A stretch of 64,000 bases of DNA from Anaerotruncus massiliensis (ex Togo et al. 2026). Lineage in GTDB: Bacteria > Bacillota > Clostridia > Oscillospirales > Ruminococcaceae. The translations under genes and the position numbers were made by a program. The number at the start of each line of letters is the position of its first letter. The first letter of the stretch is position 1. The stretch covers positions 2,852,541-2,916,540 of the forward strand of contig NZ_LT962687.1 of the NCBI RefSeq assembly GCF_900199635.1, in the 5' to 3' direction. Positions 1-64,000 of this stretch are shown here, piece after piece. The notes beneath the pieces are model-generated. The model was not told the origin of the DNA and did no database searches. It saw only the letters and a program-made list of their open reading frames with translations.

Positions 1-1
1 C

Positions 2-580
2 CTCAACGCGAAGCGGCTGCGCCGCATGGACCTGCGCGGGCGGCTGACCCCGGCGGTCCTCTCCTACGAGGGCATCCAGTACCAGTACATGGCCCCCGGC
101 GTCTTTGAGACGGGGCAGTTCGCCTACCTTCAGGAGCACCTGCGCATCCTCTCGGGCTTTTACGGCCTGCTGCGGCCCTTCGACGGGGTGGTCCCCTACC
201 GGCTCGAGATGCAGGCCAGGCTCCCGGTCGACGGGCACCGGGACCTTTACGGCTTCTGGGGGGACAAGCCCGCGCGGGCGCTGGCCGGGGAGACGGACCT
301 TCTGGTCAACCTCGCATCGGCGGAGTACAGCCGGGCGGTGAAGCCGCATCTGCCGCCCCGGGTGCGGTTCCTCACCTGCACCTTCGGGGAGTGGAAGGAG
401 GGGCGGGTGATCGAAAAGGGGACGCTCTGCAAGATGGCGCGGGGACGGATGGTGCGGTGGCTGGCGGAAAACAACGTCACCGCCGCCGGGGACATCCGGG
501 AGTTCCGCGAGTTGGGATACCGGTATAACGCCGGCTGTTCCGGGGAAAATCACTATGTATTCATCAAGGAGGATGGCTGA
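2..580 (+). CDS. yaaA: YaaA-family peroxide stress protein, 5' end missing
   Basis: Reading frame 2 is open from the first bases of the window, so this is the C-terminal 192 residues of a protein of about 250; roughly 60 residues lie outside. The stretches [27 protein letters not shown] and [15 protein letters not shown] are hallmarks of the YaaA/DUF328 family, DNA-binding proteins that limit iron-driven damage during peroxide stress in Enterobacteria. The stop lies one base before the start of a bcp-type peroxiredoxin, and the bcp ribosome site is inside this gene, so the two are probably co-transcribed, which fits a shared oxidative-stress role. The family call is firm; the function in this organism is inferred. 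Confidence 0.9.
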
Positions 581-581
581 T

Positions 582-1055
582 ATGCTGGAAGCCGGAACCA
601 AAGCGCCCGATTTCACCCTGCCGGACAAGGACGGACGGCCCGTCTCCCTGTCGGACTTCCGGGGGAAAAAGGTCGTGCTCTATTTTTATCCCAGGGACGA
701 CACCCCCGGCTGCACCCGTCAGGCCTGCGCCTTCGCGGCGGCCTACGACGCGTTCCGGGAGCTGGACGCGGTGGTCATCGGGGTGAGCAGGGATTCCGCC
801 GCCTCCCACCGGAAATTCGCCGAAAAGCACGGCCTGCCCTTCCTGCTTCTCTCCGACCCGGAGCTGACCGTCCTGCAGGCCTACGGCGTCTGGCAGGAGA
901 AGAAGCTCTACGGAAAGGTGAGCATGGGGGTCGTGCGGAGCACCTACCTCATCGACGGGGAGGGCGTGATCGAAAGGGCCATGCCGAAGGTTAAGCCGGA
1001 CACCAACGCGGAGGAAATCCTCGCGTATCTCCGGGATCGCCGCGGCGGGAAATAA
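582..1055 (+). CDS. bcp: Thioredoxin-dependent thiol peroxidase (Bcp/PrxQ)
   Basis: A 157-residue atypical 2-Cys peroxiredoxin. It carries the [11 protein letters not shown] active site with peroxidatic Cys44 and the Cys five residues later (Cys49) that marks the Bcp/PrxQ type. It reduces H2O2 and organic hydroperoxides using thioredoxin. The ATG at 582 is preferred over in-frame ATGs at 555 and 573 because AAGGAGG at 566-572 is correctly spaced only for 582. It directly follows yaaA. Length and motif order are normal. Confidence 0.95.
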
Positions 1056-1063
1056 AAAGAACA

Positions 1064-1097
1064 GGCGGGAGGGCGCGTCAGCCCCCTCCCGCCTTTC
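1064..1097 (+). terminator. Rho-independent terminator after bcp
   Basis: Inverted repeat GGCGGGAGGG (1064-1073) and CCCTCCCGCC (1084-1093) with a ten-base loop and a short T run, just after the bcp stop. Confidence 0.7.
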
Positions 1098-1288
1098 CGC
1101 CGGCATTCCTCCGGCGTCGTGTAGTCAACAGTTTTTCTGTCCAATTTTTGCAAATCGGATGCAAAAAGCCCGGGAAGCGGGGCGAAACCCGGGCGTACCG
1201 GGCTTATTATTAAAGCCGCTTTGGACGGGCTGTTTGTGACGGTCAATTTATGGTAGACTGTTTTCAGAATGATTGAGGAGGCGCGCTT

Positions 1289-2035
1289 ATGACCTACAAA
1301 TACCGTTATATCCGGCGGGAGCTGTACGAAGCCAACCCCGCGAAAAGGTTGAAGTCCTTCCGGAGCCCGTCGGAAATGTCCCGGCTGATCAGGTGGCCCC
1401 TGTGGGTCATGGGGATCGGGGGTATCTGCTTGACGGTCTACTTGCTCTGGCTTTTGTTTACCATGCCCCAAAGCCCGCTGGTGCCGGTACTGTCCGTCAT
1501 CGTACTTTTTCTGTCGCTGGTCGCGTCGTTTTCGCGGGAAAAGCTCTTTTACCACCTCCCCGCGCGGGAAAAGGAGCTGGCGGAGCAGCAACGCGACTAC
1601 ATCGAATACCTTGCGGGCATCCGGGCCGTCCTGATCAAGCACGGAATCGACGGGTCGGAGAAGCTGCGAAAGCTGAAGGCCGAATGCGAAACGCTTTTGA
1701 AGGCGCGGGAAGAAAAATACGCAAGGTTTCACCGGGTCATCACCGACATGCTGATCAGCGTGCCCGTGGCCGCCCTGATCACCGGCCTGATCTATCAGGA
1801 CAGCGGTGTGGTGCCTGTGGCAACGGCGTCGGTGCTGCTGTTGGGGCTGCTGGTCTTCGGGCTGGCGAAGCTGTTCAGCAAGATTGATTACTATTCCGAC
1901 GGGTATTTCAAGGACCAGAACCTGTTGGACGCGATCAGCGAGGTGGAATACGCGGGCTGGCCGTTTGGGGCTCCCGGCGGGACGCGGACGGACGGGGAGG
2001 AGGCGCAGGCGGCGGACGAGGTCCGCGCAGTCTGA
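1289..2035 (+). CDS. Unrecognised membrane protein
   Basis: 248 residues, no family recognised. Two hydrophobic segments near residues 33-60 and 64-82 are followed by a charged, helical stretch (about 85-145, rich in Glu, Lys and Arg), then two more hydrophobic segments near 148-167 and 173-192 and a polar acidic tail. The picture is a four-pass membrane protein with a central cytoplasmic coiled-coil-like loop. The ATG is preceded by TGAGGAGGCG. The gene stands alone between the bcp terminator and a strong bidirectional terminator. Codon use (more AAA, GAA, TTG) is less GC-biased than its neighbours, which may indicate a younger acquisition. Confidence 0.75.
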   Translation: MTYKYRYIRRELYEANPAKRLKSFRSPSEMSRLIRWPLWVMGIGGICLTVYLLWLLFTMPQSPLVPVLSVIVLFLSLVASFSREKLFYHLPAREKELAEQQRDYIEYLAGIRAVLIKHGIDGSEKLRKLKAECETLLKAREEKYARFHRVITDMLISVPVAALITGLIYQDSGVVPVATASVLLLGLLVFGLAKLFSKIDYYSDGYFKDQNLLDAISEVEYAGWPFGAPGGTRTDGEEAQAADEVRAV

Positions 2036-2054
2036 CACGGGTGCCTCCAAATAG

Positions 2055-2092
2055 AAAAGGGCGTCCCCGCCGTATGGCGGGGACGCCCTTTG
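2055..2092. terminator. Bidirectional terminator between convergent genes
   Basis: Perfect hairpin AAAGGGCGTCCCCGCC / GGCGGGGACGCCCTTT around the loop GTAT. The A tract on one side and T tract on the other let it serve the membrane-protein gene on + and the DUF4190 gene on -. Confidence 0.9.
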
Positions 2093-2101
2093 CGGATCAG
2101 A

Positions 2102-2725
2102 TCAGAGGACGGTGAGGACGATGTTCAGCAGCCACATCAGGATGGAGACCACGACGCCGATGATGCCGAGGACATAGCCCGCCGTCGCGCGGCCGCTGTT
2201 CGTGCTCTTGCGCCCGACCGCGCCGCTCGAGACGGCGACGGCCGAGAGGATGACGCCGATCAGCGGGATGAAGAAGGCGAGCAGCACGCCGAGGATGCCT
2301 GTCACGAGGGCGACGGTCGCCTTGCCGGTGGGATTGTGGACCTCGACGGGGACGGGGGCCGCGGGGGCCGCGGCGGCGTCCGGCTGCGGCGCGGCGCCGC
2401 CCTCCGGGACGGGAACGTCCTGCGAGAGCAGGCTCATGAGCGCGTCAACGCGGTTTTTGAGCGCCTTTTTGGGAACCGCGCCGTAAAACCCGTCGAGGCC
2501 GTGCTCGCCGAACGATTTGATCCACGCCTCGAGGTGAATATTTCCCTGCGAGTAGCGAAAACTGATGAAGGACGGCGCGGTCAGGAACCCGACGCCCTTT
2601 TTCCAGACCGTCTCGCCTTTGTAGTTGACCTGCCGGAAGCCTTCCTTCGCGAAGAAGTCCTCCGAGACGAACTTGATGAAGTCGTCGGGCTTGCCGCTCT
2701 GGTAATCCGCAATGAATCTGGACAT
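2102..2725 (-). CDS. DUF4190-type membrane protein
   Basis: 207 residues. The first 100 residues are soluble and unrecognised. An Ala/Pro-rich linker follows at about 108-128. The C-terminal 80 residues hold two or three hydrophobic segments in the pattern GKATVALVTGILGV...GYVLGIIGVVVSILMW, typical of DUF4190. The start chosen (ATG at 2723-2725) has AGGAGG six to ten bases upstream; an earlier in-frame ATG at 2767 lacks one. Function unknown; in similar proteins the soluble part is a sensor or ligand-binding domain. Confidence 0.75.
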   Translation of the reverse strand: MSRFIADYQSGKPDDFIKFVSEDFFAKEGFRQVNYKGETVWKKGVGFLTAPSFISFRYSQGNIHLEAWIKSFGEHGLDGFYGAVPKKALKNRVDALMSLLSQDVPVPEGGAAPQPDAAAAPAAPVPVEVHNPTGKATVALVTGILGVLLAFFIPLIGVILSAVAVSSGAVGRKSTNSGRATAGYVLGIIGVVVSILMWLLNIVLTVL

Positions 2726-2763
2726 ATGTACGCCTCCTCTTTTTGATGGAACCTTGCTGTCAA

Positions 2764-2792
2764 TCATAGCATAATTCCCCGCGAAATGGAAT
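2764..2792 (-). promoter_or_regulatory. Putative promoter of the DUF4190 gene
   Basis: On the minus strand an extended -10 (TGC-TATGAT, plus-strand 2764-2772) has TTCCAT 17 bp upstream (2787-2792). Confidence 0.45.
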
Positions 2793-2806
2793 CTTTCCCT
2801 TCTGGT

Positions 2807-2835
2807 TGGTTTGCCCGCGGGAATATGCTATAATG
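2807..2835 (+). promoter_or_regulatory. Promoter of the small export protein gene
   Basis: TTGGTT (2807-2812), 17-bp spacer, TATAAT (2830-2835), with an extended TG motif one base before the -10. Confidence 0.7.
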
Positions 2836-2912
2836 ACGGTGGTACAATCTGAAAACCTTCCGGCGGGCCCAAAGGGGACACCGCCCATCCAAAAACGGGG
2901 AGGGAAACAATC

Positions 2913-3425
2913 ATGGCCGCTGCGCTGACGCCGCTGAGAATCTGGCTCAAAGACCTCTTTGTCCTGCTCCTTTCGATGGTCCCCATCGCCGAGAACCGCC
3001 TGGCCATCCCGGTCGCCGCCGCGCTGCGCCTCAAGTGGCAGCAGGCGTTCCTCTGCACGACGGCGGGCAGCTTCCTGCCCGTGCCCTATGTGATGAAGGG
3101 CAGCGGGCCGCTGGCCGACCGCGCCCGCAGGGTCGGCTTTGTCGAGCGCGGACTCGGGCGGGTCGAACGGTTCGCCCAAAAGCACCCCGGGCTCTTCCGC
3201 AACGGCTCCGTGTTCATCCTTGCCGTCTTCGTCGGCATCCCCTTCACAGGGATCGGCGTGTGGATCGCCTCCTTCGTCGCGGGCGCGCTCGGGTTCGACC
3301 GGCGCAGCTCGATGGCCGCCATCCTCGTCGGCACGGTGATCTCGGGGCTCTTTACCACCGCGTGCACCTACGGGGTGATCGTCGGCGTGAAAACGCTCTT
3401 CCGGTGTGTCACCCGGGCCGCATGA
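2913..3425 (+). CDS. COG2426 'small multidrug export' membrane protein
   Basis: 170 residues with the COG2426 layout: a first membrane helix containing SMVPIAENRLAIPVAAALRL (the family's P-x-x-E-x-R-x-x-I-P motif), a second helix with GSFLPVPYV, a charged cytoplasmic segment around 65-95, then FVGIPFTGIGVWIASFVAGALG and a last glycine-rich helix. The transport role in the family name is weakly supported experimentally. It has its own promoter and terminator, so it is a single-gene unit. Confidence 0.85.
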   Translation: MAAALTPLRIWLKDLFVLLLSMVPIAENRLAIPVAAALRLKWQQAFLCTTAGSFLPVPYVMKGSGPLADRARRVGFVERGLGRVERFAQKHPGLFRNGSVFILAVFVGIPFTGIGVWIASFVAGALGFDRRSSMAAILVGTVISGLFTTACTYGVIVGVKTLFRCVTRAA

Positions 3426-3438
3426 ATCTTGAGGCGGA

Positions 3439-3477
3439 GGGCCGCTTCCCCAAATGGGGAAGCGGCCCTTTTTCTTT
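3439..3477 (+). terminator. Rho-independent terminator
   Basis: GGGCCGCTTCCCC (3439-3451) pairs with GGGGAAGCGGCCC (3456-3468), loop AAAT, followed by a T tract. Confidence 0.9.
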
Positions 3478-3580
3478 CCCCGCGAATGTTGTATAATATC
3501 CGCAGAGCTGTTATGACCTGCGAGGGCCCGCGCCCGCGGGGGGCGGGCCCGGCGGAGAAGCGTTGAACGGAGGATACGGG

Positions 3581-3994
3581 ATGCGGATTATTGTGATTGA
3601 CGGACAGGGCGGCGGCATCGGGCGCAGCCTGACGGAAAAGCTGCGCGCGGAGCTGCCGGAGGCGGAGCTCGTGGCGGTGGGGACCAACTCGGCCGCGACC
3701 GCGAACATGATGCGGGCGGGCGCCAACGTGGGGGCGACGGGGGAAAACGCCGTCGTCTTCAACTGCTCGCGCACCGATGTGATCGTCGGGCCGCTCGGCA
3801 TCATTCTGGCCGACGCGATGCTCGGGGAGATCACCCCGCGCATGGCCTGCGCCGTGGCGGCCAGCCGCGCCAAAAAGGTGCTCATCCCCGCCGCCAAGCA
3901 GCATATGACGATCGTGGGCATCGAGGACCTGCCCCTCTCCCGCTATATCGACGAGGCGGTCGCCTGCGTGCGGGATTTCTGCGGGAGGGATTGA
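3581..3994 (+). CDS. DUF3842 family protein
   Basis: 137 residues. Starts MRIIVIDGQGGGIGRSL, a Rossmann-like GxGGGIG nucleotide-binding loop, and covers DUF3842 over its whole length (GTNSAATANMMRAGA; NCSRTDVIVGPLGI). The family is small, nearly restricted to Clostridia, and has no established function. The ATG at 3581 has ACGGAGGAT upstream; an in-frame TTG at 3563 does not. Four bases separate it from the following oxidoreductase, so co-transcription is likely. Confidence 0.9.
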   Translation: MRIIVIDGQGGGIGRSLTEKLRAELPEAELVAVGTNSAATANMMRAGANVGATGENAVVFNCSRTDVIVGPLGIILADAMLGEITPRMACAVAASRAKKVLIPAAKQHMTIVGIEDLPLSRYIDEAVACVRDFCGRD

Positions 3995-3998
3995 CGGT

Positions 3999-5090
3999 AT
4001 GCCAGAGGGACCATACGACGTCGCGATCATCGGGCTGGGCCCGGCGGGCGCGACCGCGGCGCGGCTGCTCGACAGCCGCCTGCGGGTGATCGCAATTGAT
4101 CAAAAACAGGCGGCGGGCGGTTTCCAAAAGCCGTGCGGCGGCCTGCTCGCACCCGACGCACAGAAGGCGCTCGCGCGGTTCGACCTGACCCTTCCCAAGG
4201 AGGTGCTCGTAGACCCGCAGATCTTCGCGGTGCGTACCATCGACCTGAAATCGGGACTCACCCGCCACTACCAGCGGATGTACCTCAACCTCGACCGGCA
4301 CCGGTTCGACCGCTGGCTCCGGTCGCTCATCCCCGCCAGGGTGCGCGTGGAGGAGGGCTGCGTGTGCAGGCGCGTCGAGCGGACCTCCGGGGGCTTTTGC
4401 GTCCTCTACGAAAAGGAGGGCGCGCTCCGCGAAATCACCGCGCGTTACCTCGTGGGCGCGGACGGGGCGGGTTCCCTCGTGCGGCGGGCCTTCTTCCCGG
4501 AGGTCTCCATCCGCAGGTATGTCGCGATCCAGCAGTGGTTCCCCGACGAAAACCCCAACCCCTTCTACTCCTGCGTCTTCGACCCGGAGAACACCGACTG
4601 CTACTCCTGGTCGATCTGCAAGGACGGGTCGTTCATCTTCGGGGGCGCCTATCCCGCCCGGGGATGCCGCGCGCGGTTCGAGCGGCAGAAGGAAAAGCTC
4701 GCGGCGCTCGGCTTCCAGTTCGGCGAGCCGGTCAAAACCGAGGCCTGCCTGCTGCTGCGGCCCGCCGGGCGGCGGCAATTCTGCACGGGAAGGGACGGCG
4801 TGTTCCTCGCGGGGGAGGCGGCGGGCTTTGTCAGCCCGAGCTCCCTGGAGGGGATCAGCAGCGCGATCCTCAGCGGCTCCCGGCTCGCCCGCGCCCTGAA
4901 CGGGGACGGCGACCCGGTCCGCGCTTACGCGCGCGGCTGCCGCGCGCTGCGCCGCAAGCTGTGGCTGAAGCTGCTCAAATGCCCCTTCCTCTACGACCCC
5001 GGCCTGCGGCGGCTCGTGATGAAAAGCGGCCTTGAGGCGATCGGCGTGGAGCGGCCCGAGCAGGCCCACCCCACGGCCGGCGGGCGTTGA
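3999..5090 (+). CDS. FAD-dependent oxidoreductase (geranylgeranyl-reductase-like)
   Basis: 363 residues. N-terminal dinucleotide fold with VAIIGLGPAGATAARLL (Gly12, Gly14, Gly17), then an acidic residue at the end of the second strand (IAID). A second FAD motif near 153-157 reads GADGAG, and the C-terminal FAD-contact segment is GEAAGFVSPSSLEGI. This is the group of single-component flavoproteins that contains geranylgeranyl reductases and halogenase-like enzymes; PCGGLL near the N-terminus is typical of that group. The substrate cannot be deduced. The upstream DUF3842 partner is close enough to be an operon mate. Confidence 0.85.
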   Translation: MPEGPYDVAIIGLGPAGATAARLLDSRLRVIAIDQKQAAGGFQKPCGGLLAPDAQKALARFDLTLPKEVLVDPQIFAVRTIDLKSGLTRHYQRMYLNLDRHRFDRWLRSLIPARVRVEEGCVCRRVERTSGGFCVLYEKEGALREITARYLVGADGAGSLVRRAFFPEVSIRRYVAIQQWFPDENPNPFYSCVFDPENTDCYSWSICKDGSFIFGGAYPARGCRARFERQKEKLAALGFQFGEPVKTEACLLLRPAGRRQFCTGRDGVFLAGEAAGFVSPSSLEGISSAILSGSRLARALNGDGDPVRAYARGCRALRRKLWLKLLKCPFLYDPGLRRLVMKSGLEAIGVERPEQAHPTAGGR

Positions 5091-5108
5091 CGCGCGCGGC
5101 GCCCTGCC

Positions 5109-5172
5109 CGCGTCAAACGTTTTGGGGGCCGGGGGGCTTTTCAAAGCCCTCCCGGAACGTTCCCCCGGGACT
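5109..5172 (+). repeat. Dispersed palindromic repeat family 2, copy a
   Basis: The segment starts with a TCAAACGTTTTGG block and continues with G/C-rich palindromes (GGGGGGCTTTT...AAAGCCCTCC; CGGAACGTTCCCCCGG). It resembles the repeats at 22733, 39076 and 61716 and is the most diverged copy. It lies between the FAD oxidoreductase and the hxlR-type gene. Confidence 0.55.
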
Positions 5173-5223
5173 GGACTTTTTTGCGCCTATGGGTTACTAT
5201 GGGAGCAACAGAAGATTCCGAAT

Positions 5224-5235
5224 ACTGCATGCAGT
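5224..5235. promoter_or_regulatory. Palindrome upstream of the HxlR gene
   Basis: Perfect 12-bp palindrome ACTGCATGCAGT, 42 bp before the HxlR start codon. HxlR proteins bind short palindromes at their own promoters, so this is a candidate operator. Direct repeats CTATGGG...CTATGGG lie just upstream (5187-5211). Confidence 0.35.
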
Positions 5236-5277
5236 TTGAAATTCTGGTATCAAAACGAAAGCATTGGGGGAATTCCT

Positions 5278-5610
5278 ATGACAAAGCCGCTGCCCTGCTG
5301 CCCTGTGGAGACGACGCTCCTGCTCATCGGGGACAAGTGGAAGGTGATGATCCTGCGCGACCTGATGACCGGGACCAAGCGGTTCGGGGCGCTGCGCCGG
5401 AGCATCCCGGCGATCAGCCAGAAGATGCTGACCCAGCAGCTGCGCGCAATGGAGGCGGACGGGCTGGTGCACCGGGAGGTGTACGCCGAGGTGCCGCCGC
5501 GGGTGGAATACTCGCTGACCGAAACGGGCGAAAGCCTGCGCCCGGTGCTCGACGCGATGTCCGTGTGGGGCCGGCAGTACCAGCGGGACCAGGGGGAGGG
5601 CGTCGCATGA
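5278..5610 (+). CDS. HxlR-family winged-helix regulator
   Basis: 110 residues. The N-terminal CC-P motif (Cys7, Cys8), LIGDKWKVMILRDL, GALRRSIPAISQKMLTQQLRAMEADGLV and the wing VPPRVEYSLTETG are diagnostic of HxlR/MarR-like regulators, many of which sense electrophiles or oxidants through N-terminal cysteines. The ATG at 5278 follows GGGGGA. The stop overlaps the next gene's ATG (ATGA), and it heads a four-gene overlapping cassette, so it likely regulates that cassette. Confidence 0.9.
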   Translation: MTKPLPCCPVETTLLLIGDKWKVMILRDLMTGTKRFGALRRSIPAISQKMLTQQLRAMEADGLVHREVYAEVPPRVEYSLTETGESLRPVLDAMSVWGRQYQRDQGEGVA

Positions 5611-5861
5611 AAAGCGACCTGCGGACAATCCCCGGCGTCGGGTCCAACATGGAGGAACACCTGCTGCGGCTGGGCGTCTCCTCGGTCGCGTCGCTGCGCG
5701 GACAGGACCCGGAGGAGCTCTACGAGCGGGACTGCGTGCTGCACGGGGGCGTGCTCGACCGCTGCGTGCTCTACGTCTACCGCTGTGCCGTCTACTTCGC
5801 GGAAACCGATTGTCCCGAACGGGAGAAATGCAGCTGGTGGTACTGGAAGGATCAGGTGTAG
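5607..5861 (+). CDS. Helix-hairpin-helix protein (Cdd1-like)
   Basis: 84 residues. Begins with a helix-hairpin-helix segment (LRTIPGVGSNMEEHLLRLGV) and continues with four cysteines and Trp-rich GEKCSWWYWKD-like residues, matching the small Cdd1/'pathogenicity locus' family (PF11731). Molecular function is unknown; the HhH suggests nucleic-acid contact. Its ATG overlaps the HxlR stop by four bases and it ends three bases before the metallo-hydrolase, so translation is probably coupled. Confidence 0.8.
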   Translation: MKSDLRTIPGVGSNMEEHLLRLGVSSVASLRGQDPEELYERDCVLHGGVLDRCVLYVYRCAVYFAETDCPEREKCSWWYWKDQV

Positions 5862-5864
5862 CCG

Positions 5865-6572
5865 ATGGAAATCCGATACCTCTTTCACAGCGGGTTCGCC
5901 GTCGACACGGGCGCGCACCTGCTGATTTTCGACTATTACAAGGACACGCCGCGCGGCGGGAAGCTCGCGGACGGCGTGATCGACCCGGCGGAGATTTCCG
6001 GCCGGGACGTCGTCGTGTTCGCCTCCCACAGCCACGGCGACCACTACAGCCCCGTCATCTTCGGCTGGCGCGGGGCGCTCCCCCGCGTGCGGTACGTCCT
6101 GTCGGACGACATCCGGACGCGGGAGGAGGCGTTCCGGATCGGCCCCGGGGAGACGCTCGACCTCGGGGACCTCTCGGTGCGCGCGCTGCGCTCGACCGAC
6201 GCGGGGGCCGCCTTCCTCGTCAGGACGGACGGAAAGACGATTTTTCACGCGGGCGACCTCAACTGGTGGCACTGGAACGGCGAGACGGATTCCTACAACG
6301 CGCGGATGGCGCGCGACTACCGCCGCGAGATCGACACCCTGCGCGGGGAGAAGATCGACCTCGCCTTCCTGCCCGTCGACCCGCGCCTGGAGGACAAGTA
6401 CCTCTGGGGGATCGACTATTTCATGCGCGCGGCGGGCGCCGATATGGCGGTGCCGATGCACCTGTGGGAACAGTACGGCCTCATCGGCCGCCTGCGCGCG
6501 GAGGAGACGGCCGCGCCCTACCGCGCCCGGATCGCGGGCTACTCCCGGCGCGGGGAGCGGGTGACGCTGTGA
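5865..6572 (+). CDS. Metallo-beta-lactamase-fold hydrolase
   Basis: 235 residues, with the HSHGDH zinc motif at 55-60, a later HAGDLN motif supplying further metal ligands, and a C-terminal His (PMHLW). The short form lacks other domains and resembles UlaG-like/Zn-dependent hydrolases of the MBL fold. The substrate is unknown. It starts three bases after the HhH gene; its TGA overlaps an alternative GTG of the next gene. Confidence 0.85.
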   Translation: MEIRYLFHSGFAVDTGAHLLIFDYYKDTPRGGKLADGVIDPAEISGRDVVVFASHSHGDHYSPVIFGWRGALPRVRYVLSDDIRTREEAFRIGPGETLDLGDLSVRALRSTDAGAAFLVRTDGKTIFHAGDLNWWHWNGETDSYNARMARDYRREIDTLRGEKIDLAFLPVDPRLEDKYLWGIDYFMRAAGADMAVPMHLWEQYGLIGRLRAEETAAPYRARIAGYSRRGERVTL

Positions 6573-6604
6573 AAAGGCCGGCGCCGGAGGATGGAGGCGG
6601 GGGC

Positions 6605-7372
6605 ATGTGGGAGGACGCGCTCTATCTCCGTTCGGTGGAGCTGCGCGCGATCCCGGAGGGGGAGGAGAGCTACGTCTTTTCCCTCCCGATGGTGCGGCGC
6701 CTCGGGCGGCTGGAATTCCAAAAGCAGGTGACCTTCCTCGTGGGGGAGAACGGCGCCGGCAAGTCGACGCTCATCGAGGCGGTCGCGGTCGGCAGCGGCT
6801 TCAACCCCGAGGGCGGCACCCGCAACTTCAGCTTTTCGACGAGCGATTCCCACTCGCCGCTGTGGAAATACCTCTCCGTTGCAAAAGGGCCGCGCCGCCC
6901 GCGCGACGGCTTTTTCCTGCGGGCGGAGAGCTTCTATAACGTCGCCACCAACCTCGACGAGCTCAATAAAATCAAGGCGGGCCGCCGCAGCCTCATCGAC
7001 TACTACGGCGGCAGGTCGCTGCACGAGCAGTCCCACGGGGAGAGCTTCCTCGCGCTGGCGCTCAACCGCTTTTCCCCGCAGGGGCTCTACCTGCTCGACG
7101 AGCCGGAGGCGGCCCTCTCCCCCACCGGGCAGATGACCCTGCTCGCGCGGATCTACGCCCTCGCGCGGGAGGGGGCGCAGTTCGTGATCGCGACCCATTC
7201 CCCCATCCTCACCGCCTGTCCCGGCGCGGACATCTACCAGCTGACGGGGGAGGGCTTTACGCGCACCCCCTACCGTGAGACGGAAAACTACCGCCTCACC
7301 CGCGCCTTTCTGGAAAATCCCGAGCGGATGCTGCGGTACCTGCTCGCAGAGGAGCCCGGCGGGGACGGCTGA
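6605..7372 (+). CDS. AAA ATPase (ABC-type, RecF/SMC-like)
   Basis: 255 residues. Walker A GENGAGKST at 47-55, a signature-like segment around HEQSHGESFLAL, Walker B LYLLDEPEAALSP and a His switch (THSPI). It is the compact single-domain AAA ATPase common next to stress and defence genes. The ATG at 6605 has TGGAGG seven bases upstream; a GTG at 6569 overlapping the previous stop is an alternative start. The stop codon sits in the loop of the following terminator. Confidence 0.85.
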   Translation: MWEDALYLRSVELRAIPEGEESYVFSLPMVRRLGRLEFQKQVTFLVGENGAGKSTLIEAVAVGSGFNPEGGTRNFSFSTSDSHSPLWKYLSVAKGPRRPRDGFFLRAESFYNVATNLDELNKIKAGRRSLIDYYGGRSLHEQSHGESFLALALNRFSPQGLYLLDEPEAALSPTGQMTLLARIYALAREGAQFVIATHSPILTACPGADIYQLTGEGFTRTPYRETENYRLTRAFLENPERMLRYLLAEEPGGDG

Positions 7373-7400
7373 CCGTCCCGCCGGGCTCCTGTTTTTTTTG
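7351..7400 (+). terminator. Terminator of the HxlR-HhH-MBL-ATPase cassette
   Basis: GGAGCCCGGCGGGGACGG (7351-7368) pairs with CCGTCCCGCCGGGCTCC (7373-7389) with one bulged G; T8 follows. The left arm encodes the end of the ATPase. Confidence 0.9.
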
Positions 7401-7427
7401 GCCGTCCCGCGGCCTGGGCCGAACGGA

Positions 7428-8249
7428 TCATTCGGCCTTTTCCACGGGGAACTGCAGTTCGGTGAGCCAGTCCTCCTCGCTCTCCTTGTTCCAGATGCCG
7501 TCGATGTAGCTCTCACGCGGCGGGCCGGCGAGCCGGTAGCCGTTCTGCTCGATCCACTGGGCGGCGAAGGTGTAGGCGTTCCGCAGGGTCCTGTAGGGCC
7601 CCTTGTGGAGGAGGCAGGCCGCCTGCGGCACCCGCGCGATTGTCTGAAATTTGGCGACGTCGCTGTCCTCCTTCCGCTCGGTGACCGCCTGGCAGAGGGA
7701 GACGTCGATGTCGTGGTCGCGGTATTCCTCGTAGTGGTAGACGTTGAAGCAGTATTCCGGCTCGGCGCATTTGCAGCCGAGGCGCTCCATCTCGGGCCCG
7801 AGCACCTCGGGCATGAGGTGGAAGAGGTCGTCGTAGCTTTGGATGACCGTGCGCAGGTAGGCGACGATGACCTCGGGAAGCTCCTTGATCGTAACGTTGT
7901 AATTTTCCATCATCAGGGTTCCTTTCCGCAGGATGTTTTCCACCAGACGCAGCCGCTGGCCGTCCTCCCGGATGCGCGCCGCGAGCTCCCCTCGCTTCAG
8001 CTCCAGCAGGGCGCGGATCGTCTCCGGCTCCGCGCCGCCGTCGAGCAGGGCGATGATCTCGGTGAGGGAGAACCCCATCTGCCGCAGCGACTGGATCTGG
8101 TTCATCCGCGGGAGTTGGCCGGTCGTATAGTAGCGGTAGCCGGTGAACCGGTCGATGCGGGCTGGCCGGAGCAGGCCGATTTCATCATAGTGGCGCAGCG
8201 TCTTGGGGGTGACGCGGCAGATCTGGGAAAACATTCCGATGCTGTACAT
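7428..8249 (-). CDS. MerR-family regulator with GyrI-like effector domain
   Basis: 273 residues. N-terminal MerR winged helix (MYSIGMFSQICRVTPKTLR, HYDEIGLLRPA, TGYRYY), a coiled-coil dimer helix (75-110), and a C-terminal GyrI-like ligand domain as in BmrR. Such regulators activate multidrug or stress genes when a hydrophobic or cationic ligand binds. It has AGGAG upstream of the ATG. A paralogue with the same layout lies at 21726-22541. It is not in an obvious operon, so its target is unknown. Confidence 0.92.
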   Translation of the reverse strand: MYSIGMFSQICRVTPKTLRHYDEIGLLRPARIDRFTGYRYYTTGQLPRMNQIQSLRQMGFSLTEIIALLDGGAEPETIRALLELKRGELAARIREDGQRLRLVENILRKGTLMMENYNVTIKELPEVIVAYLRTVIQSYDDLFHLMPEVLGPEMERLGCKCAEPEYCFNVYHYEEYRDHDIDVSLCQAVTERKEDSDVAKFQTIARVPQAACLLHKGPYRTLRNAYTFAAQWIEQNGYRLAGPPRESYIDGIWNKESEEDWLTELQFPVEKAE

Positions 8250-8339
8250 AGTTTTTTCTCCTTCTTCGCCTCAAAGTGCGCGCAGCTTGTCGACAGGTCC
8301 ATCATAAGCCTTCCCCCTGGGGCAGAGTCAACCCCTTTT

Positions 8340-8389
8340 TTGAAAAAAAGAAATCGGAGCGCCTTCCAATTGCCGGAGGGCGCTCCGTT
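8340..8389 (-). terminator. Terminator of the cocE-type gene
   Basis: Stem CGGAGCGCC(TTCC)/GGAGGGCGCTCCG at 8355-8388. On the minus strand it is followed by a T-rich tail (T3-C-T7). Confidence 0.85.
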
Positions 8390-8399
8390 TGCGTCGGAA

Positions 8400-10505
8400 T
8401 CAGTTCTCGCCGGGGATCACCGGCAGGAGGATGTGGCTGCACCGGGCCGCGTCGTGGAAGACGGTCTGGCTCGCGACGAGCATCTCGGTGTCGTCGGCAA
8501 TCGGTTTGCCGGTGTTGTGGTTGGGGAAGATGGAATTTTCCGCCCCGCTGGTGACCTCCACCCGGATGCGGTGCCCCGCCCGGAAGGTGTTGGCCACCCA
8601 GCTCATGGGAATCTCATAGCGCACCACCTCGCCGGGGGTGAGCAGCTTCGGCTCCTTGAGGGACTCCCGGTAGCGCGCCCGGAGCACCCCGTCGCTCAGC
8701 CGCAGGGAGTTGCCCTCCCCGTCCACCTCGGTGAGCCGGGCCACCCAGTCGGTGTCCGGCCGGTCGGTCGCGGCGTAGAGGACGAAGGAGAGCTCCCCCG
8801 CCACCGTCAAATCCTTTTCGAGCGGCGCGGAGGTGTAGACGAGCACGTCGGGGCGCAGCTCCATCTCCCGGTAGTTTTCCGGCACCATGCACTCGTTCTC
8901 GCTCATGTCGATGAGGTGGGGGGCCGGGTCGTTCGGGTCGAAGAGGTAGTGGTCGGCGGGCTCCTCCGCCGCGGGCGGCGCGTCCCGCAGGACGCCGTCC
9001 CCCAGGCGGGTGTTGGCGGAGCCGCCCCCCGAGAGGTAGTAGGGGACGAGGGCGGATTCCTTCGGCGGCCAGTCGCACGACTGCGCCCAGCGGTTGCTGC
9101 CGATGACGTAGTACTCCGCCCTCGGGTCCTGCCGCGCGCCGTTCTCCACCCCCTTGAGGAAGCGGTCGAACCAGCGGATATACTGGTAGAAGAGGTCGTA
9201 GCGCACCGCGCGCACGCCGTAGTCGATCCCGTGGATGTCCCGCGAGACGTTGAACTGGTGCCGCCACGCCCCGAGAATCATCCGCTGGTCGGGCCGGCCC
9301 ATGCGCCGGTTCATGCGCCACGCCTGGCTGGTGCCGGTGCCCACGTCGTCGAACCACCCGGAGACATAGAGGGTGGGGACGTTGATCCTGTCCGCGAAAC
9401 GCTCCCAGTTGGAGCGCTCCCAATAGTCGTCCATGCTCTCGTGGTCCATCCACTCCCGCCAGCAGGGGATCTCCTTCCCCAGCGCCCTTTGGGGGATCTC
9501 CCGGATGGGCAGGAGCTTTACCACGTCCGCCCAGTCGTCCCGGTCCATCTGGGCCTGCTCCATCCGCCGGCCGGACATCGAGAAGAGCCACGCCAGCGTC
9601 CCCGAGCAGAGGATGCCGTTGCGGTGGGGGAACTCATAGGTGGGGGTTCCGCCCGTGACCTGGCTGATCATGGCCTTGAGGTTCGGGTGGCCGCTGGCGG
9701 CGGCGTTCCACTGGACGATGGCCAGATAGGACGCGCCGATCATGCCGATGCTGCCGTCGCACCAGTCCTGCGCGGCGATCCAGTCGAGGGTGTCCTTGCC
9801 GTCGTCCATCTCGTTGACGATCGGGCTCCACTCCCCGCCCGACTCCTCCCGGCCGCGGGTGTCCTGAATGACGAGGGCGTAGCCGTAGTGGATGAAGGGG
9901 TGCATGATGATCTCCCGGGGCTTGCCGTAGCAGGTGCGGATGAGCACCACCGGGAAGCGCGTCTGGGGGGCGGGGCCGTTCTGCGGCAGGTAGACCGCGG
10001 TGGAGAGGGTGACGCCGTCCCGCATGGGCACGTCGAAGGTCCCAAGGCACCGCTTGCCCCAGACCGGCTGGGAGAGCAGCGGGTCCCGGTGGTCCCGCAG
10101 GGGGGTGACCCCCTCGAAGCCGTCCTCCACGAGCACGTCGATCCGCTTTTGGAGGACGCCGATCGCGGCCACCGCCCGCCCTTCGCAGAGGACGTAGTCG
10201 ACCGGGTGGACCCCCAGCCGCCGGACCCACAGCCGGGCGCCGGAGCCCGCCGTGTAGGGGGAATCGACCTCGGCGTAATCCGCCGGGTCGAACGGCCGCT
10301 CCCCCCTGGCGGCGGCGGAGAGGAACTCCCACGCTGCGATGCGGTCGGGGTAGGAAAAGCTCTCCCTCTGGGGCGCGAAGGGGGCGTAGGGGCCCCACTC
10401 CATCGTCTCCAAATCCCGTGTGCGGCAGAGGATCTCCCCGCCGCGCGTGAGGAACCCGGCGATCGCGACGCCGAGGTTATAATAAGTATAGCTGCGCTCT
10501 GTCAT
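8400..10505 (-). CDS. CocE/NonD-family alpha/beta hydrolase (X-prolyl peptidase-like)
   Basis: 701 residues. The CocE/X-Pro dipeptidyl-peptidase fold starts near residue 157 (FDVPMRDGVTLSTAVYLP). The catalytic serine is in GMIGASY (Ser259), the cap domain follows, then the Asp region VSGWFDDVGT and His region LGAWRHQFNVSRD. A C-terminal beta-sandwich (from about 500) contains RIRVEVTSGAENSIFPNHNTG. The N-terminal 155 residues are an unrecognised extension. CocE enzymes cleave acyl esters or X-Pro peptides. It is the last gene of the leftward opp locus, next to a dipeptidase and a proline-racemase-like enzyme, which favours a proline-peptide substrate. Confidence 0.85.
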   Translation of the reverse strand: MTERSYTYYNLGVAIAGFLTRGGEILCRTRDLETMEWGPYAPFAPQRESFSYPDRIAAWEFLSAAARGERPFDPADYAEVDSPYTAGSGARLWVRRLGVHPVDYVLCEGRAVAAIGVLQKRIDVLVEDGFEGVTPLRDHRDPLLSQPVWGKRCLGTFDVPMRDGVTLSTAVYLPQNGPAPQTRFPVVLIRTCYGKPREIIMHPFIHYGYALVIQDTRGREESGGEWSPIVNEMDDGKDTLDWIAAQDWCDGSIGMIGASYLAIVQWNAAASGHPNLKAMISQVTGGTPTYEFPHRNGILCSGTLAWLFSMSGRRMEQAQMDRDDWADVVKLLPIREIPQRALGKEIPCWREWMDHESMDDYWERSNWERFADRINVPTLYVSGWFDDVGTGTSQAWRMNRRMGRPDQRMILGAWRHQFNVSRDIHGIDYGVRAVRYDLFYQYIRWFDRFLKGVENGARQDPRAEYYVIGSNRWAQSCDWPPKESALVPYYLSGGGSANTRLGDGVLRDAPPAAEEPADHYLFDPNDPAPHLIDMSENECMVPENYREMELRPDVLVYTSAPLEKDLTVAGELSFVLYAATDRPDTDWVARLTEVDGEGNSLRLSDGVLRARYRESLKEPKLLTPGEVVRYEIPMSWVANTFRAGHRIRVEVTSGAENSIFPNHNTGKPIADDTEMLVASQTVFHDAARCSHILLPVIPGEN

Positions 10506-10530
10506 ATCCGTGCCCCTTTCCGGCCGTCCG

Positions 10531-11556
10531 TTATTGGAACCACTGGCGGTAGACCCGCAGGAAATTGCCGCCGTAGACCTTTTCGATCCGCCGCGCGCTC
10601 CAGCCCCGGCGGAGCAGCTCCTCCGTCAGCCTGGGAAGCCCGGCGTGGGTGCCGAGGATGTCGAAGGCGCGCACGTCGTTGCCGCCCACGACAAAGGAGG
10701 CCCCGGGCGCGAGGATCTTCTCCGCAAAGTCGAAGCCCAGGCCGAGGCAGTCCTCGCCGCCGACCCGGACGATCTGCTCCATGTGGTCGGCCAGCCGCCC
10801 GAGGGTGGCCTCCTCCGCCGACGCGCCCACGAGGGAGCTGACCCCGTTGATGCCGATGACCCCGCCGGTGGCGGCGATCGCCTCGATCTGCCGGTCGGAG
10901 AGGTTGCGGGGGGTGGGCAGGAGGCTGCGGGTGTTGGAGTGGGAGGCGATGACCGGCCGGTCGGAGAGCTTCATCACATCCGCGAAGCCCTCGTCGTTCA
11001 GGTGGGAAACGTCGATCAGCATCCCGAGGGAGAGCGCCTTTTCCACCAGCCGGTAGCCGAAGGGGGAGAGCCCCGACTTCTGCCCCTGCGGCTCGTCGCT
11101 GTAGAGGGCGCCGTCCGCGGCAAGGTTGCGGCGGCTCCAGCAGAGCCCCACCATCCGCACGCCCAGCGCATAAAAGACCGGCAGCAGCTCCTCCTCGTTC
11201 CCGAGCGGCTCCACCCCCTCGAAGGAGAGGAGCAGGGCGATCTTCCCCGCGCCCAGCGCGGCTTCGATCTCGGGATAGCTGCGGCAGAGGGCCAGCTCGG
11301 GGGTCTCCCGGAGCTCGGCGTAGAGGGCGCCGACCTGACCCAGCGCCTGGTGCAGGGCCCCCTCGGGCAGGTCCCTGCCGTCCACGAAGAGGGAGGACAC
11401 CACCACGCGGACGCCGCCCTTCCGAAAGTCCTCCAGATATTCGTCGCGGATCACATGGGTGCGCCCGTCGCGCCGCTTGGCGTAGAGGTCGTAGGCCAGA
11501 TCGAGGTGGGCGTCGACGATGGGGATTCGCTGATGCAGGGCCTCCAAAGATTCCAT
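10531..11556 (-). CDS. Membrane-dipeptidase family (M19) dipeptidase
   Basis: 341 residues. Metal ligands of peptidase family M19 are visible: DAHLD (15-19), the bridging Glu in LLLSFEGVEPL, the His pair in IDVSHLNDEGF and IASHSN, and a late Asp in LGLGFDF. M19 enzymes hydrolyse dipeptides, including some with a D-residue at the C-terminal position. It lies 25 bases upstream of the cocE-type gene and downstream of the racemase on the same strand, so it probably hydrolyses dipeptides brought in by the Opp system. Cytoplasmic; no signal peptide. Confidence 0.92.
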   Translation of the reverse strand: MESLEALHQRIPIVDAHLDLAYDLYAKRRDGRTHVIRDEYLEDFRKGGVRVVVSSLFVDGRDLPEGALHQALGQVGALYAELRETPELALCRSYPEIEAALGAGKIALLLSFEGVEPLGNEEELLPVFYALGVRMVGLCWSRRNLAADGALYSDEPQGQKSGLSPFGYRLVEKALSLGMLIDVSHLNDEGFADVMKLSDRPVIASHSNTRSLLPTPRNLSDRQIEAIAATGGVIGINGVSSLVGASAEEATLGRLADHMEQIVRVGGEDCLGLGFDFAEKILAPGASFVVGGNDVRAFDILGTHAGLPRLTEELLRRGWSARRIEKVYGGNFLRVYRQWFQ

Positions 11557-11591
11557 AGCTGTTTCTCCCTTTTTTCAAATTCGCCGGACCG

Positions 11592-12596
11592 TTAAAGCAG
11601 GAACCCGCCGCCGAGCGGGTCCTCCGGGTCGAGCAGGTATTGGGCGAGGCCGGTGACATAGGCCCGCCCGGTGATCTCCGGGACGATCGCGGGGTAACCG
11701 CCCTGCGCCGTGTCCTCGGCGGCCACGCCGGTGAAGAGGGTGCCGAGGATGCTCTCGTGCACATAGGGCTTCCCCAGCGGAAGCTCCCCCCTGGCGCGCA
11801 GGAGGGCCAGCTTGGCGCTCGTCCCGGTGCCGCAGGGGGAGCGGTCGATCTGTCCGTCCCCGAAGACCACGACGTTGCGCGCGTCGGCGCGCGGGTCCCG
11901 CGCGGGGCCGCAGAATTCCACGAGGTCGACCGTGCGGATGTGGGGCAGGAGCGGATGGGCGATCCCGCCGGCCGCGTTGAGCGCGTCCCGGATCTCCGCC
12001 CCGCGGGCGGTGAGCCGGTCCTTGTCCGCGGCGTCGAGCGCCACCCCGGCCTCCTCCGCCTCCACCAGCGCGAAAAAGTTTCCGCCGAAGGCGATGTCGG
12101 CGTGGACCGTCCGCCCGTCCGAAAGGGCCACGGGGACCCCCTCCCGGTAGAGGAAGGCGGGGACGTTGCGCACCGTCACCTCCCGCACCCGGCCGTTGTG
12201 GAGCTTCGCGCGGGCGCGGATGAGGCCGCTCGGGGTGTCGAGGGTGACGTCCGCCTCCTCCCCCGCGCAGGGGACCATGCCCGTCTCAAGCAGGGCGGTG
12301 ACCACCCCGATGCTGCCGTGGCCGCACATGTTGAGGTAGCTGCCCGAATCCATGAAGACCACCCCGGCGTCCGCCTCCGGGCGGCAGGGCGGCAGCAGGA
12401 AGGCGCCAAACATGTCCTTGTGGCCGCGCGGCTCGAAAAGGAGCATCCGGCGGACATGGTCCAGGCGCTCCTGCAAATAGGCCCGCTTTTCCGCCATCGT
12501 CGCGCCGGGGACGGCGGGCATCCCGCCGGTGACGATGCGGGTGGCTTCCCCCTCGGTGTGGGTGTCCACGGCGGTAAACATCCGGCTTGCTATCAT
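11592..12596 (-). CDS. Proline racemase / 4-hydroxyproline epimerase family
   Basis: 334 residues. The two catalytic cysteines are present: Cys91 in MCGHGSIG and Cys255 in SPCGTGTSAK. Having both predicts a racemase/epimerase rather than a trans-3-hydroxyproline dehydratase, where the first is Ser or Thr. Proline racemase and 4-hydroxyproline 2-epimerase cannot be told apart by eye. The start at 12596 has AGAGGAAG correctly placed; an ATG seven codons earlier does not. It sits between oppC and the dipeptidase, suggesting catabolism of (hydroxy)proline released from imported peptides. Confidence 0.9.
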   Translation of the reverse strand: MIASRMFTAVDTHTEGEATRIVTGGMPAVPGATMAEKRAYLQERLDHVRRMLLFEPRGHKDMFGAFLLPPCRPEADAGVVFMDSGSYLNMCGHGSIGVVTALLETGMVPCAGEEADVTLDTPSGLIRARAKLHNGRVREVTVRNVPAFLYREGVPVALSDGRTVHADIAFGGNFFALVEAEEAGVALDAADKDRLTARGAEIRDALNAAGGIAHPLLPHIRTVDLVEFCGPARDPRADARNVVVFGDGQIDRSPCGTGTSAKLALLRARGELPLGKPYVHESILGTLFTGVAAEDTAQGGYPAIVPEITGRAYVTGLAQYLLDPEDPLGGGFLL

Positions 12597-12616
12597 AAAC
12601 TGCTTCCTCTTTTCCA

Positions 12617-12650
12617 AAACGGTCCGGCCGCCGCGGCTGCGGCGGCCGGA
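12617..12650 (-). terminator. Hairpin between oppC and the racemase gene
   Basis: CCGGCCGCCGC (12624-12634) pairs with GCGGCGGCCGG (12639-12649); the minus strand continues with T4. Possibly a partial terminator that lowers expression of the downstream enzymes. Confidence 0.6.
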
Positions 12651-12663
12651 AGGTCGGCGGTCG

Positions 12664-13563
12664 TTATTTCATCTGGGGGTCGAGCGCGTCGCGCAGGCCG
12701 TCCCCGAGCAGGTTCAGGGCGAGCACGGTGATCATGATGCTCAGCCCCGGGAAGAGGACGAGATGGGGCATGTAGCGGATAAACTCGCGGCCCTCCGAGA
12801 GCATGGCCCCCCACTCGGGCATGGGCGGGGCGATGCCCAGCCCCAAAAAGCTCAGGCCCGCGGCGGTGATGATCACCTCGCCCACGCCCAGCGTCGCCTG
12901 CACGATGACGGGCGCGAGGGCGTTGGGGATGATGTGGTGGAGGATGATGCTGAAATGGCTGTCCCCCACCGCCTTGGCCGCCTGCACGAACTCCTTATTG
13001 CGCACCGACAGCACCGCCGAGCGCACCACGCGGGAATAGCCGGGCACGAGGGCGAGCCCCACCGCGATCATGATGTTGACGATGCCCGGCCCGAGGCTGG
13101 CGACCACGGCGATCGCCAGCAGCATCGAGGGGATGCTCATGAAGACGTCCATCACCCGCATGATGACGTTGTCCAGCCTCCCGCCGAAATAACCCGACAC
13201 GGCGCCGATCACGATACCGGCCGCCATGGCGCAGGCCACCGTCGTCAGCCCGATGGTGAGCGAGATGCGGGTGCCGTAGATTACCCGCGCCAGAATGTCC
13301 CGCCCGTAGTCGTCGGTGCCCATCAGGTGCTCCGAGCTGGGGGGCTGGCGCTTGTTGACGATGTCCTGCTTGATGACCTGGTTGTCGTAGTCCACCAGCA
13401 CGTCCGCGAAGACGGCGACGAACACGAGCATCACGAAGATCACCAGCCCGATCACCGCCTGCTTGTTGCGGAAAAACCGGCGGCAGAATTCCTTAAACGG
13501 GCTCTCCTTCTTCTCCTCCCCCTCGGGGCGGGCGGAAAGCGGCTTCTCTGTTTTCACGGTCAT
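12664..13563 (-). CDS. oppC: Oligopeptide ABC transporter permease, OppC/DppC type
   Basis: 299 residues. A soluble N-terminus with Glu/Lys, a first membrane helix (QAVIGLVIFVMLVFVAVFADV), the OppC N-terminal motif HLMGTDDYGRDILARVIYGTRISL, and the EAA loop (EFVQAAKAVGDSHFSIILHHIIPN) that contacts the ATPases. It forms the inner-membrane channel with OppB. The ATG at 13561-13563 has GAGGTG upstream and lies five bases after oppB. Confidence 0.95.
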   Translation of the reverse strand: MTVKTEKPLSARPEGEEKKESPFKEFCRRFFRNKQAVIGLVIFVMLVFVAVFADVLVDYDNQVIKQDIVNKRQPPSSEHLMGTDDYGRDILARVIYGTRISLTIGLTTVACAMAAGIVIGAVSGYFGGRLDNVIMRVMDVFMSIPSMLLAIAVVASLGPGIVNIMIAVGLALVPGYSRVVRSAVLSVRNKEFVQAAKAVGDSHFSIILHHIIPNALAPVIVQATLGVGEVIITAAGLSFLGLGIAPPMPEWGAMLSEGREFIRYMPHLVLFPGLSIMITVLALNLLGDGLRDALDPQMK

Positions 13564-13568
13564 ACACC

Positions 13569-14486
13569 TCACTCCCTCAGCCGCGGATCGATCAGGGCAT
13601 AGATGATATCCACGGCAAGATTCACCAGGCTGAACACGATCGCGATATACACCACGCTGCCCAGCACCAGGGGGTTGTCCTTCATCCGGATGGCGTTGAC
13701 CATGGCGGTCCCCAGCCCGGGGATGCCGAACACCGTTTCGGTGACCACCGCGCCTCCCAGCAGGGAGCCGAAGTTGATGCCGATGACGGTGATGACCGGG
13801 ATGATCGAGTTTTTCAGCGCGTGGCCGAGCACCACCCGCTTCTGGTCCGCGCCCTTGGCCCACGCGGTGCGGATGTAGTCCTGGCGGACCACCTCGAGCA
13901 TGGAGGACCGGGTCATGCGGATGATGACCGCGGCGTTGACGGCGGCGAGCGTGATGGTGGGGAGCACCATCTGCCGGAAGGTGTCAAAGCCGCTGGACGG
14001 GAACCATTTGAGGTTGAGGGAAAACGCGATGATGAGCATCATGCCCAGCCAGAAGGCGGGGATGGCGGTGGCCAGCATGGCGAAGATCATGCTGATGTTG
14101 TCGAGGATGGAGTACCGCTTCACCGCCGACAGGATGCCGATGGGCATGCCGATCAGCACCGACAGGAACATCCCCGCCAGAGCCAGTTCCGCCGTCTTGG
14201 GAAACCGCTCGGCGATGGTCTCCGCGACCGGGATGTTGGTGGCGTAGCTCCGCCCGAAGTCCCCGCGGAGCATGTTCCCCACATACCGCGCGAACTGCAC
14301 CACAAAGGGGTCGTTGAGGCCCATCTGGTCCCGCAGGACGTCCACCTGCTCCTGGGGGGCCTTTTCGCCCAGAATGAGGCGGGCGGGGTCCCCCGGGGTC
14401 AGATACATGATGGTAAAGACAATGAGGACGATCCCCAGGATGACGGGGATCAGCATCAGTATCCGTTTCAGGACAAATTTCAGCAT
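13569..14486 (-). CDS. oppB: Oligopeptide ABC transporter permease, OppB/DppB type
   Basis: 305 residues. Begins MLKFVLKRILMLIPVILGI, the invariable first helix of OppB/DppB, then YLTPGDPARL, and an EAA loop DYIRTAWAKGADQKRVVLGHALKNS. The start at 14486 is supported by the family N-terminus and by AGGTG upstream. Located between the binding-protein gene and oppC. Confidence 0.95.
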   Translation of the reverse strand: MLKFVLKRILMLIPVILGIVLIVFTIMYLTPGDPARLILGEKAPQEQVDVLRDQMGLNDPFVVQFARYVGNMLRGDFGRSYATNIPVAETIAERFPKTAELALAGMFLSVLIGMPIGILSAVKRYSILDNISMIFAMLATAIPAFWLGMMLIIAFSLNLKWFPSSGFDTFRQMVLPTITLAAVNAAVIIRMTRSSMLEVVRQDYIRTAWAKGADQKRVVLGHALKNSIIPVITVIGINFGSLLGGAVVTETVFGIPGLGTAMVNAIRMKDNPLVLGSVVYIAIVFSLVNLAVDIIYALIDPRLRE

Positions 14487-14605
14487 GTCATCACACCTAT
14501 ACAACGGGGGGACGCCGTCCGGGAGCCCGCTTCACAGCAGGGCCCCGGCCGGCATCCCCGATAAATTCATGGGTCCTTCTCAGGGAAGGGGTTCAGGCGA
14601 GGGGG

Positions 14606-16159
14606 TTATTCCCAGCTCCAACTGGCCACGGGATAGTAGCAGTTGTCGATGACCCGGACGCCCTTGAGGCTGTTCTTGGCCGCGAAGTACTGGTTGGGGA
14701 AATAGAGCGGGATCTTGTTGGCGTCCTCGTCGGTAATCTTCACGATCTGCTGGTACATCTCGGAACGCTTGGCCGCGTCGTTCTCCTGGCGGGCCTTGAC
14801 GAGCAGCTCGTCGATGGTGGGGTTGGAATAGACGCTTCCCCAGTTGAAGGGGCCGTCGGACGCGAAGAGGTAGGTGAGCATGTCGTCCGCGTCCGGCCAG
14901 TTGAGGCCGCCCACGTAGACTTCATAGTTGCCCACCGCCATCTGCTCGAAGTAGGTGCCCTTCTCGAGCGTCTCGATGCTGGCGGTGATGCCGATCTCCT
15001 TGAGCTGGGCCTGGACCACCTGCGCGACCTTCTCGCGGTTCTGGCCGGCGGCCAGCTTGATGGAGCAGGAGAAGCCGTCGGCATAGCCCGCCTCGGTCAT
15101 CAGGGCCTTGGCCTTCTCGAGGTCGTAGGGGTTCATCACGGGGTCGTCGGGGTTGTAGCCGTCCATGACCTCGTTGAGGGGGCTGTTCGCGAGGACGCCG
15201 TCGCCGTCCTGCGCGCCCATGAAGACCTCCTCCTTGTTGATCGCGTATTTGACCGCCTGGCGGACCTTCTCGTTGTCAAAGGGGGCCGCCTGGGTGTTGA
15301 AGCCGATGTAGGCGATGGTGGCGCCGGGGGCCGAATAGAGGTTCAGGTTGGGGTCCGCCTCAATGGTCGGGGCGTCGATGGGGGCGCTGTTGGGCAGCGC
15401 GTCGATCTCGCCGTTCTGGAGCGCGACCAGGGCGGTGCTGGTGTCGGGGAGCACCCGGTAGGTGACGTTCTTGATCGCGGGAGCCTCGCCGTGGTAATCC
15501 TCGTTGTAGGCGAGCACCACATTGTCGCCGGAGGACCAGCTGACGAACTTGTAGGGGCCGGTGCCGACGGGGTTGCGGCCGTAGTCCTCGCCCGATTCGG
15601 TGACGGCCTTCTCATTGACGACGCCGAAGAAGCTGCCGCCGAGGTTCATGAGGAAATTGGCGAAGGGGACCTTGAGGGTCACGACCAGCGTGGAGTCGTC
15701 GGGGGCGTCGACCTTGTCGATCGAGGCGCAGTAGGAGGCGGTGGCGGGCTCCACCATGGCGCGCTCGATGGTGAACTTGGCGTCGGCGGCGGTGAAGGGC
15801 TCGCCGTTGTGGAACTTGACGCCGCTCTTCAGGTGGAAGGTATAGACCATGTTGTCGTCGCTGATGTCCCAGCTTTCGGCCAATCCGGGCCGGATGTCGC
15901 TGGAGCAGGCGCCGTCGCTCTCGACGAGCGTGTCGTAGATGTTGTACATGACCATCATGGCCGTGGCGTCCAGGGTGACCTGCGGGTCGAACCCGGTGGG
16001 GTCGGCGTTCATGGCCACGATGACCGAATCCTTTTCGCCGCTGGGCGCCGCGGGAGCGGCCTCCCCGCCGGGATTGGTTCCGGCGCTGTCCCCGCCGCAG
16101 GCGGTGAACAGGGAAAGAACGAGCATGACGACCAGAGCTAAACTGAGAAGTCTCTTCAT
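14606..16159 (-). CDS. oppA: Peptide-binding lipoprotein (OppA/DppA, SBP family 5)
   Basis: 517 residues. A lipoprotein signal (MKRLLSLALVVMLVLS then LFTAC, lipidated Cys21) is followed by a Ser/Gly/Pro linker and a family-5 solute-binding fold: AESWDISDDNMVYTFHLKSGVKFHNGEPFTA-type signature split around residues 85-115 and the C-terminal lobe with INKEEV and AKALMTEAGY. It captures peptides outside the membrane. It is the first gene of the leftward opp operon and follows a consensus promoter at 16246-16274. Confidence 0.95.
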   Translation of the reverse strand: MKRLLSLALVVMLVLSLFTACGGDSAGTNPGGEAAPAAPSGEKDSVIVAMNADPTGFDPQVTLDATAMMVMYNIYDTLVESDGACSSDIRPGLAESWDISDDNMVYTFHLKSGVKFHNGEPFTAADAKFTIERAMVEPATASYCASIDKVDAPDDSTLVVTLKVPFANFLMNLGGSFFGVVNEKAVTESGEDYGRNPVGTGPYKFVSWSSGDNVVLAYNEDYHGEAPAIKNVTYRVLPDTSTALVALQNGEIDALPNSAPIDAPTIEADPNLNLYSAPGATIAYIGFNTQAAPFDNEKVRQAVKYAINKEEVFMGAQDGDGVLANSPLNEVMDGYNPDDPVMNPYDLEKAKALMTEAGYADGFSCSIKLAAGQNREKVAQVVQAQLKEIGITASIETLEKGTYFEQMAVGNYEVYVGGLNWPDADDMLTYLFASDGPFNWGSVYSNPTIDELLVKARQENDAAKRSEMYQQIVKITDEDANKIPLYFPNQYFAAKNSLKGVRVIDNCYYPVASWSWE

Positions 16160-16245
16160 TGGGCTTTCTCTCCTCCACAATTTTGTTTTGAGTTGAAAAA
16201 CGAAGGCGCGTTGGCCGGGTCCTTACACTTTTCCACTTTGATGTG

Positions 16246-16274
16246 ATTATACCCTCCCGCCGGAAAACTGTCAA
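16246..16274 (-). promoter_or_regulatory. Consensus promoter of oppABC operon
   Basis: On the minus strand TTGACA (plus 16269-16274), 17-bp spacer, TATAAT (plus 16246-16251): an exact sigma-A consensus, 87 bp before the oppA start. Confidence 0.9.
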
Positions 16275-16486
16275 TAAATATACGGGATTTCTGCAAATGG
16301 GAGGCGCGGCGGGAGGACGTTTCGGGTGCTGTTATGGGGTTTTAACAATGCATGTGAAAAAATTGGTTCCTGCAATTGGGAAAACATTATATGACATAAA
16401 TTTACAAAAATACCAATATGAAGCATATTGCGCATTGTAATTGAAGGAAATCCCCGAAATGCTTTGCAAAAGTTTTAGGGCTTTAG
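16275..16486. other. Intergenic region of the divergent opp locus
   Basis: AT-rich stretch between the two divergent opp promoters, with clustered short T/A tracts (16340-16440). No gene seen. It probably holds regulator sites for both operons, but no clear inverted repeat stands out. Confidence 0.5.
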
Positions 16487-16515
16487 TTGACGAAATCCCG
16501 CCGCCTTGCTATAAT
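16487..16515 (+). promoter_or_regulatory. Promoter of oppDF
   Basis: TTGACG (16487-16492), 17-bp spacer, TATAAT (16510-16515), 107 bp before oppD. Confidence 0.9.
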
Positions 16516-16621
16516 GATGGACAATATAAAATGCATAAATGTACGCTCCCGGCGTGCATATATACCGGCCGGCGCGTTCCCTCGCGGACACGCCCGGCGC
16601 GGGAGGTAGGAGGTCCTGACC

Positions 16622-17620
16622 ATGAGCAGCCTGTTGGAAGTCTCGCATTTGAAGGTGCTGTTCCACACCCAGCAAGGGGACGTGCCCGCGGTGGACGACG
16701 TGAGCTTTCAGGTGGAGGAGGGGGAGACCCTCTGCATCGTGGGGGAGTCGGGCTGTGGCAAAAGCGCCACGGTCCAGGCCGTCATGAAGCTGGTGCCCAC
16801 CCCTCCGGGGGAATACGCGGGCGGGAAAATTCTGCTGGAGGGGCGGGACCTGCTCCCCCTCTCCACGAAGGAAATGATCCCCATCCGCGGGCATGAGATG
16901 TCGATGATCTTTCAGGAGCCGATGACCTCCCTGAACCCGGTGAAGACGATCGGAAGCCAGGTGGGGGAGGTGCTGGAGATCCACCGGAGGGACCTCTCCG
17001 CCCGGGAGATCCGCGCGCAGGTGGAGGAGAAGCTCTCCCTCGTGGGGATCCCCGATCCCGCCCGATGCGCCGCGTCCTATCCGCACCAGCTTTCGGGCGG
17101 CATGCGCCAGCGCGCCATGATCGCCATGGCGCTGGCCTGCGAGCCCAAAATCCTCATTGCCGACGAGCCGACCACCGCGCTTGACGTGACCATCCAGGCG
17201 CAGATCCTCGACCTCATCCGCCAGCTCAAGGAGAAGACCGGCATGACGGTGCTGCTCATCACCCACGACCTGGGGGTCGTGGCGGAGATGGCCCAGCGGG
17301 TGCTGGTGATGTACTCGGGCAAGGTGGTGGAGCAGGGGGAGGTCGGCGCGCTCTTCCGCGCCCCGCTGCACCCCTACACCGAGGGGCTTCTCGCCTGCCT
17401 GCCGCGCGTGGACCAGGACGAGGAGGAGCTCTACACGATCCCGGGGCAGGTGTCCAACCCGGCGGACTTCCCCAAGGGCTGCCGGTTCCATCCCCGCTGC
17501 CCCTACCGCCAGCAGATCTGTAAGGAAATTTCCCCCGAGCTCCGGGAGGCGGACGGCCGGCTGGTGGCCTGCCACTTCCTCCCCGGGGAACGCGTCAGGA
17601 GAGAGGAGGGGGCATTATGA
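16622..17620 (+). CDS. oppD: Oligopeptide ABC transporter ATPase, OppD/DppD type
   Basis: 332 residues. Walker [11 protein letters not shown]-loop [13 protein letters not shown] (diagnostic of OppD), signature LSGGMRQR, Walker [13 protein letters not shown], and the Opp-specific C-terminal domain with cysteines ([15 protein letters not shown]), which in relatives binds a Fe-S cluster. Supplies ATP energy with OppF to the OppBC channel. Divergent from oppA; its end overlaps oppF by four bases. Confidence 0.96.
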
Positions 17621-18630
17621 CGGCACAAAACTCCGCCGCCGGGCAGGGGGCGCAGGCGCCCCTGCTGGAGGTCCGGGACCTGAGCACCTACTTCCCGGTC
17701 TACGGCGGCGCGCTTTCCACCGTCAAGGGCTACGTCCACGCGGTGGACGGCGTCTCCTTTACGGTGAACCAGCACGAGACGCTCGGGCTGGTGGGGGAAT
17801 CGGGCTGCGGCAAGAGCACCCTCATCCGCAGCATCCTGCTGCTGGAAAAGCCCACCAAAGGGCAGATTCTCTTTGAGGGGCAGGATATGCAGGCTATGAA
17901 GGCCGCCCAGCTGCGGCACCTGCGCCGCAATTTGCAGATCGTCTTCCAGGACCCCTATGCCGCGCTCGACCCGCGCATGACGATCGGACAGATCATCGGC
18001 GAGCCGCTGCGGGTGCACGGGGAGGCCGACGCCGCCCAGCGGGAGCGGCAGGTGAAGGAACTCCTCGAGATGGTGGGGCTCCAGCGCGGGTATTACCACC
18101 GCTATCCCCATGAGTTTTCCGGCGGGCAGCGCCAGCGGGTGAGCATCGCCCGGGCGCTGGCCCTGCGGCCCAAGCTCATCCTCTGCGACGAGCCGGTGTC
18201 CGCGCTCGACGTCTCCATCCAGTCGCAGATCCTCAACCTGCTGCGCAGTCTCCAGTCGGAGTTCGGGCTCACCTACATCTTCATCTCCCACGCCCTCAAC
18301 GTGGTCCGCTACGTCTCCGACCGGGTGGGCGTGATGTACCTGGGCAAGCTGGTGGAGCTGGCGCCGGTGAAGGAGCTGTACACCACCCCCCGCCACCCCT
18401 ATACGCGGGCGCTGCTCTCCGCCATCCCCATCCCCGACCCGACCGTCAGCCGGGAGCGGATTTTATTGCAGGGCGACCTGCCCAACCCCAAGAACCCGCC
18501 GGCGGGCTGCCGGTTCCACACCCGCTGCCCCTTCGCCGCCGACGAATGCCGCGCCTCCGAACCGGCGCTCACCGAGGTGGCGCCCGGATGCCAGGTGGCC
18601 TGCCACCGGGCGGTCCGCGGGGAGATCTGA
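17617..18630 (+). CDS. oppF: Oligopeptide ABC transporter ATPase, OppF/DppF type
   Basis: 337 residues. FPV near the N-terminus followed by a long loop (residues 30-45), Walker [11 protein letters not shown]-loop [16 protein letters not shown] (OppF type), signature FSGGQRQR, Walker [13 protein letters not shown] and a Cys-containing C-terminal domain ([15 protein letters not shown]). Its ATG overlaps the oppD stop, so the two subunits are translationally coupled. Confidence 0.96.
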
Positions 18631-18633
18631 GAG

Positions 18634-18667
18634 AAAGCGCCCCCTTCCGGGAAGGGGGCGCTTTTTG
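18634..18667 (+). terminator. Terminator of oppDF
   Basis: AAAGCGCCCCCTTC / GAAGGGGGCGCTTT around a three-base loop, with T5. Confidence 0.92.
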
Positions 18668-18735
18668 CGCGCGGAATCATTGTGCGCGGGGCGTTTCCGT
18701 GGTAAACTAGAGGGCAGTGAAACGGGGGTGGAAGG

Positions 18736-18942
18736 ATGGACGGACACAGGCGGGCGGATATCCGGCCGGGGATGCTGGTGGATATCGTGCTCAAAAAGGA
18801 CCAGCCGACCGGCAGGCGCACGCGCGGCCGGGTCGGGCGGCTGCTCACCAAAAGCGGCACCCATCCGCACGGCATCAAGGTGATGCTGGAGGACGGCCAG
18901 GTGGGCCGGGTGCAGGAGATCATCGGGGAGGAGAGCGAATGA
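18736..18942 (+). CDS. ywbE: YwbE-family small protein (DUF2196)
   Basis: 68 residues, full length for the family: RADIRPGMLVDIVLKKDQ, then TRGRVGRLLTKSGTHPHGIKVML and GQVGRVQEI. A small beta-barrel-like KOW-type protein of unknown function. First gene of a four-gene set with overlapping ends; its TGA overlaps the ATG of the arsC-like gene. Confidence 0.9.
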   Translation: MDGHRRADIRPGMLVDIVLKKDQPTGRRTRGRVGRLLTKSGTHPHGIKVMLEDGQVGRVQEIIGEESE

Positions 18943-19295
18943 GCGTTCTGTTTTTGGAATATCCCAAATGCGGCACCTGCCAAAAGGCGAAGCGGTGGCT
19001 CGACGAAAACGGCGTGGACTACGCCGACCGGCACATCGTCGGGGAGAATCCCACGGCGGAGGAGCTGCGGGAGTGGTCGGCGCGCGCGGGCGTGCCGGTC
19101 AAAAGGCTCTTCAACACGAGCGGGATGAAATACCGCGAGCTGGGGCTCAAGGACCGCCTGCCGGAGATGGACGAGGAGGCGCTTTTCGCCCTGCTCGGGA
19201 CCGACGGGATGCTCGTCAAACGCCCGCTCGTCGTGGGAGCGGATTTTTTGCTGGCGGGTTTCCGTCCGGCGGAATGGGAGAGGCTGTTAACATGA
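18939..19295 (+). CDS. ArsC/Spx-family thioredoxin-fold protein with CxxC
   Basis: 118 residues. YPKCGTCQKAKRWLDENGVDY gives a CxxC pair at about 11-14, and the family's later segment LVKRPLVVGADFLLAGF is present. This is the Spx/MgsR/YffB-like branch of the ArsC superfamily, whose members are disulphide-sensing transcription partners or reductases. True arsenate reduction cannot be claimed. It overlaps ywbE and alaX by four bases each. Confidence 0.85.
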   Translation: MSVLFLEYPKCGTCQKAKRWLDENGVDYADRHIVGENPTAEELREWSARAGVPVKRLFNTSGMKYRELGLKDRLPEMDEEALFALLGTDGMLVKRPLVVGADFLLAGFRPAEWERLLT

Positions 19296-20443
19296 CGGAC
19301 AAGCTCTACGAGGAGGACGCCTACCTGCGCGAATTCGAGGCGGAGGTGACCGGCTGCGTCCCGGCAGAGGGGGGCTGGCTCGTGACCCTCGACCGGACGG
19401 CCTTCTACCCCGAGGGGGGCGGCCAGCCCGCCGACACGGGAACCCTCGGCGGCGCGCGGGTGCTCGACGTACATGAAAAGGAGGGCGAAATCCTCCACAC
19501 GACCGACGCGCCCCTTCCGGTGGGCGATCGGACGGCGGGCGCGATTGACTGGGAGGCGCGTTTTTCGCGGATGCAGCAGCACACCGGCGAGCACATCGTC
19601 TCGGGCGTCATCCACCGGCTTTTCGGGCTGGACAATGTCGGCTTCCACATGGGGCGCGACGCCGTGACGATCGATTTAAACGGCGAGCTGACGGCGGACG
19701 ACCTTACGCGGGTCGAGCGGCTGGCCAACGAGGCGGTGTGGGAAAACCTGCCCGTCGGGGTGGAATACCCCGCCCCCGAGGCGCTTGCCGCGCTCGACTA
19801 CCGCAGCAAGAAGGAGCTCACCGGCCGGGTGCGCATCGTGACGGTGCCGGGCAGCGATGTGTGCGCCTGCTGCGGCACCCATGTGCGGCGCACGGGCGAA
19901 ATCGGCGTCATCAAGCTGCTGACGAGCCAGAGGTACAAGGGCGGCGTGCGGGTGTGGCTGCTCTGCGGGGACCGCGCGCTCACCGATTACAACGAGAAGA
20001 ACGCGCAGGCCTACGCGGTCTCGGGGATGCTCTCCGCCAGGGTCGGGGAGCTCGCCGGGGCGGTGGAGCGGATGCAGGCGGAAAACGACGCGCTGAAGCT
20101 GCGCGCCGCGCGTCTTCAGGAGGAGCTCTTCCGTTACCGCGCCCGCGAGGTCGAGGAGGGCGCGACCTACGCCCTCCTCTTCGAGGACGCGATGGAGCCG
20201 CCCGCGCTGCGGCGGTTCTGCCTCGCGCTCTGTGAGCGGTGCGGGGTGGCAGCGGTCCTCTCGGGGAGCGAACGGGAGGGCTGGAAATACGCGGCGGGCA
20301 GCGCGCACAGCGACGTGCGCCCGCTCGGCAGGGAGCTGAACGCCGCCTTCTCGGGGCGCGGCGGCGGAAGCCCCGAGCTCGTGCAGGGGACCCTCTCGGG
20401 CAGCCGGGAGGAGATCGAAAACTTTTTCAGGAGCAGGGTATGA
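19292..20443 (+). CDS. alaX: Alanyl-tRNA editing protein (AlaX, long form)
   Basis: 383 residues. An N-terminal barrel (FYPEGGGQPADTGTL), the editing-site motif HTGEHIVSG (His97, His101), a downstream zinc pair CCGTH (Cys193, His197), a coiled coil (about 250-280) and a DHHA1-like C-terminal domain (from 290). It hydrolyses mischarged Ser- or Gly-tRNA(Ala) in trans. AlaX-L architecture is intact. It lies between two thioredoxin-fold ArsC-like genes with four-base overlaps on both sides. Confidence 0.92.
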   Translation: MTDKLYEEDAYLREFEAEVTGCVPAEGGWLVTLDRTAFYPEGGGQPADTGTLGGARVLDVHEKEGEILHTTDAPLPVGDRTAGAIDWEARFSRMQQHTGEHIVSGVIHRLFGLDNVGFHMGRDAVTIDLNGELTADDLTRVERLANEAVWENLPVGVEYPAPEALAALDYRSKKELTGRVRIVTVPGSDVCACCGTHVRRTGEIGVIKLLTSQRYKGGVRVWLLCGDRALTDYNEKNAQAYAVSGMLSARVGELAGAVERMQAENDALKLRAARLQEELFRYRAREVEEGATYALLFEDAMEPPALRRFCLALCERCGVAAVLSGSEREGWKYAAGSAHSDVRPLGRELNAAFSGRGGGSPELVQGTLSGSREEIENFFRSRV

Positions 20444-20781
20444 ACATTCAGATTTTCGGCAAGGCCAAGTGCTTCGACACCAAAAAGGCCGAGCGCTATT
20501 TTAAGGAGCGCGGCGTCAAATTCCAAAGCGTCGACCTCATCCGCTATGGCATGAGCAGGGGGGAATTCGAGAGCGTCCGGCGCGCCGTCGGCGGCGTGAA
20601 GGCGCTCGTCGACGAGAAGTCGAAGGACTACGACAAGTCCTTCATCGCCTACCTCGCCGGGGAGGAGAACATCGCGGACAAGCTGATGGAATACCCCTCG
20701 GTGCTCAAGACCCCCATCGTCCGAAACGGAAAGCAGGCCACCGTCGGCTACTGCCCCGACGTGTGGAAGGAGTGGACCTGA
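20440..20781 (+). CDS. ArsC-family protein with a single active-site Cys
   Basis: 113 residues, ArsC fold (IQIFGKAKCFDTKKAERYFKERG). Only one Cys (CFDT) is in the active-site loop where the upstream paralogue has CxxC. The C-terminal motif LKTPIVRNGKQATVGYCPDVW is typical of the family. Possibly a glutaredoxin-coupled reductase; no evidence for arsenic handling nearby. The ATG overlaps the alaX stop. Confidence 0.82.
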   Translation: MNIQIFGKAKCFDTKKAERYFKERGVKFQSVDLIRYGMSRGEFESVRRAVGGVKALVDEKSKDYDKSFIAYLAGEENIADKLMEYPSVLKTPIVRNGKQATVGYCPDVWKEWT

Positions 20782-20790
20782 GGGCGCTCC

Positions 20791-20868
20791 GGGCGGAAAA
20801 CAACGCGCCCGTGGGCGCGTTCGCGCGCTCTGCGCGCGTGCGCGGCGCAGCCGCGCGGTTTTCCGCCC
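20791..20868 (-). repeat. Three-hairpin dispersed element (family 1), copy 1, inverted
   Basis: Outer stem GGGCGGAAAAC/GTTTTCCGCCC encloses three hairpins (AACGCGCCC/GGGCGCGTT, CGCGCGC/GCGCGCG, TGCGCGGC/GCCGCGCG with wobble or mismatch at the end). Read on the minus strand the hairpin order matches copy 2 at 32688. Confidence 0.85.
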
Positions 20869-20945
20869 CGGCCCCGCGGCGAATACCGGGGGAGCCTTGC
20901 GGCCGCCCCTTTGGGCGGCCGCCGGTGTAAAAGGAGGGAATCGGA

Positions 20946-21662
20946 ATGGGAACGCCCGAACGGTTCGAGGCGGTCATGGCGGACGGCGCGCGGATCGTCT
21001 GCCGGATTTTCGGCGGCGGGGAGCGCGCGCTGCTGCTCCTGCACGGCAACGGCGAGGACCACACCTGCTTTCAAAAGCAGGTCGCGGCCTTTTCCGGGCG
21101 CTTCCGGGTGATCGCGATGGACAGCCGCGGACATGGGGAGTCGTCCGCCGGCAGCGGCGTGACGATCGCGAAGATCGCGGAGGACGCGGCGGCGGTGCTC
21201 GGCGCGCTGGGTATTGAACGCGCGTCGGTCGTGGGGTTCAGCGACGGCGCGAACGCCGCCCTCGGCCTCGCGCTCTCCCACCCCGGCATGGTGGAAAAGC
21301 TGGCGCTCGCGGGCGCGAACCTCTTCCCGGCGGGGGTGAAGCCCCGGTTCCAGCTCCCCGCCGAGCTGGAATACCGCGCGCTGCGCCTCTGCGGGAGGTT
21401 CAGCGAGCGGCTGCGCCGCCGCGCGGAGATCGTCGGCCTCATGGTCGAGGAGCCCCGCTATACCCCCGGGATGCTCGGCGCGATTACCGCGCCCACGCTG
21501 GTGCTCGCGGGCGACCGCGACCTCATCAGGCCGGCGCATACGGCGCTCATCGCCGCGTCGCTCCCGCACGCGAAGCTCGTGACGATCCCCCGCTCCGACC
21601 ACTGGATCTTCGACCGCCAGCCGGTACGGGTCAACCGGGAAATTCTGGCCTTCCTCGGATAA
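20946..21662 (+). CDS. Alpha/beta hydrolase
   Basis: 238 residues. Oxyanion-hole segment LLLHGNGED, nucleophile elbow GFSDG (Ser), acid GDRD and catalytic His in RSDHWIF: a complete alpha/beta-hydrolase triad with a small cap domain. The substrate is unknown. AAGGAGG lies upstream of the ATG. Stand-alone gene between element copy 1 and a terminator. Confidence 0.88.
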   Translation: MGTPERFEAVMADGARIVCRIFGGGERALLLLHGNGEDHTCFQKQVAAFSGRFRVIAMDSRGHGESSAGSGVTIAKIAEDAAAVLGALGIERASVVGFSDGANAALGLALSHPGMVEKLALAGANLFPAGVKPRFQLPAELEYRALRLCGRFSERLRRRAEIVGLMVEEPRYTPGMLGAITAPTLVLAGDRDLIRPAHTALIAASLPHAKLVTIPRSDHWIFDRQPVRVNREILAFLG

Positions 21663-21694
21663 AAAAGCGCCCCGGCAAAGCCGGGGCGCTTTCG
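21661..21694. terminator. Bidirectional terminator
   Basis: AAAGCGCCCCGGC/GCCGGGGCGCTTT around AAA, between the convergent hydrolase and MerR genes. Confidence 0.9.
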
Positions 21695-21725
21695 CATGTC
21701 CTCGCGGACTATTTTTCCTCGCAGA

Positions 21726-22541
21726 TTACTTTTCCACCGGGAAGCAGATCTCCGTCACCCAGTTTTCGGGGTTGGGGTCCATGGCGGGGCTCACATGGTA
21801 GATATTGAACATCGGGCCGCTGATCCGCCAGCCGCCCGCGTCAATCCATTCGCCGATCGCGGCGCAGGCGTCGGAGACGCTGGCGTAGCTGCCGCGGATG
21901 ACGCAGGAGGCGACCTTCACGGCCGGGACCTCCTTAAAGCGGACGTGCTCGGTGTCGTGATAGCTGCCGGTGACCGCCGTGCGGATTTCCACGTCGACGT
22001 CCGACTCCTTGAACCCCTCGTCGAAGAAGACGGCGATGGCGTAGGCCGGGGAGGCCATCTGGACATGCTGGCCGGCCGTTTCGCCGTAGAGCCGCTGCCA
22101 GAGGTCGCCCTCGCGGTCGTAGGAGGGCATCGTGTCGCGCAGGCTCATAACCTGCATGGCGGGGATTTCCTTGAGGGTTACATCGTACTTCATACTGTTA
22201 TCGTCCTTTCCCAATCGTTCGATGGTGTTTTCGAGGATCGCGAGCCGGGCGCCGAGGTCCCGCGATTCCTCCCGCATCTGGGAGAGGCGTACCGCCAGGT
22301 AGCGGCGAAGGCTTTCCGCATTGTCGTACTGCGCGAGGATCTCCCGGATCGTCGCCAGCCCGAACCCCATCGACTTGAGGGCCTGGATCTTACCCGCCGC
22401 CTCCAGCTGCCTTGCACTGTAGTAGCGGTAGCCGGTGAAGGAATCCACCGTCTCGGGGGCCAGCAGACCGATCTCATCGTAGTGGCGCAGCATCTTGATG
22501 CTGATCATCGTCAGCTTGGAAAATTCGCCGATCTTGAACAT
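21726..22541 (-). CDS. MerR-family regulator with GyrI-like effector domain (second)
   Basis: 271 residues. MerR head (MFKIGEFSKLTMISIKMLRHYDEIGLLAP, split by TGYRYYSARQL), coiled-coil dimer helix, then a GyrI-like domain starting near MKYDVTLKEIPAM. It is a clear paralogue of the protein at 7428-8249, with the same domain order and near-equal length. The ligand is unknown. Single gene, convergent with the hydrolase. Confidence 0.92.
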   Translation of the reverse strand: MFKIGEFSKLTMISIKMLRHYDEIGLLAPETVDSFTGYRYYSARQLEAAGKIQALKSMGFGLATIREILAQYDNAESLRRYLAVRLSQMREESRDLGARLAILENTIERLGKDDNSMKYDVTLKEIPAMQVMSLRDTMPSYDREGDLWQRLYGETAGQHVQMASPAYAIAVFFDEGFKESDVDVEIRTAVTGSYHDTEHVRFKEVPAVKVASCVIRGSYASVSDACAAIGEWIDAGGWRISGPMFNIYHVSPAMDPNPENWVTEICFPVEK

Positions 22542-22800
22542 GTTACGTCCTCCCGTCTGTTTTTGAGCTCACCGTCAGCTTACACCATCCCACAGTGGGA
22601 GAGTCAATAGGGAAAAACAAAATTTTTTCAAGCCGCCCCGCGTCCCTGCTTCCTCTTCATCCCTCGTTCCGCTCCCTTCCCGCCCCGCGTCCCCACTCCC
22701 GCGACCACCGTTAAAAGGCGGCGGCCGGCCGGGATCAAACGTTTTGAAGGGTGGCGGGGAACTTTTCCAAAAGTTCCCCGCCTTACAAAAGTTCCCCTCC
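22542..22800. repeat. Intergenic region with family 2 repeat, copy b
   Basis: At 22733-22800: TCAAACGTTTTGAAGGG then the 14-bp palindrome GGCGGGGAACTTTT/AAAAGTTCCCCGCC (22753-22766, 22769-22782) and a repeated AAAAGTTCCCC. The first 190 bases hold no recognisable gene. The repeat ends at the stop of the methyltransferase and could act as its terminator. Confidence 0.75.
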
Positions 22801-23370
22801 TCACGCATCCTTTATGAGAAAGACGGGCAGGGGCGGGTCGTTGGGGCGGTTGCAGAAGTCGGCGACGACCACCGTAAAGGCGCGGTGATCAATCGTGCGC
22901 AGGTAGGCGAGCAGGGCGTCCCGCTCGGCGTAGCCGGTATCCCGGCCGTAATAGATGATGAGGCTCATGACCCCGCGCGGCTTTAAGAGCGTAAGCCCCG
23001 CTTCGATGGCGGCGATGCTGCTTTCGGCGCGGGTGTTGACGCTGTGGTCGCCGCCGGGCAGCCAGCCGAAGTTGAAGACGATGCAGTCGACCGACCCCGG
23101 CGCGGCGTAACGGGCCATATTGGCGTGGCTGTCCAGGACGACGCGCGTAAAACCGGAGCACCCGCGTTCCCCGATGAGGGCGCGGGTGCTTTCCACCGCC
23201 TCGGGCTGGATGTCGAAGGCGAGCACCTTCCCCGTCTCCCCGACGAGGGAGGCGAGAAAGACGGTGTCGTTGCCGCGCCCTGCGGTCGCGTCGATGCAGA
23301 AGGCGCCCGGCCTCACATGGGATTCGATGAACTGGTGCGCCACCTGAAGGGCGCCGAACGGTCTTGACAT
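22801..23370 (-). CDS. mnmM: tRNA (mnm5s2U34)-methyltransferase, MnmM/YtqB family
   Basis: 189 residues. SAM-binding motif I IDATAGRGNDTVFLASL, then NFGWLPGGDHSVNT and IIYYGRDTGYAERDALL, all characteristic of the YtqB/MnmM (PF06962) family that completes wobble-uridine modification in Firmicutes. The start at 23370 has AAAGGGAG upstream; an ATG 15 codons earlier is less likely. Divergent from the MGMT gene. Confidence 0.9.
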   Translation of the reverse strand: MSRPFGALQVAHQFIESHVRPGAFCIDATAGRGNDTVFLASLVGETGKVLAFDIQPEAVESTRALIGERGCSGFTRVVLDSHANMARYAAPGSVDCIVFNFGWLPGGDHSVNTRAESSIAAIEAGLTLLKPRGVMSLIIYYGRDTGYAERDALLAYLRTIDHRAFTVVVADFCNRPNDPPLPVFLIKDA

Positions 23371-23392
23371 GGGAAACTCCCTTTCTATGTAG

Positions 23393-23421
23393 TTGCAGGA
23401 TTCGGGAAAAGGCATTACAAT
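23393..23421 (+). promoter_or_regulatory. Promoter of the MGMT-family gene
   Basis: TTGCAG (23393-23398), 17-bp spacer, TACAAT (23416-23421). Confidence 0.7.
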
Positions 23422-23449
23422 AAAAAAGAACCGAGGGGAGGGAACAAAT

Positions 23450-23779
23450 ATGCGCTTCGACGAGCTGGTCTACGCCGTCGTGCGGCAGATCCCGCGCGGC
23501 CGGGTGGCCTCCTACGGGCAGGTCGCGCTGCTCTGCGGCAACCCGCGCGCCTCCCGCGCGGTGGGCTGGGCGCTGCGCCGCAACCCCGCCCCGGGGGAGG
23601 AGATCCCCTGCCACCGGGTCGTGAACCGCGAAGGGCGGCTCGCGCCCGCCTTCGCGTTCGGCGGGCCGGACGCCCAGCGGAGTCTGCTCGAGGCGGAGGG
23701 CGTCGCGGTGGACGATGAGGGCTTTGTGGATATGGAACGGTACGCGTGGTACGGGCCTACAGAACCACCTGGTCGTTGA
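23450..23779 (+). CDS. Methylated-DNA cysteine methyltransferase, DNA-binding domain only
   Basis: 109 residues. PRGRVASYGQVALLCGNPRASRAVGWALRRNP is the helix-turn-helix of O6-alkylguanine transferases and EIPCHRV contains the acceptor Cys54. The N-terminal RNase-H-like domain of Ogt/Ada is absent, as in short MGMT and alkyltransferase-like proteins, but the Cys is kept (alkyltransferase-like proteins usually have Trp). The last 23 bp overlap the convergent HD gene. Confidence 0.88.
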   Translation: MRFDELVYAVVRQIPRGRVASYGQVALLCGNPRASRAVGWALRRNPAPGEEIPCHRVVNREGRLAPAFAFGGPDAQRSLLEAEGVAVDDEGFVDMERYAWYGPTEPPGR

Positions 23780-24416
23780 TGACGAGCCCGAACCGCAGGC
23801 CGAGCCGCTCGGCCGCCTTGCGGCAGAGGAGCATGCGCTGGAGGAAGATCTCAAAGTAGTCCATCACCGCGGCGCTCGCGGTGTCGATGCGGATGCGCAG
23901 CGTGATCATGGACTTGTCGGGGGAGATCTCGGTGGAGGCCTCCTCGACGGCGTAGTTGACCCGGTCGTGGATGTCGAAGGTGGCCATGTCGCGGTTGCGC
24001 ACACGGGAACGGCGCACGTCGGTCTTGTCGGCCAGGATGAGCGCGGCGGCCACCGCGTCGACCGCGACGGCGGTGCCCTCGTCGTGGTTGCCGATGGCGC
24101 TGATGATCGTGGCGGTGTCCTCCGCGTCCGCGCCCAGCTTGTCGAGGATGCGGAAGGCCATGACCGCGCCGCTCTGGGCGTGGTCGGCGCGGTTGATGAC
24201 GTTGCCGATGTCGTGCAGGTAGCCCGCGATCTGTGCGAGCTCCGCCGTGCGCTCGGGATAGCCGAGCGTCAGCAGGATCTCCCGCGCCTTCCTGGCCACC
24301 TTGGTCACATGCGCGAAGCTGTGTTCGGTATAGCCCAGCACCCGCAGCGCGTCGTCCGCCTTGCGTATGTAGGTCTTGATGGATTCGTTATGGGCGATCT
24401 GGTCGAATGTTACCAT
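23757..24416 (-). CDS. HD-domain phosphohydrolase
   Basis: 219 residues. HD-fold metal ligands: His in EHSFAHVTKVA, HD pair in AGYLHDIGN, later His in AIGNHDEG and Asp in LADKTD. The C-terminal 80 residues form an added alpha/beta part. Substrate unknown (nucleotide or second messenger). It has a good promoter, and its end overlaps the MGMT gene. Confidence 0.85.
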   Translation of the reverse strand: MVTFDQIAHNESIKTYIRKADDALRVLGYTEHSFAHVTKVARKAREILLTLGYPERTAELAQIAGYLHDIGNVINRADHAQSGAVMAFRILDKLGADAEDTATIISAIGNHDEGTAVAVDAVAAALILADKTDVRRSRVRNRDMATFDIHDRVNYAVEEASTEISPDKSMITLRIRIDTASAAVMDYFEIFLQRMLLCRKAAERLGLRFGLVINDQVVL

Positions 24417-24450
24417 GGTTACGTCCTTTCGTTTTTTGTTTCATGGAATC

Positions 24451-24479
24451 ATTCTATCCCGAATGCGGGGCAAATACAA
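24451..24479 (-). promoter_or_regulatory. Promoter of the HD-domain gene
   Basis: On the minus strand TTGTAT (plus 24474-24479), 17 bp, TAGAAT (plus 24451-24456). Confidence 0.65.
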
Positions 24480-24524
24480 TTGCGGCGGCGCGGATTTTAT
24501 AAAAATTTTACAGGAGGGCGAACG

Positions 24525-24689
24525 ATGGGACCGACCTGTTACACGGTGACCCGCATCGACGGGGATTACGCGGTCATGGTGACCGACGAAGGGATCGAAA
24601 ACACGGTGGCGATGGCGCTGCTTCCGCCCGAGACGGACGAGGGCGTGCGGCTCGTATGGGAGAATTTCACCTACCGGGCGGCCGAATGA
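24525..24689 (+). CDS. DUF3006-like small protein
   Basis: 54 residues. The pattern VTRIDGDYAVMVTDEG...MALLPPETDEGVRLVWEN resembles DUF3006 (xVDRxEGxxAVLE...LPxGxxEGDVL), a small beta-barrel-like family with no known function, often next to metallo-hydrolases. AGGAGGG precedes the ATG. The stop overlaps the ATG of the acetyltransferase. Confidence 0.7.
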   Translation: MGPTCYTVTRIDGDYAVMVTDEGIENTVAMALLPPETDEGVRLVWENFTYRAAE

Positions 24690-25234
24690 AGGTGATCGCG
24701 CGGACGCCTCGCCTGCTCCTGCGGGAGCTTTCGGAGGAGGACCTCGGCTCGCTCGGTGGGACGCTGATGGACGCCGAGGCGATGGCGGCGCTCGGCGGGG
24801 CGATGGACCGGGAGCAGGCGCTGACCTGGCTGCGCCGCCAGATCGGCCGGTACCGGACGGGGGAGCCCGCCTGCTGGGCCGTCGAGGAGCGGGAGACGGG
24901 GACGCCGGCGGGGCTGGCGGGCTTCGCCCGGATGCCCACCCCGCTCGGGGAGCTGCACGAGCTTGGCTACATCCTGCGCGCCGACCGGCGGGGACGCGGC
25001 TACGCGTCCGAGGCGGGTCGCGCCTGTCTGGAATACGGGTTCGGGACGCTTGGGCTGCCCCGCGCCTGCGCGATGATCCGTGTGGGGAACGCCGCGTCGG
25101 AGCGGGTGGCCCGTCGGCTCGGGATGCGGTATGTCCGGGAGATGGAATTCCGGGGGGCGCCGCATGGGCTCTGGCTCGTTTCCCGGGAAGATTTGTCCGG
25201 CAGAGGTTGTTTTTCGCGGGAAACCGTACTATAA
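24686..25234 (+). CDS. GNAT N-acetyltransferase (RimJ/RimL type)
   Basis: 182 residues. Starts TPRLLLRELSEEDL, with the acetyl-CoA loop RRGRGYASEAGRACLEYGF and NAASERVARRLGMRYV near the end: the standard RimJ-like GNAT fold. Substrate unknown. It is coupled by a four-base overlap to the DUF3006-like gene, and its stop codon falls in the -10 box of the next promoter. Confidence 0.85.
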   Translation: MKVIARTPRLLLRELSEEDLGSLGGTLMDAEAMAALGGAMDREQALTWLRRQIGRYRTGEPACWAVEERETGTPAGLAGFARMPTPLGELHELGYILRADRRGRGYASEAGRACLEYGFGTLGLPRACAMIRVGNAASERVARRLGMRYVREMEFRGAPHGLWLVSREDLSGRGCFSRETVL

Positions 25235-25235
25235 T
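25207..25235 (+). promoter_or_regulatory. Promoter of the threonine aldolase operon
   Basis: TTGTTT (25207-25212), 17-bp spacer, TATAAT (25230-25235), overlapping the end of the GNAT gene. Confidence 0.75.
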
Positions 25236-25271
25236 GGTAGAGATTCAATTCAGGAGAGGAAGAGACGGGAC

Positions 25272-26309
25272 ATGTACAGCTTTAAGAACGATTACAGCGA
25301 GGGCGCGCACCCCCGCATCATGCAGGCGCTGCTCGACACCAACCTCGACCAGACGGACGGCTACGGCACCGACCCGCACTGCGAACGCGCGCGGGCGCTC
25401 ATCCGGGAGAAGATCGCCTGCCCGGAGGCGGACGTGCATTTCCTCGTGGGGGGCACCCAGGCCAACCTGACGGTCGTGGCGGCGGCGCTGCGCCCCTACC
25501 AGGCGGTGGTCGCGGCGCACACGGGACATGTGTGCGTGCATGAGACGGGCGCGATCGAGGCGACCGGCCACAAGGTGGTGTCGATGCCCTCGCCCGACGG
25601 CAGGCTCACCCCCGCCATGGTGGAGGAGGCGTGCGGCCTTCACACCGACGAACACATGGTCCAGCCGAAGATGGTCTACATCTCCGATTCGACAGAGGTG
25701 GGCACCCTCTACCGGAAGGCGGAGCTCGAGGCGCTGCACGATACCTGCCGGGCGCTGGGGCTCTACCTCTTCCTCGACGGGGCGCGGCTTTCGGCGGCGC
25801 TCACCGCAGAGACGAACGACCTCTCCCTGCCCGACCTCGCGCGGCTGTGCGACGTCTTCTACCTCGGCGGGACCAAGTGCGGGGCGCTCTTCGGCGAGGC
25901 GGTCGTCATCGTGAACGACGCGCTGAAGCCCGATTTCCGCTACCTCATCAAGCAGCGGGGCGGCATGCTCGCCAAGGGGCGGCTGCTCGGCATCCAGTTT
26001 GAAAGCCTCTTCGAGGACGGCCTCTACCTCGAGCTCGGCGCGCGCGCCAACCGGCTGGGGATGCGGATGAAGCGGGCGATCTCCGAGGCGGGCTTTTCCT
26101 TCGCGAGCGACTCGTACACCAACCAGCAGTTCGCCGTTCTGCCCGACGCGCTGGTGGAGGCGCTCGGCGGGCACTACAAGTTTGAACGAAACGGCAAGCC
26201 GGACGCCGGACACACCGTCGTGCGGTTCGTGACCTCGTGGGCGACCGACGAGACGGCGGTCGAGCGGTTCGCCGCCGACCTGCGGCGGCTGGCGAGCGGG
26301 GCGGAATGA
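25272..26309 (+). CDS. Low-specificity L-threonine aldolase-type PLP enzyme
   Basis: 345 residues. Fold-type I: FLVGGTQANLTV near 58-69, Asp169 in FLDGARL binding the pyridine nitrogen, and the PLP lysine in YLGGTKCG (Lys202). It converts L-threonine or allo-threonine to glycine and acetaldehyde, or cleaves related beta-hydroxy amino acids. The EamA gene begins inside its stop codon, so product or related amino acids may be exported. Confidence 0.9.
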   Translation: MYSFKNDYSEGAHPRIMQALLDTNLDQTDGYGTDPHCERARALIREKIACPEADVHFLVGGTQANLTVVAAALRPYQAVVAAHTGHVCVHETGAIEATGHKVVSMPSPDGRLTPAMVEEACGLHTDEHMVQPKMVYISDSTEVGTLYRKAELEALHDTCRALGLYLFLDGARLSAALTAETNDLSLPDLARLCDVFYLGGTKCGALFGEAVVIVNDALKPDFRYLIKQRGGMLAKGRLLGIQFESLFEDGLYLELGARANRLGMRMKRAISEAGFSFASDSYTNQQFAVLPDALVEALGGHYKFERNGKPDAGHTVVRFVTSWATDETAVERFAADLRRLASGAE

Positions 26310-27250
26310 CCGCACAGCCGAAAGGCCGCCTGCAAAGCGCCGGGGCGGTCGTGCCGCTCGCGGTGCTCGCCACCTTCCTGTGGGGCACGGCGTTCCCCTG
26401 CGTCAAGCTGGGGTACCGGCTCTTTGCGATCGAAAGCGGCGGGACCGCCTCCCAGATGCTCTTCGCGGGGACGCGGTTTTTGCTGGCGGGGACGCTGACC
26501 CTCGTGTTCGGCGCCGCGGCGGGCCGGCGCGCGCCGCTGCCCGCGCGGAGGAATTACGGCGGCGTCCTGCTGCTCGGGCTCGTGCAGACGACGGCGCAGT
26601 ACGTCTTCTTCTATGTCGGCCTCGCCAACACGACGGGCAGCCGCGGCTCGATCATCGACGCGTCCGCCGCCTTCATCGGCGTCATCCTCGCCCACTTTCT
26701 CTGCCGGGGGGACCGCATGACCCGCCGCAAGGCCCTCGGCTGTGCGGCCGGGTTCGCCGGGGTGGTCGTGCTCAACCTCGGCGGCGGGCTGGACGGGGCG
26801 TTCGCCTTTACCGGCGAGGGGTTCATGCTGCTGGCCGCCACCTCCTCCGCGCTCGGCGCGGTGGTGAGCGCGCGCGTCGCGCCCGGCAACGACCCGATGG
26901 CGGTCACCGGCTGGCAGCTGCTGGCCGGCGGCGGCGTGCTCTTCCTCATCGGCGCACTCGGCGGCGGGCGCATCCGCCCCACCGGCGGCGCGGCCTGGCT
27001 CCTGCTTTTCTATCTGGCGGCGCTCTCGGCGGTGGCCTTCACCATCTGGACGCTGCTGCTCAAATACCATTCGGTGGCGCGGGTGAGCATCTTCAACTCC
27101 CTCATCCCCGTCTTCGGCACCCTCTGTTCGGGGCTCTTCCTGGGCGAGGAGATCTGGAATGTCCGGAACCTCGCGGCGCTGCTGCTCGTCTGCGCGGGCA
27201 TCTGCATCGTGAACGGCGCGCCCGGCCCCGCATCCTCTGTGAAAGCGTGA
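26306..27250 (+). CDS. EamA/DMT-family transporter
   Basis: 314 residues, ten predicted membrane helices in two EamA repeats: the first begins LAVLATFLWGTAFPCVKLG and the second repeats after GEGFMLLAATSSALGA. Drug/metabolite exporters of this type often export amino acids. The start at 26306 overlaps the aldolase stop (ATGA). Followed by the D-aminoacylase after five bases. Confidence 0.9.
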   Translation: MTAQPKGRLQSAGAVVPLAVLATFLWGTAFPCVKLGYRLFAIESGGTASQMLFAGTRFLLAGTLTLVFGAAAGRRAPLPARRNYGGVLLLGLVQTTAQYVFFYVGLANTTGSRGSIIDASAAFIGVILAHFLCRGDRMTRRKALGCAAGFAGVVVLNLGGGLDGAFAFTGEGFMLLAATSSALGAVVSARVAPGNDPMAVTGWQLLAGGGVLFLIGALGGGRIRPTGGAAWLLLFYLAALSAVAFTIWTLLLKYHSVARVSIFNSLIPVFGTLCSGLFLGEEIWNVRNLAALLLVCAGICIVNGAPGPASSVKA

Positions 27251-27255
27251 AAGCC

Positions 27256-28851
27256 ATGTTCGACCTGCTCATCAAAAACGGAACCGTCGTCGACGGCAGC
27301 GGCGCGCCCGCCTTCCCGGCGGACGTGGCGGTGTCGGGCGGCGTGATATCGGCGGTGGCGCCGGGGATTTCCGCCCCGGCCGCGCGCACGGTCGACGCGT
27401 CGGGGCGGCTCGTCACCCCCGGCTTCATCGACATCCACCGGCACGCCGACCTGAACCTCTTTACCGAAGGCTTCGGCGCGCCCGAGCTGCGGCAGGGGCT
27501 CACGACGATCGTCAACGGCAACTGCGGGCTGTCGGCCGTGCCCTGCCCCGCCGCGCGGCGGGAGGAGATTCTGCATTTCCTTTCGCCGGTCGTGGGGGAC
27601 GCGGACGGCGCGCCCCGCTTCGGGGGCTTCGCGGAATACATGGCGCTGGCGGAGCGGGCGCCGCTCCCGCTGAACGTCGGCATGTGCGTCGGCAACGGAA
27701 CGGTGCGTGCCGCAGTGCGCGGCTACGGGGAGGGGCCGCTCTCCCCCGGCGAGCTCGCGGCCGCGCGGGACCTCCTGCGCGGTGCGCTTTCGGACGGCGC
27801 GCTCGGCGTGACGCTGGGCGTCGTCTACGCGCCGGAATACAACTACGACGCGGACGGCTTTGCCGAGGTGCTCTCCCCGATGCGGGAATTTCCCGTGCCG
27901 CTCGCCGCCCACGTCCGCGGGGAGGGGGACCTCCTCCACGAGTCGCTGCGCGAGGTCATCGGGATCGCGCGGCGGCTGGGGACGCCGCTGCACGTCAGCC
28001 ACCTCAAGTGCATCGGCAGGCGCAACTGGGGGCGCGGGGCGAAGCGCGCGCTGGAGATCCTCGAGGAGGCGCGCGCCCGCGGGCTGCGGGCGGACTGCGA
28101 CGTCTACCCCTACACCGCCGGGTCGACCCAGCTCCTCCAGATCCTCCCGCCCCACTTTCTTGAGGGGGGCGCGCCCGGCATCATCCGCCGCCTGCGGGAG
28201 CCCGCGCGCCGGGAGGAGCTGCGGGGGATTTTCGCGGGCCCGTCCGACCGATTTGAAAACCTCGTCTACCTGGTCGGGTGGGAGAATATCCGCTGCACCT
28301 CGATGCGCCGTCCCGAAAACCAGCCGTTCATCGGCAAATCGGTGGCGGAGATCGCCCGGAGGAGGGGGCAGGACCCCTGCGACTGCGCCTGCGACCTGCT
28401 GGCCGCCGAAGAGTGCGACGTCGCGATGATCGACTTCATCACCTCGGAGGAGGACGTCCGCACGATCCTGCGCTCTCCCATGAGCTCGGTGATCTCCGAT
28501 TCGGTCTACCCCTCGCGGGGGGTGCCCCATCCACGGCTCTACGGCGCCTTTCCCAAGGTGCTGATCGACTATGTGCGGGAGAGCCCGCTGCTGACGCTCG
28601 AGGAGGCGGTCCACAAGATGACCGCCAAGCCCGCCGGGGTCTACCGCCTCGGGAGCAAGGGCCTGCTGCGGGCGGGCTTTGACGCGGACATCAACGTTTT
28701 CTCCCTTGAAAACCTGAAAAACCCCGCCAGCTATGAGCACCCCGCGCAGTACGCGTCCGGCTTCGACTATGTGTTCGTGAACGGCCGGGCCGCCGTCGAC
28801 CACGACGAGCTGACCCGCGCGCCCGCGGGCAGGCTGCTGAGGCGGGCATGA
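27256..28851 (+). CDS. N-acyl-D-amino-acid deacylase (D-aminoacylase) family amidohydrolase
   Basis: 531 residues. Amidohydrolase fold with FDLLIKNGTVVDGSG, metal motif HRHADLN (His61, His63), NGNCGLS, later HVRGEGDLLHESL and HVSHLK, and IDFITSEEDVR. It cleaves N-acyl groups from D-amino acids or related amides. An alternative GTG start nine bases upstream overlaps the transporter stop. Genes 25272-29519 are tightly packed and appear to form one operon for amino-acid turnover. Confidence 0.88.
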   Translation: MFDLLIKNGTVVDGSGAPAFPADVAVSGGVISAVAPGISAPAARTVDASGRLVTPGFIDIHRHADLNLFTEGFGAPELRQGLTTIVNGNCGLSAVPCPAARREEILHFLSPVVGDADGAPRFGGFAEYMALAERAPLPLNVGMCVGNGTVRAAVRGYGEGPLSPGELAAARDLLRGALSDGALGVTLGVVYAPEYNYDADGFAEVLSPMREFPVPLAAHVRGEGDLLHESLREVIGIARRLGTPLHVSHLKCIGRRNWGRGAKRALEILEEARARGLRADCDVYPYTAGSTQLLQILPPHFLEGGAPGIIRRLREPARREELRGIFAGPSDRFENLVYLVGWENIRCTSMRRPENQPFIGKSVAEIARRRGQDPCDCACDLLAAEECDVAMIDFITSEEDVRTILRSPMSSVISDSVYPSRGVPHPRLYGAFPKVLIDYVRESPLLTLEEAVHKMTAKPAGVYRLGSKGLLRAGFDADINVFSLENLKNPASYEHPAQYASGFDYVFVNGRAAVDHDELTRAPAGRLLRRA

Positions 28852-29519
28852 GGGCGGCGCGGGAACAGCGGCCGCCGGCCCTGCCGGCGGAGCCGAAGCT
28901 GGAACGGGAGCTTTCGGAGGGCCTGCTCGAGGAGGAACCGGGAAGGTACGCCTCGGGGGAGGCAGACGCGGTGAGCGGGCTTCTCTTCCGCGGCGTTTTT
29001 CCGGGGCTCGACTTCGAGGAGGCGAGCTTCGAGGGCTGCGTCTTCGAGGGGATGCGGCTGACCGGGGCGGACCTCTCCAAAACGGGACTCACCGACCTGG
29101 TTTTCCGGCGGTGCGACCTCTCGAACGCCAGCTTCTCAAAGGCGGCGCTCACGCGGGTGCGGTTCGACGACTGCAAGCTCGTGGGCGCGGACTTCTCCGA
29201 GGGGGTGCTGCGGGACGTGCGCTTTTCCCGGTGCAGCCTGCGGTACGCGCAGTTTTTCCAGGCGGGGCTGCGCGCGGTGCGGTTCGAGGGGTGCGACCTC
29301 TCGGGCGCGGCGATGCAGGAGCTGAAGCTGCGGGACCTCACCCTTTCGGAATGTAAGCTCGCCGGGGCCGAGCTCTTCCACACGAAGCTCGCGGGGGTGG
29401 ACTTCACCACCTGCGAGACGGACGGGCTCGTCGTCGCGGCGGAGGACCTGCGGGGCGGCGTCTTTACCGCCGCGCAGGCGGTGGGGCTGGCAAGGCTGCT
29501 CGGCATCATCATCAAATAG
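28848..29519 (+). CDS. Pentapeptide-repeat protein
   Basis: 223 residues. From about residue 40 to 190, five-residue steps of the A(D/N/S)(L/F)xx type repeat (DLSKTG, DLSNASFSK, CKLVGADFSE, CDLSGAAMQ, CKLAGAEL), giving a right-handed quadrilateral beta-helix. Role unknown; some relatives mimic DNA and bind gyrase. The ATG overlaps the deacylase stop. It is followed 33 bp later by potA. Confidence 0.85.
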   Translation: MRAAREQRPPALPAEPKLERELSEGLLEEEPGRYASGEADAVSGLLFRGVFPGLDFEEASFEGCVFEGMRLTGADLSKTGLTDLVFRRCDLSNASFSKAALTRVRFDDCKLVGADFSEGVLRDVRFSRCSLRYAQFFQAGLRAVRFEGCDLSGAAMQELKLRDLTLSECKLAGAELFHTKLAGVDFTTCETDGLVVAAEDLRGGVFTAAQAVGLARLLGIIIK

Positions 29520-29552
29520 CGATATCTGCGGATACCATACAGGAGGAACAGC

Positions 29553-30644
29553 ATGGAGGACGTACTATTATCATTACAGGAGATCTGCAAGGCGTTTGGG
29601 GAGACCGAGGCGCTCGCGGGGGTCAGCCTCGATGTGCGCGAGGGGGAATTCCTGACGCTGCTCGGGCCCTCCGGCTGCGGCAAGACCACCACCCTGCGGA
29701 TCATCGCGGGGCTGGAAAGCCCCGACAGCGGCCGCGTGCTGCTGCGGGGGGAGGACATGACCGGCTGGGAGCCCAACCGCCGCCCGGTCAACACGGTGTT
29801 CCAGAGCTACGCGCTCTTCCCGCACATGAACGTGGCGAAAAACATCGGCTACGGCCTGCGGCTCAAAAAGACGCCCAAGGAGGAGATCCGCCGCCGGGTG
29901 GACGAGATGCTCGGCCTCGTGCAGCTTCCCGGCTTCGGCGGGCGGATGCCCAACCAGCTTTCGGGCGGGCAGCGGCAGCGGGTGGCGATCGCGCGCGCGA
30001 TCGTGAACGACCCGGCGGTGCTGCTGCTCGACGAGCCGCTCGGCGCGCTCGATTTGCAGCTGCGCCGCCAGATGCAGACCGAGCTCAAATCGCTGCAAAA
30101 GGATCTGGGCATCACCTTCATCTACATCACCCACGACCAGGAGGAGGCCCTCAACATGAGCGACCGGATCGGCATCATGAACGAGGGGCGCATCCTCCAG
30201 CTCGGCAAGCCGGACGAGATCTACGAGCGGCCCCAGACGCGGTTCGCCGCCGAGTTCATCGGGCAGAGCAACATCTTCACCGCCGAGGTCGCGGGGCGGG
30301 AGCCGAACGGCACGCTGACGCTGCTCTACGCGGGCGGCGTCGTCAAGGCGTGCGGCGAGGGGACGCCGGGCGAAAGGGTGACCCTTTCGGTGCGCACCGA
30401 GCGCATCCGGTTCGGCGAGGAATGCCGCTACGGGTTCGCGCTCACCGGCATTGTCCGGGCGCACAGCTATACCGGAGGCATGCTGCGCACGACCCTCGGG
30501 CTTTCCGACGGGCAGGAGCTGATCGTGAGCGGCATGGGCGGCGGGGGCGACCGCGCCGAGGTCGGCGAGACGGTGCACATCTACTGGAAGCCCGCCTGCG
30601 CCGCCATCGTGGAAAGGGGCGACCAGCATGAAGCGCGCGCGTAA
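29553..30644 (+). CDS. potA: Spermidine/putrescine ABC transporter ATPase
   Basis: 363 residues. Walker [11 protein letters not shown]-loop [13 protein letters not shown], signature LSGGQRQR, Walker [13 protein letters not shown], then a C-terminal TOBE regulatory domain ([11 protein letters not shown]). PotA energises polyamine uptake. Ends 17 bp inside potB. Polyamine specificity rests on the potBCD neighbours. Confidence 0.95.
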
Positions 30645-31488
30645 GGGGCGCGGCTTTCCCGCCGCGGGCGTCCCGTTCCTCTTGTGGACGGCGTTTTTCG
30701 TCGCCATCCCGCTCATCTATATCCTTTGCATGAGCTTCATGAAGCGCGCGGCCACCTGGGGGGTCGTCGCCGAGTTTTCGCTCGGCAGCTACGCCAAGAT
30801 GCTCTCCCCCGCCTACCTGCGCGTCTTCGGGGAAAGCCTCTGGCTGTCGGTGCTCACCACCGGCTTTACGCTGCTGCTCGGCTATCCGTTCGCCTATTTC
30901 ACGGCGCAGCTCTCCCCCAAGCGGCGCTCCCTCGCGCTGCTGCTCGTCATCGTGCCCTTCTGGACCAACTCGCTCGTGCGCATCTACGGGTGGATGATCC
31001 TCCTGCGCAGCCAGGGGGTCGTCAACGCCCTGCTCATCGCGCTCGGCGTCATTGACACGCCGCTTAAACTCCTGTATAATTTTGGGGCCGTGCTGGTCGG
31101 CATGGTGTATGCCCTGCTGCCCTTCATGATCCTGTCCGTCTACAACTCGATCTCCAAGCTCGACCCGTCGCTCACCGAAGCGGCGCGCGATTTGGGCGCG
31201 GGCAAGTGGCGCGCCTTCTGGAGCGTCACCGTGCCGATGACCCGGGCGGGCATCATGGCCGGGTGCGTGCTCGTCTTCATCCCGTCGGTCGGGCTCTTCT
31301 TCATCTCCGACCTGCTCGGCGGCGCAAAGACGATGCTGCTTGGAAACCTCATCAAAAACGAACTGCTCACCGCCCGCAACTGGCCGATGGGCGCGGCGCT
31401 TTCGGTCGTCATGATGGCCGCCACCCTGCTGGTGATCGGCCTCTACCAGAAGCTGTCAGGTGAAAAGAGTCTGGAGGGGATCGTATGA
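30628..31488 (+). CDS. potB: Spermidine/putrescine ABC transporter permease
   Basis: 286 residues, six membrane helices. PotB-type N-terminus ([13 protein letters not shown]) and EAA loop [22 protein letters not shown]. Overlaps potA and potC, so the three are translationally coupled. Confidence 0.95.
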
Positions 31489-32264
31489 GGCGGCGGTCCA
31501 AAATCCCCGAAATCTATGTGACGCTCCTGCTCATTCTCATGTACCTGCCGATCCTGGTCGTCGTGGTCTACTCCTTCAACGACACCAAGCTCTTTAGCTG
31601 GGAGGGGTTCACCTTCTCCTGGTACCAAAAGCTGCTCCACAACCGAAACATCATTACAGCCTTCTTCAACAGCCTCGAGCTCGCGGCGCTCAGCAGCCTG
31701 TCCGCCTCGGTGCTCGGCACCGTCGGCGCGGTGGGCATCGCGGGCAGGCATTTCCGCGGCCGCGGCGCGCTCGAAAATCTTTCCCTCATCCCCATCATGG
31801 TCCCCGAGATCATTCTCGGCATGGCGTACCTCGCGTTTTTCTCCTTCCTGCGCCTGCCCTTCGGCATGCTGACGCTCGTGCTCGCGCACACCACCTTCTG
31901 CGTGCCGTACATCTTCATCAACGTCAAGGCGCGGCTCGCCGGGCTCGACCCCGCCATCGGAGAGGCCGCCCGCGACCTCGGCGCGTCCGCGCCGCGCGCC
32001 TTCTTTGACATCACCCTGCCGCTCATCGCACCTTCCATCCTGTCGGGCGCGCTGCTCGCCTTTGCCATGAGCATGGACGACGTGGTCATCAGCTTTTTTG
32101 CCACCGGCGCGCAGACGAGCACCCTTCCGCTGCAAATCTATTCGATGCTCAAGATGGGCGTCACCCCTGAAATCAATGCCCTGTGCACCCTCATGCTCGG
32201 CGCCGTGTTTCTGATCGTCGCCGTCGGGAGGCTTGTTTCCGCCCGGCGGCAGAGGCGCGCTTAG
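31485..32264 (+). CDS. potC: Spermidine/putrescine ABC transporter permease
   Basis: 259 residues. PotC-type start (YLPILVVVVYSFNDTKLFSWEGFTFSWY split around residue 35) and EAA loop [23 protein letters not shown]. It ends at the edge of the structured non-coding region. potD normally follows at once in Firmicutes but here lies 1061 bp away. Confidence 0.95.
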   Translation: MRRRSKIPEIYVTLLLILMYLPILVVVVYSFNDTKLFSWEGFTFSWYQKLLHNRNIITAFFNSLELAALSSLSASVLGTVGAVGIAGRHFRGRGALENLSLIPIMVPEIILGMAYLAFFSFLRLPFGMLTLVLAHTTFCVPYIFINVKARLAGLDPAIGEAARDLGASAPRAFFDITLPLIAPSILSGALLAFAMSMDDVVISFFATGAQTSTLPLQIYSMLKMGVTPEINALCTLMLGAVFLIVAVGRLVSARRQRRA

Positions 32265-32265
32265 G

Positions 32266-33222
32266 TGTGTCGCTCAGTGAGCGGCGGAGCTTGTCGGTGG
32301 ACGGCCGACGGCCGTTTTAGATATTCCGCCCCGGGGGGCGGAGGGCCTGTCGGTAGTCGACCGACGGTGGACCTTAGGTTCACCGCTCAGTGAGCGGTAT
32401 AGTTTGCCGGGTCCCGCCCCGGCAGGCGGCCCCATTTCTTGTACGGACAAGAAATGGGGGAAAGAAGCCGCAGGGGGCTGCGCCCCCTTGACCCCCGCGC
32501 CGCCTCCGGTTGGCCTGCGGCCAAAGTCGGCGGCGCCCTCTTCACGGATCAGCGAACGAGCTTACAGCATCCCGCCAGCCGCCGCGCCGCAGGCGCAATG
32601 CCTCTGCCCGAGAGTCTCCGGAACCGTACCAGAAGTGCGCCTGGGGAGGCACGGCCGCTTTTGCGTGGCGCGCAGTGCCCACGCGGAGGCGGAAAACTGC
32701 GCGGCTTCGCCGCGCACGCGCGCAGCGCGCGCGAACGCCCGTTCCGGGCGTTGTTTTCCGCCGGGTGTCCCCGGCGAGCCATCCGACAGCAGGATTGTTG
32801 GGTGCAGCGGTACCAGCCTTCTACTCGCGGCTGGCTGGACGTGAGCGGTGGGGGGATTCTCAAGGGGGGCGAGCTTTGCGCCCCGCTTCCTTACAAAAGA
32901 TTCCGCCGTAGGCGGCTCAAAGCGGGTTCCAAAGGGCCGGCGAGGCCCTTTGAGCGGCCGTCGCGCGTAGCGCGCTCCGGGCGTAGCCCGGGCAGGCCGC
33001 TTGAAGCCCCCCTTGAGCGCCCTTCTTCCGCCGACTTCTTGGGCGCGCAAGAAGTCGGCCCGCCTGCCGGGGCGGGACCCGGCGATCTATGCCGCCGAAG
33101 GCGGCTCCCCTAAAGCGCCCCAGAGGGGCGCGTAAAAGGCCCTCCGACCGCTGGGCGGAAAATCTAAAACTGCCGCGCGGCGGAACGCGCTCGTATTTCT
33201 TGCCGCTTGGAAAGCGGCAATT
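32266..33222. repeat. ~950-bp inverted-repeat element between potC and potD
   Basis: The left arm (about 32266-32490) and right arm (about 33003-33222) are homologous in inverted orientation. A 24-bp core is identical (32406-32429 versus 33060-33083, reverse complement). Further linkers match: GTTTTAGAT followed by TTCCGCCC (32314-32331; 33153-33170), CGGAGGGCC, TTAGG, and (T/C)ATAG. Between linkers both arms carry hairpins at the same places with different sequences: GTCGGT/ACCGAC versus GCGCCCC/GGGGCGC; CCGCTCA/TGAGCGG versus GCCGCC/GGCGGC; CCCCATTTCTTGT/ACAAGAAATGGGG versus GCCGACTTCTTG/CAAGAAGTCGGC. Open frames in the middle have no ribosome site and no recognisable protein. Confidence 0.85.
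32688..32762 (+). repeat. Three-hairpin dispersed element (family 1), copy 2
   Basis: Outer stem GGCGGAAAAC/GTTTTCCGCC; internal hairpins TGCGCGGC/GCCGCGCA, CGCGCG/CGCGCG and AACGCCC/GGGCGTT. Lies within the middle part of the potC-potD element. Confidence 0.85.
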
Positions 33223-33325
33223 CCCGCGATAGCCCCGCCGGGCGGCAAAATCAGAAGCCGATTCACCGCAAACGGCGGTTGCAATCATAGATCAGAGTGA
33301 ACAGAAAAGAAAGAAGGGACTTACC

Positions 33326-34360
33326 ATGCGGAAATGGACACGTGCGCTCGCGCTGCTGCTTGCGGCAGTGCTGGCGCTTTCGCTGGGCGCCTGCGGGAAA
33401 AAAGCGGATGAAAAGGTGCTCAACGTCTTCACCTGGGCGACCTACTTCCCCGACGATATCCTCGCGGAGTTTACCGAGCAGACGGGCATCAAGGTGAATT
33501 ACAGCACCTTTGAGTCGAACGAGGAGATGCTCATGAAGCTCGAATCGGGCGGCGAATACGACATCGTGCTCGCGAGCGATTACATCATCGATATCGCGCG
33601 GGGACAGGGCCTGCTGATGGAGCTCGACAAATCAAAAATCCCCAACTTCAAAAACATCAATCCGACCTACCAGAACACCTTCTTCGATCCGGATAACCAG
33701 TATGTCGTCCCCTATTCGGCGGGCGTGCCAATGATCATCTACAACCCTGCCATGACGGGCGGCGTGGAGATCAAGGGTTACGAAGACCTGTGGAATCCGG
33801 CGTTCGCAGACTCGGTCGTCGTGATGGACGACGCGCGCAACATCATCGGCATCACCCTCAAAACGATGGGCAAGAGCTTCAACGAGACCGACCCCGCCGT
33901 GCTGGAGCAGGCCAAGGAGAAGCTGATGACCCTGCGCCCGAACATCCGGGCGTTTGACTACAACACCCCCTACAACCTCATGATCTCGGGCGAGACGGCG
34001 GTCGGCTACATGTTCACCTCCCAGGTGATCACCGCCCTCAACGCGAATCCCGAGCTCAAGACGGTCTATCCCGCCGAGGGCGTCGGATTCGGCATCGACG
34101 CGGTCTTTATCCCCGCCAAGGCCCCCCACGCCGACAATGCGCACGCCTTCCTCGATTTCATCCTCGACGGCGAGCGTTCGGCGCGCATCACCGAGCAGAC
34201 CTTCTACGGGAGCTGCAACTCGGCTGCGACTCCCTATATCACCAATCCCCTGCTGGTCATCCCCGACGATGCGATCCGCAGCGGCGAGTCGATCAAAGAC
34301 GTCGGCGAGGAGGCCACCGCCCTCTTCAACGACATCTGGACGGAATTCAAGCAGAGCTGA
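33326..34360 (+). CDS. potD: Spermidine/putrescine-binding lipoprotein
   Basis: 344 residues. Signal peptide with lipobox LGAC (Cys23), then VLNVFTWATYFPDDILAEF, the conserved start of mature PotD, and ASDYIID plus SAGVPMIIYNP. Binds polyamines outside the membrane for PotABC. It follows the structured region; no strong promoter is seen between, so expression may depend on read-through or on a promoter within the element. Confidence 0.95.
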   Translation: MRKWTRALALLLAAVLALSLGACGKKADEKVLNVFTWATYFPDDILAEFTEQTGIKVNYSTFESNEEMLMKLESGGEYDIVLASDYIIDIARGQGLLMELDKSKIPNFKNINPTYQNTFFDPDNQYVVPYSAGVPMIIYNPAMTGGVEIKGYEDLWNPAFADSVVVMDDARNIIGITLKTMGKSFNETDPAVLEQAKEKLMTLRPNIRAFDYNTPYNLMISGETAVGYMFTSQVITALNANPELKTVYPAEGVGFGIDAVFIPAKAPHADNAHAFLDFILDGERSARITEQTFYGSCNSAATPYITNPLLVIPDDAIRSGESIKDVGEEATALFNDIWTEFKQS

Positions 34361-34370
34361 ACCCCCATAA

Positions 34371-34405
34371 AAAAGCGGCCGCCCTCCGGGCGGCCGCTTT
34401 TTCTT
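34371..34405. terminator. Bidirectional terminator after potD
   Basis: AAAAAGCGGCCGCCC / GGGCGGCCGCTTTTT with loop TCC, between potD and the convergent XRE gene. Confidence 0.93.
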
Positions 34406-34409
34406 TTAT

Positions 34410-34715
34410 TCAGCAGAGGACCTTGATCAAGGCAAGCAGGGCTTTTCGCTTTTCCGGGGCGAGGGCGTCCCAGCAGGACAGCAGCTCACGCTGCTCCCCG
34501 GTGAGGTCGGGCGGCAGGCTGTCCTCCGCGAGGAACTGGGAGACCGTCATCCCAAAGGCCCGGCAGATCGCTTCGAGCGTCGGGATGGTGGGGACGTTTC
34601 CCTTCCGGTAGAGCGAATTGATGGTGGACTGGCTGAGATGCGCCTGCTCCGCGAGATGGTTTTCACTCCAGCCGCGTTCCTCCTGCAGCCGGCGGATCTT
34701 CCCGAGGATGTCCAT
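34410..34715 (-). CDS. XRE-family helix-turn-helix regulator
   Basis: 101 residues. The Cro/C1-type HTH spans about 1-62 (IRRLQEERGWSENHLAEQAHLSQSTINSLYR, split at residue 20), followed by a short helical tail. Divergent from a 52-residue gene; the 120-bp gap holds a consensus promoter flanked by inverted repeats, so it probably represses the small gene. It resembles a minimal phage- or toxin-type switch but no toxin is recognised. Confidence 0.88.
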   Translation of the reverse strand: MDILGKIRRLQEERGWSENHLAEQAHLSQSTINSLYRKGNVPTIPTLEAICRAFGMTVSQFLAEDSLPPDLTGEQRELLSCWDALAPEKRKALLALIKVLC

Positions 34716-34739
34716 CCAACCCCTCCTTCTGTGCTTATG

Positions 34740-34799
34740 CGTTAATATTATTACGATTAGGCGTTGAAATCTTTAATAATTAGACGTATAATATTAACG
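34740..34799. promoter_or_regulatory. Promoter with flanking 11-bp inverted repeats (XRE operator)
   Basis: TTGAAA (34764-34769), 17-bp spacer, TATAAT (34787-34792) reading right. CGTTAATATTA (34740-34750) and TAATATTAACG (34789-34799) are perfect inverted copies; the second overlaps the -10. More CGTTAA-like half sites lie at 34805-34810. Likely binding sites of the divergent XRE protein. Confidence 0.7.
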
Positions 34800-34834
34800 A
34801 TCAGTCGTTAATGTGCACAGAGGGAGCGAACTTT

Positions 34835-34993
34835 ATGCCTGACTATAAGGAGTTGTATTTTTCCCTCGTTCGGAAAACGGCTGCCGCCGCCGACGCGCTG
34901 GAAATTCTGAGCCTGCTGGTCGGCGAACAGGCGGAGCACCTGAAAAAGGAACTGGAACGGATCGAAGAGCTCTTTCCGCCCGACGAAATGTAA
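34835..34993 (+). CDS. Small protein divergent to the XRE regulator
   Basis: 52 residues: MPDYKELYFSLVRKTAAAAD, then a Leu/Glu-rich helix and an acidic end. Short proteins starting MPxYKxxY are common in Clostridia near XRE genes and on mobile DNA; their function is unknown. The ATG follows AGGGAG; an upstream in-frame ATG at 34811 is also possible. It has its own promoter and terminator. Confidence 0.7.
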   Translation: MPDYKELYFSLVRKTAAAADALEILSLLVGEQAEHLKKELERIEELFPPDEM

Positions 34994-35021
34994 AGCGGCC
35001 GCCAGATGGCGGCCGCTTTGT
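34992..35021. terminator. Terminator between the small gene and exoA
   Basis: AAAGCGGCCGCC / GGCGGCCGCTTT around AGAT. Confidence 0.88.
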
Positions 35022-35035
35022 CGTTCCCTCGGAGA

Positions 35036-35791
35036 TTATTGGAAGAGGTCGAGCTCCACGGGGCAGTGGTCGCTGCCGAAGATTTCCGCGCGGATCCTGC
35101 TGTCGCGGATTTCGCCGCGCAGGCGTTCGGAGACGAGGAAATAGTCGATGCGCCAGCCCGCGTTGTTGGCGCGCGCGTGGTACATGTAGGACCACCAGGA
35201 ATAGGCGCCCACCGCGTCGGGGTAGAGGGCGCGGAAGCTGTCGACAAAGCCGCTGGCGAGCAGCTCGGTGAGCTTTTGGCGCTCCTCGTCGGTAAAGCCC
35301 GCGTTGCCCCGGTTGGGCTTGGGGTTTTTTAAGTCGATCTCCTCGTGCGCCACGTTGAGATCGCCGCAGATGACGACCGGTTTTTTCTCGTCGAGCGCCT
35401 TCACATAGGCGCGGAAGGCGACCTCCCACTCCATGCGGTAATCGAGCCGGGTCAGCTCCCGCTGGGCGTTGGGGGTGTAGACGGTGACGAGGTAGAAGTC
35501 CTCGAATTCGAGGGTGATGGCGCGGCCCTCGCCGTCGTGCTCGGGAAGCCCGATGCCGTAGGCCGTCGAGAGGGGCGGGATCCGGGTGAACACCGCCGTG
35601 CCGGAATAGCCCTTGCGCACCGCGCTGTTCCAGTACTGCTCGTAGCCGGGCAGGTCGAGGTCGGCCTGGCCGGGCTGCATCTTCGTCTCCTGCAGGCAGA
35701 AGACGTCCGCGTTTTCCGCGTTGAAAAAGTCGAGGAAGCCCTTGCCCAGGCAGGCGCGCAGGCCGTTGACGTTCCAGGAGATCAGTTTCAT
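35036..35791 (-). CDS. exoA: Exodeoxyribonuclease III / AP endonuclease
   Basis: 251 residues. [58 protein letters not shown] and GSDHCPVEL give all metal and catalytic residues of the ExoIII family. It cuts at abasic sites in base-excision repair. The start at 35791 is set by the conserved N-terminus and AAAGGA upstream; an earlier in-frame ATG (35854) is rejected. Confidence 0.95.
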
Positions 35792-35825
35792 ATGGCAAAG
35801 TCCTTTCGGGGGATTTCTTTCCCCC

Positions 35826-35854
35826 AGCATAACAGAATCCGCGGTAAAACGCAA
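35826..35854 (-). promoter_or_regulatory. Putative promoter of exoA
   Basis: On the minus strand TTGCGT, 17 bp, TATGCT with an extended TGT. It overlaps the divergent GNAT promoter region. Confidence 0.5.
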
Positions 35855-35883
35855 TTTACTTTGGCTGGAAAATCTGTTATGAT
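35855..35883 (+). promoter_or_regulatory. Promoter of the tandem GNAT gene
   Basis: TTTACT (35855-35860), 17 bp, TATGAT (35878-35883) with extended TG. Confidence 0.6.
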
Positions 35884-35906
35884 AGTCTACCGAAAGAGGT
35901 GTCGCA

Positions 35907-36866
35907 ATGGAGATTTTTGAAGTGCGCGGGGAACGGGAACGCTACCGGGACCTGCTGCTGTTCGCGGACCCCTCGTGGGAGATGGTCATGCGCTATCTGC
36001 CGCACGGGTTCATGCTCGCGGCGCGGGAGGGGGACGCCGTCCTCGGCGAGATCGTGACGGTGCCGGCCGCGGGCGGCTGGGAGATCAAAAACCTCGCCGT
36101 CGCCGAGCCCTTCCACCGCCGTGGGATCGGCGGCGCGCTGGTGCGCGCGGCGATCGCGCGGCTGCCGGACGGCGCCGCGGTGTGGGTCGGCACGGGCGAT
36201 TTCCCCTCCTCGGTCGGGTTTTACGAGTCCTGCGGATTTAAACGCAGCCATGTCGTCAAGAATTTCTTTACCGACCACTACCCCGAGCCGATTTATGAAG
36301 GGGACTGTCAACTCGTCGACATGCTTTACCTCACGCAGGTGAAGGGGGAACGCGCCGCAGAAGGCTATGAGACGGGGATTGCGGGCTGCCGCATCCGCTT
36401 CGCCGGCATCGGCGACCTGCCGCTCATCCTCGACTTTATCAAAAAGCTCGCGGAATACGAAGGGATGCTCGGCGAGGTGGTCGCCACCGAGGACCTGCTG
36501 CGCGAATGGATTTTTGAAAAGCAAAAGGCGGAGGTGCTGATCGCGGAAAAGGACGGGGCTCCCGCCGGGTTCGCGCTCTTCTTCCACAACTTCTCCACCT
36601 TCCTCGGGCGCGCGGGGCTCTACCTGGAGGACCTCTTCGTACTGCCCGCGCTGCGCGGCGCCGGCATCGGGAAGGCCCTGCTCGCGCGGCTGGCGGCGCT
36701 CGCCGTCGAACGCGGCTGCGGCCGGGTCGAATGGTGGTGCCTCGACTGGAACAAGCCCTCGATCGGGTTTTACCGTTCGCTCGGCGCGCAGGCGATGGAC
36801 GACTGGACCGTCTACCGCCTGACGGGGGACGCCATGAGGGCGCTCGCGGACACGGCGGACGGCTGA
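35907..36866 (+). CDS. Tandem (two-domain) GNAT acetyltransferase
   Basis: 319 residues, two complete GNAT domains. The first (1-140) has the CoA loop [17 protein letters not shown]. The second (about 155-310) starts [23 protein letters not shown], has the CoA loop [16 protein letters not shown] and ends [19 protein letters not shown], the pattern of diamine/spermidine N-acetyltransferases. A fusion; the first-domain substrate is unknown. The pot polyamine genes lie 1.5 kb away, which is suggestive only. Confidence 0.82.
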
Positions 36867-36892
36867 CGCGGGGCGCGTGCATAACACAGGGA

Positions 36893-36975
36893 GGCGGAAA
36901 ACCGTGCGGCAAAGCCGCACGCGCGCGAAAGCGGCGCTTTCGCGCGGGCGCCCCATCGGGGCGCCGTTTTCCGCC
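36893..36975 (+). repeat. Three-hairpin dispersed element (family 1), copy 3
   Basis: GGCGGAAAAC/GTTTTCCGCC outer stem; hairpins CGTGCGGC/GCCGCACG, CGCGCGAAAGC/GCTTTCGCGCG and GGCGCCCC/GGGGCGCC. Lies between the GNAT and patatin genes. Confidence 0.88.
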
Positions 36976-37048
36976 CGGGGCGGTCCCTGCGCGGCGGACG
37001 GCGGCGCGGGGCGGTGAATCAGTTCCACATGCGGGGAGGCAGAGTGTG

Positions 37049-37924
37049 ATGAAGATCGGACTGGTCCTGGAGGGCGGCGGCATGCGCGGGCTCTATACGA
37101 ACGGCGTGCTCGACTGCCTGATGGACAACCATTTTGAGGCGGACTACGTGATCGGCGTGTCCGCGGGCGCGTGCAGCGGGGTCAGCTACGTGTCGGGACA
37201 GCGCGGGCGCAGCTACCGGGTCAATACCGGCTACGTGGACGACAAGCGGTATGTGGGCTTTGAGAGCCTTGTTAAAACCAAATCGATGTTCGGAATGGAT
37301 TTCATCTTCGACGAGATTCCGAATCATCTTGACCCCTTCGACTACGAGGCGTTTCTCGCTTCGCCGATGGAATTTGTCACCGGCGTGACCGACGCGGATA
37401 CCGGAAGGCCGGTCTATTTCACCAAGGAGGCCGTCCGGCCGGGGGACAGCACCCTGCTGCGCGCCTCCTCGTCGATTCCGGTGTTTTCGCCCGTTGTGGA
37501 ATTCATGGGGGGACGCTACCTCGACGGCGGCACCTCCGACCCGATCCCGGTGCAGAAGGCGCTGGACGACGGCTGTGACCGGGTGGTCGTGGTGCTGACC
37601 CGCGACCGCTCCTACGAGAAATCGCCCGAGGGCATCCGCCCCGTCTACCGGCATATCTTCCACGACTCGCCGGGCATGGTGCGCACCCTCGACACCCGCC
37701 ACGAGGTCTATAACCGGGAGCTCGACAAGGTGCGGCGGCTCGAGCGGGAGGGCAGGGCGATCGTGATCGCGCCCGACCGGCCCGTGACGATCGGGCGGTT
37801 TGAGAAGGATATGAAAAAGCTGGAGGACCTCTACAAGACGGGGATGCTCGACGCACAGCTCGCGATGCCCCGCCTGCAAAAGTGGGTTCAGGAAAGGAGC
37901 GCGGAAGATGGCAAAGCTGAGTGA
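37049..37924 (+). CDS. Patatin-like phospholipase
   Basis: 291 residues. GGGMRGLYTNGVLD oxyanion loop, GVSAGA nucleophile elbow (Ser38) and DGGTSDPIP catalytic Asp near residue 158 make a complete Ser-Asp dyad. Bacterial homologues of this size (YjjU/RssA-like) are putative lipid acyl hydrolases. GGGGAGG precedes the ATG. It overlaps the next gene by 17 bp. Confidence 0.9.
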   Translation: MKIGLVLEGGGMRGLYTNGVLDCLMDNHFEADYVIGVSAGACSGVSYVSGQRGRSYRVNTGYVDDKRYVGFESLVKTKSMFGMDFIFDEIPNHLDPFDYEAFLASPMEFVTGVTDADTGRPVYFTKEAVRPGDSTLLRASSSIPVFSPVVEFMGGRYLDGGTSDPIPVQKALDDGCDRVVVVLTRDRSYEKSPEGIRPVYRHIFHDSPGMVRTLDTRHEVYNRELDKVRRLEREGRAIVIAPDRPVTIGRFEKDMKKLEDLYKTGMLDAQLAMPRLQKWVQERSAEDGKAE

Positions 37925-38174
37925 TCTGCAAAATATCGGGAAGGTGCTGGAGGCGCGGCTTGTCGAGGCGGGGGTGGACACGCCCGAAACGCTGCGGGAG
38001 CTGGGCAGCCGCGAGGCGCTTGTCCGCCTGCGCAAAGCCGATCCGGGCGCGTGCGTCCGGGAGCTCTACGCGCTCGAGGGCGCGATCCGCGGCGTCAAGG
38101 ACACCGCCCTGCCCGAAGAGGTGAAGGCGGAGCTGAGGGCCTTTCACAAATCGCTCGGGAGGGCGGGGAAATGA
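37908..38174 (+). CDS. TfoX C-terminal-domain protein
   Basis: 88 residues corresponding to the C-terminal helical domain of TfoX/Sxy (LQNIGKVLEARLVEAGVDTPETLRELGS, split at residue 20). The N-terminal domain is absent, which is common in Firmicutes stand-alone versions. Function unknown; probably protein or DNA contact by a helix-hairpin-helix-like fold. It overlaps the patatin gene upstream and the reductase downstream (ATGA). Confidence 0.85.
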   Translation: MAKLSDLQNIGKVLEARLVEAGVDTPETLRELGSREALVRLRKADPGACVRELYALEGAIRGVKDTALPEEVKAELRAFHKSLGRAGK

Positions 38175-39133
38175 AGTATCTGGTGATCGGCGCGGGCGGT
38201 ACGGGCGGCTGCATCGGCGGGTACCTGGCCGACGCGGGCCGCGACGTGACGCTGATCGCGCGCGGCAAGCACCTGGAGGCGATCCGAAGGGACGGGCTGG
38301 TCCTGCACGGCACCCGGCGCGGGGAGCTGCGGGTGCGGGTCCCCGCCTGCACCGCCGGGGAATTTACCGGACGCGCGGACGTGATCTTTGTCTGCGTCAA
38401 GGGCTACTCGGTGGAGGAGATCCTGCCGCTTGTCGAACGCGCGTCGGATGAGCGGACCGTCGTGATCCCCATCCTGAACGTCCTGGGCACCGGGGAGCGG
38501 ATGGCCGCCCGGCTGCCCGGCCGCACGGTGACGGACGGCTGCATCTACATTGTGGGCTACATCTCTTCGCCCGGGGAGATCACCCAGTCGGGGGAGGTCT
38601 TCCGGATCGTCTACGGCGAGCGGGAGGGGAACGCCCGCGCGGTGCGCCTCCAGGAGATCGCCGAGGAGCTGCGCGGCGCGGACATCGACGCGGTGGTGTC
38701 GGACGACATCCGCCGCGACGCCTTCCGCAAATTCATGCTCGTCTCCCCGATGGCGGCTGCGGGCGCTTATTTCGACCTGCCGATGGGCGGCCTGCAGGCG
38801 CCGGGGGAACCGCGTGAATTCTTCAAGTCGCTCGTGCGGGAGCTCGCGGCCATCGCGGACGCCAAGGGCTACCGCTATCCCGTGGATATGCTCGCCGACG
38901 GCCTGCGCCGCATCGACGGCATGAGCCCCGACACGACCGCCTCCATGCAGAAGGATCTCAAAAAGGGCGGCGCGAGCGAGCTCGACGGGCTCGTCTTCGA
39001 GCCGGTGCGCATGGCCCGCGCGCTTGGGCTTTCCGCCCCGGGCTACGAGCGGGCGGCGGACCGCCTGGGGGAACTTTCGAGCCGGGGGGAACTTTCGAGA
39101 AAGTTCCCCCCGGCCCCCCTTCAAAGCTTTTGA
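38171..39133 (+). CDS. Ketopantoate reductase-family protein with repeat-encoded tail
   Basis: 320 residues. Rossmann motif VIGAGGTGGCIGGYLADAG, CVKGYSVEE and a C-terminal helical domain with the catalytic Lys/Asn region (RKFMLVSPMAA) and SSxxxD-like TTASMQKDL. PanE-like; the true substrate is uncertain because the panBCD neighbours are absent. The final ~20 residues (from GELSSRGEL) are encoded by dispersed repeat family 2, so the original end was probably replaced or extended. Confidence 0.85.
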   Translation: MKYLVIGAGGTGGCIGGYLADAGRDVTLIARGKHLEAIRRDGLVLHGTRRGELRVRVPACTAGEFTGRADVIFVCVKGYSVEEILPLVERASDERTVVIPILNVLGTGERMAARLPGRTVTDGCIYIVGYISSPGEITQSGEVFRIVYGEREGNARAVRLQEIAEELRGADIDAVVSDDIRRDAFRKFMLVSPMAAAGAYFDLPMGGLQAPGEPREFFKSLVRELAAIADAKGYRYPVDMLADGLRRIDGMSPDTTASMQKDLKKGGASELDGLVFEPVRMARALGLSAPGYERAADRLGELSSRGELSRKFPPAPLQSF

Positions 39134-39135
39134 TT
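39067..39135 (-). repeat. Dispersed palindromic repeat family 2, copy c
   Basis: CCGGGGGGAACTTTC (39082-39096) / GAAAGTTCCCCCCGG (39099-39113), then CCCCTTCAAAGCTTTTGATT, the reverse complement of the conserved head. A partial second copy (GGGGAACTTTCGAG) precedes it. It overlaps the end of the reductase gene. Confidence 0.8.
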
Positions 39136-39213
39136 CAGGCCGGCCGCACCCGCGCCGTCATGGGCGCGTCCCGTGAGGAGGGCGGGGAGGGGTTCGCCGC
39201 GTGAGAAAGCGGC

Positions 39214-39242
39214 TTGCCGTTTTTTTCCGCGCGGAGTATAAT
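39214..39242 (+). promoter_or_regulatory. Promoter of the HD-domain gene
   Basis: TTGCCG (39214-39219), 17-bp spacer, TATAAT (39237-39242). Confidence 0.75.
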
Positions 39243-39271
39243 GGGGAAAAAACGGAAAGGAAGTCTGTGTT

Positions 39272-39832
39272 ATGATCCCGACGATGGAAGAGGCGCAGGC
39301 CCTGCTCGAAAAGTACAACAAAGAGGCGTTCCACCTGCGTCACGCGGCGATCGTCAGCGGCGTGATGGGGTATTTCGCCAAGGAGTACGACCCCGACCGC
39401 GTGGAGTACTGGAAGGTGGTCGGCCTGCTGCACGACCTCGACTTTGAAGCGTACCCGGAGCAGCACTGCGTCAAATCGCAGGAGCTGATGCGCGAAGAGG
39501 GCCTCGACGAGGGGATCATCCGCTCCACGGCGAGCCACGGCTACGGGCTCTGCTGCGACATCAAGCCGGAGCACGTCATGGAGAAGATCCTCTTCGCCAC
39601 CGACGAGCTCACCGGACTGATCGGCGCGGCGGCGATCATGCGCCCCTCCAAAAGCGTCGTCGACCTCGAGACCAAATCGGTGAAAAAGAAGTTTAAGGAC
39701 AAGAAATTCGCGGCGGGCTGCTCACGCGAGGTCATCTCGCAGGGCGCGGAGATGCTCGGATGGGAGCTCGACGAGCTCATCGAGCGGACGATCCTCGCCA
39801 TGCGCAGCCTGATGGACACGATGGATATCTGA
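39272..39832 (+). CDS. HD-domain hydrolase
   Basis: 186 residues. HD ligands: His in NKEAFHLRHAAIV, HD in VVGLLHDLDFE, His in EQHCVKSQEL and Asp in ATDELTG. Predicted metal-dependent phosphohydrolase; the short TIGR00277-like layout is common in Clostridia. Single-gene unit with its own promoter and terminator. Confidence 0.85.
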   Translation: MIPTMEEAQALLEKYNKEAFHLRHAAIVSGVMGYFAKEYDPDRVEYWKVVGLLHDLDFEAYPEQHCVKSQELMREEGLDEGIIRSTASHGYGLCCDIKPEHVMEKILFATDELTGLIGAAAIMRPSKSVVDLETKSVKKKFKDKKFAAGCSREVISQGAEMLGWELDELIERTILAMRSLMDTMDI

Positions 39833-39882
39833 ACCGCCCGGGCGATGGGAGACAGCCTTCGGGCCCGCGGGAACCGCCCTTG

Positions 39883-39924
39883 AAGATGGCCGGAAACGGG
39901 AGACCGTTTTCGGCCATCTTTCCT
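39883..39924 (+). terminator. Terminator of the HD-domain gene
   Basis: 17-bp stem 39883-39899 / 39904-39920 with one G-T pair, loop GAGA. Confidence 0.88.
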
Positions 39925-39952
39925 TGTGCGGCGGGCCGCGGTGTGGTAAAAT
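39924..39952 (+). promoter_or_regulatory. Promoter of deoB
   Basis: TTGTGC (39924-39929), 17 bp, TAAAAT (39947-39952). The resulting leader of about 185 nt contains family-1 copy 4. Confidence 0.6.
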
Positions 39953-40020
39953 GGGGACAGGAATCAGGCGGCCCGGCGCGGCCCTCCATCCCCGGTATCC
40001 GCCGGCGGGAGGGCGCGGAG

Positions 40021-40101
40021 GGCGGAAAACCCAAATCCGCGCAGGCGGGATTTGTCCCGCGCTCCGCGCGGGCGGCGCGCGGGGCGCGCCGGTTTTCCGC
40101 C
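40021..40101 (+). repeat. Three-hairpin dispersed element (family 1), copy 4, in the deoB leader
   Basis: GGCGGAAAAC/GTTTTCCGCC ends; hairpins CAAATCC.../GGATTTG, CCCGCGC/GCGCGGG and CGGCGCGC/GCGCGCCG. It ends 40 bp before the deoB start and would be part of its 5' UTR. Confidence 0.85.
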
Positions 40102-40141
40102 CGGCAAGCGCGGCGGCCGCCTTGGAAAGGTGGGAAAAACA

Positions 40142-41317
40142 ATGGCAAAACGGGTGTTTTTGATCGTGCTGGACAGCGTGGGCATCGGCGAGGAACCGGA
40201 CGCGGCCGCCTATGGCGACGAGGGCAGCAACACGCTGCGCGCCTGCTGGCAGTCGGGAAAGCTCTCGGTGCCCAATCTGCAAAGACTGGGGCTCTATAAC
40301 ATCGAGGGGGTCGGCTGCGGCGAGGTGGTGGAGCGGCCGCTCGGGGCCTTCGCGCGCATGCGCGAGTCGTCCGCCGGAAAGGACACGACGATCGGCCACT
40401 GGGAGATCGCGGGCATCATCTCCCCCAAGCCGATGCCGACCTACCCCGACGGCTTCCCCCCCGAGATCATCCGCGAATACGAACGGCTGACGGGGCGGGG
40501 GGTGCTCTGCAACAGGCCCTATTCGGGCACGCAGGTCATCCACGACTTCGGCCGCGAGCATGAGGAGACGGGCGCGCTCATCGTCTACACGAGCGCGGAC
40601 AGCGTCTTCCAGGTCGCGGCGCATGAGCGCGTCGTGCCGGTCAAGCAGCTCTATGAGTACTGCGAGGCGGCCCGCAAGCTGCTCCAGGGCGAGCACGGGG
40701 TGGGCCGCGTCATCGCGCGCCCCTTCGAGGGCAGCTGGCCCGATTACAGGCGCACCTCCAACCGGCACGACTTTTCGCTGACCCCGCCGCGCGACACCAT
40801 CCTCGACAAGCTGCGGGCGGCCGGCCTCGATACGATCGGGGTCGGCAAGATCTACGACATCTTCGCGGGCAAGGGGATTTCCCAGACCAGCCGCATCCAA
40901 AATAACGAGGACGGCATGGAGCAGACGATCGCCTGGGCGAAGAAGGACTTCCACGGGCTCTGCTTTGTGAACCTCGTCGATTTTGACATGGTCTACGGGC
41001 ACCGCAACGACGTGCCGGGGTATACGGCGGCGCTCAACCGCTTCGACGGGCAGCTGGGCGAGCTGCTGCCCCTGCTGCGGGAGGACGACGTGCTGATGAT
41101 CACGGCCGACCACGGCTGCGACCCTTCCACCCCCTCGACCGACCATTCGCGCGAATATGTGCCGCTGCTCCTCTATGGGAAGGAGATCGCGGCGGGACGG
41201 GACCTCGGCACCCGCCCGACCTTCGCGGACACGGGCGAGACGGCGGCGGCGCTGCTGGGCGTCGACGCGGGCTGCGACGGCGAATCGCTCTGCCCGCTGG
41301 TCCTCGCGCGGGGCTGA
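40142..41317 (+). CDS. deoB: Phosphopentomutase
   Basis: 391 residues, alkaline-phosphatase-fold mutase. LDSVGIGE (metal Asp11), SSAGKDTTIGHWEIAG containing the phosphorylated Thr, RPFEGSWPDYRRTSNRHD, and the late metal motif ADHGCDP...TDHSREYVPLL. It interconverts (deoxy)ribose 1- and 5-phosphate. A pyrimidine nucleoside phosphorylase follows, forming a nucleoside-salvage pair. Confidence 0.97.
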   Translation: MAKRVFLIVLDSVGIGEEPDAAAYGDEGSNTLRACWQSGKLSVPNLQRLGLYNIEGVGCGEVVERPLGAFARMRESSAGKDTTIGHWEIAGIISPKPMPTYPDGFPPEIIREYERLTGRGVLCNRPYSGTQVIHDFGREHEETGALIVYTSADSVFQVAAHERVVPVKQLYEYCEAARKLLQGEHGVGRVIARPFEGSWPDYRRTSNRHDFSLTPPRDTILDKLRAAGLDTIGVGKIYDIFAGKGISQTSRIQNNEDGMEQTIAWAKKDFHGLCFVNLVDFDMVYGHRNDVPGYTAALNRFDGQLGELLPLLREDDVLMITADHGCDPSTPSTDHSREYVPLLLYGKEIAAGRDLGTRPTFADTGETAAALLGVDAGCDGESLCPLVLARG

Positions 41318-41401
41318 CCGCGCGGAAGCGAAAACGGGATACCACCGGGGGCCGCCGTGCGGTTTGGGCCCCGATAACCTGAACGAACAAGGAGGAGCAA
41401 C

Positions 41402-42724
<1,323 letters not shown>

Positions 42725-42743
42725 CCGACGCGGCATAACGGCG

Positions 42744-42783
42744 CCCGCCTCCCCGGCTGACCGGCTGGGGAGGCGGGTTTTTC
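42744..42783 (+). terminator. Terminator of deoB-pdp
   Basis: CCCGCCTCCCC (42744-42754) / GGGGAGGCGGG (42767-42777), 12-base loop, T5. Confidence 0.9.
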
Positions 42784-42862
42784 ATGCGCACGGGAATTTT
42801 GGAGGGACGCCGGTCCCTTTTCGGCCTCCCCGGTGGTTATAGAGGGAAAGGAGAGGATTGAA

Positions 42863-44008
42863 ATGAAGAAGGCTCTTGTTTTATGCGTCGCGCTCGCCCT
42901 TCTGGCGGGGTGCGCGCGGGAACCGGCCGCGGCTCCGCAGCCGCAGAGCGCGGCGGAGAGCTCCGCCGTTTCCGCCGAACCGGCCGAACCGGCCGCCCCC
43001 GACCTGTCGGACTACCCGGCCCTGACCGAACGGTATGTGGACCGCCTGCTCGCCTCCGGGGCGGCGGGACGCACCTGGTCGACGCCCTTCAACATCGGCG
43101 CGGACGCGCTGGTGGACTACTACGCCCTGCACTGCATGGAGGACCTCGGCGAGCAGGCGCCCGCCGAATTCCCGGCCGGGGAGGTCGAGGAATACATCGG
43201 ACGGTACTTCGACGTCGACCCCGCCTCGTGTATGCGCATCCACGTCCGCTACGACGAGGCGGCCAACGCCTACCGCTTTGAGGGGCTGGGCGCGACCTGC
43301 ACCGCGCAGGTGAATAAGGCCTCCCTCGAGGACGGCCTTTTGACGCTCGATTACGACGTCTGCGGCCCCCGGGAGGACGGCACCGTCATCTGGAGCGGCA
43401 CGGTCAAAATCCGGCTCTCCCCCGACGGCGGCTGGAAGTACGAGGAGAACGAGATGCGCTACCCGCTCTATCCCGTCGGCGGCGACGGGCAGACGCGGGA
43501 GCAGCTCGCGGAAACCTACGTCTATCCGATGATCCCCAGCGGCAGGCTCCTGCAATACGACTGGAGCTCGCCCGAGGAGATGGAGGCCGACCACCTCTTC
43601 TTCTATCTCTGCTTCAATAACCTTTTGGGGATGGAGAAGGATTTCGAGGGCTGCTTCGCGCCGGGCGCGACCGCTCCCGCCGCCGAGGTGGAGGCGGCAA
43701 TCCGGGAGTATTTCGACGTGTCCGTGGAATACCTGCGCACCTCCCAGTTCTACCACGCCGACGGGGACTGCTACGAGATGATCGGCGGCTTCGGCGGGGG
43801 CGGCGGACTCTCCGTCCTGGACTATGCGGAGCAGGACGGCGTGATCGAGCTCGCGGTCGGGTCCTACGGACCCGACGACCAGCCCGACCACCCGATGCAT
43901 GTCGGGCGCCTCACGGTTGAAAAGAAGCCGGGCGGCGGCTTCCTCTACCGCTCCTATGAGATCGTGCACAGCTGGCCGCCCGAACCCATTGCGTTTTTCG
44001 CGGAGTAA
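42863..44008 (+). CDS. Lipoprotein with an internally duplicated domain
   Basis: 381 residues, family not recognised. Signal peptide with lipobox LLAGC (Cys17), an Ala/Pro/Ser/Glu linker to residue 50, then two similar halves: TWSTPFNIGADALVDYYAL...VEEYIGRYFDVDPASCMR and DWSSPEEMEADHLFFYLCF...VEAAIREYFDVSVEYLR, each followed by a beta-rich stretch. The halves (about 68-205 and 232-370) look like a tandem duplication. Surface-anchored, function unknown. AAAGGAGAGG precedes the ATG at 42863. Confidence 0.78.
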   Translation: MKKALVLCVALALLAGCAREPAAAPQPQSAAESSAVSAEPAEPAAPDLSDYPALTERYVDRLLASGAAGRTWSTPFNIGADALVDYYALHCMEDLGEQAPAEFPAGEVEEYIGRYFDVDPASCMRIHVRYDEAANAYRFEGLGATCTAQVNKASLEDGLLTLDYDVCGPREDGTVIWSGTVKIRLSPDGGWKYEENEMRYPLYPVGGDGQTREQLAETYVYPMIPSGRLLQYDWSSPEEMEADHLFFYLCFNNLLGMEKDFEGCFAPGATAPAAEVEAAIREYFDVSVEYLRTSQFYHADGDCYEMIGGFGGGGGLSVLDYAEQDGVIELAVGSYGPDDQPDHPMHVGRLTVEKKPGGGFLYRSYEIVHSWPPEPIAFFAE

Positions 44009-44032
44009 ACCGCCCCGCGCGGCGAAAAAGAA

Positions 44033-44070
44033 CCCGCCGTCCCGGCCCTCCGGCCGGGACGGCGGGTTTG
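44033..44070 (+). terminator. Terminator of the lipoprotein gene
   Basis: Perfect 15-bp stem CCCGCCGTCCCGGCC / GGCCGGGACGGCGGG, loop CTCC, T3. Confidence 0.88.
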
Positions 44071-44089
44071 CGCGTCGGAGACGCGCACA

Positions 44090-44121
44090 GGGGTCCAAAC
44101 GACGTTCGTCGTTTGGACCCC
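44090..44121. repeat. 32-bp near-perfect palindrome
   Basis: GGGGTCCAAACGACG and its reverse complement are separated by TT, followed by CTGCTTTTTC. Could be a second terminator or a dispersed palindrome; nothing else in the window matches it. Confidence 0.7.
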
Positions 44122-44226
44122 TGCTTTTTCGCCGCGGGGGCCGGGGCACGCGGCCGCTTTTTGACGCGCGGGGCCGGGGCGCGGTATATTCGGGCGGGCG
44201 GCGTTTACAATAGCAATTGGCGGCGC

Positions 44227-44255
44227 TTGCCAGATCTCCCAGAAGGCGCTATAAT
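44227..44255 (+). promoter_or_regulatory. Promoter of ldh
   Basis: TTGCCA (44227-44232), 17 bp, TATAAT (44250-44255). A downstream inverted repeat ATATAC-N7-GTATAT (44254-44272) overlaps the start point and may be an operator. Confidence 0.75.
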
Positions 44256-44299
44256 ATACTAAAACGGTATATATTAACCATCCCAAAGGAGGAACCCTC

Positions 44300-45244
44300 A
44301 TGAATCTACAGAAATGCGCGGTCATCGGCTGCGGTGCGGTGGGCGCGACCACCGCCTACACCCTGCTGGGCAGCGGACTGTTTTCCGAGCTGGTGCTGCT
44401 CGACATCGACCAGAAGAAGGCGGAGGGAGAGGCGATGGACATCGCCCACGGCGTCCCCTTCGTGCGTCCCGTCAACGTCTACGCGGGAGATTACCCCGAC
44501 CTGGCCGACGCCGGGCTGGTGATCATCACGGCGGGCGCGGCGCAGTCCCCCGGCGAGACGCGCATCGACCTGGTACGCAAGAACGTGAAGATTTTCCGGT
44601 CGATCGTCCCCCAGATCGTCCGCTGCAACCGGGACGCCATCCTGCTGGTGGTGGCCAACCCGGTTGACATCCTCACCTATGTGACGCTCAAGCTGTCCGG
44701 CTTCCCCGCCTCCCGGGTGATCGGCTCGGGCACCGTGCTGGACACCGCGCGGTTCAAATACCTGCTCGGGGAGCACCTCGAGGTCGACCCGCGCAACATC
44801 CACGCCTTCATCATCGGCGAGCACGGGGACACCGAGCTGCCCGTGTGGAGCTCGGCCAACGTGTCGGGCATCGACCTCGCGGATTTCTGCAAGGTGTGCG
44901 GCAAGTGCGCCGACATGGCGGGGCTGCACGGCATCTACGAGGAGGTCAAGAACAGCGCCTACCGGATCATCGAGCGCAAGGGCGCGACCAACTACGCGAT
45001 CGCCAAAGCGGTGCGGCGGATCGCGGAGGCGATCGTGCGGGACGAGAACTCGGTGCTGCCCGTTTCGGGGCTGGCGGACGGGCATTACGGGCTGCATGAC
45101 CTCTGCCTCGGCCTGCCGGCGATCGTCGGCAGGGAGGGGATCAAGCAGATCCTTGACTTCCCGCTCGACGAGGCGGAGCACCGGGCGCTGGAGGCGTCCG
45201 CGGCGGCGCTTTCCGACGTGCTGGCGGAGATTGAGCCGAATTAG
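44300..45244 (+). CDS. ldh: L-lactate dehydrogenase
   Basis: 314 residues. NAD loop VIGCGAVGATTAY, substrate loop AAQSPGETR (Gln82 favours lactate over malate, Arg88), VVANPVDILTYV and catalytic His175 in IIGEHGDTELP. Reduces pyruvate to lactate to regenerate NAD+. The AAAGGAGG ribosome site fits. Its stop codon is inside the CIRCE element of the next gene. Confidence 0.96.
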   Translation: MNLQKCAVIGCGAVGATTAYTLLGSGLFSELVLLDIDQKKAEGEAMDIAHGVPFVRPVNVYAGDYPDLADAGLVIITAGAAQSPGETRIDLVRKNVKIFRSIVPQIVRCNRDAILLVVANPVDILTYVTLKLSGFPASRVIGSGTVLDTARFKYLLGEHLEVDPRNIHAFIIGEHGDTELPVWSSANVSGIDLADFCKVCGKCADMAGLHGIYEEVKNSAYRIIERKGATNYAIAKAVRRIAEAIVRDENSVLPVSGLADGHYGLHDLCLGLPAIVGREGIKQILDFPLDEAEHRALEASAAALSDVLAEIEPN

Positions 45245-45267
45245 CACTCTTATATCGTGAGTGCTAA
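45241..45267. promoter_or_regulatory. CIRCE operator (HrcA-binding site)
   Basis: TTAGCACTC-N9-GAGTGCTAA, an exact CIRCE consensus, overlapping the ldh stop codon and lying 194 bp before the hsp20 start. HrcA represses heat-shock genes through it. Confidence 0.95.
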
Positions 45268-45296
45268 AAATTCACAGTTTATTCATAAATGATGCA

Positions 45297-45324
45297 TTGC
45301 TTTGTAACAATCCCGGGTTATACT
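45297..45324 (+). promoter_or_regulatory. Putative promoter of hsp20
   Basis: TTGCTT (45297-45302), 16 bp, TATACT (45319-45324), downstream of CIRCE. The resulting leader is about 130 nt. Confidence 0.5.
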
Positions 45325-45460
45325 AAGGCCAATGAAACAAGAACGAGCGCCGGGCACGGGCGCCGGGAAAGAAGATGATCGCCATGTGCCGCAACATTCG
45401 CAGAACTCGTGAGTTGGGTTAAACAACGCGAAAACACAACATCTAAAGGGGGATTTTATC

Positions 45461-45886
45461 ATGTTTGACCTGATGCCTTTTGAACGCAGAACCAGAAACC
45501 TCTCCAACTTCTTCGACGCCTTCGACAAGACGTTTTTCAGCGATTTCCCGGCGAGCTTCTCTGAGATCCGCACCGATATCCTCGACCAGGGCGACAAGTT
45601 CCTCCTCCAGGCGGAGCTGCCCGGCTTCGACAAGGAGGACATTAAGATCGACCTCAACGGCGACACCCTTTCGATCTCCGCCGAGCACAAGGCCGAGAGC
45701 GAGGAGAAGAAGGAGGACGGCTACGTCCGCCGCGAACGCCGCTACGGCTCCTTCGCGCGCAGCTTCGACGTCTCCGGCATCGACGTCGAAAAAATCAGCG
45801 CCGCGTATAAAAACGGCGTGCTCGAACTCGAGCTGCCCAAGAAGGTGCCCGCCCGGCCGCAGGCCCGCCAGATCGAGCTCAAATAA
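45461..45886 (+). CDS. hsp20: Hsp20 / alpha-crystallin small heat-shock protein
   Basis: 141 residues. The alpha-crystallin domain runs from about 32 (IRTDILDQGDKFLLQAELPG) to 130, with FDVSGIDVEKISAAYKNGVLELELPK near the end. An ATP-independent holdase. The CIRCE site upstream implies HrcA control, uncommon for Hsp20 compared with groE and dnaK but known. Single gene with its own terminator. Confidence 0.95.
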   Translation: MFDLMPFERRTRNLSNFFDAFDKTFFSDFPASFSEIRTDILDQGDKFLLQAELPGFDKEDIKIDLNGDTLSISAEHKAESEEKKEDGYVRRERRYGSFARSFDVSGIDVEKISAAYKNGVLELELPKKVPARPQARQIELK

Positions 45887-45902
45887 GCCCCCGGGCTTTT
45901 GG

Positions 45903-45937
45903 AATCCCCCGTCCGCGTCCGCGGGCGGGGGATTTCG
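45903..45937 (+). terminator. Terminator of hsp20
   Basis: AATCCCCCGTCCGC / GCGGGCGGGGGATT with one G-T pair, T3. Confidence 0.8.
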
Positions 45938-45987
45938 CATCCCCGTGCAAATATTTTCCCGGATACGACTTTTTCGCCGCGAATTTA

Positions 45988-45996
45988 TGCTATAAT
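45988..45996 (+). promoter_or_regulatory. Extended -10 promoter of the NYN gene
   Basis: TG-C-TATAAT without a good -35. The surrounding TTTATGCTATAATAA resembles that at 49996-50009. Confidence 0.5.
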
Positions 45997-46080
45997 AAAC
46001 GCAGGCCGTCAGCCAAAAGCCAATATCCGGCCGCGCAAGACGGCCCGCAAAGACCGAACTAGATCGATTGAGGTGAAGGA

Positions 46081-46923
46081 ATGGCAAGCGACAGCAAATT
46101 CGCGGTGCTTATCGATGCCGATAACATATCGGGAAAATACATCAAGATCATCCTGGACGAGATCTCCAACGACGGCATCGCCACCTATAAGCGCATCTAC
46201 GGCGACTGGACAAGCCCCGCGCTCGTCTCGTGGAAAAACGTCCTGCTCGACAACTCGATCCTGCCCATCCAGCAGTACAGCTACACCACCGGCAAGAACT
46301 CGACCGACTCGGCCATGATCATCGACGCGATGGACATCCTCTATTCGGGCCAGGTGGACGGCTTCTGCATCGTCTCATCGGACAGCGACTTCACCCGTCT
46401 GGCCGCCCGCCTGCGGGAGAGCGGCATGACCGTCGTGGGCATGGGGGAGCGCAAGACCCCCAAATCGTTCATCTCCGCCTGCAACCGGTTCAAATACCTC
46501 GATATCCTCGCGACCGCCGAGCAGAAGGAACCGGAAAAACCCGCCCAGCCGGAAAAGCCCAAGCAGCAGCCCAAGCAGGAGAAGGCCCGGCCCGCTCCCA
46601 AGCAGGAGCCGAAGCCCGAGCCCAGGCCGGAACCGGAGCCCGCGCCCGAGCCCTGCCCTGAGCCGGAGGAAAAGCAGATGACCGGCCTGCGCACGATCAA
46701 AAAGGCGATCCGCACGATCGTGGCGGAAAACTCGGACGAGGACGGCTGGCTCTTCATCGGCACGATCGGCAACCTGCTCGTCAAGCGGTACCCCGATTTT
46801 GACGTGCGCAACTTCGGCTTCTCCAAGCTCACCCCCTTCATCGAGTCGCTCGACCTCTTCGACATCAAGAGCGTGCGCACCCGCGACAGCAGCGTCAAGC
46901 TCATCTATGTGAAGCTCAAATGA
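46081..46923 (+). CDS. NYN-domain / OST-HTH (LOTUS) protein, LabA-like
   Basis: 280 residues. PIN-like NYN ribonuclease domain with the metal aspartates in VLIDADN (Asp12, Asp14), KNSTDSAMIIDAMD and IVSSDSDFTRL; then a Pro/Glu/Lys/Gln linker (about 155-200) and a C-terminal OST-HTH/LOTUS domain (LRTIKKAIRTIVAENSDEDG...KLTPFIESLDLFDI). Predicted RNA-binding nuclease. Stand-alone gene. Confidence 0.9.
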   Translation: MASDSKFAVLIDADNISGKYIKIILDEISNDGIATYKRIYGDWTSPALVSWKNVLLDNSILPIQQYSYTTGKNSTDSAMIIDAMDILYSGQVDGFCIVSSDSDFTRLAARLRESGMTVVGMGERKTPKSFISACNRFKYLDILATAEQKEPEKPAQPEKPKQQPKQEKARPAPKQEPKPEPRPEPEPAPEPCPEPEEKQMTGLRTIKKAIRTIVAENSDEDGWLFIGTIGNLLVKRYPDFDVRNFGFSKLTPFIESLDLFDIKSVRTRDSSVKLIYVKLK

Positions 46924-46929
46924 ATCGGG

Positions 46930-46963
46930 AACAGGCCGCCGCATCGCGCGGCGGCCTGTTTTG
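46930..46963 (+). terminator. Terminator of the NYN gene
   Basis: AACAGGCCGCCGC / GCGGCGGCCTGTT, loop ATCGC. Confidence 0.88.
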
Positions 46964-46969
46964 ATCTTC

Positions 46970-47175
46970 CTTTTTCTCTTGTAAAAGGGAAGCGAAAAAT
47001 ATGCCTGAAGGATTGGGCGTTCCGTGCTTTGCGAAGCGCGGCGCGGGGCTCTGCCCTGCGGCCTCGCCGCCTTGTCTCCGGCCCAAGAGCCGCCCTGCGG
47101 GCGGTTGGCCTCCGACACGCTTCGCTGCGGCTCAGTGTAAAAAGGCGGGCGAAATTTTTGATTGGGGGTAAAAGG
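46970..47175 (+). repeat. Dispersed repeat family 3, copy a, and cca leader
   Basis: CTTTTTCTCTTGTAAAAG then GGAAGCGAAAAATATGC and GGCGTTCCG (46974-47033) resemble 61548-61612. A G/C-rich palindromic part (GAGCCGCCCTGCGGGCGG near 47087) and AAAGGCGGGCGAAA follow. No gene. Confidence 0.6.
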
Positions 47176-48342
47176 ATGGAATTGGCGTTGTCGCGCGGCG
47201 CGGCGTATGTGCTGTGCGCCCTGCGCGCGGCGGGCTATGAGGCGTACGTCGTGGGCGGCTGCGTGCGCGACAGCCTGCTCGGCCGCAGGCCGGGCGATTG
47301 GGATGTGACCACCTCCGCGCTGCCGGAGGAGACGAAAGCGGTGTTTTCCGGGGCGCCCGTCATCGAGACGGGCGTCCGCCACGGCACCGTGGCCGTGCTC
47401 GTCGGCGGAGAGCCCGTCGAGATCACCACCTACCGGGTGGACGGCCCCTATTCCGACGGCCGCCGCCCCGACTCGGTCGCCTTTACCCGCAGCCTCCAGG
47501 AGGACCTCGCCCGCCGCGATTTCACGGTGAACGCGATGGCGTGGTCGCCGGGAACCGGCCTCGTCGACCCGTTCGGCGGGGTGGACGACTTGCGCGGAAA
47601 ATCGATCCGCTGCGTCGGGGACCCCGCGCGGCGGTTTCAGGAGGACGCACTGCGCATCCTGCGCGCCCTGCGCTTCTCCTCGTCGCTCGGCTTTTCCATC
47701 GAGGCCGAAACCGCCGCCGCCCTGCGCGCGGACCGCGCGCGGCTCGAGAAGGTGTCGGCGGAGCGGATCGCGGCGGAGCTTGTCAAGCTCGTGTGCGGAG
47801 CCGGCGCCCCCCGCGTCCTGCGGGAGTTCCCCGAGGTGGTCGCGCGGGTCCTGCCCGGGTGGGACTGCGACCCGGACGCGCTCGGGCGTGCGTCGGCCGA
47901 TCCCGCCGTGCGGCTGGCGATGCTCTTTTCCACGGAGGCAGACGCGGAAGCGGCCCTGCGCCGCCTCAAATTCGACCGCGGAACGATCCGCGCCGCAAAG
48001 GCCCTTCTCGCCTTCCGGACAGCGCCGCTCACGGAAGACCGCCCGGCGGTGCGGCGGATGCTGCGGAAGCTCGGGCCGGCGGCCTTCCGCCGCCTGCTCG
48101 CGATGCGCGCGGCGTACGGGGAACCGCTCGCCGGCGTGGAGCGCGCGCTCGGCGAAGTGCTGGAGGAGGGCGACTGCTGGTCGCTCGACGCGCTCGCGGT
48201 GAAGGGCGGGGACCTGCTCGCGGCGGGCGTGCCCGCCGGGCCGGAGCTCGGCCGGACGCTCGCGGCGCTGCTCGACGCGGTGATCGACGGGCGCTGCCCG
48301 AACGAGCGCGCCGCGCTCTTGGAGCTTGTTCCCCCTCAATAA
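47176..48342 (+). CDS. cca: CCA tRNA nucleotidyltransferase
   Basis: 388 residues. Class II nucleotidyltransferase head: AYVVGGCVRDSLLGRRPGDWD with the metal pair Asp41/Asp43, ARRDFTVNAMAW, GDPARRFQEDALRILRALRF and the helical body. It adds or repairs the 3' CCA of tRNAs; splitting into A-adding and CC-adding forms cannot be excluded. The ATG at 47176 follows AAAGG. The HD domain seen in some homologues is absent. Confidence 0.95.
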   Translation: MELALSRGAAYVLCALRAAGYEAYVVGGCVRDSLLGRRPGDWDVTTSALPEETKAVFSGAPVIETGVRHGTVAVLVGGEPVEITTYRVDGPYSDGRRPDSVAFTRSLQEDLARRDFTVNAMAWSPGTGLVDPFGGVDDLRGKSIRCVGDPARRFQEDALRILRALRFSSSLGFSIEAETAAALRADRARLEKVSAERIAAELVKLVCGAGAPRVLREFPEVVARVLPGWDCDPDALGRASADPAVRLAMLFSTEADAEAALRRLKFDRGTIRAAKALLAFRTAPLTEDRPAVRRMLRKLGPAAFRRLLAMRAAYGEPLAGVERALGEVLEEGDCWSLDALAVKGGDLLAAGVPAGPELGRTLAALLDAVIDGRCPNERAALLELVPPQ

Positions 48343-48416
48343 AAGTTTTCGTCCGCCTTTTTCAAAAGGCGGCGGGTGAGAAAAAGCCCGGCATCCAGAG
48401 GATGCCGGGCTTTTTC
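48341..48416 (+). terminator. Repeat-derived hairpin and terminator after cca
   Basis: GTTTTCGTCCGCC then GCCTTTTTCAAAAGGC (48358-48371), followed by AAAAAGCCCGGCATCC/GATGCCGGGCTTTTT at 48381-48415. The first part resembles segments near 61612-61640. Confidence 0.85.
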
Positions 48417-48500
48417 GAGGGCGGAGCCCTTAACCCGGGCCCGCAGGCCCTGCTTCAGGCGCTTTTTCCGCTTCCCTTTTTCAAGAAAAAAGGGGAGATC

Positions 48501-48541
48501 ATAAGGGGCGGTTCCCATCGGGAACCGCCCCTTATCTCTTT
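48501..48541. terminator. Bidirectional terminator before the CcdA-TlpA gene end
   Basis: ATAAGGGGCGGTTCCC / GGGAACCGCCCCTTAT, loop ATC, with T-rich sequence on both outer sides. Confidence 0.9.
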
Positions 48542-48546
48542 TTCGA

Positions 48547-49851
48547 TTATTCCGTGCGCTTGCCGTCGAGGGTCTGCTGGATGACGCTCTGCATCATCTC
48601 CTTGGTCATCGCGCCGGGCGCGTAGCCGAAGACGGTGCCGTCCGCCGAGATCATGAAGGTCGTCGGGAAGGCGCTGATGCCGTACTGCGCGAAGACGTCG
48701 CCCGTCGTGTCCATCACGGTCGGAAAGGTGTAGCCCTTGTCGGAGAGGAAGGCCGCGATCTCCTCGGGCGATTTGTCCTGCCCGTAGGGGTTTTCGTCCG
48801 TTTTGGGGTTGGCGACGCCCAAAAAGATCACGTCCCCGGTATTTTCACCGTACTCCTTGTAGAGCTCCTCGATGTGGGGCATCTCCTTCTGGCAGGGCGG
48901 GCACCAGGTCGCCCAGAAGTTGAGGAAGACCACCTTGCCCTTGTAGTCGGAGAGGGTATGGGTGTTGCCGTCCTGGTCGACGAGGGTGAAGCCGGGCGCG
49001 ACCGGCGCGGGCGGGGCGTCCTCCCGGGAGGACGCCCCGGAGGAAGGCGCCCCGCTCGGCGCGGGAGACTCGGACGAGACGGGCGCCGCGGGCTCGCTCT
49101 GGGTGGTTCCGGAATCGGGGATGCGCGGGGCGCTCAGGTAACTGGTGATGCCGTTCATCCAGCCGGTGAAGGTCATGATTCCGATGATGATGAGCAGCAC
49201 GCCGCCCGCCTTGATCGTGTATTTCATGAGCTTCTGGTTGCGGCGCAGAAAGCCGAGCGCCTGGGTGGTGAAGAGGCCGAGCGCGAGGAAGGGGAGTACG
49301 AAGCCGAGCGCGTAGACGAGCACAAGCAGGTTGCCCGCGAGGGCGCTTTTCGCGCCCGAGGCGAGGATGAGCACCGACGAGAGGGCGGGCCCGACGCAGG
49401 GGGTCCACGCGAAGGAGAAGGTAAAGCCCATGATGAAGGCGGCGACGGGGGTCATCTTTTTGCCGGCGACGTTGAGGTGGAACTTGTGCTCCCGCTGGAG
49501 GAATTTCAGCTCGAAGAAGCCGACCTGCACGAGGCCGAGCAGGAGGATGACGATGCCGCCGATGCGGGAGAAGAGGGTGCGGTGGCCGCTGAAGAAGGTA
49601 CCGACAGCGGTGAAGCCGATGCCCAGCAGGAAGAAGGCAAAGGAGATTCCCAGCACAAAGAAGAGAGTATGCAGCATCACCCGGCTCCGCCTGTAGATGG
49701 GATTTCCGTTTTCGTCCCGTTCGCCGCTGCCCGCGAGATAGCTGACGTAGATGGGGATGAGCGGGATGACGCAGGGGGAAAAGAAAGAGAGCAGCCCCTC
49801 CAGGAAGACGAGGAGAAAGCTGATGTGTTCGGTGGTGGCAAAGCCCTGCAT
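48547..49851 (-). CDS. CcdA-TlpA fusion: membrane thiol transporter plus thioredoxin domain
   Basis: 434 residues. Residues 1-240 form a CcdA/DsbD-beta-like six-helix domain with the two conserved helix cysteines (SFFSPCVIPLIP and AWTPCVGPALSSV). A Ser/Ala/Pro linker (245-280) leads to a TlpA/ResA-like thioredoxin domain with WCPPC at 316-320 and cis-Pro region SAFPTTFMI. Electrons would pass from cytoplasmic thioredoxin through the membrane to the attached extracellular reductase. No cytochrome c genes are nearby. Strong promoter upstream. Confidence 0.93.
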   Translation of the reverse strand: MQGFATTEHISFLLVFLEGLLSFFSPCVIPLIPIYVSYLAGSGERDENGNPIYRRSRVMLHTLFFVLGISFAFFLLGIGFTAVGTFFSGHRTLFSRIGGIVILLLGLVQVGFFELKFLQREHKFHLNVAGKKMTPVAAFIMGFTFSFAWTPCVGPALSSVLILASGAKSALAGNLLVLVYALGFVLPFLALGLFTTQALGFLRRNQKLMKYTIKAGGVLLIIIGIMTFTGWMNGITSYLSAPRIPDSGTTQSEPAAPVSSESPAPSGAPSSGASSREDAPPAPVAPGFTLVDQDGNTHTLSDYKGKVVFLNFWATWCPPCQKEMPHIEELYKEYGENTGDVIFLGVANPKTDENPYGQDKSPEEIAAFLSDKGYTFPTVMDTTGDVFAQYGISAFPTTFMISADGTVFGYAPGAMTKEMMQSVIQQTLDGKRTE

Positions 49852-49891
49852 GCGGATTCCTCACAATCTGTAATTTAAATTATTGCAGTTA

Positions 49892-49930
49892 GGATAGTGA
49901 TATTATATCCGCTCGCGGGAAATTTGTCAA
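49892..49930 (-). promoter_or_regulatory. Consensus promoter with inverted repeat, ccdA-tlpA
   Basis: On the minus strand TTGACA (plus 49925-49930), 17 bp, TATAAT (plus 49902-49907). GGATA-N9-TATCC (49892-49910) spans the -10. A second imperfect repeat CTGTAATTT...ATTGCAG lies at 49868-49888. Likely repressor sites. Confidence 0.8.
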
Positions 49931-49998
49931 CCGCCCGGGCAGGATAAAAGATGACGGAATTGTAAATTCTCGGGAGGGTTCGCATTTCGCGCGGTTTA

Positions 49999-50007
49999 TG
50001 TTATAAT
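49999..50007 (+). promoter_or_regulatory. Extended -10 promoter of the CPBP gene
   Basis: TG-T-TATAAT, 150 bp before the start; no clear -35. Confidence 0.5.
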
Positions 50008-50159
50008 AAGCGCGGGCGATCGGCCGAATGCCGGCAGCGTCCGCCCGTGGCGAACGGCGCGCGGCGCGCAGGCCCCACAGCCCCGCCGCCGTGCGATATG
50101 ACGCGGAGAGAAACCCGGGCCGCCCGCGCGGCCTTTTTGATAGACAAGGGGACAAGCCC

Positions 50160-51152
50160 ATGTGCCAATACCAGCAGCAGGCGCCGGAATTCCGGCCTGG
50201 CCCGGCGGAGGCGGCCTCGCGCCTGCGGATGCAGAGCGCGCTGCTTTCGCTCACCATCATCGTCAACATCCTCTGCCTCTACCTCGTCCAGTCGGACACG
50301 GTCATCGGCTGGATCGTCGGCGCGCTCGACCGCGCCGGCGCGGGGCAGCGCGGCTTCGCCATCGCCAACGAGCTCTTCTCGCTGGCGGTCTACCTGACCG
50401 TCTTCCTGCTGCCCTACCTCGCCTACGCGAAGGTGCTCGGCTTCCGGCTGCGGCAGGTCCCGCACGATCCGCCCCATCCGCCCATCCTCGCCGCCTCGGC
50501 GGCGGTCGTGCTGGGGCTTTCGGTCATCGGGGTGCTCCTTTCGCTGGCCGCGTCGATTTTTTTCTCCTTCTTCGGGCTGCTGCCCGCCGACCTGCCGATG
50601 GAGATCCCCGGCGACCCGGCCGCCGCCGCGCTCTACATCTTCAACGCCACCGCCCTGCCCGCCCTCATCGAGGAATTCACCTACCGCGGCGTGGTGCTCG
50701 GCTCCCTGCGCCCCTTTGGGGACCGGTTCGCGATTGTCGTGTCGGCGCTGCTCTTCGGGCTGCTCCACCGCAATATGGTCCAGTTCCCCAACGCCTTCCT
50801 GCTGGGCGCGGCGCTCGGCTACTTCATGGTCAAGACCAACTCGATCTGGACGAGCATGGCCATCCACTTCCTCAACAATTTCCTGGTCGTCCTGCTTTCG
50901 ATCGTCACCGTCAACATGAGCGACCTTGGGACGCTGGCCCTGCAGGGGCTGGAATTCCTCGTCTACCTGGGCGCCGGCGGGCTCGGCTTCTGGTATCTCT
51001 TTCAGAAGCTCGCGCTGGACGGTTCCCTGCGCCCCTGCGGCTGCCCGCTGCGGGAGCGGACCCGCTACCGCAGGTTTTTCGTGAACTTCCCGATGCTCCT
51101 GCTGCTGGCGCTCTACCTGCGGATCTTTTACCTGAGCTTTACAAGGATGTGA
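50160..51152 (+). CDS. CPBP-family intramembrane metalloprotease
   Basis: 330 residues, about eight membrane helices. CPBP motifs: EEFTYRG (Glu171-Glu172, Arg176), FGLLHRN (His203) and AIHFLNN (His236). Relatives (Abi, Rce1-like) cleave membrane substrates or act in bacteriocin immunity. The short Cys-rich loop CGCP near the C-terminus is unusual. Five bases separate it from tadA. Confidence 0.9.
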   Translation: MCQYQQQAPEFRPGPAEAASRLRMQSALLSLTIIVNILCLYLVQSDTVIGWIVGALDRAGAGQRGFAIANELFSLAVYLTVFLLPYLAYAKVLGFRLRQVPHDPPHPPILAASAAVVLGLSVIGVLLSLAASIFFSFFGLLPADLPMEIPGDPAAAALYIFNATALPALIEEFTYRGVVLGSLRPFGDRFAIVVSALLFGLLHRNMVQFPNAFLLGAALGYFMVKTNSIWTSMAIHFLNNFLVVLLSIVTVNMSDLGTLALQGLEFLVYLGAGGLGFWYLFQKLALDGSLRPCGCPLRERTRYRRFFVNFPMLLLLALYLRIFYLSFTRM

Positions 51153-51157
51153 CCGAC

Positions 51158-51613
51158 ATGCGGACCGATGAATCCTACATGTCCCTCGCGCTCGAGCTGG
51201 CGCGGGAGGCCGCGAGGCTGGGCGAGGTGCCGGTGGGCGCGGTTGCGGTGTGGGACGGCGAGGTCGTCGGCACCGGCTTCAACCGCCGCGAGACGGGCAA
51301 AAACGCGCTGGCGCACGCCGAGCTCGAGGCGATCGACGCGGCCTGCCGGAAGCTCGGCGGCTGGCGGCTGCACCGGTGCGACCTCTATGTCACCCTCGAG
51401 CCCTGCCCGATGTGCGCGGGCGCGATCGTCAACGCCCGCATCCGCCGGGTGGTGTTCGGCACGCGCGACCCCAAGGCGGGCTGCTTCGGCTCGGTGAGCG
51501 ACTTTGCCGCGCTCCCCTTCAACCACCGCCCCGAGGTGGTCGGGGGCGTGCTCGCGGAGGCGTGCGCGGCGGAGCTCTCCGCCTTCTTCCAAAGATTGCG
51601 TAGCTGTCGATAA
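51158..51613 (+). CDS. tadA: tRNA-specific adenosine deaminase
   Basis: 151 residues. Zinc and catalytic residues: HAE (His53, Glu55) and PCPMCAGAI (Cys83, Cys86), plus the tRNA-contact tail. Converts A34 of tRNA(Arg) to inosine. The ATG follows AAGGATG at a suitable distance. In many Firmicutes the SRP RNA and dnaX follow tadA; here they do not. Confidence 0.95.
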   Translation: MRTDESYMSLALELAREAARLGEVPVGAVAVWDGEVVGTGFNRRETGKNALAHAELEAIDAACRKLGGWRLHRCDLYVTLEPCPMCAGAIVNARIRRVVFGTRDPKAGCFGSVSDFAALPFNHRPEVVGGVLAEACAAELSAFFQRLRSCR

Positions 51614-51621
51614 AAATATCA

Positions 51622-51646
51622 AAACGGACACAATATCTTGTGTCCG
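51622..51646 (+). terminator. Hairpin after tadA
   Basis: ACGGACACAA / TTGTGTCCGT with loop TATC, ending in TCACAATTT. Weak T tract. Confidence 0.55.
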
Positions 51647-51680
51647 TTCACAATTTGTTCACCAATTGGAGGGGCGGGTG

Positions 51681-51790
51681 TGTTATAATAACCCCTAGAA
51701 ACTCAGCGTTTCTAAGTTAATCCCCCCTCCTTGATTTTATCTCCAGATCACTTCACCTGTCAGCGGGCCGCGAGGCTCGTCTTTTTTTTG
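51681..51790 (+). ncRNA. Candidate small RNA with its own promoter and terminator
   Basis: Extended -10 TG-T-TATAAT at 51681-51689. A transcript starting near 51696 would fold TAGAAAC/GTTTCTA (51695-51713), contain C-rich CCCCCCTCC, and end in a 7-bp stem capped by a GCGA tetraloop (51763-51780) followed by T8. No ATG-started frame of note. Total length about 95 nt. Confidence 0.45.
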
Positions 51791-51816
51791 CTCCGCGCCC
51801 TCCGGCGGCGCGGCGT

Positions 51817-51853
51817 GAAAACCGCCTCCCGCGGCGCGGAAGGCGGTTTTTTC
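51817..51853. terminator. Terminator of the nitrilase pair
   Basis: AAAACCGCCT / AGGCGGTTTT with T6 on + and T4 on -. Confidence 0.8.
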
Positions 51854-51857
51854 TGTT

Positions 51858-52901
51858 TCAGCCGAGCAGCGGCAGCTTGCCGCAGTAGCGGTAGCTGTGC
51901 AGGTAGTCCTCCGCGAGGAAGGAGGCGTTCGGCTCCCCCTCGATGACCGCGAGGTGCAGCTTTTCCAGGTTGGTGCGCGCCGCGAGCGCGCACGCCTGCG
52001 GGCCGTCCGCGAGGGCGACCACGCCGTTTTTGCCCGGCGTGGCATCGAGCGGGGCGAAGATGCCGCACCGCGCCGCGCCGCCGGAGGCGTAGCAGGCGTA
52101 GAGCGCGTAGACGCCGTTTTCATTGGCGCGGCAGCGCAGCAGGTCGGGCAGGATGCCGCCGCCCACGCCGGGGACGGCGATGAGCCGCGCGCCCTGCTCC
52201 CGCAGGATTTTGAAGCACTCGAAGTAATAGGCGTCCGTCCCGAGCACGACGCCGATCGGGCCGACGGCGGTCTCGACCGGCTCGATGAGTCCGGAGGGCT
52301 CGACGCCGAGCGCCCGGTCGGGCCCGATCGCGCAGATCTTTTCCTGCGCGCCCGCGGGCTGCCCGTCGGGGCCGAAGACGACGCACCGGTTGATCAGCCG
52401 CCCCTCCTCCCAGAAGAGGGCGCTGCCCGCCACGAGGTAGACGTGCTGAAGGCGGGCAACCGTGCTGAAGGTATACATGTAGAGCTCGTAGAGGTAGCCG
52501 TGAAGCGCCGCGGCAACCGGCTCCAGCCGTCCGTCCACGGGCTGCGGGAAGGGGCCGTCTAGGGCGGGCAGGGTCCCGCCGAACATCCAGCGGAGCATCC
52601 GCTTCCAGCCGGGGACGGTCGTGAGGGGGGCCAGCCCCACGTACTCGGGAAAGACGACGACCTGCGCGCCCGCGTCGACCGCGGATTTGGCCAGCCGGTA
52701 GATCTCCCCCGCGTAGTCCTTCCAGTCCCGGTAGGCGCGGGGCGCAAGCTGCACGGCCGCCCCGCGCACCGCCTCCGGGGCGGCGAATTCGGCGTTGCGC
52801 CGGTCGGTCTCCCCCTTGCCCTCGAGGAAGGCGGCGATCTTTTTCGGCGTGGCCGCGAAGGACAGCCGGAAGGTCAGCAGCCCCAGAATCGCTTTCCACA
52901 T
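51858..52901 (-). CDS. Nitrilase-superfamily protein lacking the catalytic Cys
   Basis: 347 residues. The carbon-nitrogen hydrolase fold is clear (AQVVVFPEYVGL, VFGPDGQPAGAQEKICA, PIGVVLGTDAYYFE). Glu86 and Lys188 of the Glu-Lys-Cys triad are present, but the nucleophile position is Gly221 (VVLGTD where active enzymes have ICYD). A hydrophobic start (residues 4-17) could anchor it. It is downstream of a paralogue that keeps the Cys but lacks the other two, so they may work together or both be inactive. Confidence 0.85.
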   Translation of the reverse strand: MWKAILGLLTFRLSFAATPKKIAAFLEGKGETDRRNAEFAAPEAVRGAAVQLAPRAYRDWKDYAGEIYRLAKSAVDAGAQVVVFPEYVGLAPLTTVPGWKRMLRWMFGGTLPALDGPFPQPVDGRLEPVAAALHGYLYELYMYTFSTVARLQHVYLVAGSALFWEEGRLINRCVVFGPDGQPAGAQEKICAIGPDRALGVEPSGLIEPVETAVGPIGVVLGTDAYYFECFKILREQGARLIAVPGVGGGILPDLLRCRANENGVYALYACYASGGAARCGIFAPLDATPGKNGVVALADGPQACALAARTNLEKLHLAVIEGEPNASFLAEDYLHSYRYCGKLPLLG

Positions 52902-52905
52902 GCGG

Positions 52906-53610
52906 CTACCTCCCCAGTTCGGCGGCGTAGTTCTCCACGAGCGCCGGGTTGATCTGTTCCATCAGCTCGAACCGGGCGCGGATCTCGTCGAGCCGCTCCA
53001 TGTTGAGCGCGAACCGCACGGGCAGCGCGTCGGTGCGCCGCACCAGGTATCCGTCCCCCGCGCGGGTGACGGGCGCGGGGCAGCAGACCACCGCGCCGCC
53101 CGCCGCGAAGTTCGCGACATAGACGTTGTTGCTCTGCGCGGCGTTCCAGACAGTGCAGAGAACGCGCTCGGGGGTCTCCTCCGCCGGGTCGAGGCACTGC
53201 ACCGAGAGGACGGCGTCCGCCCCCTTGAGCGCGGCGGTCCGGAGGACCTGCGGGTGGTAGATGTCCGCGTCGACGCAGAGGAAGAGGTTTCCCAGCTCGG
53301 TGTGCACGACCTCGGCCCGCTCCCCCGGGCGCAGCGCGCCCCGCAGCGGGAGGGAGAGGTGCAGGGCGGGCTGGCGGCAGAGCGCCTGCCCGTCGGGCCC
53401 GAGCAGGCAGAGGCAGAGGTTCCCCTCGTGCACGAAAAGGCCGCTCACGAGGTGGACGCGGTGCTCCCTGGCATAGCGCACGCACCGCGACAGGTGGCGG
53501 CGCAGGTCCGCGCCGTCAAAATGGATGCCGCCGTCCGCCAGCAGCACCAGCTTCGCGTCCTCCGAGGGGGGCTGGAAGGGGGGGCGTATTTCAATCGGGA
53601 AAAGCTCCAT
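52906..53610 (-). CDS. Nitrilase-superfamily protein with Cys but altered Glu and Lys
   Basis: 234 residues. Recognisable by LVLLADGGIHF, LLGPDGQALCRQ, LFLCVDADIYHPQVLR and ALKGADAVLSV. The nucleophile Cys112 is kept, but the Glu position is Asp26 and the Lys position is Ala82 (same spacing from GPDG as Lys188 of the downstream paralogue). The separation from that gene is four bases, so they are co-transcribed. Confidence 0.83.
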   Translation of the reverse strand: MELFPIEIRPPFQPPSEDAKLVLLADGGIHFDGADLRRHLSRCVRYAREHRVHLVSGLFVHEGNLCLCLLGPDGQALCRQPALHLSLPLRGALRPGERAEVVHTELGNLFLCVDADIYHPQVLRTAALKGADAVLSVQCLDPAEETPERVLCTVWNAAQSNNVYVANFAAGGAVVCCPAPVTRAGDGYLVRRTDALPVRFALNMERLDEIRARFELMEQINPALVENYAAELGR

Positions 53611-53660
53611 GCGGATTCCTTTCTTTCGCCGCGGGGCGGCGCCGTTGGTTTCTTGCGTTT

Positions 53661-53689
53661 ATCATACCATCCGCGCCCGCGGATTGCAA
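53661..53689 (-). promoter_or_regulatory. Promoter of the nitrilase pair
   Basis: On the minus strand TTGCAA (plus 53684-53689), 17 bp, TATGAT (plus 53661-53666) with extended TGG. Confidence 0.75.
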
Positions 53690-53708
53690 ACGCGGGAGGC
53701 GCTGGAAA

Positions 53709-53742
53709 AGAAAGGGGCCGCCCATTCGGGCGGCCCCTTTCT
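53709..53742. terminator. Terminator after the DUF624 gene
   Basis: GAAAGGGGCCGCCC / GGGCGGCCCCTTTC, loop ATTC; T-rich on the minus strand. Confidence 0.88.
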
Positions 53743-53781
53743 TTCGCAGCTTTGAGGCGGACGGCGGGCATATGACGAAGG

Positions 53782-54456
53782 CTACCGGAGGACATGCTTC
53801 CGGATCCCCCCGTAGGCGCAGAAGCAGGCGACCAGGCAGGTGAGGGAGCAGCCGATGAGCAGCAGGTAGATGAGGGACATCGGCAGGGTGGCCGCCAGGA
53901 GGAAGCCGAGCGCGCCGATGACGGCCAGCGCGAGCAGGTTGCGCGGCAGGCAGAGCAGGGCGAGCAGCAGGGTGTTATTCAGCGCCTGCCGGGGCGGCAG
54001 GTCGACGAGCGCGAGCATGGGGAAGAGGTAGAGCGCCGCGCAGAGCAGCAGCAGGAGCAGCACCCCGCCGGCGAACAGGGGGATACCATAGACGGGCGAG
54101 GCGAGGGCGGCCGCGCCGTAAAAGCGCAGCGCCCCGTCGCAGAGCAAAATCAGCGCGAGCAGCGGCAGGCCGAGCAGGGTCGACCATTTGAACTCCCGCC
54201 GGAAGGCGGAAAAAAAATCGTGCCAGAGGAAGTGGTTTTGGTCGCGGAGCATCGTGAGGGTGACCCGGCACATCGCGGTGGTCGCCGCCGGGATGGTGAC
54301 GACGGGGACGCAGAAGAGCAGGTAGAGCAGGTTCAGCTTGACGAGCTCGAAAAACTCGCGGGACAGCACGTCGAAAAAGAGTGCCAGCCCCCTTTTTGGG
54401 GGCGCGTCCTTGGGGATGCCGGGGCCGGGCTTGGCGTAGTTTCCGAAGAGTCCCAC
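53782..54456 (-). CDS. DUF624 (YesL-family) membrane protein
   Basis: 224 residues from a GTG start. YesL signature: GLFGNYAKPGPG, RGLALFFDVLSREFFELVKLNLL and TAMCRVTLTMLRDQNHFLWHDFFSAFR, with five or six membrane helices. YesL-type genes usually sit in carbohydrate ABC operons; here msmK lies just upstream on the same strand. The GTG at 54456 is preferred because of GAGGTG five bases upstream and the family N-terminus; a longer ATG frame exists to 54531. Function unknown. Confidence 0.85.
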   Translation of the reverse strand: MGLFGNYAKPGPGIPKDAPPKRGLALFFDVLSREFFELVKLNLLYLLFCVPVVTIPAATTAMCRVTLTMLRDQNHFLWHDFFSAFRREFKWSTLLGLPLLALILLCDGALRFYGAAALASPVYGIPLFAGGVLLLLLLCAALYLFPMLALVDLPPRQALNNTLLLALLCLPRNLLALAVIGALGFLLAATLPMSLIYLLLIGCSLTCLVACFCAYGGIRKHVLR

Positions 54457-54532
54457 GGGAACACCTCGCTTTCTGAAGATGGAAAAAGGCTCCGGCGGCG
54501 GGTAAAACCGCCGCCGGGAGCCGCAGTGCATG

Positions 54533-55645
<1,113 letters not shown>

Positions 55646-55720
55646 AATATAGCCCCCTATGGTAAAATGTTGATTTTTTATCATGGATGTGTTATTCTTT
55701 GGATATCCCCTATAATCCTT

Positions 55721-55748
55721 ATTATATCGGGGATTCTGTCAAATACAA
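55721..55748 (-). promoter_or_regulatory. Promoter of msmK
   Basis: On the minus strand TTGTAT (plus 55743-55748), 16 bp, TATAAT (plus 55721-55726). An inverted repeat ATCCCC...GGGGAT (about 55704-55734) covers the start region. Confidence 0.6.
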
Positions 55749-55754
55749 TGGTAG

Positions 55755-55783
55755 TTTATTGATATTGATGGTGATTTATTGAT
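55755..55783. promoter_or_regulatory. Tandem AraC-type half sites
   Basis: TTTATTGAT occurs twice in the same direction (55755-55763 and 55775-55783), 20 bp apart, the spacing used by AraC-family activators. They lie just upstream of the msmK -35 and directly over the araC-type start. Confidence 0.6.
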
Positions 55784-56651
55784 GTCTGCGATCGATGAGA
55801 TCAGGCCGGGACGCTGTCCCCTCGGGCTGCGCGCCCCCGCGGGCTTTCCCGGCGTGCTTCCGGCAGAGTGCGGGCGGCTGGAGGCGGGCGCGCCGCTCTC
55901 CTTCACGGGGCACGCGGTCCTGCTGCTCCACCTCTGCGGGGGGCGCGCGTCCGCCCTGCTCGGGGAGGAGTCCCTCCGCCTTGAGCCGGGGTGCTTCCTC
56001 GTCACGCGGGATGCCTCCGCCCTGCGCCTGCTGCCCGAGGGGAAGGCCGACTGCGCCTACCTGCTCCTCAAAAACGCGCGGGAGCTGGCCGCGCTGCTGG
56101 CGCGCGACGGCGCGCTCCTGCGCCCCCACGCCGGATGCCGCGCGGCGGGCCTGCTGTGGAACTTCTGCCGCCGCGCGCAGACGGGCGGCTTCCAGAACCC
56201 CTTTGCCGCGAGCGAGGCGGCCTACCGCATCCTCATGGAGCTCTGCGCGGCGGCGCCCCGCGCGGACGCCTGCAGCGAGCTGGTGCAGGGCGCCATCGGC
56301 CTCATCCGGTCCGAGCCCGCCTTCCTCGCGGGCGTCGACGAGCTTGCCGAAAAGCTCGGGGTGAGCAAGTCCCACCTCATCCGCACCTTTACGGCGGAGG
56401 TCGGGGAGTCCCCCGGCAAGTTCCTCCAGCGGGAGCGGATCGACGCCGCCAAGCTCCTCCTGCTCAACCGCGAATACCCGGTGGAGACGGTGGCCAACAT
56501 GACCGGCTACGCGGGCGCCAACTATTTCTGCAAGGTCTTCCGCCGCCTAACCGGCGAATCCCCCGGCGAATACCGCGCCCGAGCCTCCGCCCCCTTCCCC
56601 GGCCGGGACCTCCCCCGGCTCGACGCCTTTGAGGGCGTGCATTACGTTTAG
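55782..56651 (+). CDS. AraC-family transcriptional regulator
   Basis: 289 residues. The N-terminal cupin-like sensor is weakly conserved. The C-terminal double HTH runs from about 175: ELAEKLGVSKSHLIRTFTAEVGESPGKFLQ and VETVANMTGYAGANYFCKVFRRLTGESPGEYR (each split around its turn). Divergent from msmK, with direct repeats between, so it probably controls msmK in response to a sugar, and perhaps itself. Confidence 0.92.
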   Translation: MSAIDEIRPGRCPLGLRAPAGFPGVLPAECGRLEAGAPLSFTGHAVLLLHLCGGRASALLGEESLRLEPGCFLVTRDASALRLLPEGKADCAYLLLKNARELAALLARDGALLRPHAGCRAAGLLWNFCRRAQTGGFQNPFAASEAAYRILMELCAAAPRADACSELVQGAIGLIRSEPAFLAGVDELAEKLGVSKSHLIRTFTAEVGESPGKFLQRERIDAAKLLLLNREYPVETVANMTGYAGANYFCKVFRRLTGESPGEYRARASAPFPGRDLPRLDAFEGVHYV

Positions 56652-56909
56652 CCCCCGGAGGAGCTTTTGGCTCAGACCGGCCTCCCAGCCCCACCGGAGC
56701 CGCCGCCCGTGTGGGAATGCGTCCGCCGTTTGCCCTTTGGCGCTTTTGGGGAGGCTTTGGCTCGGGCCGGTCGCGCCGCCCCACCACAGCCACCGCGTTG
56801 CCCAACGAAAAAGGCCCGGCGTTCCATCCGGAACGCCGGGCCTTTCACCATGCGGAGGCCTCCCGATTCGGGCGTTTCCGCCAAGAGGCCCCCGGGATTC
56901 TTGTGCAGG
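56652..56909. repeat. Intergenic direct repeat and terminator
   Basis: Imperfect direct copies of TTTGGCTC...CCGG...CCCCACC..AGCC.CCGC lie at 56667-56706 and 56753-56793. AAAGGCCCGGCGTTCC/GGAACGCCGGGCCTTT at 56810-56845 is a strong bidirectional hairpin ending the araC-type gene. No gene seen. Confidence 0.6.
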
Positions 56910-56916
56910 CTGTCCG

Positions 56917-56985
56917 TTGACAGGGAACCGCGGAAGCGTGTAAGATAAATACGGATGCCAAACGTTTGCGCGAAAACGTTTGGCA
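56917..56985 (+). promoter_or_regulatory. Promoter and nested operator of the LacI operon
   Basis: TTGACA (56917-56922), 18 bp, TAAGAT (56941-56946). Downstream TGCCAAACGTTT (56956-56967) and AAACGTTTGGCA (56974-56985) are perfect inverted copies, each containing the LacI-type palindrome AAACGTTT. Autorepression is likely. Confidence 0.8.
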
Positions 56986-57020
56986 CGGAAAAAGCCCGCG
57001 CGGGAAGGAGGAGGAAAGGC

Positions 57021-58037
57021 GTGAGCATCCGCGAAATCGCCCGCATGACGGGGCTTTCGATCACCACCGTGTCCCACGCGATCAACGGGACCCGTCCCGT
57101 GTCGGAAAAGAGCCGCCGGCTCGTCGAGGAGGCCATCCGCCGGACCGGCTACAGGCCCAACCTCGCCGCCCGGGCGCTCAAGACCCAGAAATCCAACATC
57201 ATCGCGCTGATCATCCCCTCCACCGAGCCGGGCAACTCGACCAACTGCTTCTTTTTCGACGTGCTCGGCGGCGTCAAGGACACCCTCCAGCGGCTAGGCT
57301 ACGACCTGATCGTCTCCACCTATTCCGAGCGCAGGTCGGATATCCGGCTGGACAGCGTCTCGGTGCTCAAAAAGAGCTGGATCGACGGGCTCCTGCTCGT
57401 CCCCAACAGCCGCCACAGCCGTTACGACGAGCTGCTCGCGGGCGTCGACCTGCCCACCGTCCTGCTCGACCGCCGGCTCGACGGCTGCGACCTGCCGCTC
57501 GTCTGCTGCGACAACGAATCCGCCGCCGAGCAGGCCGTCGGCCTGCTGGCCGATTCGGGCCGCGCGCGCATCGGCTACCTCGGCGGCGCGCTCGACCTCT
57601 CGACCGCCTACGACCGCTATGCCGGTTACCGGAGGGCGCTTGAAAAGCGCGGGCTCCCCCTCGACCCCGGGCTTGTCCGCCTGGGGCTCGACTATTCGAT
57701 CGAGGCGGGGCGGGAAGCGGCCCGCGAGCTCGTCGGACAGGGGGCGGACGCCGTCTTTGCCGCCAACAGCGTGCTGACGATGGGGCTGGTCAAATACCTG
57801 GGCGGGGCGGGGATCGCCATTCCCGGCCGGGTGGCGGTCGTCGGCTTCGACGATTACGACTGGACCGAGATCGCGACCCCGCCGATCACGGCGGTGCGCC
57901 AGAGCGCCTTTGCGATGGGCGCGAAGGGAGCGGAGATGCTGATCGGGCTGATCGAGGGGCGCGAGCCGCCCGAACGGACGGTCCTCCTGCCCGCCGGGCT
58001 GACTCTGCGCGAATCCCACGGCCCCGCGCGGCCGTGA
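57021..58037 (+). CDS. LacI-family transcriptional regulator
   Basis: 338 residues from a GTG start. LacI HTH (SIREIARMTGLSITTVSHAI, hinge ARALKTQKSN) and a ribose-binding-like core (ALIIPS, SGRARIGYLGG, VVGFDDYDW). The GTG at 57021 has AGGAGG at 57007-57012; the in-frame ATG at 56955 lies in the operator and lacks a ribosome site. First gene of a sugar operon with ribokinase, SIS and RbsD proteins. Confidence 0.95.
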   Translation: MSIREIARMTGLSITTVSHAINGTRPVSEKSRRLVEEAIRRTGYRPNLAARALKTQKSNIIALIIPSTEPGNSTNCFFFDVLGGVKDTLQRLGYDLIVSTYSERRSDIRLDSVSVLKKSWIDGLLLVPNSRHSRYDELLAGVDLPTVLLDRRLDGCDLPLVCCDNESAAEQAVGLLADSGRARIGYLGGALDLSTAYDRYAGYRRALEKRGLPLDPGLVRLGLDYSIEAGREAARELVGQGADAVFAANSVLTMGLVKYLGGAGIAIPGRVAVVGFDDYDWTEIATPPITAVRQSAFAMGAKGAEMLIGLIEGREPPERTVLLPAGLTLRESHGPARP

Positions 58038-58084
58038 CGAAAGGTATTGTCTGATCGGACCAACTTGATAAAGGAGATGCAGCT

Positions 58085-59086
58085 ATGTACAAAAAACCGA
58101 AGATCCTCGTGGTCGGCAGCTTCATGATGGACCTCATCGTCTCCACCGGCAGGTTCCCGAACTCCGGGGAAACGGTGATCGGCAAGAGCTTCAACACCGC
58201 CTCCGGCGGCAAGGGCGCCAACCAGGCGGTCCAGGCCGCGCGGCTGGGCGCCGACGTGACGATGGTGGGCAAGGTGGGCGACGACGGCTTCGGCCGGGAG
58301 ATGACCGCCTCGGTGGCCGCCTCCGGCATCCACACCCAGCACATCCTGGCCGACCCGGACCACGCCTCGGGCGTGGGCAGCATCACGCTCGAGGTCGAGG
58401 AGGGCCAGAAGAGCCGCAACCGCATCATCGTGGTGCCGGGCGCGAACATGGCGATCACGCCGGAGGAGGTCGCCTTCCTGAAGGAGGAGATCGCCGCCTA
58501 CGACATGGTCATGCTCCAGCTCGAGATCCCGATGGAGATCAACGAGCTCGTGGCGAAATACGCCTATGAGCAGGGCGTTCCGGTCATGCTCAACTCGGCG
58601 CCCTCCGCGCCGCTTTCGGCGGAGCTGCTCTCCCACCTGAGCTACATCTCCCCCAACGAGCACGAGGCCGCCGACCTGACGGGCGTCGAGATCCGCAAGC
58701 AGGGCAAGGAGGTCAACCGCGCCGACGTGGACGCGGCGGTCCAGGCGCTGCTCGCCAAGGGGGTGCAGAACGTCATCATCACGCTGGGCAGCTCGGGCGC
58801 GATCGTCGCGAACGCGCGGGAGAGCCACTACTGTCCTTGCATCGACGTGGTGGAGGTCAAGGACCCGACCGCCGCGGGCGACTCCTTCGTGGGCGCGTAT
58901 ACGACGGCGGTCTGCGCGGGGCTCACCCCGGCGCAGGCGCTCGAATTTGCCAGCTACGCCGCCACGATCACCGTCTCCAAAATAGGCGCGCAGCCCTCGC
59001 TGCCGACCCTCGACGAGGTAATCGCGCTGATGAAGGAGCAGAAGTTCGACAGCTTCGACCTGTCGGTGCTCGACGTGCTCAAATAA
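58085..59086 (+). CDS. rbsK: Ribokinase-family sugar kinase
   Basis: 333 residues. PfkB signatures: GGKGANQAVQAARLG near the N-terminus and DPTAAGDSFVGAY with the catalytic Asp. Phosphorylates ribose or a related sugar. Forty-seven bases after lacI. No transporter accompanies the operon. Confidence 0.93.
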   Translation: MYKKPKILVVGSFMMDLIVSTGRFPNSGETVIGKSFNTASGGKGANQAVQAARLGADVTMVGKVGDDGFGREMTASVAASGIHTQHILADPDHASGVGSITLEVEEGQKSRNRIIVVPGANMAITPEEVAFLKEEIAAYDMVMLQLEIPMEINELVAKYAYEQGVPVMLNSAPSAPLSAELLSHLSYISPNEHEAADLTGVEIRKQGKEVNRADVDAAVQALLAKGVQNVIITLGSSGAIVANARESHYCPCIDVVEVKDPTAAGDSFVGAYTTAVCAGLTPAQALEFASYAATITVSKIGAQPSLPTLDEVIALMKEQKFDSFDLSVLDVLK

Positions 59087-59124
59087 TCCGGAAACAGAAT
59101 TCACGATAAAGGAGCGACAACAGC

Positions 59125-59736
59125 TTGAAACAGGAATCCATCCAGGCGATGCGGGAGTTCACCGCCAGGGCGCGCGAGGCGTTCGACCAATTTGTCGACG
59201 GCGTGGAGGACGCCGAGTATGTGAAGGCGGCGGAGCTCATCCTCGCCTCCCGGCAGAAGGGCGGCCGCCTGCACATCACCGGCATCGGCAAGCCCGGCCA
59301 CGTGAGCGGCTACGGCGCGTCGCTGCTCTCCTCCACCGGCACCCCCACCTACTTTCTGCACGGCACCGAGGCGGTGCACGGCTCCTGCGGGCAGCTCGTG
59401 CCGGGCGACGTGGTCATCTGCATCTCCAACAGCGGCGAGACCGCCGAAATGAAGACGACCGTCACCGCGATCAAAAATAACGGCTGCGAGGTAATCGGCG
59501 TCTCGGGCAATCCCGATTCGTGGCTCGCCAAGCAGAGCGCCGCCCACCTCTTCGCGGGCGTCTGCTGCGAGGGCGGCCCCCTCAACCGCGCGCCGCGCGC
59601 CTCGATCCTCGCGGAGAACTTCGTGCTCCAGCGGCTGAGCGTGCTTTTGCAGGCGAACCGCGGGCTCGACCCGAAGCAGTATGTCATGTGGCATCCGGGC
59701 GGGACGCTCGGCCAGTTCCGCGACAACGAAAAATAA
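59125..59736 (+). CDS. SIS-domain sugar isomerase-like protein
   Basis: 203 residues. SIS fold with GRLHITGIGKPGHVSGYGASLLSSTGTP (split), CISNSGETAEM and the KdsD-like late segment WHPGGTLGQ. Resembles arabinose-5-phosphate isomerase without CBS domains. A TTG start at 59125 is favoured because AAGGAG lies ten bases upstream; the next ATG is at 59149. Together with RbsK and RbsD it suggests isomerisation of a sugar phosphate. Confidence 0.85.
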   Translation: MKQESIQAMREFTARAREAFDQFVDGVEDAEYVKAAELILASRQKGGRLHITGIGKPGHVSGYGASLLSSTGTPTYFLHGTEAVHGSCGQLVPGDVVICISNSGETAEMKTTVTAIKNNGCEVIGVSGNPDSWLAKQSAAHLFAGVCCEGGPLNRAPRASILAENFVLQRLSVLLQANRGLDPKQYVMWHPGGTLGQFRDNEK

Positions 59737-59755
59737 CCGACAGGAGGCAAGCGCC

Positions 59756-60163
59756 ATGCTGAAAGGCGGCTGTATCAACCCGGAAATCATGAAGGCGATC
59801 TCCCTCTGCGGCCACGGCGACCAGATTCTGATCGCGGACGGCAACTACCCGCTCGACGCCAAAACGGGCGGCGCGCAGAAGGTCTATCTGGGACTGACGG
59901 CGGGCGTTCCCGAGGTCACGCAGGTGCTCGAGACGCTGCTCCAGAACATCAATGTGGAAAAGGCGGAGGTCATGCTGCCCGAGGACGGCAGCACCCCGGA
60001 AATTTTTTCTGACTTCACCCGCCTGCTCGGCGGGATGGCGCTCGACGGGCTCGACCGCTGGGCCTTCTACGGCGCCTGCTGCGAACCGAAGGTCCGGCTG
60101 GCGATCTCCACCGGCGAAAAACGCGTCTTTGCAAACATCCTGCTCACCGTGGGGGTCGCGTGA
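59756..60163 (+). CDS. RbsD/FucU-family sugar mutarotase
   Basis: 135 residues. LKGGCINPEIMKAISLCGHGDQILIADGNYP split around the turn is the RbsD/FucU signature. It interconverts sugar anomers (ribose or fucose type). CAGGAGGC precedes the ATG. Last gene of the lacI operon. Confidence 0.92.
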   Translation: MLKGGCINPEIMKAISLCGHGDQILIADGNYPLDAKTGGAQKVYLGLTAGVPEVTQVLETLLQNINVEKAEVMLPEDGSTPEIFSDFTRLLGGMALDGLDRWAFYGACCEPKVRLAISTGEKRVFANILLTVGVA

Positions 60164-60181
60164 GTGCCCGGTGTAAAAAAG

Positions 60182-60223
60182 AAAAAAACCGCGCGGGCAG
60201 CCTTGCCCGCGCGGTTTTTTTAC
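60182..60223. terminator. Terminator of the sugar operon
   Basis: AAAAAAACCGCGCGGGCA / TGCCCGCGCGGTTTTTTT, loop GCCT. Confidence 0.95.
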
Positions 60224-60233
60224 ACGCCTGCGG

Positions 60234-60262
60234 TTGAATTTTGCGCTGTATTGTGCTACCAT
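60234..60262 (+). promoter_or_regulatory. Putative promoter of azlCD
   Basis: TTGAAT (60234-60239), 17 bp, TACCAT with extended TG. Confidence 0.45.
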
Positions 60263-60299
60263 TGGAAAGATCAAAATCTGATGTTTCGAGGTTGTTTCC

Positions 60300-61061
60300 A
60301 TGGCAAAGGATACCAGTAAAACCCTGCGCGCCGCGCTCACCGCGACGGCGCCTGTCTTTTTCGGCTACATCTTTGTCGGCATGGCGTTCGGCCTGCTGCT
60401 TCAGAAGGCGGGGTACAACGCGCTTTGGGCGTTCGGGTGCAGCCTGACCGTCTATGCCGGGTCGATGCAGTTCGTGCTCGTCGAACTGCTCACCAGCTGG
60501 GTGGGGCTGGCGCAGACGGCGGTCGTCACGCTCGCCGTTCAGGCGCGCCACGCCTTCTACGGGCTCTCCCTCATCGACAAGTTCAAGGGCCTCGGGAAAA
60601 AGAAGCCCTACCTCATCTTCGCGCTCACCGACGAGACCTACTCGCTGCTCTGCTCGGTCAAGACGCCCGAGGGCTGCGACCGGGGGAAGTTCTACCTGCT
60701 GATCTCCGCCCTCAACCAGAGCTACTGGATCGTGGGCGGGGTGCTCGGCGCGACGATCGGCGAGCTGGTGCCCTTCAACTCGACGGGCATCGACTTCGCG
60801 ATGACCGCCCTCTTCATCGTCATTTTTGTCGAGCAGTGGCTCACCGCCAAAAGCCACATCCCCGCCCTCGTGGGGATCGCCTGCGCGGCGGTCTGCCTGC
60901 TGCTGTTCGGCACCGACGGCTTCCTGCCGCCCGCGCTGCTGCTCACCGTCGCGGTGCTCGTCGCCGGGCGCCGCACGATCGAACGGAAGATCGGTCCCCC
61001 GGCGGAGGAACCCGCCGGGGATGCTTCGGATGGAAAGGAGGCGCCGGGATCATGCCGCTGA
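60300..61061 (+). CDS. azlC: AzlC-family branched-chain amino-acid exporter subunit
   Basis: 253 residues. AzlC hallmarks: GYIFVGMAFGLLL, YAGSMQFVLVELL, VQARHAFYGLSL and FALTDETYSLL. Works with a small AzlD partner, encoded next with a 10-bp overlap. Confidence 0.95.
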   Translation: MAKDTSKTLRAALTATAPVFFGYIFVGMAFGLLLQKAGYNALWAFGCSLTVYAGSMQFVLVELLTSWVGLAQTAVVTLAVQARHAFYGLSLIDKFKGLGKKKPYLIFALTDETYSLLCSVKTPEGCDRGKFYLLISALNQSYWIVGGVLGATIGELVPFNSTGIDFAMTALFIVIFVEQWLTAKSHIPALVGIACAAVCLLLFGTDGFLPPALLLTVAVLVAGRRTIERKIGPPAEEPAGDASDGKEAPGSCR

Positions 61062-61387
61062 GTCCGCTTCAGGCAGTCGCCGTCATTGCGACGGTCGTCG
61101 CCGTCACCGTCTGCTGCCGCGCGCTGCCCTTCCTCGTCTTCCGCGACGACCGCCCCGTCTCGGGGCTGGTCGTCTACCTCGGGCGCATCCTGCCCTTCGC
61201 GATCATCTCGATTCTAGTCATCTACTGCCTGCGGAATACCAGCTTTACCGCCGCGCCCTTCGGCGCGCCCGAGATCATTGCCGTGGCGCTCGCCGCCGCC
61301 ATCCACGTCTGGAAGCGCAACAACCTGCTCTCCATCGGCATTTCGACCGTCGTCTATATGTTCCTGCTGCAGGTCGTGTTCGTGTGA
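61052..61387 (+). CDS. azlD: AzlD-family branched-chain amino-acid exporter subunit
   Basis: 111 residues, four membrane helices; CRALPFLVF, YLGRILPFAIISILVIYCLR and HVWKRNNLLSI match AzlD (PF05437). Forms the BrnFE-like exporter with AzlC. Confidence 0.92.
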   Translation: MPLSPLQAVAVIATVVAVTVCCRALPFLVFRDDRPVSGLVVYLGRILPFAIISILVIYCLRNTSFTAAPFGAPEIIAVALAAAIHVWKRNNLLSIGISTVVYMFLLQVVFV

Positions 61388-61464
61388 GTTTCCGCGCAGC
61401 CTCCGCGCGAAGTTGTCGGGCAGGTGCGGGCGCCCCCCGGAAGGCGCGGCGCTCCCGCGGGCGG

Positions 61465-61536
61465 GGCGGAAAACCGTGCGGCCTGGCCGCACGCGCGCTT
61501 CGCGCGTGGCGCGCCTCCGGCGCGCCGTTTTCCGCC
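61465..61536 (+). repeat. Three-hairpin dispersed element (family 1), copy 5
   Basis: Outer stem GGCGGAAAAC/GTTTTCCGCC; hairpins CGTGCGGC/GCCGCACG, ACGCGCG/CGCGCGT and GGCGCGCC/GGCGCGCC. Confidence 0.9.
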
Positions 61537-61547
61537 CGCCCGGCCCC

Positions 61548-61650
61548 GCTTTCTTTTCTCTTGCAAAAGAAAGCGGCAAAGAAAATGCGCCGGAAGGACA
61601 GGGCGTTCCGCCCGCCGCCTTTTGGGAGAAGGCGGGCGAAAACGTTTCTT
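61548..61650 (+). repeat. Dispersed repeat family 3, copy b
   Basis: CTTTCTTTTCTCTTGCAAAAG, then AAAGCGGCAAAGAAAATGC and GGGCGTTCCG, similar to 46974-47033. CGCCGCC...GGCGGGCGAAAACG follows. No gene. Confidence 0.6.
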
Positions 61651-61715
61651 TATGGCGGGCGAAACGTTTTTCACGGGACGCGGGTAGGGCGGAGCGACGC
61701 GCCCCGCCTGAACCC

Positions 61716-61785
61716 AAAGTTTTGAGAGGGGTCCGGGGGGAACTTTTTCAAAAGTTCCCCCCGGAGGCTTTTCAAAGCCCGCTGA
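61716..61785 (+). repeat. Dispersed palindromic repeat family 2, copy d
   Basis: AAAGTTTTGAGAGGGG head, then the 15-bp palindrome CCGGGGGGAACTTTT (61733-61747) / AAAAGTTCCCCCCGG (61750-61764) and GAGGCTTTTCAAAGC. Confidence 0.85.
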
Positions 61786-61797
61786 ATATGATATGAT
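61769..61797 (+). promoter_or_regulatory. Putative thrC promoter, -35 inside the repeat
   Basis: TTTTCA (61769-61774, in the family-2 repeat), 17 bp, TATGAT (61792-61797). Confidence 0.5.
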
Positions 61798-61855
61798 AGT
61801 TGAGTTGAATACAGTTGTGTGTCATTGGCGCACAGTTTAAAGGAGTTTGGTTTCC

Positions 61856-63349
61856 ATGGATTACATCAGCACCCGCGACAGTGGGCACCGCGTCAGCGCG
61901 GCGCAGGCGATCGTGTCGGGGCTCTCGCCCGACGGCGGCCTGTTTTTGCCCGAAAGCCTGCCGCAGTTCTCCCTTTCGGAGATCGAGGCAATGGCAAAGA
62001 CCGGCTACGCCGGCCGCGCCGTGGCCGTGCTCTCCCGCTTCCTGACCGATTTTTCCGAAGACGAGCTGCGGGAATACGTCTCGCGCGCCTACGCGCCGGA
62101 GAAGTTCCCGCCCAAGGCGGTCGCGCCGGTTGTCCCGCTCGACGAAAACGCCCACATCCTCGAGCTTTTCCACGGCCCGACCTGCGCGTTCAAGGATTTT
62201 GCGCTGCAATTGCTGCCCTTCCTGCTGACCGCCTCGCTGCGCAAGACCGGCTGCGACAAGACGGTCGTCATCCTCGTGGCCACCTCGGGCGACACGGGCA
62301 AGGCCGCGCTCGAGGGGTTCGCCGACGTGCCGGGCGCCAAGATCTGCGTCTTCTATCCCGACGGCGGCACCAGCAACATCCAGCGCCTCCAGATGACCAC
62401 CCAGGCGGGAGAGAACGTCATGGTCTTCGCCGCCGAGGGCAATTTTGACGACGCCCAGAACGGCGTCAAGCGGATCTTTACCGACCGCGCCTACGCCGAG
62501 GAGCTCGCGGACAGGGGGTACATCCTCTCGTCGGCCAACTCGATCAACTGGGGGCGGCTCGTCCCGCAGATCGCCTACTATTTCTCCGCCTACTGCGAGC
62601 TGCTGAACGCGGGCAGGGTCAAGCCCGGCGACCCGGTCAACGTCGTGGTGCCCACCGGCAATTTCGGCAACATTCTGGCGGCCTATTTCGCGAAGCACTG
62701 CGGCCTGCCGGTCGGGAAGCTCGTCTGCGCCTCCAACCGGAACAACGTCCTCACCGACTTCATCACGACGGGGACCTACGACCGCAACCGCGGCTTCTAT
62801 GTCACGACCTCCCCGTCGATGGACATCCTCATCTCCTCCAACCTCGAGCGGCTGCTCTACCTGCTCTGCGGCCGGGACGACAAGGTCCTGCGCGGCTATA
62901 TGGAGGCGCTTGCGAAGACGGGGAAATACACGGTGGGGGCGGACGTCCTCGCGAAGCTGCAAAGCGAGTTCGCGGCGGGCTGCGCCGACGACGCGGCGAC
63001 CGCCGCGGCCATCCGCGGCGTCTACCGGGAGACGGGGTACCTCTGCGACACCCACACCGCGGTGGCGGTGAACGTCTACCGGGATTACGCCGCCAAAACC
63101 GGCGACCGGACGCCGACGGTCATCGCGTCCACCGCAAGCCCCTTCAAATTCGCGAACAGCGTGCTGCCCGCGGCCTTCGGCAGGGCGGCGGACGGCGGGG
63201 ACTTCGCCCTGCTCGCAAAGCTGGCGGAGCTTTCGGGGCAGCCCGCGCCGCAGGCGCTCGCGGGCCTTCAGGATAAGACGGAGCGGTTTACCGCGACGGT
63301 CGAACCCGCGAAGATGAAGGAAGCCGTAAGCGGCTGGCTGGGCATTTGA
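61856..63349 (+). CDS. thrC: Threonine synthase
   Basis: 497 residues. PLP lysine in HGPTCAFKDFA (Lys113), phosphate-contact loop ATSGDTGKAALEGF and VVPTGNFGNILAAYFAK: the long-form (yeast/E. coli-like) threonine synthase. Converts O-phosphohomoserine to threonine. The ATG at 61856 follows AAAGGAG. It is followed 30 bp later by a gene that may make its substrate. Confidence 0.96.
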   Translation: MDYISTRDSGHRVSAAQAIVSGLSPDGGLFLPESLPQFSLSEIEAMAKTGYAGRAVAVLSRFLTDFSEDELREYVSRAYAPEKFPPKAVAPVVPLDENAHILELFHGPTCAFKDFALQLLPFLLTASLRKTGCDKTVVILVATSGDTGKAALEGFADVPGAKICVFYPDGGTSNIQRLQMTTQAGENVMVFAAEGNFDDAQNGVKRIFTDRAYAEELADRGYILSSANSINWGRLVPQIAYYFSAYCELLNAGRVKPGDPVNVVVPTGNFGNILAAYFAKHCGLPVGKLVCASNRNNVLTDFITTGTYDRNRGFYVTTSPSMDILISSNLERLLYLLCGRDDKVLRGYMEALAKTGKYTVGADVLAKLQSEFAAGCADDAATAAAIRGVYRETGYLCDTHTAVAVNVYRDYAAKTGDRTPTVIASTASPFKFANSVLPAAFGRAADGGDFALLAKLAELSGQPAPQALAGLQDKTERFTATVEPAKMKEAVSGWLGI

Positions 63350-63379
63350 GCGCCCCATTTTGACAGAACGGGTGATCGT

Positions 63380-64000
63380 ATGAAATATGTGGTAATGCTC
63401 GGCGACGGCATGGCGGACCGCCCCGTCCCCGAGCTCGGCGGCAGGACCCCGCTCGAAGCGGCGGTCAAGCCGCATATGGATTTCCTTGCGCAGCACGGCA
63501 CCGTGGGCATGGCGCGCACCGTCCCCGAGGGAATGCCTCCCGGCTCGGACACCGCCAACCTTTCGGTGATGGGCTACGACCCCAGGATCTACTACAGCGG
63601 CCGCTCGCCGCTCGAGGCGGTGAGCATGGGCATCCCGCTCGCGGCGGACGACGTGACCTTCCGCTGCAACCTCGTGAATCTCTCGGAGGAGGGGGCGCTC
63701 GAGGATGCGACGATGGTCGATTACTCCTCCGATGAGATCACGACGGCCGAGTCAACCGAGCTGATAGCCTTCCTGAACCGGGAGTTCCACACCGAAACGC
63801 GCGACCTCTATCCGGGCATCAGCTACCGCCACTGCCTCGTGCTGCGCCACGCCGAGACGGGCACCGACTGCACGCCGCCGCACGACATCTCCTTAAAGCC
63901 CGTGCGGGACTGCCTTCCGAAGGGCCGCTACGGCGAACAGCTGCTCGACATGATGAAGCGGTCCTATGCCCTGCTGCGCGACCATCCGGTCAACCTGGCG
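63380..64000 (+). CDS. Phosphoglycerate-mutase-like protein, putative homoserine kinase, 3' end missing
   Basis: 207 codons visible, running off the right end. KYVVMLGDGMADRPVPELGG and PEGMPPGSDTANLSVMGYDP belong to the archaeal-type cofactor-independent phosphoglycerate mutases. The subgroup with this context (next to thrC) is TIGR02535, proposed to act as homoserine kinase where ThrB is missing. Metal ligands Asp9 and the Ser in GSDTANLS are present. The context supports a threonine-biosynthesis role, but that is inference. Confidence 0.85.
   Translation, partial: MKYVVMLGDGMADRPVPELGGRTPLEAAVKPHMDFLAQHGTVGMARTVPEGMPPGSDTANLSVMGYDPRIYYSGRSPLEAVSMGIPLAADDVTFRCNLVNLSEEGALEDATMVDYSSDEITTAESTELIAFLNREFHTETRDLYPGISYRHCLVLRHAETGTDCTPPHDISLKPVRDCLPKGRYGEQLLDMMKRSYALLRDHPVNLA

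Follow-up and report, generated by a model that had tools for sequence, protein, structure and literature searches.

A hairpin-tiled block between potC and potD is probably one of about 50 dispersed copies of a large, non-coding mosaic element

In the 64,000-nucleotide stretch of the Anaerotruncus massiliensis genome analysed here (the window), a spacer of 1061 nt separates two genes that we take, from the layout of the operon, to be potC and potD. What fills this spacer, and does it belong to the operon? A reading made from the sequence alone had placed an inverted-repeat, hairpin-rich element at 32266-33222, had proposed that it was inserted or grown within the operon, and had argued for selection on its structure, either in RNA or in cruciform DNA. 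We found that the spacer (32265-33325) is indeed occupied by an inverted-repeat block tiled with hairpins. Its left border is the stop codon of potC, the TAG of which is contained in the repeat's own CTTAG linker; homology with other copies in the same genome carries its right end further than had been proposed, to about 33244. The features of the block and its neighbours are as follows.

31485-32264, + strand: potC (permease), upstream neighbour; open reading frame with orthologues in relatives
32265-33244, + strand: the whole block, one copy of the putative interspersed mosaic element, delimited by comparison with homologous copies elsewhere in the genome
32260-32410, + strand: left array of three palindromic units (32260-32297, 32316-32353, 32373-32410), a direct repeat family
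32406-32429, + strand: 24-nt exact inverted core, left copy
32435-32466, + strand: hairpin with purine mirror tract (TTTCTT - AAGAAA - AAAGAA), from a pattern match at C7:2884975-2885006
32473-32487, + strand: G-rich hairpin GGGGGC..GCCCCC, then TTGACCCC; read in the sequence, with variants among copies
32492-32657, + strand: conserved core, covariance model R1, 50 copies genome-wide
32688-32762, + strand: cloverleaf, a perfect four-way junction of a closing stem (GGCGGAAAAC/GTTTTCCGCC) and three abutting hairpins
32786-33021, + strand: type-I 3' half, from comparison with other copies
33030-33059, + strand: right-arm hairpin with 12-bp stem; pyrimidine mirror tract on its 5' side, by eye
33060-33083, - strand: 24-nt exact inverted core, right copy
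33084-33244, + strand: right arm, linkers and swapped hairpins; its terminal piece 33171-33244 is common to many copies
33326-34360, + strand: potD (substrate-binding lipoprotein), downstream neighbour; open reading frame with orthologues in relatives
20791-20868, 36893-36975, 40021-40101, 44018-44136 and 61465-61536: other cloverleafs of the window, each between same-strand genes, with differing hairpins

The two arms of the block pair in inverted orientation without gaps over 74 nt (32394-32467 with 33022-33095, 81%) and again over 28 nt (32309-32336 with 33148-33175, 86%), and a gapped alignment unites them over 32309-32467 and 33022-33175 at 72%. They are alike in their linkers, of which GTTTTAGAT, TTCCGCCC, CGGAGGGCC and TTAGG can be read directly in the sequence, and unlike in their hairpins. 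The stems that adjoin the 24-nt core, 13 bp on the left (32430-32459) and 12 bp on the right (33030-33059), are those that the sequence-only reading had described. The units of the left array are spaced 56-57 nt apart and resemble each other at 61-76%. When 958 nt of the block were folded with RNA parameters, the minimum free energy was -595 kcal/mol, compared with -477 +/- 7 for 30 dinucleotide shuffles (z = -16.6). Judged from its letters, the mirror-tract hairpin at 32435-32466 could fold into an intrastrand triplex with 6 triads. Conservation of the repeat is highest within the 500 nt that separate the arms, a stretch left undescribed in the sequence-only reading. Beyond the operon, between potD and the convergent gene, is an ordinary, bidirectional-looking terminator (34370-34402; A-tract, GC hairpin, T-tract).

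A search of the genome with the block as query returned 166 matching pieces. From an alignment of the inner region of 32 copies we built R1, a covariance model of 165 positions, which identifies 50 genomic copies (45 on C7, the contig that carries the window, 4 on C6 and 1 on C4; E 1.4e-43 to 6.9e-16). The sequence-only reading had named a lack of homologous copies elsewhere as one thing that would refute it, and such copies exist in number; its placing of the block as a feature peculiar to potABCD is not borne out, the block being one among about 50 dispersed copies. The core-bearing blocks stand at 50 distinct sites and are 397-1487 bp long. No gene called by the codon model falls inside any of them, and we rejected coding potential of the core by eye on account of single-base indels between copies. 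We consider it probable that the block is one copy of a large non-coding, non-autonomous interspersed mosaic element, resembling the bacterial BIMEs and MITEs.

The mosaic character of the copies shows in their varying ends, swapped 3' halves and swapped stems. Blocks end in one to several palindromic units, and their borders vary with the number of these end units. The stem beside the 24-nt core occurs in several forms that are changed on both sides (CCCCATTTCTTG, CCCTATTTCTTG, CCCAATTTCTTG and GTTCCTTTCTTG, each with a matching partner). At least two types of 3' half exist. At 30 sites (32 aligned rows, two of which repeat a single site) there is a stretch of some 95 nt (GTTGGGAGCGCCCGCAACCTGAATTGAGCC...GGCAAGGTACTCCC) that is near constant even where the sequence preceding it differs; it is absent from the window copy, whose 3' half is of another type (type I). 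The copies L031, L006 and L025 are examples of those in which the stretch was seen.

Inside the block lies the cloverleaf, a closed four-way junction in which a 10-bp stem is followed by three hairpins with no spacer between them. A pattern with exact stems finds it at 40 places in this genome and at none in 10 congeners. With a cloverleaf model, R2, at least 49 distinct sites were found here (93 strand matches among 150 candidates scored) and none in the 10 congeners (150 candidates scored). Across 296 other genomes of the family, R2 gave at least one weak match (41 bits, genome G078; stricter filters, 16 candidates scored), which by eye proved to be three hairpins inside an inverted repeat of another sequence and was rejected as a cloverleaf. 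By their coordinates, about 15 sites (13 on C7, 2 on C6) carry stand-alone cloverleafs, which lie in either orientation relative to their neighbours. Five cloverleafs in the window match the exact pattern (at 20792, 32688, 36893, 40021 and 61465), a pattern found 0 times in 100 shuffles; a sixth, at 44018-44136, differs in its closing stem, has very long perfect hairpins and begins some 10 nt past a stop codon. A scan that used structure only recovered 4 of the 6 window junctions and, at this sensitivity, found none in 400 kb from four congeners, in 200 kb elsewhere in this genome or in 5 block-shuffled windows.

The cloverleaf also keeps its shape while its letters change, as had been proposed for the hairpins of the block. 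In an alignment of 20 distinct rows, 97.1% of cells are paired and 14 of 33 pairs are changed on both sides (49 cells). Four of five covariation measures were matched by 0 of 500 shuffles, and the fifth (further pair types) by 2 of 500. That the closing stem does not vary in this alignment follows from its use as the search pattern. When only the ten stand-alone rows are considered, two-sided changes affect 10 of 23 hairpin pairs (26 cells), and 211 of 224 cells are paired.

Relative to the element, the flanking genes of the 50 distinct sites read (+,+) at 23, (+,-) at 14, (-,-) at 10 and (-,+) at 3. An upstream gene on the same strand is thus present at 37 of the 50, and in 24 of those cases the left border falls between -23 and +7 nt from that gene's stop codon; both sets of counts use gene calls from the codon model. 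Between same-strand neighbours, the orientation of the element is no more than mildly biased (23 vs 10, p 0.035). Four congeners have the orthologous potC-potD pair, and their spacers, which are also hairpin-rich, measure about 310-490 nt and do not match the block; compared with the 1061 nt here, this upholds the proposal that the block is an addition within the operon. In one of the congeners, G004, the element is missing at potC-potD and at five other orthologous places (L101, L105, L017, L032 and L027), these five being the ones compared among seven further places with flank-gene matches in the stretches at hand (L010 and L020 are the other two). At two of them, L105 and L017, G004 has a strong hairpin terminator directly behind the stop codon. 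The R1 core was found in none of 10 congeners and in none of 147 other genomes of the family sample (stricter filters, 19 candidates scored per genome).

From the copy number, the confinement to this genome among those sampled and the absence from orthologous places, we infer that the element is mobile. Its palindromic DNA modules (inverted-arm hairpins, mirror-tract hairpin, core and cloverleaf) would have been copied jointly into intergenic space, most often behind a stop codon. The copies would move as DNA, with an enzyme acting in trans, and modules would be swapped between copies by recombination or gene conversion. The hairpins may be kept perfect by palindrome-templated repair, by selection for extrudable DNA (cruciform, triplex), or by both. 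At potC-potD, the local effect would likely be BIME-like: strong 3' structure behind potABC could stabilise the upstream message or cut read-through, and potD would be uncoupled from potABC.

The point that a mobile element handles worst is the avoidance of the terminus, which simple insertion does not explain. The dnaA gene lies at C7:3012579, and the sampled GC skew, although noisy, changes sign, positive to negative, within 1.31-1.51 Mb and is positive in the window at 2.88 Mb. With the distance between dnaA and the point opposite it divided into fifths, the core copies on C7 (45 in all) number 20, 11, 11, 3 and 0 (KS p 6.5e-6), or 16, 6, 7, 3 and 0 when copies within 20 kb are merged (p 4e-4); C6 and C4 are unplaced and were excluded. 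The largest gap between core copies, 908 kb (C7 1.014-1.922 Mb), is centred near the point opposite dnaA and is wider than any of 20,000 random draws, and neither a core copy nor a stand-alone cloverleaf was found in it. The 13 stand-alone cloverleafs on C7 follow the same gradient (8, 2, 1, 2 and 0; p 0.002), and the 58 C7 matches to the arm's hairpin/mirror pattern (among the 65 listed of 70; see below) skip the same 0.9-Mb terminus stretch. The strand of the element shows no bias with respect to the direction of replication (24 of 45).

Such a distribution could mean that the copies are chromosome-organising sites: each would bind a nucleoid or division protein, much as Noc and SlmA sites do, and function would confine the copies to the origin side and keep them out of the terminus. 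In B. subtilis, the terminus is likewise free of Noc sites, and SlmA sites show a similar distribution (excerpts of PMC4331003). The supply of intergenic space lends this some support, since gaps of at least 60 nt are about as frequent in four terminus stretches (7.2 per 20 kb) as in six others (7.7); however, the window has more of them (11.6). Noc sites, moreover, are short palindromes and not 1-kb mosaics, the congeners also need to organise their chromosomes and have neither core nor cloverleaf, and the two chromosome arms are unequal, with 31 vs 14 core copies. A position nearer the origin is also seen for the triplex motifs of E. coli K-12, which have no known organising role, and other strains lack this bias (excerpts of PMC4666352). 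In Pseudomonas, REP deserts occur, and REPs there are typically missing near the origin (excerpts of PMC3390384). We regard a role as organising sites as rather unlikely. The steep gradient raises the question of what bars such repeats from the terminus, and this avoidance is the best reason for studying the element further.

Alternatively, the block could belong to a structured non-coding RNA family, being transcribed, often as a 3' UTR, with the folded RNA as its functional product. The same-strand location behind stop codons at many sites and the compensatory changes are consistent with this hypothesis, as are the long unpaired stretches that are conserved within the core and the 95-nt motif. 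We reasoned that if RNA were the selected form, G-U should exceed A-C among imperfect pairs, a count that also serves as a check on the alignments, since an alignment built on a model or consensus tends to favour it. Over all predicted core pairs, G-U does exceed A-C by cells (59 vs 30) but not by column events (17 vs 23), and the excess of cells comes mostly from a few weak pairs. The cloverleafs in the 32 core copies contain 9 G-U vs 13 A-C cells, or 7 vs 9 column events, and the 20-row alignment has 7 vs 11 cells. Because the cloverleaf shows no surplus of G-U over A-C, covariation does not demonstrate RNA-level selection; the earlier proposal is upheld as regards the keeping of structure through sequence change, and is not supported by covariation as regards RNA. 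The stand-alone cloverleafs, lying as they do in either orientation, and the 10 of 50 sites at which the element opposes both neighbours also fit poorly with a transcribed product. No Rfam family reached its gathering score in the window; a lenient search of the potC-potD block gave matches with E > 1 only, and L031, a copy with the 95-nt stretch, gave none up to E 3. An RNA family is an unlikely explanation. On the sequence evidence, the perfect hairpins appear to be better explained at the DNA level, by palindrome-templated correction, whole-hairpin swapping or selection for extrusion, and the block may still be transcribed. In the core, unpaired stretches are conserved, which suggests that a specific sequence is recognised, and a mobile element leaves this unaccounted for.

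If the copies are mobile, which enzyme moves them? Our search for one covered PF01797 and PF00078. The first, the Y1 transposase of IS200/RAYT type, has 0 matches in this genome, with the control positive in 5 of 14 genomes, and we rejected RAYT/IS200 as the mobiliser. The second has one, a reverse transcriptase gene (RVT_1; C7:329606-330427) in an open frame of 606 residues. This gene might point to retrotransposition, by reverse transcriptase or group II intron type machinery, as might the two copies standing where G004 has a terminator; group IIC introns prefer terminator sites. However, the gene does not lie near a core copy, and the Rfam searches matched neither a group II intron nor any other ribozyme family, which makes movement through RNA very improbable. 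That the block is a regulatory spacer grown inside potABCD and specific to that operon, as the hairpin-rich spacers of the congeners might hint, is contradicted by the 50 dispersed copies (this one included) and by the lack of any match to the block in those same spacers, and can be dismissed. A phage or plasmid origin was also rejected, as blastn gave no match in either collection, from which this genome or near ones may be absent. Viral contigs held one exact 20-mer match and no cloverleaf by the exact pattern, and contigs of named genomes, among which this genome may be missing, held 11 exact 20-mer matches. When these 12 loci were scored with R1, three weak matches resulted, at 16, 14 and 10.5 bits (E from 0.023 to 0.54), which did not resemble copies, and we rejected the loci as carriers of the core.

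Returning to a mobile mosaic of DNA modules, we looked at how far its parts extend beyond this genome. When the whole block was searched against 60 relatives, it matched short pieces only, in at least five genomes (G005, G006, G007, G010 and G057; 7 best candidates per genome). Two congeners, G007 and G010, have related arms with a different body and share pieces of about 225-320 nt at 78-83%, several of which are at or near contig ends. In G005, a congener without the core, a hairpin module that resembles window positions 32904-32977 adjoins what by eye look like tRNA genes and a 23S rRNA gene (L045 1480-1600).

The arm module itself, a hairpin TTTCTT/AAGAAA followed by the mirror tract AAAGAA, has the class II order of intrastrand triplex motifs. 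Short intrastrand triads are common by chance, and a 6-nt stem is of such a length (excerpts of PMC4666352), so the count in a control matters. In this genome, the hairpin/mirror pattern has 70 matches vs 0 for the reversed control. Among the 60 relatives it occurs in 19, with 149 matches in total vs 13 for the control, and has 0 in the other 41, six congeners included. The high counts are in G011 (37), G041 (20), G015 (19), G024 (18), G060 (12) and G057 (11); G026 has 8, but its control has 4. In eleven stretches from G011, G015, G024 and G060, which belong to other genera of the order (L225-L235), the module stands in hairpin-rich surroundings that differ from those here; a G-rich hairpin comes after it, as in this genome, in stretches from G011 and G060. 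Tentatively, and as a less probable extension, these observations could reflect an order-wide class of composite DNA-structure elements that are united by architecture rather than sequence (inverted hairpin arms, mirror-purine hairpin, G-rich hairpin and a species-specific body) and that rise and fall in single species. Here, such an element would have acquired a four-way junction that keeps its shape and changes its letters, and its origin-side, terminus-excluded sites would now be used or tolerated in chromosome organisation.

How does the element compare with known systems? Structured RNAs in Rfam offer no counterpart at the gathering threshold. Cozzuto et al. described repeated intergenic stem-loop families with a common predicted structure, in a survey of 40 genomes, and the word cloverleaf is absent from its main text (PMC2267715). 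Within the limited and partial literature that we covered, no description of this element was found. Noc and SlmA binding sites resemble it in being scattered and absent from the terminus, as the element is, and Noc sites also in being palindromic, but they are short single boxes with a known protein (excerpts of PMC4331003). Closer in form are the intrastrand triplex motifs (TMECO, ITxF class II), which have a pyrimidine-purine-purine order with the purine mirror tract 3' of the hairpin, are patchy between close relatives and lie nearer the origin in E. coli K-12 (excerpts of PMC4666352). The module has the pyrimidine arm, purine arm and mirror purine tract of the class II sequence definition, with a stem that is predicted to be only 6 nt, at the bottom of the 6-15 nt allowed. 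TMECO, reported from Proteobacteria, has a 9-nt G/C-rich stem (excerpts of PMC4666352), whereas the triad stem here is A-rich and sits within a larger element.

The nearest relatives in kind are the MITEs and the REP/BIME repeats. Bacterial MITEs (RUP, NEMIS, Bcr1, ERIC and others) are non-coding and gene-adjacent, with terminal inverted repeats and strong secondary structure, and by definition measure 70-300 bp with terminal inverted repeats of 15-30 bp (excerpts of PMC3733652). The element shares their inverted arms and, judging from the absence of called genes in the blocks and from indels seen by eye, their lack of coding capacity, but its blocks of 397-1487 bp and arms of about 220 nt are larger. 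BIMEs, too, are mosaics of palindromic units that alternate in orientation, are intergenic, mostly lie behind genes and in some families are species-specific (excerpts of PMC3733652), and the element is likewise an intergenic mosaic of inverted palindromic units. REP units, however, are 20-40 bp long and tagged GTAG or CGTC, with the GTAG types tied to RAYT transposases (excerpts of PMC3733652), whereas the array spacing of 56-57 nt, the 165-nt core and the 75-nt cloverleaf exceed that unit size, and PF01797 has 0 matches in this genome. Many described bacterial palindromic repeats are short and often tied to a Y1 transposase; here, a kilobase mosaic consists almost entirely of hairpins, no Y1 transposase was found, and a junction module is conserved by shape and not by sequence. 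The element therefore offers a direct route to asking whether DNA secondary structure is itself the selected or copied trait. At 0.4-1.5 kb, and with its conserved core and four-way junction, it is larger and more structured than the BIMEs and MITEs of the definitions with which we compared it.
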